From a virus: a stretch of DNA of 47,750 nt. Positions 1 through 47,750 of this stretch are shown here, piece by piece. The stretch is from the IMG/VR virus record IMGVR_UViG_3300033149_000701, positions 1-47,750 of that record; one strand, 5' to 3'. Both the position numbers and the translations under genes were made by a program. The notes beneath the pieces were generated by a model. That model ran no database searches and was not told the origin of the DNA. It saw nothing but the letters and a program-made list of their open reading frames with translations. How positions within the stretch are numbered: position 1 is the stretch's first letter; each line of letters opens with the position of its first letter.

Positions 1-395
1 GTAAGCTTAACGACATAAACAGGATTGCCTTGAGAGTCGTATTTCCTATTCCAAGATTGAAATATACCGCAATATTCTATGCCGCCTCTGAGGTCAGATG
101 TGGCTGCTGTAGGATCTTCTTCCATTCGGAAGTAGCCAGCACAGCCTGGTTCTGGGAGTATGAAGCCCGGATCAGCTTGATCCACCAATGTTTGTCTATT
201 TAAATTTTCATCCCAATAATATTTAGTCCCAGCGGCACAAGTATCTTCTACAAGCTCTACGGTAAGACTTGAAGACTGCTCATTCCATCCAGCAGTTATT
301 GAAAAGTTTTTTACAGTTAGTCCACAAAACAAAGTTTGAGGCAATGGTCCGAAAATTCTTTGCGGCGTGCATTCGTTTTTGCCTAGAACGGCCAT
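1..395 (-). CDS. Tail-associated structural protein, N-terminal part (cut by window edge)
   Basis: The reading frame starts at ATG (395) after a good ribosome binding site (AAGGATTAAAAC) and runs off the left edge, so only about 131 N-terminal residues are visible. The start reads MAVLGKNECTPQRIFGPLPQ, followed by a segment rich in Trp, Ser and acidic residues (GWNEQSSSLTVELVEDTCA). No catalytic motif is visible. It lies directly after the 522-aa gene and downstream of the tape measure, where tail-tip and baseplate genes normally sit. Function is inferred from position only. Confidence 0.6.
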   Translation of the reverse strand, partial: MAVLGKNECTPQRIFGPLPQTLFCGLTVKNFSITAGWNEQSSSLTVELVEDTCAAGTKYYWDENLNRQTLVDQADPGFILPEPGCAGYFRMEEDPTAATSDLRGGIEYCGIFQSWNRKYDSQGNPVYVVKL

Positions 396-417
396 GTTTT
401 AATCCTTATAAATCCAA

Positions 418-1986
418 TTAGCTACAATTATTATATGTCACAGCTAGGGTTTTTGTATATCTTCCCGCTGTAAAATTCCAACTTTGTTGATTCTGAGATA
501 CAAAAATTTGAGAAAACCCAGCCAAATCCCCTGTAACACCTGATATAAAACTATTAACAGCACCTGTATTTACTGGTGCATATATTTCTGCATAACTTCC
601 ACAAGAGGTAGGAGGGATTGTCAATAGTTCTATACTAACAGTTCTTGTTCTTGAGCTAGTAGTTCCAATATCTTGAAGGATAGGACCAGCGGCTCTACCT
701 ATAACGGTTTGGCTTGCAAATACATCTGTTAATAGCTGATCATCAATCGTAATATTTTCAGATATAATGCAATCGCCACTAATACAACCACTAGGTATCG
801 TATCATAAGTGTACCCATAAGAGATGGTTCCGGCTAAAGGATTAGAAGCTACTGTTCTTTGTCTGATTCTAGTATTGAGAGGTCTAGAAAAACAAGGATC
901 TGAACTATAAACATCATTAAATGATTTGGAAGCTCTATCATATAATCTGCCAGAAATAGTATTCCAATATGCAAGAGCAGAATCGTATTTCCCACCGCTG
1001 CCCCATATTACTTCACCGGAAGCATTACCAGTTGGACTTGATTGAGGCCATGTCGTTGAGTGAAGACCTTGAATAGTTCCATTAACGGATACTGAAATAA
1101 CTCCTTCGTTTTGTTGCATATCCACATTAAAATCTTCATATGCATTTGAAGCAATAATATTACCACCGGAAGGAAGCACAAGAAATGTTTCAGTTATAGA
1201 AATATTACCATTTGTTTTATCAGTAGAAACTTGTCTCATGTGGTTCCGAGAAACGTAGCTTGAGAAATCATTGCCGCTGCCTGGCAATCCTAAGATGCCA
1301 CTAAGGGTGAAAAAGTCACCATTGAAACCTAAGAATCTGTTTGCATAATCTCTTGCATCTTCCCAAGGCGTATTATGTAAACCACAGCCTGTATAATGAA
1401 GTCTAGCTGTAACATTAACTTGATGTGTAACTGCTGCTCTATACGGGAAAGTTTCTCTGATTCCTGTCCCTATATCCCATGTATATGGAACTTGCTCGTC
1501 TACAATTTCAACATCCCAATTTTCCTCAACAGATTCAATATACGGAGGATATGAATTACAATTAAAAGCGTCAGCGCCAGTACCAGACTGCAATGTATCC
1601 ATTTCAAAAGTAATTGTGTAACCGGCTCTTGATGTGTAATTGTCTGATTCTGGATTGAAAGAATAATTTACAACTCTAGGATTTCCTGAAATAACAAAAT
1701 TAGGCACACCATTTGCTTGATATTTTGCATCGGTATCGTCACAATCAATATATAACCCACACCCATCTTTGCTCAAAGCGCTTTTTAATCTTTCTATCTC
1801 TCTAAAAACACCTCCAATTCCAGACTCTCTTTGGTCTGTTTCTGTAAGTAGAATATCGCCCTCTAAGGTTAGGGTATGAATAACGCCATATCCTGAACCG
1901 TCTGGAGTTTTTAATGGTTCTGATGATATAGAAATTAAAGGTCTTGGCCTAAAATCATAATCACCATATTTAAATACAAATGCCAT
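418..1986 (-). CDS. Putative tail-tip/baseplate structural protein (522 aa)
   Basis: Starts at ATG with AAAGGA about 10 nt upstream. The protein is soluble-looking and beta-rich, with no signal peptide or membrane segment. It contains several Cys residues (for example DGCGLYIDCDD near residues 75-83) and aromatic-rich stretches. It follows the tape-measure frames and precedes the truncated tail gene by 22 bp. In long-tailed phages the genes immediately after the tape measure encode distal-tail, hub and tip proteins, so a virion role at the tail end is likely. I do not recognise a specific family. Confidence 0.6.
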   Translation of the reverse strand: MAFVFKYGDYDFRPRPLISISSEPLKTPDGSGYGVIHTLTLEGDILLTETDQRESGIGGVFREIERLKSALSKDGCGLYIDCDDTDAKYQANGVPNFVISGNPRVVNYSFNPESDNYTSRAGYTITFEMDTLQSGTGADAFNCNSYPPYIESVEENWDVEIVDEQVPYTWDIGTGIRETFPYRAAVTHQVNVTARLHYTGCGLHNTPWEDARDYANRFLGFNGDFFTLSGILGLPGSGNDFSSYVSRNHMRQVSTDKTNGNISITETFLVLPSGGNIIASNAYEDFNVDMQQNEGVISVSVNGTIQGLHSTTWPQSSPTGNASGEVIWGSGGKYDSALAYWNTISGRLYDRASKSFNDVYSSDPCFSRPLNTRIRQRTVASNPLAGTISYGYTYDTIPSGCISGDCIISENITIDDQLLTDVFASQTVIGRAAGPILQDIGTTSSRTRTVSIELLTIPPTSCGSYAEIYAPVNTGAVNSFISGVTGDLAGFSQIFVSQNQQSWNFTAGRYTKTLAVTYNNCS

Positions 1987-2004
1987 TTTTTATATATCCT
2001 TTAT

Positions 2005-5000
2005 TTATGTTCCATCACCAGCAGTTAATGAAGGATCTGGAGTTGAGCCGTCTGGGTTTGTTGTTGTGCCACCTTCTTGTATTTTTGCTTTGACTTTCTC
2101 TGCTATGGTATCAATAGTGGCCTGATTTAAAATATCCAAAAGGCCACCGCCATTGAGATTTACATTAACATTTTGAGTTCCGTCCATTTTAACAGTTAAA
2201 CCGCCTCTAATAGCCGCCGCTAAATCTGTTGCGGCAGTATTAAACGTTTTAATGTCTGTGTTAAAAGTGTTAACAGCATTTACAAAATCTTTTGTATCAA
2301 GGTTAGGAACTTGCTGTGCTGCTGCGGCTTGTCTTCCAGCAGGCGTGTTAGATTGCCTGTTCACTTGTCCTGCTGGCAATCCAGCACCAGCCACATTTGC
2401 AGCCGCCGCAGGATTGAAAGGTTGAATTCTTCCACCCGCAGGATCAAAACCTAATCTGTCTACAACAGCGGAAGCTTGTCTAGAAGCATTCCCGATGCCA
2501 AACGCTCTTCTTTGAACGGCTGAAGCTTGTCTAGAAGCATTAGGAGGGATTCCAAATTTTCTTCTTTGAACGGCTGCTGCACTTCTTGAGCCTTTCACAA
2601 CATTTGGGAACCTTGGACCTCGTACACGACGGCCTTGACCTCTAGGACCAGCTACCACAGGAACCAAAAGATTTGGGTCTGCGCCAACAGCGACAGGATC
2701 TGGCAAGCCACCGGCAACATCTGCGACACCGCTAGGATCAGCAGTAGCACTTAAAAGTTTTTGAGCGGCAACGGCATCTTGACCTGTTAAAACCGGAGGA
2801 AGATTGGCCAAATCACTAGGAGGCGCAGCCTTAACTTTGTCAAGCGGACCGCGACTGAAACGCGATTTGTTAAAAGCTCTAGCGTCTTCCAATGCAAGCC
2901 GCTCGACCGGACCCGCAGCTTTAATTGCTGCATCAAGTTCTGCATCTGACTTACCTAAAAACGGCTCTATTGAAACGAAACTGCTTTGAGTTTTTCCCGT
3001 TTGTTCAAAACGCTTCTTGCTAAACTCTAGGTATTGATCTAACAGTTCTGGAGGAGTGTTCACACCGTCAAGATCATCTTGAACGTTAAACACGCCTCCG
3101 CTGAGATCTGCGGGTCTCGCGCTTGCTTTCTTTGCGCTTTGTATCGTAGCGTCTACACTTCTTAGAAGTTCGGAAACTCTAGCAGAACCTTGCGGGCCTT
3201 GCTTTTCTTGTTTTTGTAATGCTATTACTGCTTGTAGTTCTTTATTTGATAATTCTGAAATACCTTTGGCTTGCGTCGGCCCTACAAAGTCTCTAGGAAC
3301 ACGACTCGCTTTGCCTTGTTCATCAAAAGTAAATGTACCTCCAACAGAGAAATCTTGACCTAATCTTTTTGATTGTGTTTGCTGTCTAGCCTCTTCAAGA
3401 TCTCTCTTGGCCTGTTCTCGCTGGGCTTGCCCAACAATTCTTTCTTTTACTTTAGCATCAGCAGCTTTTCTGGCTTCTAGATCTGCTGCTCGTCTTTGTG
3501 CCGCTCTCTCTCTAAATTGTTCATCAGTTACAGCAGGCTTGCTCAAAGCATCAAACTGAGCAACAAGCTCTCTTGTATTTGTTGGTCCAGCGGCTCCTGA
3601 CCCACCACCAGCAAAAAATTCTCCAAATACAGCAGCAACATTAACCAAAGCAGACTTAGTTCCAGAAGCAGTTCCGCGATTTCTACCAACCCCTGAGCTT
3701 GGAGCTTCTTGTGCTTTAATAGCTTCTCTAGCCAAACTAACACTCAAAGGCTCGCCGGTTGCTGCACGACGAGCATCGGCATCTATCAAACTATTAGTAG
3801 CGCCTGTAACACCCTTTGCTATTTCCGATATATCATCAACAAAATTACCAATTGGTTTAGATATAGCCTCAAGATCATTTTTTAATCCCTGAGTAGCCCT
3901 CGGAGTAAGAGAACGGAATGGAGAGCCACCATCTTGGAATCCTTCAGGAATAACTCCTTGATTAACAGAATTCATAAACCCAACACCAAACTGATCAACA
4001 GCCTGTTTCCGCATAACAAATTCACCACTAGAGATTCTAATGAGATTTTGATCTATACCGCCACGTCCGCGAACAATGCCGCCGTTGTTGCGACCCGGAG
4101 GAGTAACGGGCGTAAAACCTGTAGGATCTCCCGCTTCTATAGCCGCCTTCAAAGCATCTATGCTTGAGTTTGTTTCACCTAAAGTCTGATTTAAATTTTT
4201 AAGTCTTTCATTATTTTGTTGTCTTTGTTGTGCCGCAACAGAATCTTCACCAATCGCTTCTCTTCTGATATTGTTTAGGAAGTCTTCTAAATTGCGATCA
4301 AACAGATTTGGATCTAGACCGCCAAATGAGCCTCTAACTAAGTTATCAAATGCGCTTAAAGCACCGCCTTCACCTGTTGGTCCTGCTTGAGACGCCCTGA
4401 TTTGTGCTTCAAGATCGCTCAAAATTTCATTCTGCCTTTGCACCGGAAGAATAGAAAACTGCTCTAACCTTTCACCCGCCCCGACGCCAGGCACTTGTCT
4501 TTTTAATAAGTTACCACCACCCCCAGAAAGAAATAAGTCAAACAATTCGGGCAATTGTTTTGCTCTTTCCGTAAATTGTTTCTTTTCTTCTTCAGCGGCT
4601 GCTTTTCTTTCTGCTTCCGCTGTCTGTTTTTGTTTTTGCTCTCTTTCTTGCCGTCTTTGCTCGGCTGCGGCTGTTGCTGCTTCAAAATCTTGTCTAAGCT
4701 TAGTGAATAAGTCTTCAATAGTTTTATTTGTTGCTGCTATCTCAGCCCTATAATCTTCCTGCTGCTTCTTGGCAGCGTTAGCAGTTATATCAAAATTTTT
4801 CTGAATCAAATCTGCTTGATTATCAAGAAGGTTTTGGCCTAATGCTCTAAGATCGTTTTGTTGCTGTACGAGCTTTTGAGTATCAAACAAGTTAGCACCC
4901 AACTGTTGACCAACGCCAGCATTACGAGTCAGTCCTAGCTGTCCAAATAAATTACCAAAAAATCTACCGCCAATGTTTTGCAGTTGATTTCTTTGCTGTG

Positions 5001-5022
5001 CTGACAGTCTCAAAGTTAGCAA
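2005..5022 (-). CDS. Tape-measure continuation in the +1 frame (1005 codons)
   Basis: Long Gln/Ala/Arg-rich protein with extended coiled-coil segments (about residues 60-165, many QRRQEREQ-type heptads), low-complexity linkers and a C-terminal hydrophilic tail. A GEFVMRKQA motif at about residues 328-339 matches the GEFVIRK and GEFVINK motifs of the preceding tape-measure frame. The first in-frame codon usable as a start is TTG (5022), without a good ribosome binding site, and the first ATG comes only at about residue 335. The frame overlaps the end of the tape-measure frame by 59 bp in the +1 register. Around residues 815-855 there are imperfect tandem repeats of the type ASRQASAVQRRAFGI. 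It is best read as the C-terminal third of the tape measure, reached by +1 frameshifting or separated by an indel. A separate TTG-started tail protein is the alternative. Confidence 0.7.
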   Translation of the reverse strand: MLTLRLSAQQRNQLQNIGGRFFGNLFGQLGLTRNAGVGQQLGANLFDTQKLVQQQNDLRALGQNLLDNQADLIQKNFDITANAAKKQQEDYRAEIAATNKTIEDLFTKLRQDFEAATAAAEQRRQEREQKQKQTAEAERKAAAEEEKKQFTERAKQLPELFDLFLSGGGGNLLKRQVPGVGAGERLEQFSILPVQRQNEILSDLEAQIRASQAGPTGEGGALSAFDNLVRGSFGGLDPNLFDRNLEDFLNNIRREAIGEDSVAAQQRQQNNERLKNLNQTLGETNSSIDALKAAIEAGDPTGFTPVTPPGRNNGGIVRGRGGIDQNLIRISSGEFVMRKQAVDQFGVGFMNSVNQGVIPEGFQDGGSPFRSLTPRATQGLKNDLEAISKPIGNFVDDISEIAKGVTGATNSLIDADARRAATGEPLSVSLAREAIKAQEAPSSGVGRNRGTASGTKSALVNVAAVFGEFFAGGGSGAAGPTNTRELVAQFDALSKPAVTDEQFRERAAQRRAADLEARKAADAKVKERIVGQAQREQAKRDLEEARQQTQSKRLGQDFSVGGTFTFDEQGKASRVPRDFVGPTQAKGISELSNKELQAVIALQKQEKQGPQGSARVSELLRSVDATIQSAKKASARPADLSGGVFNVQDDLDGVNTPPELLDQYLEFSKKRFEQTGKTQSSFVSIEPFLGKSDAELDAAIKAAGPVERLALEDARAFNKSRFSRGPLDKVKAAPPSDLANLPPVLTGQDAVAAQKLLSATADPSGVADVAGGLPDPVAVGADPNLLVPVVAGPRGQGRRVRGPRFPNVVKGSRSAAAVQRRKFGIPPNASRQASAVQRRAFGIGNASRQASAVVDRLGFDPAGGRIQPFNPAAAANVAGAGLPAGQVNRQSNTPAGRQAAAAQQVPNLDTKDFVNAVNTFNTDIKTFNTAATDLAAAIRGGLTVKMDGTQNVNVNLNGGGLLDILNQATIDTIAEKVKAKIQEGGTTTNPDGSTPDPSLTAGDGT

Positions 5023-8000
5023 GAACTTGGGCTAAATCTCTTTGGTTCCCTCTGCCCTGTTGAATTCTTTGGAAACTAGAAATAGGCTGTAATAATTCTC
5101 TTAATACTTGTCTTTGTTCTCTAACACCTCTAGCATCAGCAAATCTACTAGCAAAAGCTTGTAATCTTTGTTCTTTGGTTAGTTTAGAATTTTCTATAGC
5201 GGCAATCTTTTTATTGACTGCTTCTAATCTTGAAGTATCAGCAGAAAGAGTTTCTAAGGCTGCTTTCGTGCCATCTAATTGATCTATTAATTTTACTTCT
5301 GTATCTTTAAGATCTTGCAAGGCTTTGCCTGTTGCATCTTCTTGTTTCTTTCTGTTTTGTGCAAGCTTGTTTTCTAAATCTTGCCTTCTATTTAACAAGT
5401 CTTGCGGCGCTGTACTAACACCAGCACCAAGTTGTGCTTGTAGGGTTCTTTGTAGATTAGCCGATGCTGCTTGCAAAGGATCGTTGAACTGTCCACCAGC
5501 AGAAAAATCAAATTGATTCCTCAAACCGGCAACCCTCAATCTGGCGGCACGCCGACCTCTATTGATTTCAACTTGTATACTAGCGGCCTGATTTAATATT
5601 GCAACGTATCTTGATGTGGCTTTTGATAATTCGTCAAAAGTCTTTTGTGATTGTTGAGAAACACCTTCTAGAATACTTGAAAAATCACCGCTGGCAAAAA
5701 TTTGCTCTAATTGGTCTGCTAAAGACACATTGGGGTCAATATTGCTTTGACGATTGCTTGAGGCAGCGTTTAAAATCTTTTCAAAGTTAGTTCTAATTTG
5801 TTCAGTAACGACCGCTGGCAACTTACCACCACCAAGACCAGATATAACTGCATCAATAACATCTTGATCGCCAAGATCTTGGCCTGCTTGTCTCGCTTGA
5901 TCTGATTGTTCAATGGCCTGTCTTACAGCTTCTGGAATATTTTCTGAAAGATTATTTAAAGCGGCCAATTGTTCTTCTTGAGCTTTTGGTAGGACACTTC
6001 CAAAGAATCTGTTCAGCTCTGGAACGCCTTGTCTTTGTGGGCCAGCAAACAAAGTCTGTTGTTCGCCAAAGATATTGGCAATATTCTGTTTTACAATATC
6101 CCCTCTGGTTTCTAACTCATCAAATGCTTCCCCAATATTTGCACTAAATTTAGCAATTGAAGTTACAAAAGTATCTAGTTCTCTAGCTGCTCTACGACTA
6201 GCGTTTTCTAATTCTCTAGCTTTTGCTGCTGCTTGAATGAGTGGTAATTGACTTTCTCCTATACCTTTGTTAAATTCATCAACAATTGCTGAGAGTGTTC
6301 CAAATGTTGTACCGCTTTCTTCAGCGACTTGTGTTATTCTATTTAAAGCAATTGCATCGCCAGTTAAAGCCTGTCGGAATAGATTATTTATGTCTTCAAA
6401 ATTATCTCCAAGACCTACACCAACAACATCAATGAATTGATCTGCAAACTGCCGTCTTGCTCGGTCTGCTGACTGTTCAAAACTTTGGCCGCTTTGTCTT
6501 CCGGCCCTAAATGATTGTAGTCCTACTTGTGCCGCTTGAGCAATACGGGTGGGGTCTGTTTGCTCGCCACCTCTTAATATAAGATTGAAGAAAGAATTAC
6601 CAGATAATGCAGTAGCAAGTTTGTCAAGCTCTAAGAAACTATCTCTTAATTTTCCAAGCTCAATAGTTGATATAACATTTCCTAAAGCTTTTACTTGTTC
6701 TTTAAATAGGTCTGATTGATCACCCGCTCCTAATAAAGCATCATTAAGATCGGCATAACTTCCAGAGGCAGCGACAGCAGCTAGTTGTTGATCATCAAGC
6801 CCAGCAACAATAACATCTGTAAGACCGCTAAATGCATTATTGGCTTGGGTAAATACTTCATCTGGAATTTGCTGGAAGACTTGGGATTGTGCTTGAAGCT
6901 CTCTTGTTTGTCTTCTTCCTTGTGTGGCAACGCCTACAGCATCAAGAATCACCCTGCCAAGATTTCCAAAAGAAATCGTACTGTCTCTCAAATCTGTAAT
7001 TGCTTCTGCCGCACCAGAAGTTGATGATTCCAAAGCAGTTATATCAGTATTAAGTCTTTGTAAATTAAATATATCACTGAAATTTTGACCAACTCTGTTA
7101 AAGCTTTCTGCAACATTACTTGCGGCAGTTGCGACGTTGTTGAAAGCTTCAAATATTGCTTGCTCATTTAAAGCATTAACAAATCCAGTTATAGCCCCAG
7201 CCACAGCGCCAACAGCAGCCCCAATTGGTCCGGCTATTAAAAATCCGGTTGCTGCACCACCAATAAGACCTGTAGCACCTCCTGCCAAGCCTGCTGTAGT
7301 TGCACCCCCTTGTTCAGCGGTAAATCCGGCTTCTCTTACGCCCTCTAATCTTTTTCTTGCCCCGACAGTACCTTTTACAACCCCTTCTACAACAAGATCT
7401 CCAATAAGAGTCGCTGCAATCGCAGCAACACTAGCTTTATTTAATCTTAATGCAGCACCAACACCTCTTGGTCCAGCTAACGACGGCCCTTGCGCTCCTG
7501 ATCTTGCGAATGCGGCATTGCGCGAGCCTCGTGTAACATCAGCAGTAAGTCTTTTAAGCGGACCTCCAAGGAAAGCAGAAAACTTAGCAAAGTTAATATT
7601 TGATTTTGCAACAACCCCACCCAAAGCCTTTAGTTCATCGCTCAAGAAAAATGCAGTAGTTGCTAGTGTAATAAGATTACTAGTGGCATTTCCTGTTTCT
7701 TCACTAAAATCTAAAAATGCTAAATTGCTTGCGGCAAAGGCTACGTTTGTAGCTCTACCAAAACCGCCAGCTTGTAGCTTTTGTACTTTTTGGAAACCGA
7801 CAGCACCGCCTTTGTTGAATTTTGCAACTCCTCTTTTATTCATAGAGTTGAGATTAGAGTATCCAATAGATTGTGCTGATTCTTTGTTGATGACGAACTC
7901 ACCTGGCGTCAACAGCGCCGGAACAGTATCTGAACCACCTATTCCACCACCAGAAGCTTTTGTGGCAATTCCCAGAGCGGCAAGTCTTGATCTTCCGGCT

Positions 8001-10834
8001 TCGGTCTTAGAAAGCTCTCTTCTTCTCTTTACTAAATCTCTCTTTGTTGTTCCTAGAGCTACGGCTTGTTGTGATTGTATGTCTGACTTAATTTGGTCTT
8101 CTTGTAATAGATTTCTTACTGCCACTTGAAAAGTTTTATTATCAACAAATAAATTGCCAGCCTTTTTAACTAAACTTCCTATTGAATCTTGATTGAATGT
8201 TCTTTTTGCATCGCTGGGAATTCTAGGGCTAATACCAAGCAGATTTCCTATGGCAACACCAAGACCTCTACGGAAGTCAAAAGTAGCGTTGGCGGCGTCA
8301 CGAGATTCATCAAATGGCCTGTCTGTCCCAGCAACCAAAGCTGCCTCAAGAGCGTTACCTTCAATTTGTTCTGGGTTTGCTTTTCTGTATCCTGCTTTAA
8401 ATTTGCTTTGATTAAAAGGCAATCCATTAGTAGTATTAAACTGTCTAGATATACCCTCAATAGACTTTCTCAAGTTAACACGAAATTGTCTACTTGCTTT
8501 TCGGGTGGTAGAACCCCCCTGTATATCAACCTGTAAATCTGCTTCTGGGAATCTTCCTAGTTTTTTAACACCTTCTAAATTTGTAGTGCCTATTTTAGAG
8601 GCTACGGCTTGGACAAGCTGCTCGCCGGGTATGCCCGCTCTTAGCCTTCTTTTTATACCAGTAGGAAGCAAAAAGGCAGCACCAATATCAAAATCAGCAC
8701 TTCCGTCAACATCACCAAGGTTTCTGAGGGTTGCACCTTTAGCCAATCCTAATTTCTTTGCTTGTTCAAACTGAAATTCTCTTTCATTACCAGCGGTAAA
8801 TGCAGCGAACGTGCCTGCTTTTGGTGGTTTTGGAACTCCTCTAACCGGAGTGCCACGTTGGAATTTATTTTGATTCAATTGCTGTAAAGCGCCAGCGCCT
8901 AATTTTTTAACACTGCTTTTGCGTATTACAAACTCACCCGGCTCCAACAATGCGGGAACCGTGTCTCCGTTGCCCACGCCCGGTACTATACCACCTCTAG
9001 CCCTTCTAATCGGTCTTGGAAGCAATGCTCTAGAGCGAGCGGCAGAAGATGTAGCACCAGCAATTTGTAGAGAACGAGTAAGAGCAGGAATCAAACCTGT
9101 TAATCTGGCGATAGCAGAAGTATTATTTCCTAAAGCAGTAGTGTTTAAAGCAACCGCTTTAGCATTTGCATTAGTAGCAGCAATCAAAGATTTCATTGAC
9201 GCTGTGTTCGCCTGAGAAGCAGCCGCACTAGCCCCGCTTCCAGTAACAGCACCACCAAGAGCTTGCCCAGTAGCTTGAACTCCTCCACCAGCACGAAAAC
9301 TACCAGCAAAACCTCTTGCGAACCCAACCCCCAATTGACCTAATTTAAAAGTGCCAAGTGTAGCAATAGCTGGCAGCAGCGGTGTTAGCGCTTCGCCTAC
9401 TGCGATCAAACTATCAGCAACAGTAAGAATACTTTTAGCAATAGTTTGAAAAGTTCTACTTTCTGCAATTGTACGAATAAACTTTTGGAATCTTTGCTGG
9501 GTTTGTTCAATCCTAACAGAAAGAGTTTGTGTGGCAAGTGCAACATCTTTTGAAAGACCTACTGTTCCTTTTAAGGCTTCACCTCTAGCCGCTTCTGCTT
9601 TTTGGAAGTTTCTCAAGGCAGGAATCAACTTGCCGACTTGACGAATACCGCCAAGCTCTTCAACAACCTGAGCAAGAGTAAGAGTATCTAAACTATCAAT
9701 AACTCCAGAAACTCTTTTCAAGGCTTCAAAAATACCTACAAAATCACCTTGAGCAATTCCTAAAGCTTTTGCGTCAGCAGCAGTAGCTCTTAACTCAACA
9801 CCTAATTGTTGAAGGAAGTCAATAGTTTTTGGTCTTTGAATTCTTGAGAAAATAGTTCTTAAACCTGTAGCAATTGTATCAGCAGATTCACGAGTGGTAG
9901 CTCTAACTGCTGTGAAAACACCAATCAATTCTCTTAGTCTTTCTTCTGGTGCGCCAAGCTGTTTCGTAGAAGCAGCAAAAACACCACCAGCACGACGAAT
10001 AACAGAAATCAAATCACTAGCTTCAACAGCAAATCTTTTTGAAACTTGATTTAAAGAACCGAGAATAGCCTCAGATCTATTAGCAGCAATATCAAACTGA
10101 TTCAAAGCAGCAATCAAACCTTCAGCAGAGTCTGCCATGCTATCAAAAGTTGGAGCTAAAGAAGCCTTGGCAACGGCTCTTAATGAAGACTGAATCTGAG
10201 TCAAAGATTGTCCGGTTTGTGCAAAAGTCCGAGCCACATTAAGAAGCTCATTAGCACTAATACCTAGACTAGTAGATAATTGATCAATGGTTTTACGCAG
10301 CCCGTTTAAATCAGAACCACCTTTTCCTGTGACCTGAGTAATTTTAATAAGCTCTCTTTGGAACTTAATACTTTCGCCAGTAGCTTGCTGTACCGCTCTG
10401 ATAAACCCAAAGACTGCACCTGTAGCAATACTAAAAGCTGCAAATCTTCTAATCGCCAATGCAGAGTCTTTGCCGAACTGAGCCATAGCTCCACCAGCAA
10501 ACTGGGCTTGCTTTCCAACATTGTTAATATTCTGAGCAGTGGTCTTGGATTGAGTGTTAACTTTGGCTGTATTAGTACCAAGACTATTTGCAGCCTTAGC
10601 CATATTATTTAGACTAGTGGTAGCAGTTTTTGCGCTAGTATTTAATTTATTTACTGACGTTTGAATGTTTTGTATTTGAGTAGCTAACTGTCTTGTTTGA
10701 GCAGCTAAACCTTTTGGGATGTCTATTTGAACAGGTACTTTAATACCTTTGAGAGAATTACGTATCTTAGAACGGACCTTGGTGATGTTCTTAGGTCCGT
10801 CTAAAATTACTTGAGCATTGATATTAAAAGCCAT
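4964..10834 (-). CDS. Tail tape-measure protein (1956 aa, first frame)
   Basis: Very long, Ala/Gln/Thr-rich, mostly helical protein starting MAFNINAQVILDGPKN after GGGATATATTA. It resembles the tape-measure family: a coiled-coil N-terminal region, a TP901-like core at about 150-460 (scaffold of FAQTGQSL, RRAGGVFAAS and IFSRIQRP segments), and a Gly/Ala-rich hydrophobic stretch at about 1175-1218 that may cross the membrane during injection. Two copies of a Gly-rich motif occur, GDTVPALLEPGEFVIRK (about 620-636) and SDTVPALLTPGEFVINK (about 965-982); this motif is common in phage tape measures. The frame ends in a TAG at 4964 inside the 2005-5022 frame. If joined to it, the total is about 2942 residues. 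At the usual roughly 1.5 angstrom per residue that implies a tail near 440 nm; this frame alone implies about 290 nm. Confidence 0.9.
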   Translation of the reverse strand: MAFNINAQVILDGPKNITKVRSKIRNSLKGIKVPVQIDIPKGLAAQTRQLATQIQNIQTSVNKLNTSAKTATTSLNNMAKAANSLGTNTAKVNTQSKTTAQNINNVGKQAQFAGGAMAQFGKDSALAIRRFAAFSIATGAVFGFIRAVQQATGESIKFQRELIKITQVTGKGGSDLNGLRKTIDQLSTSLGISANELLNVARTFAQTGQSLTQIQSSLRAVAKASLAPTFDSMADSAEGLIAALNQFDIAANRSEAILGSLNQVSKRFAVEASDLISVIRRAGGVFAASTKQLGAPEERLRELIGVFTAVRATTRESADTIATGLRTIFSRIQRPKTIDFLQQLGVELRATAADAKALGIAQGDFVGIFEALKRVSGVIDSLDTLTLAQVVEELGGIRQVGKLIPALRNFQKAEAARGEALKGTVGLSKDVALATQTLSVRIEQTQQRFQKFIRTIAESRTFQTIAKSILTVADSLIAVGEALTPLLPAIATLGTFKLGQLGVGFARGFAGSFRAGGGVQATGQALGGAVTGSGASAAASQANTASMKSLIAATNANAKAVALNTTALGNNTSAIARLTGLIPALTRSLQIAGATSSAARSRALLPRPIRRARGGIVPGVGNGDTVPALLEPGEFVIRKSSVKKLGAGALQQLNQNKFQRGTPVRGVPKPPKAGTFAAFTAGNEREFQFEQAKKLGLAKGATLRNLGDVDGSADFDIGAAFLLPTGIKRRLRAGIPGEQLVQAVASKIGTTNLEGVKKLGRFPEADLQVDIQGGSTTRKASRQFRVNLRKSIEGISRQFNTTNGLPFNQSKFKAGYRKANPEQIEGNALEAALVAGTDRPFDESRDAANATFDFRRGLGVAIGNLLGISPRIPSDAKRTFNQDSIGSLVKKAGNLFVDNKTFQVAVRNLLQEDQIKSDIQSQQAVALGTTKRDLVKRRRELSKTEAGRSRLAALGIATKASGGGIGGSDTVPALLTPGEFVINKESAQSIGYSNLNSMNKRGVAKFNKGGAVGFQKVQKLQAGGFGRATNVAFAASNLAFLDFSEETGNATSNLITLATTAFFLSDELKALGGVVAKSNINFAKFSAFLGGPLKRLTADVTRGSRNAAFARSGAQGPSLAGPRGVGAALRLNKASVAAIAATLIGDLVVEGVVKGTVGARKRLEGVREAGFTAEQGGATTAGLAGGATGLIGGAATGFLIAGPIGAAVGAVAGAITGFVNALNEQAIFEAFNNVATAASNVAESFNRVGQNFSDIFNLQRLNTDITALESSTSGAAEAITDLRDSTISFGNLGRVILDAVGVATQGRRQTRELQAQSQVFQQIPDEVFTQANNAFSGLTDVIVAGLDDQQLAAVAASGSYADLNDALLGAGDQSDLFKEQVKALGNVISTIELGKLRDSFLELDKLATALSGNSFFNLILRGGEQTDPTRIAQAAQVGLQSFRAGRQSGQSFEQSADRARRQFADQFIDVVGVGLGDNFEDINNLFRQALTGDAIALNRITQVAEESGTTFGTLSAIVDEFNKGIGESQLPLIQAAAKARELENASRRAARELDTFVTSIAKFSANIGEAFDELETRGDIVKQNIANIFGEQQTLFAGPQRQGVPELNRFFGSVLPKAQEEQLAALNNLSENIPEAVRQAIEQSDQARQAGQDLGDQDVIDAVISGLGGGKLPAVVTEQIRTNFEKILNAASSNRQSNIDPNVSLADQLEQIFASGDFSSILEGVSQQSQKTFDELSKATSRYVAILNQAASIQVEINRGRRAARLRVAGLRNQFDFSAGGQFNDPLQAASANLQRTLQAQLGAGVSTAPQDLLNRRQDLENKLAQNRKKQEDATGKALQDLKDTEVKLIDQLDGTKAALETLSADTSRLEAVNKKIAAIENSKLTKEQRLQAFASRFADARGVREQRQVLRELLQPISSFQRIQQGRGNQRDLAQVLANFETVSTAKKSTAKHWR

Positions 10835-10850
10835 TAATATATCCCATTAT

Positions 10851-10894
10851 AAAAAAAGCGACCTAATTATGAATACACTTCAAACTAGATCGCT
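10851..10894 (-). terminator. Intrinsic terminator/attenuator before the tape measure
   Basis: On the minus strand AGCGATCTA pairs with TAGGTCGCT (9 bp including one T-G wobble that pairs only on this strand) around a 20-nt loop, followed by seven T. It sits between the 298-aa gene and the tape-measure start, so it probably lowers tape-measure expression relative to upstream tail genes. Confidence 0.75.
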
Positions 10895-10903
10895 TGCCCA
10901 ATA

Positions 10904-11788
10904 TTATTCTTCTTCAGGCGATTCTTTTTCCTCTTCGCCTTCAGGTTCTTCTTCTACTTCTTCATCGTCAGAAGGTTCTTCAATAGGATTACCTTCGTCA
11001 TCCAAAAATGGCTCTGCATCTTCAACTATATATTGCCCGTCTTCATCAAGTCGTCTGCCCTGATAATCTACAGGAACTGACTCATCGTCTGAAATCCACT
11101 CAATATAATTCCCGACCTCATCAATATGTCTTCCGTCTTCATCTATCAGACGGTCCTTATCATCTACCAATTGATAATTATCATTGGCAAATTTATACTT
11201 TTTAAGGAATTGATTTTCAGGAAGTTTTTCGTCTACTCCACCATCGCTAGAAGACATCAAATAATAAAATTCGGTGGCTCCTTTGCCTACTGCTGGATGC
11301 GCAAGATCTGCCATATAGTCAGCTACGCCATTTGGAAAAACCTTCTTTCCACTATCATTATACACCAAACAGTTGGCAAAAAGGTAATTAAATCTAGCAG
11401 AATCAGCCTTACCTTCACATGTATTAGAGTCTAATTCTGTTCTAGAAGAAAGCATCTGAATCATCTCATCACGCTTTTTTCTCATGCTAATTGCCAATTC
11501 TTTAGCTTTGCTTAAAGAGATACCGCCCTTTTTAAGGGCATACTCAGCGTCCAAGATTTCTTTTCTAAGAGTATCATATTCCATTTGACGAGAATCGTTC
11601 CAAAGCTTACGCTTTCTCAATTCTCCATCAAGCTGCTCTCTTAGGAGTGAGCCACTAGAAAGCTCTTCATTAAAAACTTTCCTTCGTGCCTCATCAGCCC
11701 CTATATGGTCTTCGTTAGAAGGTTTTACAACTGCATATTCAATGCCATTGTCACCAGTAAAAACACGTCTTTCTTTAGTCTCACTCAT
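10904..11788 (-). CDS. Putative tail assembly protein with acidic repeats
   Basis: The start is set at the second ATG (MSETKERR, 11788) because GAGGA lies 6 nt upstream. An ATG four codons earlier (11800) has poorer spacing. The gene overlaps the end of the 108-aa gene. The N-terminal two thirds is mixed helical (RKRKLWND, RKEILDAEYAL). The C-terminal part, from about residue 200, has imperfect repeats of Asp-rich units such as LIDEDGRHIDEVGNYI, RRLDEDGQYI and FLDDEGNPIEE, and it ends in a nearly pure Glu/Asp tail. It occupies the slot between tail tube and tape measure used by tail assembly chaperones; no sequence family is recognised. The acidic repeats could bind the basic tape measure or divalent cations (inference). 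Confidence 0.6.
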   Translation of the reverse strand: MSETKERRVFTGDNGIEYAVVKPSNEDHIGADEARRKVFNEELSSGSLLREQLDGELRKRKLWNDSRQMEYDTLRKEILDAEYALKKGGISLSKAKELAISMRKKRDEMIQMLSSRTELDSNTCEGKADSARFNYLFANCLVYNDSGKKVFPNGVADYMADLAHPAVGKGATEFYYLMSSSDGGVDEKLPENQFLKKYKFANDNYQLVDDKDRLIDEDGRHIDEVGNYIEWISDDESVPVDYQGRRLDEDGQYIVEDAEPFLDDEGNPIEEPSDDEEVEEEPEGEEEKESPEEE

Positions 11789-12107
11789 TTGATTCCTCAT
11801 TATCCTGATTAATAAGTTTGAAATTCATTACGTAACGATTCCAATGTAATGTATATTGTGCGATCTCACTTTGAGATCCACGTAAATTAGAATTACCTAA
11901 ATCTAATATTTTAGTTCTTACGTCTTTCCAGACTGCCCTTAATTCTTTTTGGTCAGCATCAAGTTGACTATAAGGTATCCCATGACCCCATAAAAAACCA
12001 AATTCTTCTTCAAAAGCAGCTAAAGAGCCGATAATGGTTGTGTTAAATTTTTTCTCTATATTGTTTAACAATCTTTTTTTAGAGAAATCATTATAATCAT
12101 TATTCAT
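11781..12107 (-). CDS. Small tail-region protein (108 aa), possible assembly chaperone
   Basis: ATG at 12107 is preceded by AAAGGATAAATT, a strong ribosome binding site. The protein has helical character, with a central FGFLWGHGIPYSQLDADQK segment and an ILDLGNSNLRG segment. Its 3' end overlaps the next gene, suggesting translational coupling. Together with its neighbours it forms the three-gene set between tail tube and tape measure. Assembly chaperone or minor tail component is inferred from this position. Confidence 0.55.
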   Translation of the reverse strand: MNNDYNDFSKKRLLNNIEKKFNTTIIGSLAAFEEEFGFLWGHGIPYSQLDADQKELRAVWKDVRTKILDLGNSNLRGSQSEIAQYTLHWNRYVMNFKLINQDNEESNE

Positions 12108-12117
12108 AATTTATCCT

Positions 12118-13170
12118 TTACTTTTTGAACCTGTCAGCCATTTGCCTCATAGCTTCTTGCTGTAGTTCTTGTTTAATGTCTGGAAGTTGATGAGGTTCCA
12201 GCTTTCCATTATCCTGAATAGCCTTGTCTCTTTGCTTCATTTTCATTCTGCTGTGTATGTCATTTAAATTCTTTACTTTCTCAGCCGATTCTCTATTGTT
12301 GGCCATGATAAACAGATCTCCCGTACCATCATCATTACTATATAGATTGTTAGCTTCTTTTTGCTGTCTTGCTTTTTCGTTTTCTCTTTTGAGTTTAACA
12401 AACCAACCATCTAGCATGTCATCATCTTTAATAACACTTTCATCTGGCCTCTCTGGATGCTCATACACATTATCATACATCTTAGAGTAAGTAAGAAGGG
12501 CTTTCTGATCGTCAGTCCATTCTACAGGGTCTGATGCGTACAAGTTAGATTTAGATAGGCTCCATATGCTTCTAAATGGCTCTGTTCTTGATATCTCTCT
12601 ATAATCTGAAGTTGAAAGAATTGAAGATGCTATATACTCAGTAAAGCGATTTATAACTAGAAAATCTTTTATTTCCTTAAAGTTTTCATAAGTATATAGA
12701 GGGTTGCCCATCATATCTTGTATACATAAAGAAGTTAAAAATTGATCTCTGATTTCTTCTGCATGATATTCCAACGTCATATGATCTAAAGTAAATTGCT
12801 TGATCAAATGTTTGTGGGCTTGTTTTCTTAAATTTTTAATATTTCTTCTGATTGTTTTTTGTTTATCGGTGTTTATAAGCGCTTCATAAAGCTGAATCTT
12901 TAAATCATCTAAAAGCTTGTTATAATCTTCAGTGAGTGCTTTGTCTTTTTCTGTCCATATACCCTGTCTCGCTAGGTATCTTTTAAGATTGTCTCTATTT
13001 AACAAACCGTTGTATTTTGAATCGTTAAGGGTTTGTTGGTAGACCAATTCAGAAAGAGCGATTTGCTCTTGGGTGGGATTAGAATATCTGTAGACTTGAC
13101 CATTGATATCTAAGTAAAAGATACCAGTAATTATCCTATTAACAACAGATCTTTTAAGAGAGGGGTCCAT
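12118..13170 (-). CDS. Tail-region protein of unknown function (350 aa)
   Basis: The start is placed at MDPSLKRSVVNR (13170), which has AGGA eight bases upstream and lies just past the tail-tube terminator. An open extension to 13335 would run through that terminator and into the tube gene, so it is rejected. The sequence is highly charged and helical (RRNIKNLRKQAHKHLIKQF) with a basic, Gln-rich C-terminus (ELQQEAMRQMADRFKK). No known motif is seen. As the first gene after the tail tube it sits where tail assembly chaperones are encoded; a chaperone or tail-completion role is a guess from context. Confidence 0.6.
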   Translation of the reverse strand: MDPSLKRSVVNRIITGIFYLDINGQVYRYSNPTQEQIALSELVYQQTLNDSKYNGLLNRDNLKRYLARQGIWTEKDKALTEDYNKLLDDLKIQLYEALINTDKQKTIRRNIKNLRKQAHKHLIKQFTLDHMTLEYHAEEIRDQFLTSLCIQDMMGNPLYTYENFKEIKDFLVINRFTEYIASSILSTSDYREISRTEPFRSIWSLSKSNLYASDPVEWTDDQKALLTYSKMYDNVYEHPERPDESVIKDDDMLDGWFVKLKRENEKARQQKEANNLYSNDDGTGDLFIMANNRESAEKVKNLNDIHSRMKMKQRDKAIQDNGKLEPHQLPDIKQELQQEAMRQMADRFKK

Positions 13171-13182
13171 ATACAAAATCCT

Positions 13183-13210
13183 AAAAAAGAGACGGGGGCG
13201 AATTGCCCCC
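13183..13210 (-). terminator. Intrinsic terminator after the tail-tube gene
   Basis: The minus-strand hairpin GGGGGC-AATTC-GCCCCC is followed by GTCTCTTTTTTAG. The perfect GC stem with a T-tract is a textbook Rho-independent terminator. It probably limits read-through from the abundant tail-tube message into the chaperone-position genes. Confidence 0.9.
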
Positions 13211-13228
13211 AATCTCAATATCTTATAA

Positions 13229-14368
13229 TTAGGCAGAGCCTTGAGTAACAGCACCCAAGTAACCACTTCTTGTTCCCCACCAAGTTTGGCCAAGAGCATT
13301 GAAGTCGTCACCAGAGTGAAGAACTGTGAAGTCATTGAATGTTGAGTAAGAGTAACTTACTGTAACATTTCCTCCACCAGCATCTCCTCCACCATAGTTG
13401 ACAGATGCAAGCTTGTTCTTTTCTCCGAGGTAAATTCTAGTACCTTCGCAGGTTGCAATTCTAATCTTACGATCAGTCAAGTTAGAAGGCTCAGTACATT
13501 GCGCGCCACCAACTACGTTATCAAGAGCATTCACTTGATCACCACTGACAGTAATTACTTCAAATTCACTGGTAACTTCCACTGGGAAAGTAACAGTCTT
13601 GGCGTAAGGGCTTCTGATGCCCAATTCAAACAAATCTTCACGAGCCAAGTCAGTTGAAACAGTGATGTTCTGCAAGTGTACAAAGTTATTTGGATCATAA
13701 CCTGAAGCGTTAACACCAAAGATGTCGCCAGGCAAGATCGTGTAGTCAGCATCTGCTGATTGAGCATCGCTAGTAGCGAACGTAATATTTTGTCTTTGGT
13801 TTACACCGCCAGAACCAATTGGGGAGTCGTTATTGCCGCCAAATTGACCAGCAAAGGTGTCCAAAGCCCAAGGCTCATCACCACCAGTGTAAGTATCCCA
13901 AACCTGATTGTTACCCTGCAAGGTAATATCTTCTGTGAAGTTGCCTTCAACTGGGAAGTTGTAAGAAACAGATTGAACAGTCAAACCAGACATTTCTACA
14001 TATGTAGAAGGTGAGGCATCAGCAGCCTCATTGGTTTCTGGCCAGATGCCCAATTGCATGATGGTTTCTGCTACTGCTCTTTCAGCCAAAGATGGACCTG
14101 CGAGGTTAGACCCAACAGCATCAGAAGCAGCCGCCAAAAGGAAAACTAGCGGATAGCCATCCAAAACCTTGTTAAGTGTAATATCGACAGTTGGAATACC
14201 TTCAATATTCTCATAGATAGCCAACTGGCCTAATTCAAAAGCCTGCTCCAAGTTGAAGGTAGTCGCAACAGAAACAGACTGCGCACCGTGAACTTCTCTC
14301 CAAGTCGTAGTGCCAGGCTTTCTGAAGGCTACCTGCTGGGCAGGATAGAAAATTCTATTATTAGCCAT
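13229..14368 (-). CDS. Major tail (tube) protein
   Basis: Starts MANNRIFYPAQQVAFRKPGT with AGGAGA 7 nt upstream. It is beta-rich, with repeated Thr/Val/Gly strands and few charged helices. At 379 aa it is longer than minimal tube proteins, suggesting an extra surface domain (perhaps about residues 145-215, Gly/Asn rich). Position supports the call: it follows the neck genes, precedes the tape-measure cluster, and has a strong ribosome binding site and its own strong terminator, as expected for the most abundant tail protein. No direct sequence motif proves it. Confidence 0.7.
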   Translation of the reverse strand: MANNRIFYPAQQVAFRKPGTTTWREVHGAQSVSVATTFNLEQAFELGQLAIYENIEGIPTVDITLNKVLDGYPLVFLLAAASDAVGSNLAGPSLAERAVAETIMQLGIWPETNEAADASPSTYVEMSGLTVQSVSYNFPVEGNFTEDITLQGNNQVWDTYTGGDEPWALDTFAGQFGGNNDSPIGSGGVNQRQNITFATSDAQSADADYTILPGDIFGVNASGYDPNNFVHLQNITVSTDLAREDLFELGIRSPYAKTVTFPVEVTSEFEVITVSGDQVNALDNVVGGAQCTEPSNLTDRKIRIATCEGTRIYLGEKNKLASVNYGGGDAGGGNVTVSYSYSTFNDFTVLHSGDDFNALGQTWWGTRSGYLGAVTQGSA

Positions 14369-14457
14369 TATTATCTTCTCCTAAATAAATGAAAAAGTTG
14401 TTTTTTGTATTTAAAACGGGGTTTTTCTCATTAGTAAATACACCAAAAGTATAAATT

Positions 14458-15402
14458 CTAAGACATAATTATCTCAAAAGTAGCTCTAACAACACCCATA
14501 TATAATCTACTTGTAGGAGCGCTCATATCTGTTACTGTCATGTTAGAATATCTGGCTTTATTAAACCTATAATCTTCAACAAAAGTAGGATACATCATAG
14601 GATTGGATACCGGAGTACCCCTATAATCTAAAGGATATCCTGTAACATCTGCGATCTGATTATTATCGTATAACCAAATAACCTTGTCTTTCTCAAATGA
14701 GATAATATCTATTAATTGATTTCTCCACCATCTGGATTCTGCAATTATATGAAAATTCACATCTTGGTATACAAAATTTGAACTATTCCCCAATTCGTAA
14801 GGTCTAAATGTACGTTTTGGAACTGCTTCAATAACCACCGCAGGAAGTTGAACTCTATGGTTTGATAAAATTCTCTCTTCTCCAGAGCCAATAAAATTCT
14901 CAACCCTGTATGAATCGTATTGAATTTCTTGCCACCAAGGAGCCTGATCTGCTACATATGTTTGAACATTTCTGTAAGCGTAATTCATTTGAACTCTACT
15001 CACATTATTAATAGCAGAATCAAAAACAATTCTTCCTAGAGGATAGTTATAATGATGCCCAAAAGTAGCATCACCAGTAGTGTACAGAGTATCATTAACG
15101 AATACCCCACTAATCTGTGTAGGCTGGGTTGAGTAGTCTGTACCAGTCTCCCAAACCCAGTCTTTTCTAGGCGTCTCCCAAACTTGTCCTAGAGTATATG
15201 CTGGATCATCAACAAGTCGCAGTCTGTCAAATGTTCCACCATATGCCCCCGAAGTTGGTATTGACACGTTAGTAAATGAACCTATACCCAGAAGACCCCA
15301 ATCTAAATAAGTTTTTAAATTAGTTTCAAGCTGAGACATCAACAATGTATCACCAACTTGTGATACAAATGAATTCAGCCTTGTGTAATCTGAAGTAGGC
15401 AT
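14458..15402 (-). CDS. Putative neck/tail-completion protein (314 aa)
   Basis: The ATG overlaps the stop of the 211-aa gene as TAATG (coupled translation). The protein is rich in Trp and Tyr (DWVWETGTDYS, ESRWWRNQL), with an even beta-like distribution and no membrane segment. It lies between an HK97-gp10-like gene and the tail tube, the position of tail terminator or neck proteins. The 89 bp between its stop and the tail-tube start include A/T tracts and the tube ribosome binding site; I see no strong hairpin there. Confidence 0.55.
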   Translation of the reverse strand: MPTSDYTRLNSFVSQVGDTLLMSQLETNLKTYLDWGLLGIGSFTNVSIPTSGAYGGTFDRLRLVDDPAYTLGQVWETPRKDWVWETGTDYSTQPTQISGVFVNDTLYTTGDATFGHHYNYPLGRIVFDSAINNVSRVQMNYAYRNVQTYVADQAPWWQEIQYDSYRVENFIGSGEERILSNHRVQLPAVVIEAVPKRTFRPYELGNSSNFVYQDVNFHIIAESRWWRNQLIDIISFEKDKVIWLYDNNQIADVTGYPLDYRGTPVSNPMMYPTFVEDYRFNKARYSNMTVTDMSAPTSRLYMGVVRATFEIIMS

Positions 15403-16037
15403 TATTTTAGTCCCTTCGTAATTTCTTGACGAACAATATCATCTATTACTTTTTCAATATCTTGGAGTGATCTTGTAGCAAAATTATCGTCGGCATCGCC
15501 CGCAAACCTTGCTGGGACACTCCATCCTCCTTGCGATTTGGTCATAATTCCCAAACCAGTCCTTCCTTTATTAGAATCTTCAAAAACATAACCCTGAACA
15601 ATTACAGATTGACCTTCAAGAAGCAACCAACGTAGCCAATCTATAGATTTAGGACCAAACTTTGAAGAATATATAAACGATGCTTGAGGCAAGGATAAGA
15701 CATCAGCATAAGAGTCTTCAATGATACCAATTTCAATAGCACCAAATTTACCCTTAGATTTATTATAACTGACGCCTATATTCTCAGCCCATGCTTCGAT
15801 AATATCATCTATGTCAGACGGATTAGGTAAGCCCAACTCACCCAATAGACGACCGCCTGAAACTAATTGATTATATACTGGAGAAGTTCTTAATGCAGCA
15901 GCGACTTCAGGAGAGAGTCGGCTTTTAATATTTTTTACGATAGACGGCATTCTGGATATAAGAATTCTTATTATTTCCCTATTTATATCCCTAGCAAAAT
16001 TTTTGGTATCTACCTCAATACGGGCTTCAATAGTCAT
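15402..16037 (-). CDS. HK97-gp10-like tail-completion/neck protein
   Basis: 211 aa, starting MTIEARIEVDTKNFARDIN; its ATG overlaps the previous stop as TAATG. The N-terminal helix is followed by a conserved-looking segment at about 130-190 (SIDWLRWLLLEGQSVIVQGY, then NKGRTGLGIM and FAGDADDNFATRSL). This pattern, a WL-x-WLL strand followed by R-[ST]-G-x-[AG]-[IV]-M and a DDNF-[IA]-TR end, resembles phage neck or tail-completion proteins that I recall from gp10-type families. It probably acts at the head-tail joint. Confidence 0.6.
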   Translation of the reverse strand: MTIEARIEVDTKNFARDINREIIRILISRMPSIVKNIKSRLSPEVAAALRTSPVYNQLVSGGRLLGELGLPNPSDIDDIIEAWAENIGVSYNKSKGKFGAIEIGIIEDSYADVLSLPQASFIYSSKFGPKSIDWLRWLLLEGQSVIVQGYVFEDSNKGRTGLGIMTKSQGGWSVPARFAGDADDNFATRSLQDIEKVIDDIVRQEITKGLK

Positions 16038-16546
16038 TAAACACTCCTAAACATACATTCTACAAAGTCACCGTTTCCTAGCCCGCAAGGTGTTGGACTT
16101 GATACTCTTTCGTATCTTGAAGTAATATTGTCTGTAGTTACTATTATTTCTTTTGCTCTTTTTAGCTTTGAAGCTCTATCTGAAAAGGTTACTACTTGAA
16201 CCATGCCGTCTGGATTAGCAACTTGCCCCGCATTAAAGAATTGTTTGCTATCAAAAATAATCATCAAGTTTAAGTTTTCAGTGGATTCAACCCCTCTTTT
16301 GCCTTGACCGTCACACATAGGGCATATAGTACCAAAAGGAAAGGGAACTTGTCCACCACTTTGGAATCTATTTGATGACTTCTGCCCTATCGGATCATAA
16401 ATGCAATTTGAACAATCTTCATATTTAGTGATACCATAATACAAAGTACATGGCAAAGTGCATGAGTTATCATACAGAAGCGCAGATATAGCATCTGTAA
16501 ATAATTGTTTAAAATCTGAGGTTATTATACCAGAAAAAGCATTCAT
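16037..16546 (-). CDS. Putative neck protein with zinc-ribbon-like cysteines
   Basis: 169 aa. Paired Cys motifs CSNC (about 46-49) and CPMCDGQGKR (about 76-85) resemble the CxxCxGxG knuckle of DnaJ-type zinc ribbons, so a structural zinc site is likely. The C-terminal half is beta-like and ends near CGLGNGDFVECMF. It is coupled by TAATG to the next gene, and its own ribosome binding site is weak. Set among connector and neck genes, it is probably a head-closure or neck protein stabilised by zinc, not a chaperone. Confidence 0.6.
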   Translation of the reverse strand: MNAFSGIITSDFKQLFTDAISALLYDNSCTLPCTLYYGITKYEDCSNCIYDPIGQKSSNRFQSGGQVPFPFGTICPMCDGQGKRGVESTENLNLMIIFDSKQFFNAGQVANPDGMVQVVTFSDRASKLKRAKEIIVTTDNITSRYERVSSPTPCGLGNGDFVECMFRSV

Positions 16547-16552
16547 ATTATT

Positions 16553-16756
16553 TTAGATACAAGGAGGACATCCAGTAAATCTTCCATCATACTTAGCATT
16601 GATCTCTCCCGTAGTAGGAAGATTTGATACATAAGTATCTATTGTGTAATTAGCACTAACCCATTGGCCTGATGTAGAACCTCTAGGGGCAGATACATAT
16701 ATAGTACCTTCCTTGTGTTCGGTGGCTGGGCCTTTAGGTTGATAAATTATAGTCAT
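16553..16756 (-). CDS. Small structural-region protein (67 aa)
   Basis: Starts MTIIYQPKGPATEHKEGTIY with GGAG 9 nt upstream and ends in a CPPC motif (FTGCPPCI). It is beta-like, Gly/Thr rich and without a membrane segment. It lies between the connector-adaptor and the zinc-ribbon neck gene with short gaps, so it is probably a minor virion component. No family is recognised. Confidence 0.5.
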   Translation of the reverse strand: MTIIYQPKGPATEHKEGTIYVSAPRGSTSGQWVSANYTIDTYVSNLPTTGEINAKYDGRFTGCPPCI

Positions 16757-16777
16757 TTTATTTTTCTCCAGTTAGTT

Positions 16778-17320
16778 TTAAAACCAATAAACATTCTGAG
16801 GAGCCTGTCCTCCTTGATCCCCGCTATCGCCCATAGGAGGATAAAAATCGTTGGAAACGAAAGGAGACATAACAGCCTTTAAGATGCCACCGCTTTCGTA
16901 CCCGAAATTGTAACCGTCTTTTAATTCTTCATATACTTTACATGGACCATTAGTTAAAAGCTCTTTCAAATATTGCCCGTAGTTACTAGTCTGCAAAACG
17001 GCAGGACCGCATCTTGCAGTAACACCTTGTAACAATGCTTTGTTTCTAAAGTTGCCTTCGTCAGCAATACAAGCTGCTTTTAACACCATTAAACTTATAA
17101 AATCCGTCCCATCACTTTGCCCGATGGGATCTGGCGTAATTGTATAAGCCTCAACATCTACAACATACGAAGAATTGAAATTAACATCAATGGGGAGAAA
17201 ATATGCAGCCGTTATAAGTAACTGCTCTAGCCTGTTGGTGGGATATGTACCCTCTCCGCAACCAGCATCGTTTAGCATAGTTCTCAACATTAATAAGCTT
17301 GTATTTTGCCAACTAGCCAT
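16778..17320 (-). CDS. Head-tail connector/adaptor protein
   Basis: 180 aa, mostly helical at the N-terminus (SLLMLRTMLNDAG, RLEQLLITAAYFLPID), then DFISLMVLKAACIADEG. The pattern of an RLEQLL-type helix, a PDPI-x-Q-x-DGTDF turn and a long second helix is typical of phage head-completion adaptors of the gp6/gp15 class that sit under the portal. It starts at ATG with ATAGG about 8 nt upstream, 5 bp after the preceding stop. The gene order adaptor, small protein, zinc neck, gp10-like, tail-completion, tube agrees with this role. Confidence 0.65.
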   Translation of the reverse strand: MASWQNTSLLMLRTMLNDAGCGEGTYPTNRLEQLLITAAYFLPIDVNFNSSYVVDVEAYTITPDPIGQSDGTDFISLMVLKAACIADEGNFRNKALLQGVTARCGPAVLQTSNYGQYLKELLTNGPCKVYEELKDGYNFGYESGGILKAVMSPFVSNDFYPPMGDSGDQGGQAPQNVYWF

Positions 17321-17325
17321 TTATT

Positions 17326-17634
17326 TTACCTATCTGAAACGTAAAGTATGCCATCGCCTTGTAATATTTGCGACCCGTTTGTATTAACCGTAATTTCAAC
17401 TCTATAAGTTTTTCCTGAAGTTCCAGACTCAATAAACATTTCAACGCTCGCACCGTTGAGTGTTTGTCCAGTGATAACCAAATCGCTTGCGCCACCATCT
17501 ATTTCTTCAGACGTTACGCTAGAAATAGTAGTTATACTTTCTCCAGTAGCCAACAAATTAGAAAAGTCCATAGAAAATTTTCTTTTTTCTGCTGGCTGCT
17601 TACAAAGTCTTTGATTTGCTGTTATGTTTGACAT
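17326..17634 (-). CDS. Small beta-sandwich-like virion protein (102 aa)
   Basis: The N-terminal KQPAEKRKFSMDFSNLLATG leads into Thr/Ser/Gly-rich strands (GESITTISSVTSEEIDGG) and ends TYRVEITVNTNGSQI. This layout matches a common phage structural family in which a [PD]-x-E-x-x-x-[YF]-x-[IM]-D-[WF] segment precedes an Ig-like fold (recalled, not searched). Likely a decoration or fibre-linked protein. Confidence 0.55.
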   Translation of the reverse strand: MSNITANQRLCKQPAEKRKFSMDFSNLLATGESITTISSVTSEEIDGGASDLVITGQTLNGASVEMFIESGTSGKTYRVEITVNTNGSQILQGDGILYVSDR

Positions 17635-17663
17635 ATGTTATAACCTACACCATTTTTATAAAA

Positions 17664-17996
17664 TTACCAAATTCCATCTCTAGGATTAATAATCCAAACG
17701 TTATCCGGTTTTCCAGCTACGCACCAATCGTTACCCCGTTCAGGCACTCGCCATAAAGTTCCTCTTCTGTCAAGTATCCAAAATCTTGTTTCGCCTATAA
17801 TATCTATTGGAAGATTATTTATAGATGAAATTTTAGTTTGTATTTCTATAGGGAATGAAGCTACAACCGTAACGCCAACTTCTGGAACTACTGTTGATGG
17901 ATACCATCCAAAAGTAGAAATTCCAACTAAAGAATCTGTAGATTCTGGGCTAGAATACCAGCCGAAAGTTGAAACAGAAGTTAAGTTTGTTGTCAT
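17664..17996 (-). CDS. Small Trp-rich virion-region protein with STFGWY repeat
   Basis: 110 aa. Two copies of the motif VSTFGWYSS / ISTFGWYPS occur in the first 35 residues, followed by a beta-like body ending in several Trp (RFWILDRRGTLWRVPERGND, then DNVWIINPRDGIW). The ATG overlaps the stop of the 223-aa gene as TAATG. Function is unknown; the short aromatic repeat suggests an interaction surface. Two other small Trp-containing proteins occur in this region (27043-27198 and 28829-29044). Confidence 0.5.
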   Translation of the reverse strand: MTTNLTSVSTFGWYSSPESTDSLVGISTFGWYPSTVVPEVGVTVVASFPIEIQTKISSINNLPIDIIGETRFWILDRRGTLWRVPERGNDWCVAGKPDNVWIINPRDGIW

Positions 17997-18667
17997 TAGC
18001 TTCTCAGTCTTTGATTGCCTGATTTAGTTAGTGTATACAAAATGGTTGAATCGTCTTGTGCGTAAAATTCAAACACCCCGCTACTGCTCTCTGTAATTTT
18101 CCCTTGCGCCATTGACAATAATATGTCCATAATATCGCCAAAAGGCACACCGTCGTATTGTGTTGTATTTAGTTCGTTTATAATGCCCGTAGGCAATGTT
18201 GTTTGTAATGTTGTTGTTTGTGTGTCAATATCTGTTGTTGTCGCTATGCCCGCAGCTATCAAGTCTCCGGTGCTTGGTGCTATTTTATCAATTAAGTTTG
18301 AAACTTGAGCCTGTGCTAGTTTAACATCATCTTCTGTCTTAAATGGCGTTGCTAAATCATCAGAAAATATATTGCCTACAAATTCTGTACTGTCTGATAT
18401 TAGTATTTGCCAATTATTAATTGTAAAAAATGTAGCGCCAAGAAAGTTACCAGCAACCGTAGGGTCACCACCAACCGTTCTTAATGCTGGTACAAATTTT
18501 AAATTTTGTCTTAGTCTACTCCATTCTTTCCAAGCCGAATAAACATCGTCTTGAATATTTATTAAAGACTCTCCATCATTTACAATAATACATCTATTAG
18601 GCCCATCAAATGTTACTTTGTGGTACAATGTCCAGTAATCATTTCCAAACATCTGCCATAGCAACAT
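17996..18667 (-). CDS. Virion structural protein (223 aa)
   Basis: Contains a segment I recall as typical of phage virion proteins: YHKVTFDGPNRCIIVNDGES (about 15-34), DVYSAWKEWSR (about 41-51) and PALRTVGGDPTVAGNFLG (about 60-77), followed by FTINNWQILI. The C-terminal half is Thr-rich and helical (TTTDIDTQTTTLQTTLPTG) and may form an oligomeric stalk. The gene is coupled by TAATG overlaps to both neighbours. Probably part of an appendage or fibre complex. Confidence 0.6.
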   Translation of the reverse strand: MLLWQMFGNDYWTLYHKVTFDGPNRCIIVNDGESLINIQDDVYSAWKEWSRLRQNLKFVPALRTVGGDPTVAGNFLGATFFTINNWQILISDSTEFVGNIFSDDLATPFKTEDDVKLAQAQVSNLIDKIAPSTGDLIAAGIATTTDIDTQTTTLQTTLPTGIINELNTTQYDGVPFGDIMDILLSMAQGKITESSSGVFEFYAQDDSTILYTLTKSGNQRLRS

Positions 18668-20580
18668 TAGATAATCTCATCCCAATTTAGGTTACTTGTT
18701 AAATGAACTGATTTTTTATCCGCTTGAGCTTCTGCTGTTAAAACTATGTTGTGAACACCGTCGCTATAATATTTTTGCTGAAAAAACAAATCTAGATTAT
18801 CTTCTTTACCAAGATGGCTATTTTTGTCGTCTAGTTCAAAATCAAACCATTGTCCGTATATACTGTTCCACCAGAAGCCATGCCCCCAGTCAACGGCAGT
18901 TCCAAAAAATGCACCGCTGCCGGTCGTATCAGAAAATCCTGCACCACTAGGCTTATGACCTATCAAAGCTGCGGTAAATTTGCCGTTATAGGAGCCATAA
19001 TTTGCATTGCTAGAGCCATCAGCTTCGACTCCATTTGCATAACCCGTAGGTGCTATTCTTACTCTGGTTATTGCACCCGCATTATGTTCAACTACTTCAA
19101 TAACAGCTTCTCTGTGATTCTTAATCCCAGCGTCAAATTCTAGTAAATCTCCAGAACTATAGCCTGCACCACCAAGAACAACACCAACGACTTTATTGAT
19201 TCTAAAGCCGGTTGCACCGTCGCCCCACTGAGTAGAACTTCTGTCTGCATTGTGGTTGTTCCATTCCATATCAGCAGCGGCACTATTCTTTCTCAATCTA
19301 ATTATCGCAGGACCGTCTGTTAGTCCAACAATTTTATGAGTTCCAAGGCCAGTAGAAGTTATATCCACCGCTTCTGCATCAACAACAGCGCCAGTATAAG
19401 TGGACGATAATTTAAAGCTATCGTCATCAAGTGTTATAGCATAATAAATACCATAATCTTCTAATCCCGCTACATCTGTGTTGCCATTATTTTGATAAAA
19501 AACAGGAGTTCCATTTACTAGCCCATGATTTTTCAAAGTTATTGTGTCAGTTCCAGAATTTACTGCTGTTGCAGCGTTAAATTCTCTGTCTATTAATGTT
19601 GTTTTTGCCCTAGCTCCCATAATAGGAATTTCGCCAACAGTAGAATCTATAACCCTTACATCTCTTTGAGCGTTTGCATGATTAAATGAGGGTTGTTCTG
19701 TTTCATTTGAATATCTAAAAGCAGTAAGTTTATTTATTTTGATAGTTGTAGACTGTGCAGGCGTTCCAGCACCATTGTTGATAACTTCTGCATTGAATGG
19801 TAAAGAGCTAATCGGGTTTGGGTTTCTTGGGAAACTCGCATTATTAGAGAATACAAACCTGTGCGCTACAATTTTTTCGCCTCTATCATTAAAAACGCCA
19901 AATTCAGCAACGCCGACACCATCATTCGGAACACTTATGAAATAATTATTTATTCTTGTTATGTCTATAGTAAAGGCTTGGTTGTCAGTTCCATTAAGAG
20001 AATTAACATTGAAATCACCTTGCTCAACTACTGTATTAACTGTAGAGCCACTACTATTAGTTCTGTGTCCAACGCAAATTACAGTATTTCCACCCGTATC
20101 TAAACCACCGCTAATATCAAAATCAGTATTAGTTCCATTAGATTCTAATATTTCCCAATAAAAACCTTGGTCTTCATTGTAAACGCCAAACCTTCTGGTT
20201 ACAGCCGGAGTTTCTTCTGTAGTAGCAACTGCAAATTGAAATTCTGTATTCGTACCTCTACTCAAAGGAGTGTAGAAATGAGTAGACTGTTTGGCTTTTA
20301 GCCCAGCAGTAGCCCCTCCGGTTGAAAGTTCTAAAGCCCTCGTGGTTTGATTGCCAATATGAGTAGCACTAGACACGACTTCGCAACTTTCTATTGTGTC
20401 TAAATCCATATTCTTTATAGTTTCGCCCACTGAAAAGTTCGTCTCTGTAGGAAGAACCACATTTTTAATATATAAAATACTATTAGATGTGTCTGTGGAC
20501 AAAACTTCGCCATAAGCACCGCTTGTTTGACCTTGAACTGTATTAAGCACCGCTTGTTTGACCTTGAACTGTATCACCAA
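18667..20580 (-). pseudogene. Appendage/fibre protein, C-terminal part of a split gene (637 codons)
   Basis: This frame and the 204-aa frame upstream share the residues TVQGQTSGA because of an exact 31-bp tandem duplication at their junction. Removing one copy gives a single 2460-bp, 819-aa reading frame from 21157 to 18667. In the joined protein, GDTVQGQTSGA leads directly into YGEVLSTDTSNS. The apparent start codons in this frame lie inside or next to the duplicate and have no convincing ribosome binding site. The body is beta-rich, Asn/Gly/Thr rich, with YCDIY-type hinge segments and a HFYTPLSRGTNTEFQF segment, like phage fibre or virion-surface proteins. The break is either a sequence error or a real inactivating mutation. 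Confidence 0.75.
20513..20574. repeat. Exact 31-bp tandem duplication breaking a structural gene
   Basis: Positions 20513-20543 and 20544-20574 are identical over 31 bp, starting TAAGCACCGCTTG. Because 31 is not a multiple of three, the duplication shifts the frame between the 204-codon and 637-codon parts of the same gene. Confidence 0.95.
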
Positions 20581-21157
20581 CAGTAAAACCAGAACCTATA
20601 TTAACGCCATTATTGTACTTTAATCCTATCACAACAGAAACAAGCCCCGGATCAGGACTATTAACAACATAATCAAAATTAAAAGCCCTAGCAACCGTTA
20701 AATCTAAAGTTTGCAGTGCATCATTACTATCCAAACTTCCGTCAGGGAGTGTTACTTTAAGTTCATTTTGGTCTGTTACTCCAGCCCTTCTTTCAGGGTT
20801 CATTCCATCAACCAAAACTTGGTTTTGTATATAGTATGTCGTGACAGGCTGGCCTTCTCCAGAAGTCAAATTTACATTGGCGAAATAAACGCCACCAACT
20901 TTTAATTGCGCATCATCTGCGAAAGTTCCAGAGGTATCGCTTAAATATAAAGCGCCTTCATTAGCACTAAAACCAGCAGTATTGACCCCTTCAACTGTGC
21001 CTTGCGCTCCAGCATCGGTTGTAACGACATCGCCAACCTGAAATACTTTTCCAGACTGCAAAGTGTCAAAATATAGCAATGTCCTTTCGGTCGTGCTTAT
21101 TTTTTTTCCAGTGCTATCTGGGGGTATTTGCACCGAGCCTGTATTTAAATGTGTCAT
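20543..21157 (-). CDS. Appendage/fibre protein, N-terminal part of a split gene (204 aa)
   Basis: Starts MTHLNTGSVQIPPDSTGKK with AGGGA about 7 nt upstream. Two similar modules appear: GKVFQVGDVVTTDAGAQGTV and GSGFTVGDTVQGQTSGA, each a short beta module of the kind found in phage surface proteins, and the broken continuation has SVGETIKNMD. The frame ends right at the duplicated 31 bp, so the native product should continue into the 637-codon frame. It follows the strong terminator at 21184-21219. Confidence 0.75.
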   Translation of the reverse strand: MTHLNTGSVQIPPDSTGKKISTTERTLLYFDTLQSGKVFQVGDVVTTDAGAQGTVEGVNTAGFSANEGALYLSDTSGTFADDAQLKVGGVYFANVNLTSGEGQPVTTYYIQNQVLVDGMNPERRAGVTDQNELKVTLPDGSLDSNDALQTLDLTVARAFNFDYVVNSPDPGLVSVVIGLKYNNGVNIGSGFTVGDTVQGQTSGA

Positions 21158-21183
21158 ATGCTATTCCCTACTAACTATTGTAT

Positions 21184-21219
21184 TAAAACAAACCTGCCCC
21201 TATATTATATAGGAGCAGG
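21184..21219 (-). terminator. Intrinsic terminator after the 842-aa gene
   Basis: The minus-strand stem CCTGCTCCTATA / TATAGGGGCAGG has 12 pairs with one T-G wobble that pairs only on the minus strand and a 3-nt loop. It is followed by TTTGTTTTA. The strand-specific wobble fixes the orientation. It separates the 842-aa gene from the next appendage gene. Confidence 0.9.
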
Positions 21220-21243
21220 ATTGAATAAGTTTTAAATATAATT

Positions 21244-23772
21244 TTAGGTGTTGCTATAGTTTCTTTCAAGTGCGGATACAAGCGAGAATACATTAGTAGA
21301 CTGTCTTGTTACCGTACCTGCGGTAGAAACGTACTGAGCGGTATTTAGCCCGATAGCAACAATCGTCACTGGGGCATTTTCGCCAGCAGAAGCCGCACCT
21401 CTTTGCGTATTATTATCAAAGTCAAATTCAAAATCAATCGGAGATGCCGATGGATCATTTGAAACCATATCATTATTTGAAGTATCTTGAACAATGATTG
21501 CTTCGTCAGTACCGTAATCACGACCAGTGTTATCACCAGCATCATCATTGGTAAAGAATACAACAATCTTCGTTGCAGAATCATCAAGAAGGTTAGCATT
21601 AACAGTAATGGAAATGATAGACAAGAAAGCAAAGTTTCTGCTATTACCAAGTATATCTTCAAAGGTTACATTGTTTTTATCGTTTGCATTGAGATCGTCA
21701 ATGAACAAGTTCAATGTAGTACCGTTTGGAGAAGCAAAACTCATTAAGAGTTCTGTAATATCACCACGGAAAACACCGCTTGCCGTACTGATATCAGCCA
21801 CAGTTCTAAAGTCTCCGTCGTTAAGATCAGTAGCGAAACCACGACGAAGCTGTTTCTGTAGCCATTGGAAACAGTTGGCCAAAGTACCATTATTTCCAAA
21901 CAGTCTCCAGTTAAAGCTGTATGCTGTATTTTGAGGACTTCTGATAAATCCATTTTCACCACTCAAAATAGCGGTTGTATCAAGAACGTTGTTTGTGAAA
22001 GTATTATCAGTAAGCAGAGTAGAATTAGTACCCTCACCATTTACAATACCTGTAATCACATAAGAACCATCGTTTCCAGCATCTTCCGCACTGCCAACTC
22101 TAATAATACCACCGACGACATATCCAGAGTTAGTAAAGTTAATTGGAGTAGCACCAGAAGATATAATGTCGTTTCCGATAAACTGGATAGTGTGCGCTGG
22201 AATAGTAGTTGCAACTTCTTTTTTATATTGCAGGTACATACCAGCACGATAAACTTCAAAGTTGTAATCGGCAGCAGTTTGTGTTGTTGGGAATGGTTGA
22301 TCTTGTGTATCAAGAACAACATTTGTACCATCAGTAACACTAAGAACCTTATAAGTACCAACATTGCCTTCTACCGAAGTAGATCCAGAAGCAAGAATTC
22401 CAACAATGTCTCCAGCAGCAACGCCAGATCCAGAGAAGTCTGAAGTATCACTGTTAAGAGTACCAGAAAGATCTGAACCACCAATATTCTGTAAACGACC
22501 ATCACTTCTTTCGTTAGCTCTTCTTCTGCTATAAACAGTAGCTGTAATGTCTGTTTCTGCTGGAACAGCAACAGTAGGCTCTTGCAACAAAGTAAGCTGA
22601 GTGGCACTATCAACAGAAATAACTTCAAAGAAATCGTCATTTATAGCCGCATCAGCGCCTTGAAGCCTAACAAAGTCTTTTGTGGTAACGCCTGAGCCAA
22701 CAAGGTCGCCAGCGTCAAAAGTCACCGTAAATGTATTTTCTTGTGCTGTAGCTGCACTAGCAGACGTATCAGCATCGGCAGCAGTAAACAAGATAGTACC
22801 TGTTTGGTAAACTTTATTACCGCCAGCAAGATCTCCATCTGAATCAACGATAGCTGGGTCGTCAGTATGCGTAACAGGAAATCTATTAACAATAGTTTCT
22901 AACTGACTAACACCAATATCTGCAATTTCTGATTGAGCGTATGATTTGCCCTTTTTACGAGCATAAATTGTCAAGAAGTTACGAAGGTCTGCGCCTCCGT
23001 CTCCAGAAACCAAAATAGCTTGGTTTACAGGTCCGGTCAATACAAAGTTTCTAGGATCTGTAGGAGTTCCAGAAGTTGAATCTACCTGCTGATAATAAAC
23101 TTGAGTATCAGAATCCAAAGCACCCAGAGTAATAACTCCAGCGTATCTCTGAAGAGTTTGACCTGCCAAACTAATTGCAGCCCATCCACCAGTACGAATC
23201 AAGTTTCTTGTATCGTCATCTCTCCAGTTCCAGTCTGCATGAGTCGGACCACCAATTTCAAATTGCTCTCTCGTGATAGACTCAAGAGGAAATACGAACT
23301 GAATCAAGTCAACAAAACCAGCGCCCTGAGTCTTCCATTCTTCTTTAAGAAAAGAGTAAACAGCCTGCAACGTAGCACCGTCAGTAACAGTACCTCCAGT
23401 ACCACTAACAACTGCATAGTTAATATCTGTTTCACCAGTAGCGCCAAAAGATTCTCCTGCCGGACCTTCTACTAAAAGACCAGTAGTTCCAACCAAACCC
23501 GTAATGGTCCAGTGATTGATATTTTGACCATTGAGAACAACTAATATATCCCCACTAACAACACCAGAACTAGAAAAGTTTCTAGTGGTATCTTGAAATC
23601 TGTAAGGATAAGCTTGGTCGCCTTGCGTTCTACCTACGCCTGTTTCTGCCAAAGTATTATATGAGACTTTAGGAAGAGATGAGCGGACAGGTTGAATAGC
23701 AATTTTTTGATTATAATAGTCAACCAATACCTGCAACCTGTCTAGATTGTCAGGATCTGTGATAATTGCCAT
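21244..23772 (-). CDS. Large virion structural/appendage protein (842 aa)
   Basis: Starts MAIITDPDNLDRLQVLVDYY with GGAG 8 nt upstream. After a helical N-terminus and a QPVRSSLPKVSYNTLAETG segment it consists of many beta modules with repeated GxxVxxGDIxxI[LV] patterns (SGVVSGDILVVLNGQ, SGVAAGDIVGILASG, SGVTTKDFVRLQG). These look like a chain of similar small barrel domains. A central segment (FVDLIQFVFPLESITREQF) is more helical. No sheath-type or enzyme motif is seen. With its strong ribosome binding site and own terminator it is likely abundant; an appendage or collar fibre is plausible. Confidence 0.65.
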   Translation of the reverse strand: MAIITDPDNLDRLQVLVDYYNQKIAIQPVRSSLPKVSYNTLAETGVGRTQGDQAYPYRFQDTTRNFSSSGVVSGDILVVLNGQNINHWTITGLVGTTGLLVEGPAGESFGATGETDINYAVVSGTGGTVTDGATLQAVYSFLKEEWKTQGAGFVDLIQFVFPLESITREQFEIGGPTHADWNWRDDDTRNLIRTGGWAAISLAGQTLQRYAGVITLGALDSDTQVYYQQVDSTSGTPTDPRNFVLTGPVNQAILVSGDGGADLRNFLTIYARKKGKSYAQSEIADIGVSQLETIVNRFPVTHTDDPAIVDSDGDLAGGNKVYQTGTILFTAADADTSASAATAQENTFTVTFDAGDLVGSGVTTKDFVRLQGADAAINDDFFEVISVDSATQLTLLQEPTVAVPAETDITATVYSRRRANERSDGRLQNIGGSDLSGTLNSDTSDFSGSGVAAGDIVGILASGSTSVEGNVGTYKVLSVTDGTNVVLDTQDQPFPTTQTAADYNFEVYRAGMYLQYKKEVATTIPAHTIQFIGNDIISSGATPINFTNSGYVVGGIIRVGSAEDAGNDGSYVITGIVNGEGTNSTLLTDNTFTNNVLDTTAILSGENGFIRSPQNTAYSFNWRLFGNNGTLANCFQWLQKQLRRGFATDLNDGDFRTVADISTASGVFRGDITELLMSFASPNGTTLNLFIDDLNANDKNNVTFEDILGNSRNFAFLSIISITVNANLLDDSATKIVVFFTNDDAGDNTGRDYGTDEAIIVQDTSNNDMVSNDPSASPIDFEFDFDNNTQRGAASAGENAPVTIVAIGLNTAQYVSTAGTVTRQSTNVFSLVSALERNYSNT

Positions 23773-23775
23773 ATT

Positions 23776-24021
23776 CTATTCTCCATTAATTTTTGTTTCA
23801 GGTATACCTAGCGCCTCTCGGCGCAATTTCATTTTTCGTTCGTATCTCTTACACTTGCCGCATTCTTCACAATAAAAATAACCGGTTTCTTGATCAATGA
23901 AGCATTTGTTCATAAACAGAATTGAACGACCACATTTCTCGTCAGAACAAGTCAATGGATCTGGATCTGGAGAGAATGTGTTGATAAAGCCATATTGTAT
24001 GTTTTTTTGCTTTTCACTCAT
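23776..24021 (-). CDS. Small zinc-finger-like protein (81 aa)
   Basis: Cys pattern CSDEKC (about 25-30), C40 and FYCEECGKCKRYERK (about 49-63) suggests one or two zinc knuckles. The C-terminus is basic (KRYERKMKLRREALG). It lies 3 bp upstream of the 842-aa gene in the transcript and is probably co-translated. It could be a small assembly factor or nucleic-acid binder; nothing in the sequence decides this. Confidence 0.55.
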   Translation of the reverse strand: MSEKQKNIQYGFINTFSPDPDPLTCSDEKCGRSILFMNKCFIDQETGYFYCEECGKCKRYERKMKLRREALGIPETKINGE

Positions 24022-24032
24022 AAATACACCTT

Positions 24033-24998
24033 TTAACTTGGATTTTCGTAGTTTCTATCAAATACTTGATTTATCTTAATTGTGTTAGGGCTGGCAGTTA
24101 AAATATTATCATTTTGTCTGAAATACACATAATCATTATTTACTACAACAATATCAGCACTAAAATCACCCGTATAGTTATAGTTATATACAAAGGTTCC
24201 GTCATCTTCTGTTTCAATACCAGCTAGCTCTTCTGGTGGATTTTTACCAGTTTTATATATCCTAACCTCAGAACCTACTACAATATCCGTGAGGGTTAAT
24301 TGCACTGTATTTTCAATAGTTATAGTGCTATCAACATTTCCGCTGATAGCAGTGGCTGGATTAGCAGTGTTGGTGGCTTGAATTGTTATATCATTAGCTT
24401 CTGTAGAACTGCTGTTAATATCAAATGAATTTGCTGCAAATTGTAAGTTATCGTAGACATATGGGCCTTCTACTGGGCAAGCACCGCCAGCGCCTTGCGT
24501 ATAAGTCCCTGTAATATTGGTTCCGTATATTCTAAATGTTTGACCATTAGCCAATCCAGACCAAGTAAATACTATGTAAGCATCATCCCACTGGGCTTTA
24601 GTTCCTGCTAAACTGCCAAAAGAAAAATTAGCAGTATTCTTAATACCATCTGCCGTAGTAGCAACTGTTTGACGATCTGTTAAAGGATTAGTAGTATCAT
24701 TATCAGCATCATATATCTGGGCTGTACAGGAGCCTGCACCACCGGGTACAAATTGGGCCTCCTTTTCAACCCTGATACCTAGAGTATCCATAGAAGAAAA
24801 ATCTGAATCAACATCACTCAAAGAAAACCAAGCCTGAGTAGTAGTATTACTGGTATTATTAGAAACCCAGTCTGAAGAACTACTATCTGGATCATCATTA
24901 CAATGTGTGTAAAATGGAGGGGTAGACCCAGCATCGTGCTGAACAGCACCGCCAATTGTAGCATCACCAGTTAGAGTTAAGTCTGTTAGTGTGGCCAT
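24033..24998 (-). CDS. Virion structural/fibre protein (321 aa)
   Basis: Starts MATLTDLTLTGDATIGGAVQ with AAAGG 6 nt upstream; an N-terminus of this kind is common in phage tail and fibre proteins. The middle resembles a galactose-binding-like jelly roll (WFSLSDVDSDFSSMDTLGIR, then AQWDDAYIVFTWSGL). The C-terminal domain (TLTDIVVGSEVRIYKTGKNP, then FVYNYNYTGDFSADIVVVNN) looks like a small beta domain found in virion proteins. It belongs to the block of surface proteins between capsid and neck genes. Confidence 0.6.
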   Translation of the reverse strand: MATLTDLTLTGDATIGGAVQHDAGSTPPFYTHCNDDPDSSSSDWVSNNTSNTTTQAWFSLSDVDSDFSSMDTLGIRVEKEAQFVPGGAGSCTAQIYDADNDTTNPLTDRQTVATTADGIKNTANFSFGSLAGTKAQWDDAYIVFTWSGLANGQTFRIYGTNITGTYTQGAGGACPVEGPYVYDNLQFAANSFDINSSSTEANDITIQATNTANPATAISGNVDSTITIENTVQLTLTDIVVGSEVRIYKTGKNPPEELAGIETEDDGTFVYNYNYTGDFSADIVVVNNDYVYFRQNDNILTASPNTIKINQVFDRNYENPS

Positions 24999-25013
24999 TT
25001 TTTACCTTTATTA

Positions 25014-26294
25014 TTAACAGAATGGATGCTCAATAGCACCGCTTCCAAGATTTGCAATAAAACTACTATTTTTAATATCATAACCGCTATTCCAAATAAT
25101 AGCAGCACGATCACCACTATAGTTTTGAAATGTTGAGTTTCTTATTTCAACACCGCTGCTAGCGTTAAATTGCTCTGAACTATCAATAACAGATCCAATA
25201 AATTCGTCACCGCTAACAGCACTAAACCAATTTAGTTCGCCATTAAAATTTCTTATCGTTGAGCCATATATCAAACAACTATCTACATTACCATCATTAA
25301 AATTAAAAGATAAATCGTAATCATTATTGCCAAGAAATATAATACCATTTCTCCCTCTAGCAGAGTCACCATCGCCAACCTTTTCGCCAAGATTCACAAA
25401 AGTTCCAGACGTAGAATTACCAACAATGTTTATTTTTTGAAAGTTTGTTGGGATACTATTAACAAATTGAATGGTCGATGAAGTATCTATATACTTAGGA
25501 TTATTAAATGCAACAACTGTATTAATATCATCAAAAGAAGTATAAGCGTTAACACCGCTTCCTATTTCTAGATATCCTTGATATTGCACAATCTGACCGT
25601 CTGAATCTAGGTTTTTAATAGCCCCATATTGATTGTTATCAGTCCCCTCATCGGCATCTCTTAAATCTTTAAACCCAGCGTCACGAGTTCCCGAACCAAA
25701 AATTCTTAATCCAGACCCAACATCTATAGCATCAACAATAGCAGCATCAGCACCACCTTTCGCGTTGCTATCGGCTACAAAGAAAATGCCAATACCGCGA
25801 ATATTAGATAGGCTGCTTGCTGCAAAAGTACCACCAGACTGAGTGGGGCGTGTAGTCGGGTCTATAACCATTTTTTGAAAACCGCCCGGATAGTTTTCTG
25901 CACCATAAAACGTCCAAGTCGCCCAAGAGTTAGAAATATTAGCATTGTCTGTAATAACAACGCCGAAACCGCCTCTAGCGGTACTAGTTATGGTTCCAGT
26001 TGAAGTGGGAGCGAGAAGCGCATTGCCCCAGACCCAAATAAGCTGACCTTCGTTTGCACCACCAGAAGTAAAGTCAAAGCTAGTAGTACCACCATCGTCA
26101 AAATGTAAAAATTGCAATTTAGAAGCTGATGGATAATCCATAGCTATAGCAGCACTGCCTTGTTTAAACAAAGAAGCTAAAGCCTCACTCGGACCAGCAC
26201 CACCACCAGTAATCTTAGTCGCTGTGTAGTTAGTGATAGCCTCTGCGGCATCGGCTCTTGATCCAATAAATTCTACTGTTAAAGGCGTAGGCAT
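25014..26294 (-). CDS. Beta-helix-like virion surface protein (426 aa)
   Basis: The N-terminal helix (DAAEAITNYTATKITG) is followed by a long beta-rich region. From about residue 300 it has repeated Asn-rich turns with ladder-like spacing (GIIFLGNNDYDLSFNFND, SCLIYGSTIRNFNGEL, VEIRNSTFQNYSGDRA, YDIKNSSFIANLG), typical of right-handed parallel beta-helices. The ATG overlaps the stop of the 249-aa gene as TAATG. It could be a receptor-binding or glycan-binding spike; no catalytic residues can be assigned. Confidence 0.65.
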   Translation of the reverse strand: MPTPLTVEFIGSRADAAEAITNYTATKITGGGAGPSEALASLFKQGSAAIAMDYPSASKLQFLHFDDGGTTSFDFTSGGANEGQLIWVWGNALLAPTSTGTITSTARGGFGVVITDNANISNSWATWTFYGAENYPGGFQKMVIDPTTRPTQSGGTFAASSLSNIRGIGIFFVADSNAKGGADAAIVDAIDVGSGLRIFGSGTRDAGFKDLRDADEGTDNNQYGAIKNLDSDGQIVQYQGYLEIGSGVNAYTSFDDINTVVAFNNPKYIDTSSTIQFVNSIPTNFQKINIVGNSTSGTFVNLGEKVGDGDSARGRNGIIFLGNNDYDLSFNFNDGNVDSCLIYGSTIRNFNGELNWFSAVSGDEFIGSVIDSSEQFNASSGVEIRNSTFQNYSGDRAAIIWNSGYDIKNSSFIANLGSGAIEHPFC

Positions 26295-27043
26295 TATGCT
26301 GATACTCCATCTATTTGTAATCTATAAAAACTATTAGAAGTAGAAGCACCGTCTTCTAATGTTAATTTTAACCAAACCCCTTGATAATCTAAAGGGGTTA
26401 AAAATCCATCCTGCGGAAGGCCACTACTCGCATTATCACCAAATATATTTACACCAGTAGGAGCAATAGTTCTATTCATTGTAGTCTCAGAACTCTGCTT
26501 TATTTCCTCTAGACCAAACTGAATTATTGTATAAAGACCGGTTGATACTTCACCAACAGTAACAGTATTTAAAGCGGTGGATGCGTTATTATTCCTTACA
26601 AAAACCTTTTCATACAATATCTTATCATCACCGCCAGCTTGATTCGCTGTGGCATCGTAGAATATTCTTTCAAATCCTGATTCGTTATTATATATGATAC
26701 CTATGGATGCGTCTGTACTAGCATCTCTTAATGTTATATCTCCAGAAGGTGATGGATAAATAGCGGAAATAATTCTTTCAAATTGCTGAGATCCAGAAAC
26801 TGTAGTAGTGCCACTAACAGCTATTGTTTCATTTAATAGAATTCCGGCAGCGTTTCTTCCAGTAATAACAACATTTCCAGAATCTGAGTTATCAGAACTA
26901 AAAAGCTCAACCACATCAGTAGCAACTATGTCTGTAAAGGTAACACGCAGGCTAGTGTTTATATCGCCTCCGGCTGTAGCAGTGTCATTTTTAGGTTTTT
27001 CTTGACTAGCGTAAATTACTATGTCGGATGCTGTAACTGCCAT
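26294..27043 (-). CDS. Virion structural protein (249 aa)
   Basis: Starts MAVTASDIVIYASQEKPKND; its ATG overlaps the stop of a 51-aa gene as TAATG. It is beta-rich with a Gly/Thr/Asn bias, an N-terminal two-layer module (VELFSSDNSDSGNVVITGRN) and a later KVFVRNNNASTALNTVTVGE strand pair. This kind of protein is common among phage fibre and collar components. No specific family is recognised. Confidence 0.55.
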   Translation of the reverse strand: MAVTASDIVIYASQEKPKNDTATAGGDINTSLRVTFTDIVATDVVELFSSDNSDSGNVVITGRNAAGILLNETIAVSGTTTVSGSQQFERIISAIYPSPSGDITLRDASTDASIGIIYNNESGFERIFYDATANQAGGDDKILYEKVFVRNNNASTALNTVTVGEVSTGLYTIIQFGLEEIKQSSETTMNRTIAPTGVNIFGDNASSGLPQDGFLTPLDYQGVWLKLTLEDGASTSNSFYRLQIDGVSA

Positions 27044-27198
27044 TATTCACCACACCAATTTAATGTCCATGTTGAAAGTTCTTCTTCTAACGTCCAAGTT
27101 AAAATACTGTCTCCTTGAATACACCAAGTTCTATTGCTAGGAATATCCAATAAAGGAGTCTGAGAATAAAAATATAAAATTAAATTTCCATTTATCAT
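27043..27198 (-). CDS. 51-aa Trp-rich microprotein
   Basis: Begins MINGNLILYFYSQTPLLDIP and ends in five Trp within about 28 residues (RTWCIQG, LTWTLEEELSTWTLNWC). The start forms an ATGA overlap with the upstream stop and the stop forms a TAATG overlap with the downstream start, so it is translationally coupled on both sides. This makes it very likely to be real despite its size. It shares a W-x-[IL]-x-x-(D/E) flavour with the 71-aa protein at 28829-29044. Function unknown. Confidence 0.75.
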   Translation of the reverse strand: MINGNLILYFYSQTPLLDIPSNRTWCIQGDSILTWTLEEELSTWTLNWCGE

Positions 27199-28820
27199 TT
27201 ATTTTCTGCCCAGTTCATAGTTAAGCCAAATTTAACACTACCCTGATCAGCTACGGCAGATATTACCACCATCTCTCCGGGTTGAATATCAAAAATTTCT
27301 ACTTCCGCTACTGATGGAGCTATGTTTACTATATCATTACATCTAAATTCACTCTGCAAAGTTCCACCGGTAAATCCATCTACAGAAGTGCTTAAAAGCA
27401 TAGTGTTATCAGTAGCAGCCACCCAAGTTGTATTTCCTTCTAAATAAATAGGATCAAAATCAGTCCCTTTGTATATCCTAAATTCGCCAATATTATTTGA
27501 AGTCAAAACCAATCTTATAACTTCTGCTATAGATTGATTTGTTTTTCCCTTATAAAATTGCGGCATACAAAATGCTATTATTGGCTCTTCTGAAGTTCCT
27601 ATAGTTTCTGTAGCAGAAACACTTTTCTTATTGATATGATTAATTAACTTTGTTCCACCTTCTAAAAATGCAGCAGCCGAACTGCCAAATATTTCAACTG
27701 TGTCAGACGTAGAGCCATTACCCGCAACATAAATAATTGGAAGATTTGGATTACCAAGAGATGGAATATTATTTGAGCCAGCATAATGAATATCATGGAC
27801 TTTTACAAAAGTTCCTTTGTCTGGATGTTCTACAAAAAATTCCATATTGCCAAAACCAAGCCATTGATATCTTATTTCAAAAACATTTCCAAATGACCAA
27901 TCTATGTTTGGTAAAAATTGTGTTCCGTCTGCTTTATCACCATTCCAAGTATTTTGAGGTATTAAAGTTTCTTGCGCAAGAACCCCTGTAGAAGTCGGAG
28001 AAAAAACACCTGTAGCATTGCTAGTACCAAAATCAACATCAAAAACGCCAGTCTTTGGACCCGTTCTCAAAGCAATAAATTGTACATGATTTCCAAAATT
28101 GAAAGCTTGATAGCCAGCAACTAGCAAGTCTATAGTATTTAGACCGCTAACAAATTCAGAGGCGGTATCCGCCGTTAGACTGCCATTATTTGTTACAGAT
28201 CCAGTTACAGGAGTTCCATCCAAAGTCACAACTATATTGCTTGAGCTATCAGAGCCTGTGGTAAAATCTAATAAATGTGAATCTCTTTGGCCATGTCTTC
28301 TGTGAAGAATGTTCATCGTGGCATCTTTGTAATTAAACAATAATGCATTTTCTTCTGTTCCTAAACCAGCACTTGACCCAGCATTAGTTCCTGAAACACC
28401 TGTTGTAAACCCAGCAGTAAATCTAGCACTAGCGCCAAGGCCCGGCCTGTAATTAAGCGTTCTCCTGCTCACAACAGCGCCAATAGAATTTGAAGTAGGT
28501 CCGGCAGAAATTTTCAACCTGCCGCTTTCTGAAATATTAGTAGCCTGACCAAAAGTAAAATCAAAAACAATTTCTGGATTTATTTCATAAGTAAAATTTA
28601 AACTTACTTGTTCTGTTTGCTGTGCAACTAAAGTATCATTGAAGGCTGTTTTACTTTGAGACGAATACATAGGAACGGGATTGTTTTCATCAACAAAACC
28701 TTCATTAACACCTTCTGTTCCAATTATCATCTTTGAAACAGGATACCCAGTTCCACCAATCAAGTCAACCAAGATATAAGCATCTTGACCTTCCGTTACT
28801 CCAATTTTTGATAAAGTCAT
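27195..28820 (-). CDS. Virion appendage protein with RRxLxYRPGxG module (541 aa)
   Basis: Ribosome binding site TAGG lies upstream of ATG 28820. At about 105-135 it reads SGRLKISAGPTSNSIGAVVS, RRTLNYRPGLGASARFTAGF, then later LLFNYKDATMNILHRRHGQ, FEIRYQWLGFGNMEFFVEHP and LPIIYVAGNG. I recall this order (RR-x-L-x-YRPG-x-G, then YQWLGFG-x-x-x-F-x-x-x-P) from structural proteins of several phages, where it forms a large beta-rich surface protein. The C-terminus (DIQPGEMVVISAVADQGSV) adds another beta domain. Likely a head- or tail-attached appendage. Confidence 0.65.
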   Translation of the reverse strand: MTLSKIGVTEGQDAYILVDLIGGTGYPVSKMIIGTEGVNEGFVDENNPVPMYSSQSKTAFNDTLVAQQTEQVSLNFTYEINPEIVFDFTFGQATNISESGRLKISAGPTSNSIGAVVSRRTLNYRPGLGASARFTAGFTTGVSGTNAGSSAGLGTEENALLFNYKDATMNILHRRHGQRDSHLLDFTTGSDSSSNIVVTLDGTPVTGSVTNNGSLTADTASEFVSGLNTIDLLVAGYQAFNFGNHVQFIALRTGPKTGVFDVDFGTSNATGVFSPTSTGVLAQETLIPQNTWNGDKADGTQFLPNIDWSFGNVFEIRYQWLGFGNMEFFVEHPDKGTFVKVHDIHYAGSNNIPSLGNPNLPIIYVAGNGSTSDTVEIFGSSAAAFLEGGTKLINHINKKSVSATETIGTSEEPIIAFCMPQFYKGKTNQSIAEVIRLVLTSNNIGEFRIYKGTDFDPIYLEGNTTWVAATDNTMLLSTSVDGFTGGTLQSEFRCNDIVNIAPSVAEVEIFDIQPGEMVVISAVADQGSVKFGLTMNWAENK

Positions 28821-28828
28821 ATTATTAC

Positions 28829-29044
28829 CTAACTAGTAATTGAACAAGCGCTTTCTTTACTAAAGCTCCATAAATTTGGATCTTCGCATCCTATAGTCCA
28901 TACTAATTTTTTTGGTTCTATAGAATAAAAAGGCGATGTCTCCACAGGAATATCTTTAATAACAGAAACCGGTAAAGTGAAAACAGACTCGTCTGCCAAT
29001 GCACTTATAGGAGTTTCTGATATTGCCCCATCGCCAAATAACAT
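28829..29044 (-). CDS. Small virion-region protein (71 aa)
   Basis: ATG at 29044 follows AGAGG. The sequence (MLFGDGAISETPISALADES, then KKLVWTIGCEDPNLWSFSKE) has an apolar N-terminal half and two Trp near the C-terminus. It lies 8 bp after the beta-helix gene's stop and 8 bp before the 541-aa gene. Probably a minor virion protein; no family is recognised. Confidence 0.5.
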   Translation of the reverse strand: MLFGDGAISETPISALADESVFTLPVSVIKDIPVETSPFYSIEPKKLVWTIGCEDPNLWSFSKESACSITS

Positions 29045-29052
29045 TTTTACCT

Positions 29053-30165
29053 CTAATTAAAACTTATAAATGAATGTTCTGAAGCCCCGCCACTTCCAGC
29101 AGGAAATCCAAGCGGTGATCCAGCATATCTTTCAGAAGTCACAGAGCTATCTGCTATGCTGGTTTCAATAAATGTAATTCCTATTTGATCTTTATAATCT
29201 TGAGTGAGTGAAAAATCTCCGTTTTCTGGATCTGTCAACGCAGAAGATCCTAAAGTTATTGTGTTTGCGCCGACACCACCAATTTCCGCTGTATTTATAG
29301 CATTAATATCTCCACCAGAAACCGAACTAACATTAAATAAAACATTGTTTTGAACTTTAAAATGTTTACAGGCACTTTGAATTCTAAAGGCTTGGCCTGC
29401 TCCCTCAATATAGTTGTATTGGCATGTACATATATCATCTACTTCCATTGCTCTGCGATTTCCTGTAGATCCATTTTTATAGTAGAAAGTGTTGTGCTGC
29501 CAATTGGCTACGGATGCAGTATTGCCTATGCAATCATTTGTACTTCCGTCAATAACAAATACACAACCATTTACATTATTAGAGCGAATAAGGTCGGAAG
29601 TTACACTGTTACCACTAATTTCAAAAAAACAATCCAAAACTCTACCTGCCGAAGTTGCCCTTAAAAAGTTAGCTGTGGGTCTCATGTCTAAAAATTTACA
29701 TCTTTCAAAAGTATGACTATTATCTCCAATTATATAGGAACCTCGGAATACACAATCATAAAAATTTATATTATTGTCGAGATCGCCTATCAATCTATAT
29801 CCATCTGATCCGTCACCACCAGAAAAATGAATATATTTAAAATTAAACCAATCAAGATTAATATCTGTCCAGTATTGACCAGTTCCAAAATCTAAATAAG
29901 CCAACCCCGTAGTGTCAAATTCGTCAGTTACATATGGACAAATCAGCCCCTGAGCGCTAACAGTACCACCTGTAGGAAGTCCAGAAGTAACGACTTCGGG
30001 AGAACCTTTAGTAGCGTTTTTTATGTTAAATACATTAATTGTTGTAACTGGAAGAGTCGGATTCTGTTCAAATGCATAATCAAGACTGCCATAGGGATCT
30101 GCCTTTGTGCCAGCACCAGTGAAGCCGCCTATGCTACTATCTATATAATAATGTTGATAAGCCAT
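29053..30165 (-). CDS. Pectate-lyase-like beta-helix surface protein (370 aa)
   Basis: The N-terminus (YYIDSSIGGFTGAGTKADPYG) is a typical beta-helix capping start. From about 110 onward there are regular coils with Asn ladders and [NC]-x-[FV] steps (NINFYDCVFRGSYIIGDNSH, TFERCKFLDM, GRVLDCFFEI, VNGCVFVIDG, WQHNTFYYKNG, VQNNVLFNVS). This fits a right-handed parallel beta-helix, the common fold of phage depolymerases and receptor-binding spikes. Catalytic residues cannot be assigned by eye, so enzymatic activity is not claimed. The start overlaps the upstream stop as TAATG. Confidence 0.7.
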   Translation of the reverse strand: MAYQHYYIDSSIGGFTGAGTKADPYGSLDYAFEQNPTLPVTTINVFNIKNATKGSPEVVTSGLPTGGTVSAQGLICPYVTDEFDTTGLAYLDFGTGQYWTDINLDWFNFKYIHFSGGDGSDGYRLIGDLDNNINFYDCVFRGSYIIGDNSHTFERCKFLDMRPTANFLRATSAGRVLDCFFEISGNSVTSDLIRSNNVNGCVFVIDGSTNDCIGNTASVANWQHNTFYYKNGSTGNRRAMEVDDICTCQYNYIEGAGQAFRIQSACKHFKVQNNVLFNVSSVSGGDINAINTAEIGGVGANTITLGSSALTDPENGDFSLTQDYKDQIGITFIETSIADSSVTSERYAGSPLGFPAGSGGASEHSFISFN

Positions 30166-30434
30166 TATAATCCTTGTTTAATAATAAGGTCCGAACTTAC
30201 TAACCAATCGTCAGGAACACCAAGTAAATACTCTGGAATTTGATCTTCAAACCATTGGTTCATACAATCTAATTTTTCCAATAAATCATCACGATCAGAA
30301 TTTGATCCCTCTAAAGCGATCAGATAATCCGCTTCTATTACATCAAATTTAGAAGCATCTACATTATTACAAACAAGCCTGCACTTATGTTCAGCCGCTT
30401 GTGATATGTACTTATATTGATGCATTGTTTTCAT
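30165..30434 (-). CDS. Small acidic protein downstream of the fibre gene (89 aa)
   Basis: The start is set at MKTMHQYKYISQ (30434), which has AAGGA 7 nt upstream; an extension to 30530 would overlap the fibre gene and lacks such a site. The protein is compact and acidic, with conserved-looking ends (EKLDCMNQWFEDQIPEYLLG). It follows the long fibre gene by 10 bp, the position of small fibre-assembly chaperones. That role is inferred only. Confidence 0.55.
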   Translation of the reverse strand: MKTMHQYKYISQAAEHKCRLVCNNVDASKFDVIEADYLIALEGSNSDRDDLLEKLDCMNQWFEDQIPEYLLGVPDDWLVSSDLIIKQGL

Positions 30435-30444
30435 ATTATATTCC

Positions 30445-32799
30445 TTATACTGGTAGCCATCCAGTGGCGCCAGGCGATACCTCTTTATATTTAATACAGA
30501 AATCAATCTGGGTAAAGTTTTCAAGATCATTATTGATAACGATAGCGAAGATATCTCCAGAATTAAAAGCTCTATCCCAACCGCTTAAACTAGTGTCTGT
30601 AGAAGAAGTGAACTGCAAACCTGTAGATTTAGGATAATCAGATCCTACAATTGAATTTCCTACTTGAGGAACGGTAGAATAATCTGTTTTCCAAATATCA
30701 AAAGTTACAATACCAGTTTCACCGCCAGCTATCTCCCAGCCTGTAATATTACCAGCATATGGACTTCTACAACTATATCTTTTTACTCCGGTGGAAATAA
30801 CCGAGCCGCCACCATCAACACTGAAATTGATAGTTCTTAAATTACTAGTAGCATCTACCCTTACAGTATTACTAGCGGAACTATATAGAATGGTATTTTC
30901 AATAGTTCCAGTAAAGAGGACGGTTTCGGAACTTGCAATAGCGTCTATGTTTCCGGTTACATTAATAGACCAAGGCTCGTAAACCAAACCCGATAATGTT
31001 TGGACATCTGCATCAAGTAAACCCGTGGCTGTTTCTAAATCAAATATTTTACTATCGTTAGTCAATATTGCTGCTGTATTAGCGGCTACATCTGCATTTA
31101 ACAAACCTGTTGCGGTTTGTAGTTCTTGAACGTCAGCGTCCAGAAGTCCAGTTGCGGTTTGAAGCGCCTGAACGTCGGCATCCAGAAGTCCAGTTGCAGT
31201 TTGCAAAGCTTGAACATCAGAATCCAAAAGTCCGGTTGCAGTTTGCAGAGCTTGAACGTCGGAGTCTAGAAGTCCAGTTGCCGTTTGTAAAGCCTGAACA
31301 TCTGTATCAAGTAAACCTGTAGCTGTTTGTAAATCAGATATATTGCTATCATTATTTAATATTTCATTCTGATTAGTTGTTATCTGTCCCTGTAGATATC
31401 CGCTTACAGTGGTTATGTCACCAGATATACTAACTGTATTCGTGGAAAAATCATAAAATACAGAATTATTTCCTAGCCCAGTAAATGCAACAGTATCGCC
31501 GCTAGCTATTGTTTCACTAGCTCCGGTAACGCTAACATTCCAATCATATCCACCGCCGCCACCACCACCACCAGATCCATCATGAGGAGATCCAGAAATA
31601 GTTACGGTATTTGTAATTTCATTATAAGATACGAAAGAAGTCCCAATACCAGTAAACGTTACTGTTTGCGAACTTGTAATAGCATCGTTAGAACCAGAAA
31701 CATTTAAAATCCAAGGCTCATAAACTAAACCCGATAAAGTTTGAACATCTGCGTCCAACAGCCCTGTCGCTGTTTCTAAATCAAATATCTTACTATCATT
31801 AGTTAATATGGCTGCTGTATTAGCCGCTACACTTGCATTTAATAGCCCTGTGGCAGTTTGCAATTCCTGAACATCAGCATCCAACAAGCCTGTAGCAGTT
31901 TGTAGCTCTTGAACATCTGTGTCTAATAATCCGGTTGCGGTTTGTAGTTCCGATATGTCTGAGTCGTTAAGGGTTATGTTATTTGTATTGGTTGTAACTC
32001 TTGCGTCAAGCAATCCTGTAGCAGTCTGTAATTCTTGTACATCAGTATCCAATAAGCCTGTAGCGGTTTGTAAATCTGAAATGTTTGAGTCGTTATTTAA
32101 TATCTCATTTACATTGGTTGTTATCTGTCCTTGTAAATAGCCACTAACCAATGAGACTTCAGCTTGCGTAGAAAGTCCAGTAACAAGTATATCTCTTCGC
32201 ACCTTGCGAATCGCAGCGCCTCTTTCCAATATAAAATTATCAGAAGCGGCAATAGAAGATGCAGCTGTCTGACCAGAAATAGAAGCGGCTGTCAAGAAAG
32301 TATTTATAGATGCCGTATCACCAGCGTTGGTAAATGTTGCAGAACCGGTCACTTGATTTGAAAGCTCTATAGTTACAGCGCTAGTTAGACCACTAGCATT
32401 AGACACGGTTTCTTGAAGCTGTCCAGTAAAAGCAATAGTTTGGACATTACCATCTGGCAATAATATTCCAGTATAAGAACCAGAAACTATGCTATTATCA
32501 TCAACTATAACTGATTTGGAGGCAGGGTATGTAATAAATACATTTGATGTTTGATATATGTCTATAAGTGTAGAAGTGCCGCTATTACTGTCTATCGGCT
32601 GTCGGGCAAGTGTATTTCCAGAATATGTTCCTATCCCCACTTCCCATTGAATACCATTTTGAATGGCGTAATATGTTTTTTGTCCATCAGATAGCACACT
32701 AGAAAATATTTCAAATGATGGTATGCTAGAACTTAATGTTATCGTCCCAGTTCCTGAAGTAGATGTAACCTGCTTTACTCTATCATACAAATTTATCAT
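30445..32799 (-). CDS. Long fibre protein with LQTATGLLD coiled-coil repeats (784 aa)
   Basis: The start is set at MINLYDRVKQVTST (32799) with AGGAAA upstream; the open extension to 32850 lies inside a terminator. Residues ~1-220 are beta-rich. Two stalk blocks of 14-residue repeats follow, with unit LQTATGLLDxDVQx occurring about 13 times in all. They alternate with three similar beta modules, each with W-x-[LIV]-x-V-[ST]-G and FTG-x-x-x-x-x-x-x-Y (WILNVSG, WNVSVTG, WSINVTG), and a Gly-rich hinge. The C-terminal ~150 residues (FSVDGGGSVISTGVKRY, GNITGWEIAGGETGIVTFDI, WKTDYSTVPQVGNSIVGSDY) match a C-terminal domain common in phage fibres that probably trimerises or binds receptor. Lying directly after the capsid gene, it may be a head or collar fibre rather than a tail-tip fibre. 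Confidence 0.8.
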   Translation of the reverse strand: MINLYDRVKQVTSTSGTGTITLSSSIPSFEIFSSVLSDGQKTYYAIQNGIQWEVGIGTYSGNTLARQPIDSNSGTSTLIDIYQTSNVFITYPASKSVIVDDNSIVSGSYTGILLPDGNVQTIAFTGQLQETVSNASGLTSAVTIELSNQVTGSATFTNAGDTASINTFLTAASISGQTAASSIAASDNFILERGAAIRKVRRDILVTGLSTQAEVSLVSGYLQGQITTNVNEILNNDSNISDLQTATGLLDTDVQELQTATGLLDARVTTNTNNITLNDSDISELQTATGLLDTDVQELQTATGLLDADVQELQTATGLLNASVAANTAAILTNDSKIFDLETATGLLDADVQTLSGLVYEPWILNVSGSNDAITSSQTVTFTGIGTSFVSYNEITNTVTISGSPHDGSGGGGGGGGYDWNVSVTGASETIASGDTVAFTGLGNNSVFYDFSTNTVSISGDITTVSGYLQGQITTNQNEILNNDSNISDLQTATGLLDTDVQALQTATGLLDSDVQALQTATGLLDSDVQALQTATGLLDADVQALQTATGLLDADVQELQTATGLLNADVAANTAAILTNDSKIFDLETATGLLDADVQTLSGLVYEPWSINVTGNIDAIASSETVLFTGTIENTILYSSASNTVRVDATSNLRTINFSVDGGGSVISTGVKRYSCRSPYAGNITGWEIAGGETGIVTFDIWKTDYSTVPQVGNSIVGSDYPKSTGLQFTSSTDTSLSGWDRAFNSGDIFAIVINNDLENFTQIDFCIKYKEVSPGATGWLPV
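31000..32130 (-). repeat. Coding repeats of the fibre stalk
   Basis: Two blocks (about 31000-31345 and 31735-32130) contain degenerate 42-bp units encoding LQTATGLLDxDVQ. Each block begins with a NDSNISDLQTATGLLD-type unit and ends with the same segment KIFDLETATGLLDADVQTLS followed by a W-x-[IL]-N-V module, so a whole stalk-plus-domain segment was duplicated. Silent differences between units show that the repeats are not a recent assembly artefact. Confidence 0.85.
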
Positions 32800-32820
32800 A
32801 TCGCCATTTCCTGATATATT

Positions 32821-32853
32821 AAAAAAACCGATGGCAGCGACTGCCACCACCGG
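32821..32853 (-). terminator. Intrinsic terminator after the major capsid gene
   Basis: On the minus strand a GGCAG-TCG-CTGCC hairpin, extended by imperfect pairing (CCGGTGGT with ATCGG), is followed by seven T. It lies 24 bp past the capsid stop and just before the fibre gene, so it separates high capsid expression from the appendage block. Confidence 0.85.
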
Positions 32854-32877
32854 TTATAAATTTTATCTTAAAGACAA

Positions 32878-33879
32878 TTAGAAGGAGCCGAGGATAACAC
32901 GACGGTTATCAAGTACGGCAAAACCTTGCTCTTGCCAGCCGTAGAAGCCAGCGCGTCTTTGACGATGCAATGTTTCGTCTTCAAAGATCTGAAGACCAGC
33001 ACGAACTGGCATTACAAAGCTGTCATTGTTGCTCATATCAAGACCAACAACGATTTCGCTGTCGCCAGCAGGCATTGTACCACCGAGATCTTGCTCGTAG
33101 AATACTTGGTATTCTTGATCATCTCCAAGCTCATCAAGATCATGCAAGTTAACTTGGAAGATGCGGGTAAGCAAACCACCTTCAGTGGTGATCAACTCAC
33201 GACGAGTGATTTCATCAACTTCGTCAACGCCCCAGTTACGGATATCTTCCAAACCTTCTGGACTCATGAACAAGTCAGTCAAGGTTCCACGATTGATGGA
33301 GCTAGAGTTACCGCCACCATTTCTTCTCATAGCGACTTTCATCAAAGAAACCAAACGCTTAGAGAATTGGCTGTTAGCTGCATCTGGATCATAAACCAAG
33401 ATGTTACGATCAACGCCAGCAGAAATCAAAGTGTGCCATCCGTCGTCGTTCATTTTCTTGGTGAACTGTGAACGCATAACGTCCATAGCGCGACCAACAA
33501 CGTCCCAACGAGCATCACGAGCATACTTCAAGAGCCAGTCAATAGAAGCACCAATGTCATAGGTTGGAACCATGACGTAATCGCCTTCTACGTGACGCTC
33601 TGGAATGCGACCGTGATTAGGAATGGTGTAAGCAACGAAATCTTTTTCAGATCCTGGAGCCAAGAAGTCCAATGGGAATTCGCTGGTTGCGCCAGGAGCG
33701 AGATTAATTACTTCAAAGATACCACCAAGAATGTCACCATCCATGATACCTTTACGAAGAGGGAGTTCCAAAGCCTTGGCAAGCTCTTGTACTGCTGCCA
33801 AAGACTCTTCCCTTTGCAATGAACCAGACTGCTTGAGCAGGCTAGACATTTCAGGTGTATGTTCAAAAGAATTTTTCAT
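32878..33879 (-). CDS. Major capsid protein, HK97-fold type
   Basis: The start is set at MKNSFEHTPEMSSLLKQSGS (33879) with GGAGA 8 nt upstream; an in-frame extension to 33978 runs into the upstream decoration gene. At 333 aa it fits a compact HK97-type capsid protein with an N-terminal arm, a spine-helix-like stretch (SKRLVSLMKVAMRRNGGGNS) and a beta C-terminus. Context is decisive: portal, protease-scaffold, decoration protein, then this gene, followed by a strong terminator. Codon usage in the coding strand is noticeably cleaner than in neighbours, consistent with high expression. No signal or membrane segment. Confidence 0.85.
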   Translation of the reverse strand: MKNSFEHTPEMSSLLKQSGSLQREESLAAVQELAKALELPLRKGIMDGDILGGIFEVINLAPGATSEFPLDFLAPGSEKDFVAYTIPNHGRIPERHVEGDYVMVPTYDIGASIDWLLKYARDARWDVVGRAMDVMRSQFTKKMNDDGWHTLISAGVDRNILVYDPDAANSQFSKRLVSLMKVAMRRNGGGNSSSINRGTLTDLFMSPEGLEDIRNWGVDEVDEITRRELITTEGGLLTRIFQVNLHDLDELGDDQEYQVFYEQDLGGTMPAGDSEIVVGLDMSNNDSFVMPVRAGLQIFEDETLHRQRRAGFYGWQEQGFAVLDNRRVILGSF

Positions 33880-33904
33880 TTTAAATTTCTCCAAAATTTT
33901 ATAA

Positions 33905-34360
33905 TTAAACGATGTTGATTTCACATTTAGCAAAACCGTCAGCGTCCAAGACAGACAACCAACGACCAACTTGATCACTTGTGTTTTCTTCGCTAGCAGT
34001 CGTCAAACGACCTTGCAAATCAAAGTGAACTTGCTCGCCAATAACTGGAGTACCAGAAATTTGGTCAGTAACAACAGTACCACGACGGAGCAAAGTAACT
34101 TTGCCACCGAGTTGTACTTCATCTTTGTGCTGGTTGTAGTGTTGACGAGTCAAGTCAAGGTTAACAACATCATTCAGCAACAAACCTGCTGGTTCATCAG
34201 TATAAGCAGATACATCAACTACTTGAGCCAATGCGTCATCCATAGCAGCGCCAGAGCCACCTGTACTATGAGCAAGCATAATACCTCTCTCTGCAACTGC
34301 ATCATTTTTGTAGAAACTAATATCGGTTAGATGTTCTACACGATCTGGTTTTAAAGCCAT
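33905..34360 (-). CDS. Head decoration/capsid-stabilising protein
   Basis: 151 aa, starting MALKPDRVEHLTDISFYKND with a strong ribosome binding site (AGGGAG). After an N-terminal arm it forms a small beta-rich domain (GGKVTLLRRGTVVTDQISGT) and ends GRWLSVLDADGFAKCEINIV, as in small capsid-binding decoration proteins. Located between the scaffold and the major capsid gene, 25 bp before the latter, as is common for decoration proteins. Confidence 0.7.
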   Translation of the reverse strand: MALKPDRVEHLTDISFYKNDAVAERGIMLAHSTGGSGAAMDDALAQVVDVSAYTDEPAGLLLNDVVNLDLTRQHYNQHKDEVQLGGKVTLLRRGTVVTDQISGTPVIGEQVHFDLQGRLTTASEENTSDQVGRWLSVLDADGFAKCEINIV

Positions 34361-34382
34361 TTTATATTCTCCCTAAAACAAA

Positions 34383-35108
34383 TTAGTTTTTATTGATAAT
34401 ACATTCTTTCACCCACTGATCCAAACCAGCGCGTGCAGTTGACAATTCTGTTTCAGCTACTTCGCTTGAAACAGCGACATCACCTTTTTCGGTGATTTCT
34501 TCAACGACTTCAGATGCTTCTGTTTCTTCAACTTCTTCCTCAGTGGCTTCAGTTGCTTCTTCAGAAACTTCTTCTGTAGCTTCAGCGTCTTCTTCGGCTG
34601 GGGCTTCTGAATCTTCTTCTTCAGCCTTAACCTTTTTCATCATCGCTTCTTCGTCATCTTTTTTCTTATTTTTGTAGTGCATATCAGCAACAGTCTGAAC
34701 CATTACGTCAAACTGCTCATCAGACATGCTAGCGAAAGTTTCGTAATTGGCTTCTGCTTCTTCTTCAGAAAAACCAGCTTCAACCATTTTATCTTTACGA
34801 TCTTTCTTTTTCTTTTCTTCGTGCATCTTGTGCATTTCTGCTTTCAATGCTTCAAGTTCTTCAGATTGAGTTGCTGCTTCAGCGGCAACTGCTTCTTTAG
34901 ACTCGGTGGCTTCAGTCAATTGAGTTTCAAGATCCTGAGCTTTAGTTTCAAACTCTGCGATAGCTGATTCTAATTCTTTGATCTTATTTTCATATGCTGA
35001 AACATTTGCTTGAGCAAGCTTGTCAGAAAGCTCTTGGTTCTCTGCTTGAGCAGCAGCCAAGGCATCTTTCATCTCTTTAAGTTGCTCATTCAAAATTTCG
35101 TTAGACAT
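34383..35108 (-). CDS. Nested scaffold protein from an internal start (241 aa)
   Basis: In frame inside the protease gene, ATG 35108 (MSNEILNEQLKEMKDALAAA) is preceded by AAAGGAGAATATA, the best ribosome binding site in the region. It lies exactly where the protease domain ends and the coiled coil begins. The same arrangement, a scaffold expressed from an internal start sharing the protease C-terminus, is known from lambda C/Nu3. The product is coiled coil followed by Lys-rich and Glu-rich segments. Expected to be made in excess over the protease fusion and cleaved during maturation. Confidence 0.85.
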   Translation of the reverse strand: MSNEILNEQLKEMKDALAAAQAENQELSDKLAQANVSAYENKIKELESAIAEFETKAQDLETQLTEATESKEAVAAEAATQSEELEALKAEMHKMHEEKKKKDRKDKMVEAGFSEEEAEANYETFASMSDEQFDVMVQTVADMHYKNKKKDDEEAMMKKVKAEEEDSEAPAEEDAEATEEVSEEATEATEEEVEETEASEVVEEITEKGDVAVSSEVAETELSTARAGLDQWVKECIINKN

Positions 35109-35981
35109 TATATTCTCCTTTTTAGAGGTCTGAACATTATCATTAGAATAAAGTTGCTTCTCTGTACTACTAGTTACACCATTTTCCTTAAAAAATACAC
35201 TTTTACTGGTTTGGGCATTTGCAAATGATAAATTATAATCTCTATCAAAGATAATGCTGTCAGGATTTGCAGGTCTTTCTACGAATCCCTTACCACTAAA
35301 GGTAATATTTCTAAGTACCCTTCCGATTTTATGTCCTTGGTAAATCCCTTCTCCTCCATAAGATCTAAGATGTTGTGTAAGAAAAGCAGTATTTTCGTTT
35401 CTGGCTATAACGTGGTTATTTCCATCTGGGGCAATAACACCATAATCAAAACCTCTAAAAATACACTCCATAGACACAAACTTTTCACCATCTTCTATTT
35501 CGGATATGAGTTGTTCTGCCCTAGCTCTCAATTCTGGATCTTGCCATTGCCTATAAATTACAGAAGAAACCAAGATATGGAATTCTTCAGGAAGCTCAGA
35601 AGCCTCTGTTTCATCTGCAATTAAATTGAAATCAAGATCAACCGGCCAACTGTCAATTATACCACCAACCATCTGTTTTTCATCATGCTCAAGGTTTGTG
35701 GGCTTGAACTTAGGAGTATTCCTAGCAGCCCATACTTCTGCCTTGTTAAAAATATCATCGTTTCTATTCCATACAGTAGAAACTAGTATAGAGTAAACGT
35801 GAAACAGATCAGGGTCATCCACAGAGGCTTGGGCAAACACGTCCCAAGTGTCATTAGGAACTTTTATTTCGCTTTTGTCTGTAACTACTTCGGCAGTGAA
35901 AGCGATAGAAGATTGGGCTAGTATTTGATCTTCTAAGCCCAAGTCTTTTTCTACATTATATACTTTTATTTTATTTTCCAT
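34383..35981 (-). CDS. Prohead protease fused to scaffold (532 aa)
   Basis: The N-terminal ~270 residues look like a phage prohead serine protease: a strand HVYSILVSTVWNRNDDIFNK (61-80), a probable catalytic His in LEHDEKQMVGG (97-107), and a probable catalytic Ser in FVSMECIFRGFDYG (168-181). The order His then Ser-x-E is that of the U9/U35-type capsid maturation proteases; the assignment is by pattern. Residues ~292-532 are a long coiled coil (NEQLKEMKDALAAAQAENQE) with an extremely acidic tail, typical of scaffold. An internal ATG with its own ribosome binding site starts a separate scaffold product. Starts at ATG after GAGG, 2 bp past the portal stop. Confidence 0.85.
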   Translation of the reverse strand: MENKIKVYNVEKDLGLEDQILAQSSIAFTAEVVTDKSEIKVPNDTWDVFAQASVDDPDLFHVYSILVSTVWNRNDDIFNKAEVWAARNTPKFKPTNLEHDEKQMVGGIIDSWPVDLDFNLIADETEASELPEEFHILVSSVIYRQWQDPELRARAEQLISEIEDGEKFVSMECIFRGFDYGVIAPDGNNHVIARNENTAFLTQHLRSYGGEGIYQGHKIGRVLRNITFSGKGFVERPANPDSIIFDRDYNLSFANAQTSKSVFFKENGVTSSTEKQLYSNDNVQTSKKENIMSNEILNEQLKEMKDALAAAQAENQELSDKLAQANVSAYENKIKELESAIAEFETKAQDLETQLTEATESKEAVAAEAATQSEELEALKAEMHKMHEEKKKKDRKDKMVEAGFSEEEAEANYETFASMSDEQFDVMVQTVADMHYKNKKKDDEEAMMKKVKAEEEDSEAPAEEDAEATEEVSEEATEATEEEVEETEASEVVEEITEKGDVAVSSEVAETELSTARAGLDQWVKECIINKN

Positions 35982-35983
35982 TT

Positions 35984-37972
35984 TTACCTCGTTTTATAAT
36001 GAACGAAATACGAAGCTCTCATGTCTCGCACTTGATCAATATTAAGTTTACCTGTTATTTCAGAAGCTTCTGTAAGCCAACCGCTGAATTCCTTATGGAT
36101 ACTTTTATCTGTATTATTAGAAGCTAGAGCTACGGCCTGCTCGTCAATATCCTGTCCCATACTTAAATTACACAAAATCTCAAATTTTATGTCTTCTAGC
36201 TCTTTAAGTTCTTGGTTATTAAGGCTTCTAACAGAGCTTTTGTCAAAAGAGGCCAATATAACAGGATTAATAATTTCAGATATTTTTGATTGTGCTTGCT
36301 TTGCCCAGATCTCGGCACTAGCTTTTAACTTAGGAGTAAATTCCTTTGGTTTTCTAGTGCTTTGATCTTTAGAATTTTTAGGTCTTCCTTGAGGCGCTGG
36401 GGCTACTTTTTCTTGATTTGGAGGAGAATTAGTTTTAACTTCCCTCATCTCAACAAGAGATTTTTCGCCATTTTTCTTTTTGTCTAATTTAACGCCGACC
36501 TCAGATGGACTAGTAATCCCCGTCTGTAGAGCAATCTTCTTCAAGCTGTGATCTTTATCTACTTGATGGTAAGGGCTTACTTTTTCCATATCTTTATTTT
36601 CCTTGGTCTTATTTTCATCTGTAATTCTTCTGTTCTCAATGTCTGGTCTAGCCTTGACATGTCTTTGAACAAATTCGTCACTGATAATGTTTCTGTCAGC
36701 CATATTGAGAAGCAATGTCGTCATAGCTGCCGGATCTTCCAAATACATTATATCAAATTCCACATGTGCTGGTTTTCTAAAACCCATAGCCTTTTGGACT
36801 AATCTGATTTGCTCATTCCAGAATTCAATAATAATATTCCTAACATAATTCAATCTTTCAACCAAAGTCTTTAAGGCTATAAAGTTATTAGTTGTTCCAC
36901 TAGAACCAAAAGTACCAGTAAGAGTTGGAGGAATACCTAAGCTTGCGTAAATAGCCATAAGCGTAGGCTTATACTTTTCTTCACCCAAATATGATTGAAT
37001 ATCACTACTTGTTTCTAACAATTCAATATCTGGACCCCAGATAATGTCTTTTGTACCACCGCCAACATTAGCTCCAAGAATATCTGCAAGAGTAGAAGAA
37101 GCAACAGCGGTAGGTGCAAGCTTATGTTCCAAGCTACCAATCTTCCATACCCTAATCTTATTCATTGCTCCGTCAAGAGCAGCTTTATCGGTAAGCTGTA
37201 ATCTTTGGTATAGGTTCAAAGGCTCAAATGCAGAATACGTCATAGGATCTGCCCACAATTGCCAGTCATCCTTTTTATAGTAATAGATATCAGTCTTGTC
37301 GGGCGGTAAGATAATTTTATTCTTATTGTTTGCGACTGCATTTAGGATATCGGGAGAAATTTTTGTCAGGACTTCTTTGGCGGCAGGGTCTTGGCTTGCT
37401 TGCAAATTTTTGATATCTTGCACGAGTCTAGGAGGAAGAGTTAATGCTAGTATCTTATTGTTTGTAAGATTGTGCATCGGTCCTCCAATAGGATCTACCA
37501 AGAGAGGATCAATAAATGTATATTTCCAAGGTATCTCATTTTTGAAAATTACGGGATCGTCTGAATCGAATTTGATATCCGCTGCGCCTACGGCTTTTTG
37601 CATCTCAAGCCTTTTACGCTTATTGATTTTTGCGGTGTAATGCCTGATCGGGACATTCGCTTCTCTGAAGAGAAGATTTCCCAAACGCTCTGAGACTTGC
37701 TTACCATTAACCTGTGAAAACCAATCTTGGTAGAATCTTTCAATTCTTTTATTAGGATGTACCAGTCTAATACCTTGTGCTGCAAAATCCCCCATGAGAT
37801 CAATAGCGTTATGGATAAGACCAATTCTTCTGTATGCAAACCTAGCAAATGATATGATATCTTTAGGCTTTACGGGCGCTGCCTGATTTGGACGAAACCA
37901 ATCAAAGTCGGCGGCGCGGAGACCGGGTCCACCATCAGCATATGAGGTCAGACCTCTAAAGTCTCTTTGCAC
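35984..37972 (-). CDS. Portal protein (662 aa as drawn; native N-terminus longer)
   Basis: Recognisable portal layout: N-terminal helices (FARFAYRRIGLIHNAIDLMG), a wing, the stem and crown region with IYASLGIPPTLTGTFGSSGT (about 340-359) followed by ALKTLVERLNYVRNIIIEFW, and a charged C-terminal tail. The GTG at 37972 has no ribosome binding site. The same frame stays open upstream, reading LLAFDNYTDGLRDASHAIAH, with no start codon. One register away a TTG start at 38094 with a good ribosome binding site encodes MSNKNPNIKNQNITQGPAY. The native protein therefore probably starts at 38094, with one base lost near 38035-38046. Followed 2 bp later by the protease gene. Confidence 0.85.
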   Translation of the reverse strand: MQRDFRGLTSYADGGPGLRAADFDWFRPNQAAPVKPKDIISFARFAYRRIGLIHNAIDLMGDFAAQGIRLVHPNKRIERFYQDWFSQVNGKQVSERLGNLLFREANVPIRHYTAKINKRKRLEMQKAVGAADIKFDSDDPVIFKNEIPWKYTFIDPLLVDPIGGPMHNLTNNKILALTLPPRLVQDIKNLQASQDPAAKEVLTKISPDILNAVANNKNKIILPPDKTDIYYYKKDDWQLWADPMTYSAFEPLNLYQRLQLTDKAALDGAMNKIRVWKIGSLEHKLAPTAVASSTLADILGANVGGGTKDIIWGPDIELLETSSDIQSYLGEEKYKPTLMAIYASLGIPPTLTGTFGSSGTTNNFIALKTLVERLNYVRNIIIEFWNEQIRLVQKAMGFRKPAHVEFDIMYLEDPAAMTTLLLNMADRNIISDEFVQRHVKARPDIENRRITDENKTKENKDMEKVSPYHQVDKDHSLKKIALQTGITSPSEVGVKLDKKKNGEKSLVEMREVKTNSPPNQEKVAPAPQGRPKNSKDQSTRKPKEFTPKLKASAEIWAKQAQSKISEIINPVILASFDKSSVRSLNNQELKELEDIKFEILCNLSMGQDIDEQAVALASNNTDKSIHKEFSGWLTEASEITGKLNIDQVRDMRASYFVHYKTR

Positions 37973-38034
37973 ACCGCCATTATGAGCTATCGCATGAGAA
38001 GCATCTCTTAGACCGTCTGTGTAATTATCAAAAG

Positions 38035-38094
38035 CTAATAAGCTGGACCTTGAGTAATGTTCTGATTCTTAATATTGGGGTTTTTATTAGACAA
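38035..38094 (-). pseudogene. Probable true N-terminus of the portal gene, out of frame
   Basis: A TTG start (38094) lies 6 nt after GAGGTC and reads MSNKNPNIKNQNITQGPAY before a TAG at 38035. In the -1 register the sequence continues LLAFDNYTDGLRDASHAIAH into the portal. From 38094 to the portal stop is 2111 bp, one short of a multiple of three. A single missing base (or two extra) is the simplest reading; a true -1 frameshift signal is not evident. Confidence 0.6.
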
Positions 38095-38124
38095 TTTACC
38101 GACCTCGTTTAGTATTGTGTATTG

Positions 38125-38157
38125 AATACCTATTGTAGTATACACCAATACCTATTG
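38125..38157. repeat. Two AATACCTATTG direct repeats 22 bp apart between terminase and portal
   Basis: Identical 11-bp sites at 38125-38135 and 38147-38157, start to start exactly 22 bp (about two helical turns). Between them the minus strand reads GTATACTACAATAGG, which contains a possible TATACT -10 box. This looks like a regulatory site ahead of the portal gene; a binding protein is not known. Confidence 0.5.
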
Positions 38158-38361
38158 ATTTTTCCTGATTATTTTTATACAACTTGCATCGTAAGATTTG
38201 GCCCAGTCTTGACCGACATACATTGAAGTTTCCTCAGTTTTTTTGAATCCTCCAGAAGCTGCCCTTCCTATTATATTATACGTAGGATTGGGAATTTGTC
38301 GCTTCATCGTTCTAGCAATCATGTTTGCAATGATCAATGCAGAATAACGGTCCTTCCTCAT
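38152..38361 (-). pseudogene. terL: Large terminase, C-terminal fragment separated by a 23-bp duplication
   Basis: The 69-residue frame reads MRKDRYSALIIANMIARTMK and ends KIIRKNQ. In the neighbouring frame the terminase runs LGTGKKGRM before being thrown off by a 23-bp tandem duplication. With one copy removed the two join as KKGRMRKDRYSAL, and 38152-40250 becomes exactly 692 codons. This segment is thus the native C-terminus of the large terminase, not a separate gene. Confidence 0.85.
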
Positions 38362-40250
38362 TCTACCCTTTTTGCCCGTACCATTCTACCCTTTTTGCCC
38401 GTACCAAGCTTTATCTCTGGTGTATCAAATTTCTCACGCCCTGATGCTGTTCTACTTACCATAATAGTGGATAGCTCCATTTTGAGATCTTCTATATCCA
38501 TGATAACATCTTCCAGCGTGTCATACAATTTTAGATCTGCAACATCCCCAATCTCTTCCTTCAGTTTCTTGAATCTGATCTTATCCTCCTGAGTGACCAT
38601 ACCCAAGGTTAAATTATCAAATCTTGGGAAAAGAAACACTTTGTCTTCCATATCTTTTCGCAGACCATGATTTGCCTGAGATACCCACTCGGCACTTGCG
38701 AACTGCACAAGCTCTAAAATATGAAGCCCTGACAAACGGTCTGTAGGCTTTTCTTTGTCTGTGATTGTGGGAAGAATCGGAACTTCATTAAGTTCAGATT
38801 TCATTTTGTCTGGATCTCGCAAGCCTTCAGCAATTTGATAACCACCACCCTGAGCATCAATACCAATAGCAACAGCAGGAAACAGTTGCATCATATCGCG
38901 TATCTTTCTGACGCAAAAACTGTAATAATCTCCAACGGTGGTCAGACCCAATCTTTTTCTGTCTTGAAAGTCTTTTTTGTTTGTTGTCCAAGAATATACA
39001 ACCCTTTGGTGTTCTGGATGGATCTCAAGAATGATCAAAGCAAAATTGTCAACTTCACTAGCAGGGTCAATACCATATACATATTGTCTGTCTTGGTTTC
39101 CTCTGGTCATTACGTCAAACGGAGTAGGACACCATGTAGGCCAGTTGTCTTTTTCTACATTTTTATCGTGTGCTACGCATCCCTCAATAGTAGTACGCTT
39201 GAAAAATCCTTGAGAGTCTTTAGCAAAACATGCTCCGTATTCCATAAGATAAATACCGTTATGCATGGTAGCACGAGAACGAGACACTTGTTGGTCATCC
39301 ATGAAGCCTTCTGGAATCAATTCATATGGCATTCTGATGATACTAAACTCTTTCCAGTTCAGTCGCTTCATGTAATCTGGAATGTCACCGTCAATTTCTT
39401 CACCGCCAGCTTCGCGGTTGATTTTACGCATGTCGCCTTTGCTTTGTATCGTTAGCTTGTATTTTCTCCAGTAGTCTGCGTAAGGCTCAAAATCATAGCC
39501 TGCGGTTCCGGCAAGAATAGATTGGTTTTTGTGTCTTGACTGAAAGCTTTCTTCTTGCTTGTCAGACCACTCTCCGGCTTCTTTCTGAGATTTTCTGGAA
39601 GCCGCTTCTTTTACATTGGCGGTTGGATCTTTAGAAACTGCCGCAAAACCAGCAACAACTGTTTCGTAGATTTCTACAGGAATAGAGTTGAATTCGTCCG
39701 CGATAATTGTATGCGCACGCAAACCCCTGATCTTGTTTCCATCACCAAGAGGAACAGCCACTGTCCAGCTATCGTTGATCTTCAAAGTGCATCTGTCAAC
39801 ATCTCTGCGTGGACCACTTGCATCATTGCATAGACTTCTGAGGATCGGAGCATTTCTCCAAATCACATCCATATATTCAAAGATTACTTTTGATTGTCTG
39901 AACGCAGAACCCACAATAACTATCTTGGATTCTGGAACTAGTAAGCATCTTAGAGTTGAATAAACAGCGAGTAAAAAACTTTTACCAAAACCACGACTAG
40001 CGATATACATCGGAAAAGATTTTGTCCAAAGCTCTCTGATGATTACTACCTGCTCAGGAAGCAGATCAATATTCAATAGCTTTTTTACAGTCCAATGTAT
40101 ATACTTTGGATCACGCATAATCTTCAGGACATGCAGATGAAAATTATCTCTAGCCCAATCGTCCAGATTAGCCAAAGGGTTTTCGTGTCCTTTCAGGTCA
40201 GATCTTTTTAATCTTAACCAAGCGTATTCATGAGATTCAACGTCGTACAT
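38358..40250 (-). CDS. terL: Large terminase subunit (ATPase and nuclease), main part
   Basis: The DNA-packaging motor. Walker A is ASRGFGKS (84-91) and Walker B is IIADEF (182-187), giving the ATPase. The nuclease half has VYGIDPASEVDN (391-402, first metal-binding Asp) and IGIDAQGGG (462-470, second acidic site), in the RNase H-like arrangement of phage terminases. The last residues as read (VRAKRVE) are an artefact of the 23-bp duplication, and the true C-terminus is the 69-residue fragment, giving about 691 aa in total. The ATG overlaps the end of the ERCC4-nuclease gene by 14 bp. The portal follows. Confidence 0.95.
   Translation of the reverse strand: MYDVESHEYAWLRLKRSDLKGHENPLANLDDWARDNFHLHVLKIMRDPKYIHWTVKKLLNIDLLPEQVVIIRELWTKSFPMYIASRGFGKSFLLAVYSTLRCLLVPESKIVIVGSAFRQSKVIFEYMDVIWRNAPILRSLCNDASGPRRDVDRCTLKINDSWTVAVPLGDGNKIRGLRAHTIIADEFNSIPVEIYETVVAGFAAVSKDPTANVKEAASRKSQKEAGEWSDKQEESFQSRHKNQSILAGTAGYDFEPYADYWRKYKLTIQSKGDMRKINREAGGEEIDGDIPDYMKRLNWKEFSIIRMPYELIPEGFMDDQQVSRSRATMHNGIYLMEYGACFAKDSQGFFKRTTIEGCVAHDKNVEKDNWPTWCPTPFDVMTRGNQDRQYVYGIDPASEVDNFALIILEIHPEHQRVVYSWTTNKKDFQDRKRLGLTTVGDYYSFCVRKIRDMMQLFPAVAIGIDAQGGGYQIAEGLRDPDKMKSELNEVPILPTITDKEKPTDRLSGLHILELVQFASAEWVSQANHGLRKDMEDKVFLFPRFDNLTLGMVTQEDKIRFKKLKEEIGDVADLKLYDTLEDVIMDIEDLKMELSTIMVSRTASGREKFDTPEIKLGTGKKGRMVRAKRVE
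38359..38406. repeat. Exact 23-bp tandem duplication breaking the terminase gene
   Basis: The unit CATTCTACCCTTTTTGCCC plus GTAC is repeated immediately (38359-38381 and 38382-38404), with two further matching bases. The 23-bp period shifts the reading frame of the large terminase. Confidence 0.95.
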
Positions 40251-40716
40251 GTAGATCGTAAGCCTTTTTCAAAATCCTGTATGCGGTTTGTTCAGCCGTA
40301 TATCTATCGTTACAAGCGATAACATGAATATTATAATCGTTCCTAGCAGTATTTATTACTTTTCTTATATATTTTGCAGGAATTCTTAATTTTTTTCTTA
40401 CGTGTGCAGGAACCTTGGCCGATGCCGGATATCTGTTTACATCATCCCAAGAAAACTCAAAAAGAATAAACTTGAATTTACACTCAGACATTCTTTGCAT
40501 ACATTTCTGCCATCGCTTTTCAATGCAGTTGTGTGCAAACTCGTCTATGCTTTGCTTTCTTTCAATACAAATATATTCTTCTAAGCCCTCAATGGTATAA
40601 TCGCCTGTGTGTACTTTATTTATTACAGTACCTTCGCAGTACGCATCAGGATCAAAAGACCAGCCATGTTCAGGCTTTTCCCTTGTGTCTCGCACAATAG
40701 TAAACTTATCGTCCAT
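40237..40716 (-). CDS. ERCC4 (XPF-type) nuclease domain protein
   Basis: 159 aa, essentially one ERCC4 nuclease domain: FTIVRDTREKP (6-15, metal-binding Asp and the D-x-RE signature), HTGDYTIEGLE (36-46) and ICIERKQSIDEF (49-60, the ERKxxxD active site). The family cuts branched or structured DNA in XPF/MUS81-type proteins. Here the domain stands alone, without helicase or HhH parts. Overlapping the terminase start by 14 bp, it may trim or resolve replicative DNA during packaging; this role is inferred. Its product ends AYDLHVRR. Confidence 0.85.
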   Translation of the reverse strand: MDDKFTIVRDTREKPEHGWSFDPDAYCEGTVINKVHTGDYTIEGLEEYICIERKQSIDEFAHNCIEKRWQKCMQRMSECKFKFILFEFSWDDVNRYPASAKVPAHVRKKLRIPAKYIRKVINTARNDYNIHVIACNDRYTAEQTAYRILKKAYDLHVRR

Positions 40717-41080
40717 CTTTATTATATTTTTTTATCTTATCCAGCATTTGCCATTCTAAGAGCTTTAAAAAGAAAGCCTCAAAATCAGCTTCTTTGCCTT
40801 TTATGTCTTCGTGACATTTGCGACAAAGAGTTATTCCATTTGCTGCCACAAACCTCAAAGCTGGATAGTTAGCCCAAGTTTTAATGTGATGGACCTGAAG
40901 CTGTGTTCGTGATGAGCAACCGGGCCATTGACAGGTGTAGTTATCTCTCTTCTTTATATCGTCGCGCCATTTCCTATAATGGGGACTGTTAAAATCTCTA
41001 CCGTATCTTTTACCGTAAGATTTTTTATATTTGTTATATGGTTTCCTTGCTGCATTCTTCTTCTTGCGTCTTCGCCTCAT
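40706..41080 (-). CDS. HNH endonuclease
   Basis: The start is set at ATG 41080 (MRRRRKKKN) with GGAG 8 nt upstream; a GTG three codons earlier is possible. The basic N-terminus is followed by HNH residues: YTCQWPGC (zinc-type Cys pair), LQVHHIKTW (catalytic HH) and GITLCRKCHEDIKG (second Cys pair and His). About 124 aa, the usual length for free-standing phage HNH nucleases. It overlaps the 3' end of the GDP-mannose dehydratase gene by 47 bp. It could be a homing nuclease or, next to terminase, a packaging-associated HNH as in HK97-like phages. Confidence 0.85.
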   Translation of the reverse strand: MRRRRKKKNAARKPYNKYKKSYGKRYGRDFNSPHYRKWRDDIKKRDNYTCQWPGCSSRTQLQVHHIKTWANYPALRFVAANGITLCRKCHEDIKGKEADFEAFFLKLLEWQMLDKIKKYNKDGR

Positions 41081-42194
41081 GTATATCACTCCGAACCATT
41101 CGTTGAACCAATTCTGTAAAAGAAACTTTAGGAGTCCATCCTAAAACTTCTTCAGCCTTATCGGAGCAACCTCGTAGGTATTCCACTTCGGCAGGCCGAT
41201 AAAATTCTGGGTCAATAAATATATATGGTTCAAAGTCTTCAATACCAATTTCATTGAAAGCCTCTTTCAAAAAATCACGGACAGAGTATGTTTTTCCTGT
41301 TGATATTACAAAATCATCAGGAGTTTCTTGCTGTACCATAAGATACATAGCCTCCACATAATCCTGCGCATGTCCCCAATCTCTATAGGCATCTATATTT
41401 CCAAGACGCAGCTTGGGAAATAAAATAAGTTTGCCGTTGTCTATTCTTCCTATCATGTCTTCTGGAACATCTTTTTTTGTTTGAGGGTCTGGAGCAACAC
41501 TCCAGCGGTGCGTTTTTAACCAATTGTAGTAGCAACCAACCCATTTGGTGATCTTCCTTGTGACAAAGTTTTCTCCACGACGCTCACTTTCATGATTAAA
41601 CAATATTCCACAACTGGCATGAATATCATAGCCTTCGCGGTATATCCTAACAGTGTGGTGTGCGTCTAGTTTTGAAACAGCATAAGGAGACTGTGGCATA
41701 AAAGCTGTTTTTTCATCTTGATATCTATCATATGTATACAACCCTTTGCCATTTTCTCCAACCTCGTCTGTCAGCCTAGCGTTATGATTGATCGTAAAAT
41801 TCTTACCAAACAATTCGCTAGTGGAAGCCTGATAAAACTTGGTATGAGGAGAAAACCTCCTTATTGCCTCTAACATATTCGCCGGTCCTAGCGCATTAAC
41901 TTGCAGAGTATAAGAAGGCTGTGCGAAAGAAGTACCAACGTGCGACTGAGCCGCCAGATTGTATACTTCATCAAACTGACCTTCTTCTATTATTGAATAC
42001 ACCGAACCAGAGTCGGAAATTTCGCCTTCTACCAATTTTAGACGATTATTCGGCAATAAATGATTGATTCTTGACAAGCTATTGGTACTATTGCGTCTTA
42101 GAAAGCCAGTTACTTCGTATTTCTTAGAAAGAAGTAGTTCTGCTAGGTAAGAACCGTCTTGCCCGGTGATGCCCGTTACTAGTGCCTTTTTCAT
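41034..42194 (-). CDS. gmd: GDP-mannose 4,6-dehydratase
   Basis: Converts GDP-D-mannose to GDP-4-keto-6-deoxy-D-mannose, the first step to GDP-fucose, rhamnose, colitose and perosamine. An extended SDR Rossmann enzyme: TGITGQDGSY (7-16, NADP binding), NLAAQSHVGTSF (79-90), catalytic STSELFG (124-130) and YAVSK (171-175) motifs, HESERRGENFVTRKI and a C-terminal FYRPAEVEYLRGCSDKA substrate site. The stretch between STSELFG and SPYAVSK is about 20 residues longer than in typical enzymes. Its start overlaps the HNH stop as ATGA and its 3' end overlaps another HNH gene. With the adjacent glycosyltransferase it forms a sugar-modification cargo. Confidence 0.93.
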   Translation of the reverse strand: MKKALVTGITGQDGSYLAELLLSKKYEVTGFLRRNSTNSLSRINHLLPNNRLKLVEGEISDSGSVYSIIEEGQFDEVYNLAAQSHVGTSFAQPSYTLQVNALGPANMLEAIRRFSPHTKFYQASTSELFGKNFTINHNARLTDEVGENGKGLYTYDRYQDEKTAFMPQSPYAVSKLDAHHTVRIYREGYDIHASCGILFNHESERRGENFVTRKITKWVGCYYNWLKTHRWSVAPDPQTKKDVPEDMIGRIDNGKLILFPKLRLGNIDAYRDWGHAQDYVEAMYLMVQQETPDDFVISTGKTYSVRDFLKEAFNEIGIEDFEPYIFIDPEFYRPAEVEYLRGCSDKAEEVLGWTPKVSFTELVQRMVRSDIHEAKTQEEECSKETI

Positions 42195-42775
42195 TGTGAT
42201 CTTCCTTTTCTTAAATTGTCCTTAGCCCATAGCGGCTGTAAATTTTTATAATTGAAACATGCTCTCTGCTCCGATTCTTTAGTCAGATCAAAGCTGCAAC
42301 ACGGCTTAATGTGATCTATATGCCAATCTCCGTAGTTGTCCCAAGACATTCCGTCCTCAAACTTAGTCTCTAAATACAACTTTAATTTTTCTGGAGAACA
42401 CCCAATCAAAGCTAAAGTGTTGTCTGATTTGTTTGTGCCTTCTAAAACAGCCCTTGTTCTTCTTCTCAGGTTCTCAACTATCCTCGCCTTGGGATCATTG
42501 TTTAACCTGTGCATTTTAGCTTTTTTGCTACAGTCTTTACACGCTGATTCACGGCCATCTTTATTGCATCTAGTGGCATAAAACTCAATCCTAGCCTTAA
42601 CAACGTGGCACTTGCTACATTCTTTGGAACCATCATTTCTAGGCTCAAAACTTCTATTTCTTTTATATTCCGCACGACAAGATTTACAGGCGTAGGCATA
42701 TCCACGGGCTTTGTTTATATTCCTAGTGAATCTATCTTCTGGTAGTATCTTATTACATTTAGAGCAAGGTAGCAT
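42191..42775 (-). CDS. HNH endonuclease with N-terminal zinc fingers
   Basis: 194 aa. The N-terminus has four CxxC pairs (CSKC 4-7, CKSC about 30-33, CSKC about 53-56, CKDC about 79-82), forming two zinc ribbons. The C-terminal HNH core reads DWHIDHIKPCCSFDL then CFNYKNLQPLWAKDNLRKG, a well-known phage homing-nuclease pattern. It is coupled to GT90 (TAATG) and to the dehydratase (ATGA). HNH genes on both sides of the dehydratase suggest that this sugar gene was carried in with mobile nucleases. Confidence 0.9.
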   Translation of the reverse strand: MLPCSKCNKILPEDRFTRNINKARGYAYACKSCRAEYKRNRSFEPRNDGSKECSKCHVVKARIEFYATRCNKDGRESACKDCSKKAKMHRLNNDPKARIVENLRRRTRAVLEGTNKSDNTLALIGCSPEKLKLYLETKFEDGMSWDNYGDWHIDHIKPCCSFDLTKESEQRACFNYKNLQPLWAKDNLRKGRSQ

Positions 42776-43821
42776 TATCTTCTTCTATTCATATAAGTGT
42801 TGTCTTGTTTTTGATCCAATAAAAGTAAAGTTTGTGCGAACACGTCCATAGCAAGTTCGGGTCCGCAATATTTTTTTACAAAGTCTTTGCCCGCCTGATT
42901 AACATCGTCTTGATACTGCGGATTGTTGACAAAGTATTCGTATGCTTCGTCTATGTCTTCTAGGTCCAACTCTATGCAGTGTTTGGAGAAATCCAAAAGC
43001 GGATAAAACCATTCAACCCAGCTATCTTTGCGATTGCGCAGTTTGAACGGAATGCTGTTGCTGGCCATTTGCCACGGAAGTCGCGCCCAAGCCGATACAT
43101 GCCCGTCAACACAAAGCTGGAACTTGTATTTCAACTGAGACGGCAAATCAACTCGCGAGTCGGAATTTATCAGCACATCATCGGAAATCGCCGGATATTC
43201 CTTTTTGCATCTTTCGATACATTCTTGAAATTCATCAGGATCGTAAAGTGGAGGACGCAATAGCTTGCAGTGATACCTGTCCTTGCGGACAGATGCATTG
43301 TTGGCAATAATCACACGCTGATTGTTTTTTACGTCGTCCATTCTTCCGGTAAGCGATCCAACAAAGCAAATCTTGTTCTCTTTGGTGTGTAACGGAGAAT
43401 CTGCCATATTGACTTGCTCTACCTCCCAGTGACCCTCAAAGTTATTTATGGTAGGAATCAAGATGTGATTGGAGTAAGTCTTTTTACAAAATACCAAGGC
43501 TGGAATATTTTGCATCTGAGGCTCTGTGGCGTCGCTAAGGCAAATGGGAACAAATAGATCCACATTCACTAGATCGGGGTGTTTGGATAGTGCGCGTGCA
43601 AACAAATTACCTACTTGCTTTGTTCTTACGTTTACTATATGTTTATTTTGAAATAATTGGCTAGGGTCTGAAGCTATGGACATTGTGCCTTTGCTGAAAT
43701 GAAGTACAATATCACTTTTACCTATTTGATAAGAATCTAGGACGTGCTGGGCAGTGTAATCCTTGAAACTGCTGGTTTGACTTTCCACCAAACGGAAAAT
43801 CTCGTCACTCACTATCTGCAT
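42775..43821 (-). CDS. Glycosyltransferase, GT90/CAP10-like
   Basis: 348 aa. The diagnostic region is about 229-275: LKYKFQLCVDGHVSAWARLP, WQMASNSIPFKLRNRKDSWV and EWFYPLLDFSKHCIELD. This matches the CAP10/GT90 family pattern (KY-x-x-x-x-DG, R-[LF]-PW-x-x-x-SNS, EW[FY]-x-x-L-x-P). The family transfers xylose, glucose or other sugars in LPS and capsule synthesis; donor and acceptor cannot be predicted here. It overlaps the small-terminase gene by 17 bp. It may decorate phage particles or alter host surface glycans. Confidence 0.8.
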   Translation of the reverse strand: MQIVSDEIFRLVESQTSSFKDYTAQHVLDSYQIGKSDIVLHFSKGTMSIASDPSQLFQNKHIVNVRTKQVGNLFARALSKHPDLVNVDLFVPICLSDATEPQMQNIPALVFCKKTYSNHILIPTINNFEGHWEVEQVNMADSPLHTKENKICFVGSLTGRMDDVKNNQRVIIANNASVRKDRYHCKLLRPPLYDPDEFQECIERCKKEYPAISDDVLINSDSRVDLPSQLKYKFQLCVDGHVSAWARLPWQMASNSIPFKLRNRKDSWVEWFYPLLDFSKHCIELDLEDIDEAYEYFVNNPQYQDDVNQAGKDFVKKYCGPELAMDVFAQTLLLLDQKQDNTYMNRRR

Positions 43822-44617
43822 CGTCGTCTCCTACGCTTTGGTCGTTTAAAAGCGGACGATCAACTTCTCCGTCCTCGAATTGGTGGTAATCGCTCAATCG
43901 CTCGGTGGCTTTGTCGGCAGCTACGGCTTGAACCATAAGGTCGTATCCTTCGGCTTCACGCATTTCTATGGTGTCTAATTCTCGCATCCACATGCTAAAG
44001 TTGGTTTTAGCGTCATCAGCTACACGTTTACGTTGCTCTCTTGTACCTTTAAGGTCTTTGAGGTATTTCTCTTTTTTGGTGAGAAGTTTTTCGTGTTCGT
44101 TGATATACGAGCTTTTGCTTCCAATCAAGCTGCCGAGTTGCGTTTGAAAAATGCCAATCAAACTTGGATCTTGCTCGTCAGGCTCTTTGTCCATTTCCTC
44201 GTCAATCAATTTCTCAAGACGGTCAATGTTTTCTAGAATCGTGCGGCGATCTTCCATAGATCGGTTGATAAGGATCTCGGTGCGAATTACCTCTAGAATT
44301 TGGAGTTCTTCGGTATGCGTGACATCCTCGTTGAACTGACGAAAGAAGTCAATCCAGTTGTGTTCAAAAAATACAATCTCTTCATCTGAGAATTGTTTTT
44401 TAAACTCTTGATAGTAGAATTTTGATCTTAAAGTAGATAACAGGTGTTCTGCATCGGTTAGGTCGCGGGCTTTCAAGTTTTCTTTTTCTATAAACTTGCG
44501 AACCGGCTCTGGCTTGCGGCTTATGTTCTTGGCTATCTCTTCTATGGACAAATCAAAGCAGTTTTGCCTGATATAGTTCATTTCAATGTTGGATAGCTTT
44601 CCTCGTTTAAGACTCAC
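43805..44617 (-). CDS. terS: Putative small terminase subunit
   Basis: 270 aa with a GTG start that overlaps the sigma-factor stop. The N-terminal HTH-like segment (LSNIEMNYIRQNCFDLSIEE, then IAKNISRKPEPVRKFIEKEN) could recognise DNA. A long central coiled-coil region (DRRTILENIDRLEKLIDEEM onward) would support oligomerisation, and the C-terminus is acidic. This HTH, coiled coil, acidic tail layout and a location ahead of the large terminase fit a TerS. Five other genes separate it from terL, so the call rests on architecture. Confidence 0.65.
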   Translation of the reverse strand: MSLKRGKLSNIEMNYIRQNCFDLSIEEIAKNISRKPEPVRKFIEKENLKARDLTDAEHLLSTLRSKFYYQEFKKQFSDEEIVFFEHNWIDFFRQFNEDVTHTEELQILEVIRTEILINRSMEDRRTILENIDRLEKLIDEEMDKEPDEQDPSLIGIFQTQLGSLIGSKSSYINEHEKLLTKKEKYLKDLKGTREQRKRVADDAKTNFSMWMRELDTIEMREAEGYDLMVQAVAADKATERLSDYHQFEDGEVDRPLLNDQSVGDDDADSE

Positions 44618-45203
44618 TGATATCGTTCTCGCTTATTATGCTTTGTATGTATTCTAGCAATATGTCTTTTTTGCTTTTTGTTAATTTGGCTTTGTTGATA
44701 AACCTTATCCAATCTTCACGCATATGAATCGGAATGTTTTGATCTATCAGATTAAATATGCGCTTGCTTGTAATTGAATCTATAAAATCTTCTGTTGCGG
44801 AAAAGTTAATGTCGTGGTATTCATACGTAGACATCAACGTTTTCTTTTTATCGTTACGCGCAATCCATTTAGCGTATAAATCACAGCTAGTCATATCTGC
44901 GTATTTTGTACACTCTCCGTTCACATAAGCTTTGAATGGACAGTTGTCACACGGTTTGTTTGGTCGGCTGTAATTGTTTCTTTTGAAATTATACAACCTG
45001 TTTTTAACATGAACCCAAAGGAAATTCTCCAAAGGACGTATTCCGTCATAATTTTCTAAGCCTTCACAAGCAAACAGCATGGCTTGCTGCTTCATGTCTT
45101 CAATGTCGTGGTATCCGAATTTAAATTTTGTTGCGAGTTTGTTGGCGATTGTTTGGATTATTTCAATTACTTCGTGTTCATCATAGTTGTTCGGAATTTT
45201 CAT
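44607..45203 (-). CDS. RNA polymerase sigma factor, sigma-70 family (probable late factor)
   Basis: 198 aa from ATG 45203 (MKIPNNYDEHEVIEIIQ); a GTG 17 codons upstream is less likely. The region-2-like core reads YHDIEDMKQQAMLFACEGLE, NYDGIRPLENFLWVHVKNRL and YNFKRNNYSRP, matching sigma region 2 (DLxQxxxxxxxxAxxxFD, then FxxxAxxxIRxxL). A Cys cluster (CDNCPFKAYVNGECTKYADM) inserts a possible zinc site, as in phage late sigma factors. The C-terminal helices (KLTKSKKDILLEYIQSIISE) may be a short region 4. At the head of the late operon, it probably directs late transcription, like T4 gp55. Confidence 0.8.
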   Translation of the reverse strand: MKIPNNYDEHEVIEIIQTIANKLATKFKFGYHDIEDMKQQAMLFACEGLENYDGIRPLENFLWVHVKNRLYNFKRNNYSRPNKPCDNCPFKAYVNGECTKYADMTSCDLYAKWIARNDKKKTLMSTYEYHDINFSATEDFIDSITSKRIFNLIDQNIPIHMREDWIRFINKAKLTKSKKDILLEYIQSIISENDISES

Positions 45204-45354
45204 CTGATAAGAATTCTGTAATATCTGGTTCTGGAGTTCCCTCTTCGGCAGCACTGGCAGATTGCTCTAGCTCTTTTTCAACTTCGGCTTGCAATTCTTC
45301 GCTTGCCGTAGTTTTAACTACCGCAGATTTTATAGTGTGTTGAGGTACTTTCAT
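45181..45354 (-). CDS. Small acidic protein upstream of the sigma factor (57 aa)
   Basis: ATG 45354 (MKVPQHTIKSAVVKTTASEE) follows GGAGAAAA. The second half is strongly acidic (VEKELEQSASAAEEGTPEPD). Its end overlaps the sigma start by 23 bp, so the two are likely co-regulated. It is the first gene of the minus-strand module. Unknown function; an acidic partner of RNA polymerase or sigma is one possibility. Confidence 0.6.
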   Translation of the reverse strand: MKVPQHTIKSAVVKTTASEELQAEVEKELEQSASAAEEGTPEPDITEFLSDENSEQL

Positions 45355-45381
45355 TTTTTCTCCAAAATGTTTATACAAAAG

Positions 45382-45411
45382 TTGTCATTAGGCACTACAA
45401 TAGTATATACT
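45382..45411 (+). promoter_or_regulatory. Sigma-70-like promoter in the divergent control region
   Basis: TTGTCA, 18-bp spacer, TATACT on the plus strand, ahead of the HTH gene at 45445. The minus strand of the same 90 bp has TTTTGTATAAA upstream of the acidic and sigma genes. This region is the divergence point between the plus-strand cluster and the late module. Confidence 0.6.
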
Positions 45412-45444
45412 GCAAAATTGGAAAAATTTCTAAGGTTTTTTAAA

Positions 45445-45654
45445 ATGAATGTAAAATGGACAGACACTGAAAAAGCTTTCATCAAAGAGAATGCCCATTG
45501 TATGAAAGATATTGATATTTCAAAAGCTCTTACAGAAATGTCGGGAAGAACCGTAACACTACAAGCTGTCAGGAAAATGCGTCAGAAGCTTGGTGTTAAA
45601 AAGAAATGTGGGCGTGGTATTTGCGGACTTCTTCTGCCGGATGAAGCGTCCTGA
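45445..45654 (+). CDS. Small HTH-like DNA-binding protein (69 aa)
   Basis: MNVKWTDTEKAFIKENAHCM, then MKDIDISKALTEMSGRTVTL, then QAVRKMRQKLGVKKKCGRG: a Myb/SANT-like or HTH pattern with a W at residue 5, a short IxKALxE helix and a recognition-type helix QAVRKMRQKLG, ending basic. It may bind the operators of the plus-strand cluster. After a run of five A near 45597, the +1 frame stays open to 45724 and encodes a plausible 40-residue continuation (ADFFCRMKRPDGRWAKSGGL), so the C-terminus as drawn could be wrong. Preceded by a sigma-70-like promoter. Confidence 0.65.
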   Translation: MNVKWTDTEKAFIKENAHCMKDIDISKALTEMSGRTVTLQAVRKMRQKLGVKKKCGRGICGLLLPDEAS

Positions 45655-45955
45655 CGGACGATGGGCCAAAAGTGGTGGTTTAGAAAAACGTGCCGCCGAG
45701 TTCTGGGGAAAAGTGGTCATTTAAAGATCGAGGGGTTTGTTTTGTGAGGACCACCTTTGATTTTTCACCCCCCTATCTCATCAGTGTTTGGGATTGAAAA
45801 AACCCCACCCTATTGCAATAATTTTTTGCACGACCTGCCGCCGCAAATTTTTTTGTTTATTTTTCAAAAAAGAGTCATGATTCGCTTGACAAGATGCCGA
45901 TAATAAGTAATAATTGAGTATCAAGTTTGAGTTTTACCTTTTTTGGAGTTTGCTG
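45655..45955. other. Intergenic region with regulatory elements
   Basis: About 300 bp without a clear gene. It contains: a possible shifted continuation of the HTH gene to 45724; an imperfect GTGGTC/GACCAC inverted repeat (45713-45754); a possible promoter TTGAAA-17 bp-AATAAT (45794-45822); a terminator-like GCCGCAAATTTTTTT (45837-45855); and the TTGACA-7 bp-GATAAT element (45886-45904). The A/T runs around 45850-45870 are similar to those in the cassettes further right. Confidence 0.5.
45886..45904 (+). promoter_or_regulatory. Promoter element TTGACA-N7-GATAAT (class II)
   Basis: TTGACA followed after exactly 7 bp by GATAAT, upstream of the 56-aa gene. The 7-bp gap is too short for a normal -35/-10 pair, yet the same arrangement (TTGACT-N7-TATAAT) occurs at 46441-46459. 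The TTGAC box may therefore be a conserved regulator site near -22. Confidence 0.5.
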
Positions 45956-46126
45956 ATGTCTTTTGATTCCCAAATCGTTTCGCATGAAACTACCCTTGAC
46001 ACCCTCACCGCTGAAGAGCGTGCCGAGCTTGAAGCTTGGTTTGATCAGCGTGACGCAAACGCTTGGCAAGATCGCATGGACGATCTACAGCAAGGCGAAG
46101 ATGATCGCCAATTATTCTACCACTAA
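45956..46126 (+). CDS. Small acidic protein (56 aa)
   Basis: ATG 45956 lies 7 nt after GGAG. Sequence: MSFDSQIVSHETTLDTLTAE, then ERAELEAWFDQRDANAWQDR and a very acidic, helical end. It looks like a compact two-helix protein. Unknown function; the preceding class II element and the following terminator make it a single-gene unit. A long TTG-started extension is rejected because of the good ribosome binding site at 45956. Confidence 0.7.
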   Translation: MSFDSQIVSHETTLDTLTAEERAELEAWFDQRDANAWQDRMDDLQQGEDDRQLFYH

Positions 46127-46131
46127 AAACC

Positions 46132-46170
46132 TGCGGGGCCTGGCCGCGCAAATTTTTTTCGTGTTTTTTT
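46132..46170 (+). terminator. Terminator of cassette A
   Basis: Hairpin TGCG-g-GGCC / GGCC-g-CGCA (imperfect palindrome), then AAATTTTTTTCG and a second T-run. It is the first half of an 89-bp terminator-promoter cassette that is repeated at 47474-47562. Confidence 0.7.
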
Positions 46171-46188
46171 AATATTAAACCGGCTCTC

Positions 46189-46220
46189 TGACCTAACGTG
46201 TCTCTATGGTATGCGATAAT
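46189..46220 (+). promoter_or_regulatory. Operator-promoter of cassette A (class I)
   Basis: TGACCTAACGTGTC, an imperfect TGAC/GTC inverted repeat, followed after 10 bp by GATAAT with TGC just upstream (extended -10). Drives the 27-aa membrane peptide gene, which starts about 35 bp downstream of the expected start site. Same 10-bp spacing as the other class I sites. Confidence 0.7.
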
Positions 46221-46260
46221 ATATATGTAAGAGGTTAAGAAGTTAAAAGGAGTTTTGATT

Positions 46261-46344
46261 ATGGTTAAACCTAGTTTGTTTGAGTGGTTGTTTATTTTTT
46301 CCTTAATTTGTTATATTTTAATCCAACTTTTTTGGCCTATCTAA
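46261..46344 (+). CDS. 27-aa single-membrane-span peptide
   Basis: MVKPSLFEWLFIFSLICYIL is followed by IQLFWPI: almost entirely one transmembrane helix with a short charged N-terminus. A strong ribosome binding site (AAAGGAG) lies 8 nt upstream. Start codon, ribosome binding site and class I promoter all fit, so it is likely expressed. Possible roles are membrane perturbation, superinfection control or lysis regulation; nothing distinguishes these. Confidence 0.65.
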   Translation: MVKPSLFEWLFIFSLICYILIQLFWPI

Positions 46345-46440
46345 GTTCTTTGCTGGTAAGGGTTTATGAAACGTGTCCCGAAAACTAAGTGTCCACCAAC
46401 GACGTAACTACTTTGCCAGTAACGACTTACGATTTTGCCC

Positions 46441-46459
46441 TTGACTCGTTGTATATAAT
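46441..46459 (+). promoter_or_regulatory. Promoter element TTGACT-N7-TATAAT (class II)
   Basis: Same geometry as at 45886-45904. The gene behind it starts at 46498, after AGGAG. The 150 bp between 46345 and this element hold no gene; one short 13-codon frame there is not credible. Confidence 0.5.
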
Positions 46460-46497
46460 TAAGTAAAAGAAGAAAAGAGTTTAGGAGATTTGAGATT

Positions 46498-46638
46498 ATG
46501 GTTAAAAGCACTTTCATCAATCAGGTTTGGACTATCACGGTCCCCAATGTTGCTACCTTCCGTTTGTGCTGCAAGAATGGTACAAACTTGACCGCTCTCA
46601 ATAGTTTGAGAAAATTGGCAAAAAGTTTGGCAAAGTGA
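46498..46638 (+). CDS. Small basic protein (46 aa)
   Basis: MVKSTFINQVWTITVPNVAT is followed by a CC pair (FRLCCKNG) and ends in a Lys-rich helix (LRKLAKSLAK). AGGAG lies about 10 nt upstream. Its TGA stop lies inside the next GTGACCTAACGTGTCAC operator, so the end of this gene and the control of the next are fused. No known family. Confidence 0.65.
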   Translation: MVKSTFINQVWTITVPNVATFRLCCKNGTNLTALNSLRKLAKSLAK

Positions 46639-46667
46639 CCTAACGTGTCACGGGGTTGGGCGATAAT
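46635..46667 (+). promoter_or_regulatory. Operator-promoter (class I), before the five-gene microprotein unit
   Basis: GTGACCTAACGTGTCAC (46635-46651), a GTGAC-N7-GTCAC inverted repeat, then 10 bp and GATAAT (46662-46667). The ribosome binding site AAAGGAAACAAG of the 53-aa gene follows. No -35 box is seen; the operator takes its place. Confidence 0.75.
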
Positions 46668-46700
46668 AGTAATATGAAAGAAAGCAAGAAAGGAAACAAG

Positions 46701-46862
46701 ATGATTAGAATTATCACTAAACTCTACGATGGTTCAACCTATAGCAAGACGGTTGACATTGGTGGAACTCCCGATAGCGGGATCAACTGTTTGGTTGACG
46801 ATGTTGTTTTTAGTACGTGGATGCGTTGCGAAGTCAAAGAAGTAAATTGGAGGTTTGTGTAA
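46701..46862 (+). CDS. Small protein (53 aa), first of a TAATG-coupled chain
   Basis: ATG 46701 (MIRIITKLYDGSTYSKTVDI) follows AAAGGAAACAAG; earlier in-frame starts lie in the promoter region. It is beta-like with two Cys (INCLVDDVVFSTWMRCEVKE). Its stop overlaps the next start as TAATG. Unknown function. Confidence 0.7.
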   Translation: MIRIITKLYDGSTYSKTVDIGGTPDSGINCLVDDVVFSTWMRCEVKEVNWRFV

Positions 46863-47020
46863 TGAAAAACTTGTCTAAAATACAATGGGTAAACAAGTAC
46901 GGCGAGCGTATTCAGCCGAAAACTACCGATGTTTATGTTGAGTGCAAAAAGTGTAACTTGATGGCAGTCGAACCCATCAAGACCTGCTTCAAGTGTTCTG
47001 GCCCTATGGAGAAAGTATAA
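46862..47020 (+). CDS. 52-aa zinc-ribbon protein
   Basis: Starts as TAATG from the previous gene. VECKKC and KTCFKCSGPM form a four-Cys zinc ribbon over about 16 residues, after a basic N-terminal half (MKNLSKIQWVNKYGERIQPK). Such small ribbons often bind nucleic acid or host enzymes. Ends in TAATG with the next gene. Confidence 0.75.
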   Translation: MKNLSKIQWVNKYGERIQPKTTDVYVECKKCNLMAVEPIKTCFKCSGPMEKV

Positions 47021-47235
47021 TGAGCTTATACCCTATGTTGATCGAACAAGTAAAGGATGGTGGCAACGGTTACGGTTGGTCGGTTGTATCGTTGGGCGAT
47101 GGTATTTTCGAGCTTGCCGTTTTGAAAGATGGCAAAATCTGTTATCACACCCCAATCACAAACGACATATTCCGTGGCGATTGGATCGAAGTCAATCAAG
47201 CGATTGATCGAATTGAAGAATTGGAGGCTGTCTAA
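47020..47235 (+). CDS. Small protein (71 aa)
   Basis: MSLYPMLIEQVKDGGNGYGW starts at TAATG with GGAG upstream. Hydrophilic and beta-like (GDGIFELAVLKDGKICYHTP, then ITNDIFRGDWIEVNQAID), with an acidic C-terminus (RIEELEAV). Resembles a small SH3/barrel-like protein by layout only. Third in the coupled chain. Confidence 0.7.
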   Translation: MSLYPMLIEQVKDGGNGYGWSVVSLGDGIFELAVLKDGKICYHTPITNDIFRGDWIEVNQAIDRIEELEAV

Positions 47236-47363
47236 TGTTTTTCTTTGAGGTGTTATTCTTGCTTTGTATAATGGTTCTTGCATCTACATGGGGTTGGCCC
47301 TTGGCTATCGTTGGCGGTGCTTTGCTTTTGTTTAATGCGTATCTACAGGGGTTGAATAACTAA
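47235..47363 (+). CDS. 42-aa membrane microprotein
   Basis: TAATG start; MFFFEVLFLLCIMVLASTWG and WPLAIVGGALLLFNAYLQGL make two hydrophobic helices, so a small integral membrane protein is likely. Fourth in the chain. Unknown role; possibly membrane or lysis related. Confidence 0.65.
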   Translation: MFFFEVLFLLCIMVLASTWGWPLAIVGGALLLFNAYLQGLNN

Positions 47364-47458
47364 TGGGTTGCTTTATCATACTTGTTATGATCTTTTTATT
47401 TGCTTCGCCTGATTTCCTTAGAGGTATGGGTGAGGGATTGGGAAGTAATAAGTTTTAG
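47363..47458 (+). CDS. 31-aa membrane microprotein
   Basis: TAATG start; MGCFIILVMIFLFASPDFLR has one hydrophobic helix followed by a Gly-rich tail (GMGEGLGSNKF). A Cys at position 3 follows a short N-terminus. Last gene before the cassette B terminator. Confidence 0.6.
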   Translation: MGCFIILVMIFLFASPDFLRGMGEGLGSNKF

Positions 47459-47473
47459 GGGTTGACAAAAATC

Positions 47474-47515
47474 TGCCCGGCCCGCCCGCGCAAAATTTTT
47501 TCCTGTATTTTATTA
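47474..47515 (+). terminator. Terminator of cassette B
   Basis: Imperfect palindrome TGC-c-CGG / CCG-c-GCA followed by AAAATTTTTT and further T-runs. Homologous in position and order to the terminator at 46132. Ends the five-gene unit. Confidence 0.7.
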
Positions 47516-47529
47516 TTTTAACCGGCACA

Positions 47530-47562
47530 GTGACCTAGTGTGTCACTACCATATACGATAAT
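47530..47562 (+). promoter_or_regulatory. Operator-promoter of cassette B (class I)
   Basis: GTGACCTAGTGTGTCAC, 10 bp, GATAAT. The core differs at two bases from the other class I sites, but the inverted repeat arms and spacing are kept. The -10 box is only 6 bp from the next ATG. Confidence 0.75.
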
Positions 47563-47568
47563 ATACAT

Positions 47569-47700
47569 ATGAGCATTGAACGACTGATGACGATGATCGC
47601 CTACGGTATCACACCGGCACGCCCCGATGGTTGGAGTGTAGGACGTTGGAACGCTGCTAAAAAAATGGCAAAAAAAGCGTTTGAATTTATCCCCAAGTGA
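47569..47700 (+). CDS. 43-aa protein, possibly leaderless
   Basis: ATG 47569 lies 6 bp after the GATAAT box, so transcription should start at or next to the A of ATG and the mRNA would be leaderless; no ribosome binding site exists before it. The protein is basic (MSIERLMTMIAYGITPARPD, then GRWNAAKKMAKKAFEFIPK). A later in-frame ATG is a less supported alternative. Its TGA overlaps the next operator. Confidence 0.65.
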   Translation: MSIERLMTMIAYGITPARPDGWSVGRWNAAKKMAKKAFEFIPK

Positions 47701-47729
47701 CCTAACGTGTCACAGGGTTATGCTATAAT
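47697..47729 (+). promoter_or_regulatory. Operator-promoter (class I) at the right window edge
   Basis: GTGACCTAACGTGTCAC (47697-47713), 10 bp, TATAAT (47724-47729) with TG two bases upstream. The leader that follows (AACAAGAAAGGAAA) matches the ribosome binding site leader at 46686-46700, so another small gene probably begins just outside the window. Confidence 0.75.
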
Positions 47730-47750
47730 TTAGTGTAACAAGAAAGGAAA

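Follow-up and report, generated by a model that had tools for sequence, protein, structure and literature searches.

Class 1 Sites in the Window

Do four short palindromes, each standing at one distance upstream of a -10 box, mark promoters under a common regulator, and would such a regulator switch them on or off? The question is raised by the virus record IMGVR_UViG_3300033149_000701, of which positions 1-47,750 were analyzed (hereafter the window, i.e., the whole stretch of 47,750 nt). A preliminary description of this DNA had noticed four inverted repeats followed after 10 bp by GATAAT or TATAAT, without a -35 box, and had ascribed them to one phage regulator acting either as an activator or as a repressor. 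Throughout, class 1 denotes the palindrome plus 10 bp plus [GT]ATAAT without a -35, and class 2 denotes the sigma70 promoter TTGACA-N17-TATAAT. The four sites in the window are real, all of them (46188, 46635, 47530, and 47697) having been recovered:

46188-46220, + strand: class 1 site 1; operator 46188-46204 (CTGACCTAACGTGTCTC), -10 GATAAT 46215-46220, predicted +1 at 46227
46635-46667, + strand: class 1 site 2; operator 46635-46651 (GTGACCTAACGTGTCAC), -10 GATAAT 46662-46667, predicted +1 at 46674
47530-47562, + strand: class 1 site 3; operator 47530-47546 (GTGACCTAGTGTGTCAC), -10 GATAAT 47557-47562, predicted +1 at 47569
47697-47729, + strand: class 1 site 4; operator 47697-47713 (GTGACCTAACGTGTCAC), extended -10 TGC-TATAAT 47724-47729, predicted +1 at 47736

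The gap between the palindrome and the -10 is exactly 10 bp at all four sites. The operator of site 1 is degenerate, with two arm mismatches, and the site has a PWM score of 31.9 (none in the reversed-PWM control); the operator of site 3 has the core CTAGTGT. With up to three mismatches allowed, the composite occurs four times in the window, compared with 0.57 expected from shuffles, and the extended and refined consensus matches just these four sites in a scan of the window, the reversed control giving 0. A literature search for the 17-mer returned no paper.

Small genes follow sites 1-3, behind which the window has ORFs of 27, 53, and 43 amino acids. The relevant features around them are the following:

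43805-44617, - strand: 270-aa protein with an N-terminal HTH, conserved beside the sigma gene; no Pfam match
44607-45254, - strand: gp55-like sigma factor gene, marking the divergent junction; its Pfam Sigma70_r2 match (E = 7e-4) falls below the curated cut-off
45445-45654, + strand: 69-aa three-helix HTH protein, the regulator candidate of the preliminary description, rejected below
45886-45914, + strand: class 2 promoter TTGACA-N17-AATAAT with the spacer element CCGATA, 11/12 matches
46261-46344, + strand: 27-aa hydrophobic ORF behind site 1, SD AAGGAG
46701-46862, + strand: 53-aa ORF behind site 2, SD AAAGGAA
47569-47700, + strand: 43-aa ORF behind site 3 (MSIERLMTMIAYG...), apparently leaderless

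The 270-aa HTH protein is possibly the small terminase. The stop codon of the 43-aa ORF falls within operator 4. GC-rich T-tailed elements (CTGC..GGCC..GCGCAAATTTTTT) precede class 1 site 1 (46127-46160), class 1 site 3 (47468-47505), and the class 2 promoter (about 45826-45855); the one at 46127-46160 was called terminator-like. Distinct from the class 1 palindrome is an inverted repeat of the CCTAAGTCCTT...AAGGACTTAGG type found beside some operators of other contigs (see below), of which a weaker copy (CGTAACTACTT...TAACGACTTACG) lies at 46399-46432, ahead of a TTGAC...TATAAT stretch.

Anatomy of the Class 1 Promoter

The check for further copies that the preliminary description had called for yielded a regulon-like set ahead of small genes in relatives. 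IMG/VR has the exact composite, GTGACCTANNGTGTCAC-N10-KATAAT, in 61 stretches, some of them with 2-4 copies, and the bare exact 17-mer in 78, compared with 2 for the reversed-letter control. The consensus of 93 unique sites reads KTGACC-TAAC-GTGTCAC, five variable bases, TRKRC, GATAAT or TATAAT, A, and a conserved TATA downstream of the -10 that contains the predicted start. Within it, the conserved operator core is KTGACC-N4-GTGTCAC, with symmetric arms and an asymmetric interior; sites seeded by the right arm have the left arm [GTA]TGACC in 84/84 cases, and sites seeded by the left arm have C6 in 87/87.

The 10-bp lock between the repeat and [GT]ATAAT extends beyond the window. When palindromes were sought without a -10 (117 unique), NATAAT was found at exactly 10 bp in 102 and at 9 bp in 2, and several of the others had GATACT at 10 bp. 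The absence of a -35 was also borne out, the best match to TTGACA at spacers of 16-18 being at most 3/6 over the 93 unique sites. Most of these (79/93) have G at -12, and TG at -15/-14, i.e., an extended -10, accompanies 14/14 TATAAT sites versus 21/79 GATAAT sites (p = 1.6e-7, to be read as an upper claim, because related phages are not independent samples). A-rich tracts lie upstream of the class 1 sites, and the 10-bp spacer, the flanks, and the downstream genes vary around a conserved operator.

In whole large contigs, the composite is confined to one cluster per phage and to one strand. Among 45 contigs, 100/100 class 1 sites are on the early strand, opposite the sigma gene, and 0 on the other, located 0.7-8.5 kb from the gp55-like sigma gene and pointing away from it. 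A few operators without a -10 adjoin G-rich blocks upstream of ordinary promoters. Those at L083 5977 and 7117 (reverse strand), L014 923 (reverse strand), and L023 6166 have G-rich blocks together with a further inverted repeat of the CCTAAGTCCTT...AAGGACTTAGG type, and in some cases an ordinary promoter follows downstream.

Class 2 Promoters as an Internal Control

Class 2 promoters in the same 45 contigs number 227 on the early strand and 3 on the other. They have TTGACA, then CGATA (about -24 to -20), TRTGN, and TATAAT, and their initial transcribed sequence is ATAACA; AT[AG][AG] is found at the predicted +1 in 51%, against no more than 6% at neighboring offsets. Class 1, equally far from its -10, has ATAAGA, ATAACA, or ATGACA. 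ATAAnA begins 7 bp past the -10 in both classes alike, which agrees with the -10 boxes that had been assigned in the preliminary description. The two classes also have in common the strand, the small-gene region, and TR at -17/-16, but class 2 has TTGACA and the CGATA spacer element at the position that the operator occupies in class 1.

Because the initial transcribed sequence is common to both classes, the -10 and predicted +1 of class 1 are fixed, and the operator extends from -39 to -23; and because the core is common to both, it is specifically the -35 and the adjoining spacer that the operator replaces. As predicted promoters, class 1 sites are shown by this comparison to be a class 2 core in which the -35 and adjacent spacer have been exchanged for the operator, with its center at about -31. 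The predicted +1 of site 3 (47569) is the A of the next gene's ATG, and in the small gene family to which this gene belongs (MSIERLMTMIAYG at window 47569-47700, MKIEKLMTLICYG at L062 10446) the ATG stands exactly at the predicted class 1 +1. Both homologs look leaderless for this reason, in agreement with the +1 assignment.

We also considered whether the true -10 might lie 11 bp further downstream, at the TATA. The operator would then be at -42, where class II activators usually bind. This reading was rejected, since its sixth base is not T and the shared initial transcribed sequence sets +1 at 7 bp past [GT]ATAAT. At many class 2 loci (e.g., window 45886-45914 and L004 6735-11189), CGATA inside the 17-bp spacer is found together with an upstream AAAGnTnCCCC block.

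Distribution Across Phages

All composite-bearing IMG/VR stretches belong to one uncultured phage group, which is mostly marine according to our reading of the IMG sample numbers. The motif contigs are fragmentary, the longest measuring 162.7 kb, and have about 40% GC. The gp55-like sigma gene is conserved in 51 of them, most of which also have genes for the 270-aa HTH protein, GDP-mannose dehydratase, HNH, and ERCC4, and the motif contigs without the sigma gene have group-specific early genes in common. Relatives of the sigma gene are present in at least hundreds of IMG/VR contigs, and the motif in part of them: among the sigma-gene clusters whose early side spans 6 kb or more, 18/44 have it. 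No variant operator was seen by eye at 19 loci of class-1-negative relatives. With respect to cultured phages, the motif contigs have no near DNA relative in INPHARED, the best TerL identities are 24-32%, and the composite is absent from the three cultured phages that gave the best RNR matches.

About a dozen unrelated contigs carry the 17-mer without a -10 at 10 bp and were treated as chance or unrelated occurrences; in five unrelated viral contigs of 48-54% GC (L321, L323, L324, L309, and L315), the exact 17-mer without a -10 is apparently intergenic. Some class-1-negative relatives (L249 12589, L176 15224, and L247 14253) have another repeated promoter form, TTGCAAGCTAAA... TATAAT-GTCGATATAA. 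The large phages of the group also carry full-length DUF1501 genes, an odd phage cargo with up to several genes per genome (e.g., L072 15336-16610, L077 3289-4596, and L094 9673-10974). In these phages, the gp55-like factor is joined by ECF-like sigma factors, one or two in number and 148-169 amino acids long:

L279, 12935-13381: ECF-like sigma gene
L285, 14946-15425: ECF-like sigma gene
L087, 11158-11649: ECF-like sigma gene
L088, 14387-14896: ECF-like sigma gene

Search for the Regulator

The 69-aa HTH protein had been proposed as the protein that binds these sites, and this proposal had to be abandoned. Its family is present in 8/18 class-1-positive versus 15/16 class-1-negative contigs, an inverse relationship (Fisher p = 0.003), and it is absent from the class 1-bearing contigs G011 (162.7 kb) and G004 (138.5 kb). 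Being missing from these two and present in nearly all negatives, it is not the regulator. AlphaFold predicts a three-helix HTH (mean pLDDT 80), for which no significant PDB match was obtained (best E 0.15).

No early-region family was present in all class-1-positive phages, and families limited to at most 2/16 negatives reach at most 11/18 positives. Likewise, no HTH family was exclusive to the positives when six large class-1-positive contigs were compared with four class-1-negative ones. The closest discriminator is the presence of extra sigma-like genes (six positive versus one negative large contigs), the divergent ones being found in negatives as well. Scanning 60 shared families against Pfam and PHROG gave sigma factors, genes for replication and nucleotide metabolism, rIIB, and PhoH, and no repressor-like family was among the 25 families listed. 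Targeted searches gave MotA and AsiA (PF09158 and PF09010) in 0/10 contigs at E <= 10, where the contigs may be incomplete, and OmpR/PhoB-type Trans_reg_C (PF00486) in 0/13 contigs as a phage-encoded domain. The cI-type HTH_3 (PF01381) and tyrosine integrase (PF00589), the one repressor type and the one integrase type that the search covered, were found in 0/13 contigs.

A Model of Activator-Dependent Promoters

We propose, with a probability of about 0.6, that class 1 sites are activator-dependent early or middle promoters of MotA-like geometry that respond to a putative, probably dimeric activator. Taken together, the weak core, the missing -35, the single spacing, and the single orientation point to an activator in contact with RNA polymerase. 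In this model, a sequence-specific protein, probably as a dimer, would bind the palindrome and contact the RNA polymerase holoenzyme, most likely through sigma region 4, or through a remodeled sigma as in the AsiA/MotA case of T4, so that use of the GATAAT core, weak and lacking a -35, would depend on the presence of the binding protein. A second group of small takeover genes would thereby come under joint control, interspersed among early genes that are expressed constitutively. The binding and polymerase contact steps are those that we infer from sequence features. More tentatively, it is possible that a phage-encoded activator unrelated to MotA/AsiA takes the -35 position via the 17-bp palindrome and thereby reprograms host RNA polymerase; if so, part of a group with hundreds of public virome contigs would use a phage-encoded activator other than MotA/AsiA.

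Between the two modes of action that the preliminary description had set side by side, the evidence favors activation and makes repression less likely. A repressor could also occupy the operator place, since a palindrome over the core promoter is where repressors usually sit, and a phage protein at -39 to -23 might silence the small genes for temporal shut-off or superinfection exclusion. The TATAAT subtype with its extended -10 could work without a -35, and some operators lie away from any -10, beside G-rich blocks. However, a repressible promoter should keep a good core, whereas class 1 has no -35 and mostly -12G among neighbors with perfect hexamers, and fixed orientation and spacing are unnecessary for repression. 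Given that the core seems too weak to need a repressor, and that neither a tyrosine integrase nor a cI-type HTH_3 was found in 13 contigs, we regard repression as unlikely. Alternatively, the activator might be a hijacked host transcription factor, with the operator conserved because the host protein is. The operator is indeed nearly invariant compared with the neighboring 270-aa protein, which has 31-66% identity to that of the window, and the six large class-1-positive contigs have no common class-1-specific regulator family. Against a host factor, a scan of 84,980 species genomes, limited to the TANN core, found the composite in no more than two contigs, both from the phage group, the operators of the two MAGs are otherwise confined to phage-like contigs, bar one likely chance match, and the composite sites in IMG/VR belong to one phage group. 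We consider this origin somewhat unlikely.

It is quite improbable that the palindrome is read as a -35 by region 4 of a phage sigma factor. There are two or three sigma-like genes per phage, with an ECF-like one in all six large class-1-positive contigs, and GATAAT is unlike the host TATAAT, but a 17-bp palindrome is not expected of a sigma -35, divergent sigma genes occur in class-1-negative contigs too, and the TATAAT subtype with TG resembles host sigma70 and has the initial transcribed sequence in common with class 2. Least credible of all, in our view, is that the sites were spread by duplication of one early gene cassette, having no regulatory meaning of their own. Many sites in related phages with similar upstream A-tracts would fit such a history, but the operator is conserved amid a varying spacer and varying flanks, and the differing downstream genes argue against a single duplicated cassette.

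The activator model concerns a cis-element whose spacing, orientation, -10, predicted start site, and gene set were all defined from sequence alone, in an abundant uncultured phage group for which we found no regulatory data. The class 2 promoters and the relatives without the element provide built-in controls, and a second level of early control is therefore testable.

Comparison with Known Systems

In T4 middle promoters, a MotA box centered at -30 stands in place of the -35, the sigma70 -10 is kept, and about half of the promoters have TGn, the genes served being prereplicative (PMC2988021, PMC6755090). The MotA box has the sequence (a/t)(a/t)(a/t)TGCTTtA and is located 12 +/- 1 bp from the -10 (PMC2988021). 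Class 1 is similar in geometry only, in that an element centered at about -30/-31 replaces the -35 upstream of a sigma70 -10. It differs in being a 17-bp palindrome, KTGACC-N4-GTGTCAC, at a fixed 10 bp, and in that MotA/AsiA domains were not detected in these phages (10 contigs). The MotA box, moreover, is short and asymmetric, and is bound by MotA as a monomer.

Actinophage stoperators and lambda-type operators resemble class 1 in that several near-identical short operators are found per genome. In contrast to these, class 1 is tied to the -10 at one spacing, in phages where no cI-type HTH_3 or tyrosine integrase was found. In E. coli promoters activated by PhoB, the pho box stands in for the -35, with about 10 bp between it and the downstream -10; it is composed of two 7-bp direct repeats (CTGTCAT) with an 11-bp period. 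PhoB promoters are therefore similar to class 1 in the distance between the box and the -10, but the class 1 operator is an inverted repeat with 5-bp arms rather than direct repeats. Class 1 is a real promoter class that we have not found described; it would follow, in a variant form, a known principle, the replacement of the -35 by an activator, here a putative one, and it bears on whether MotA-style -35 replacement evolved more than once.
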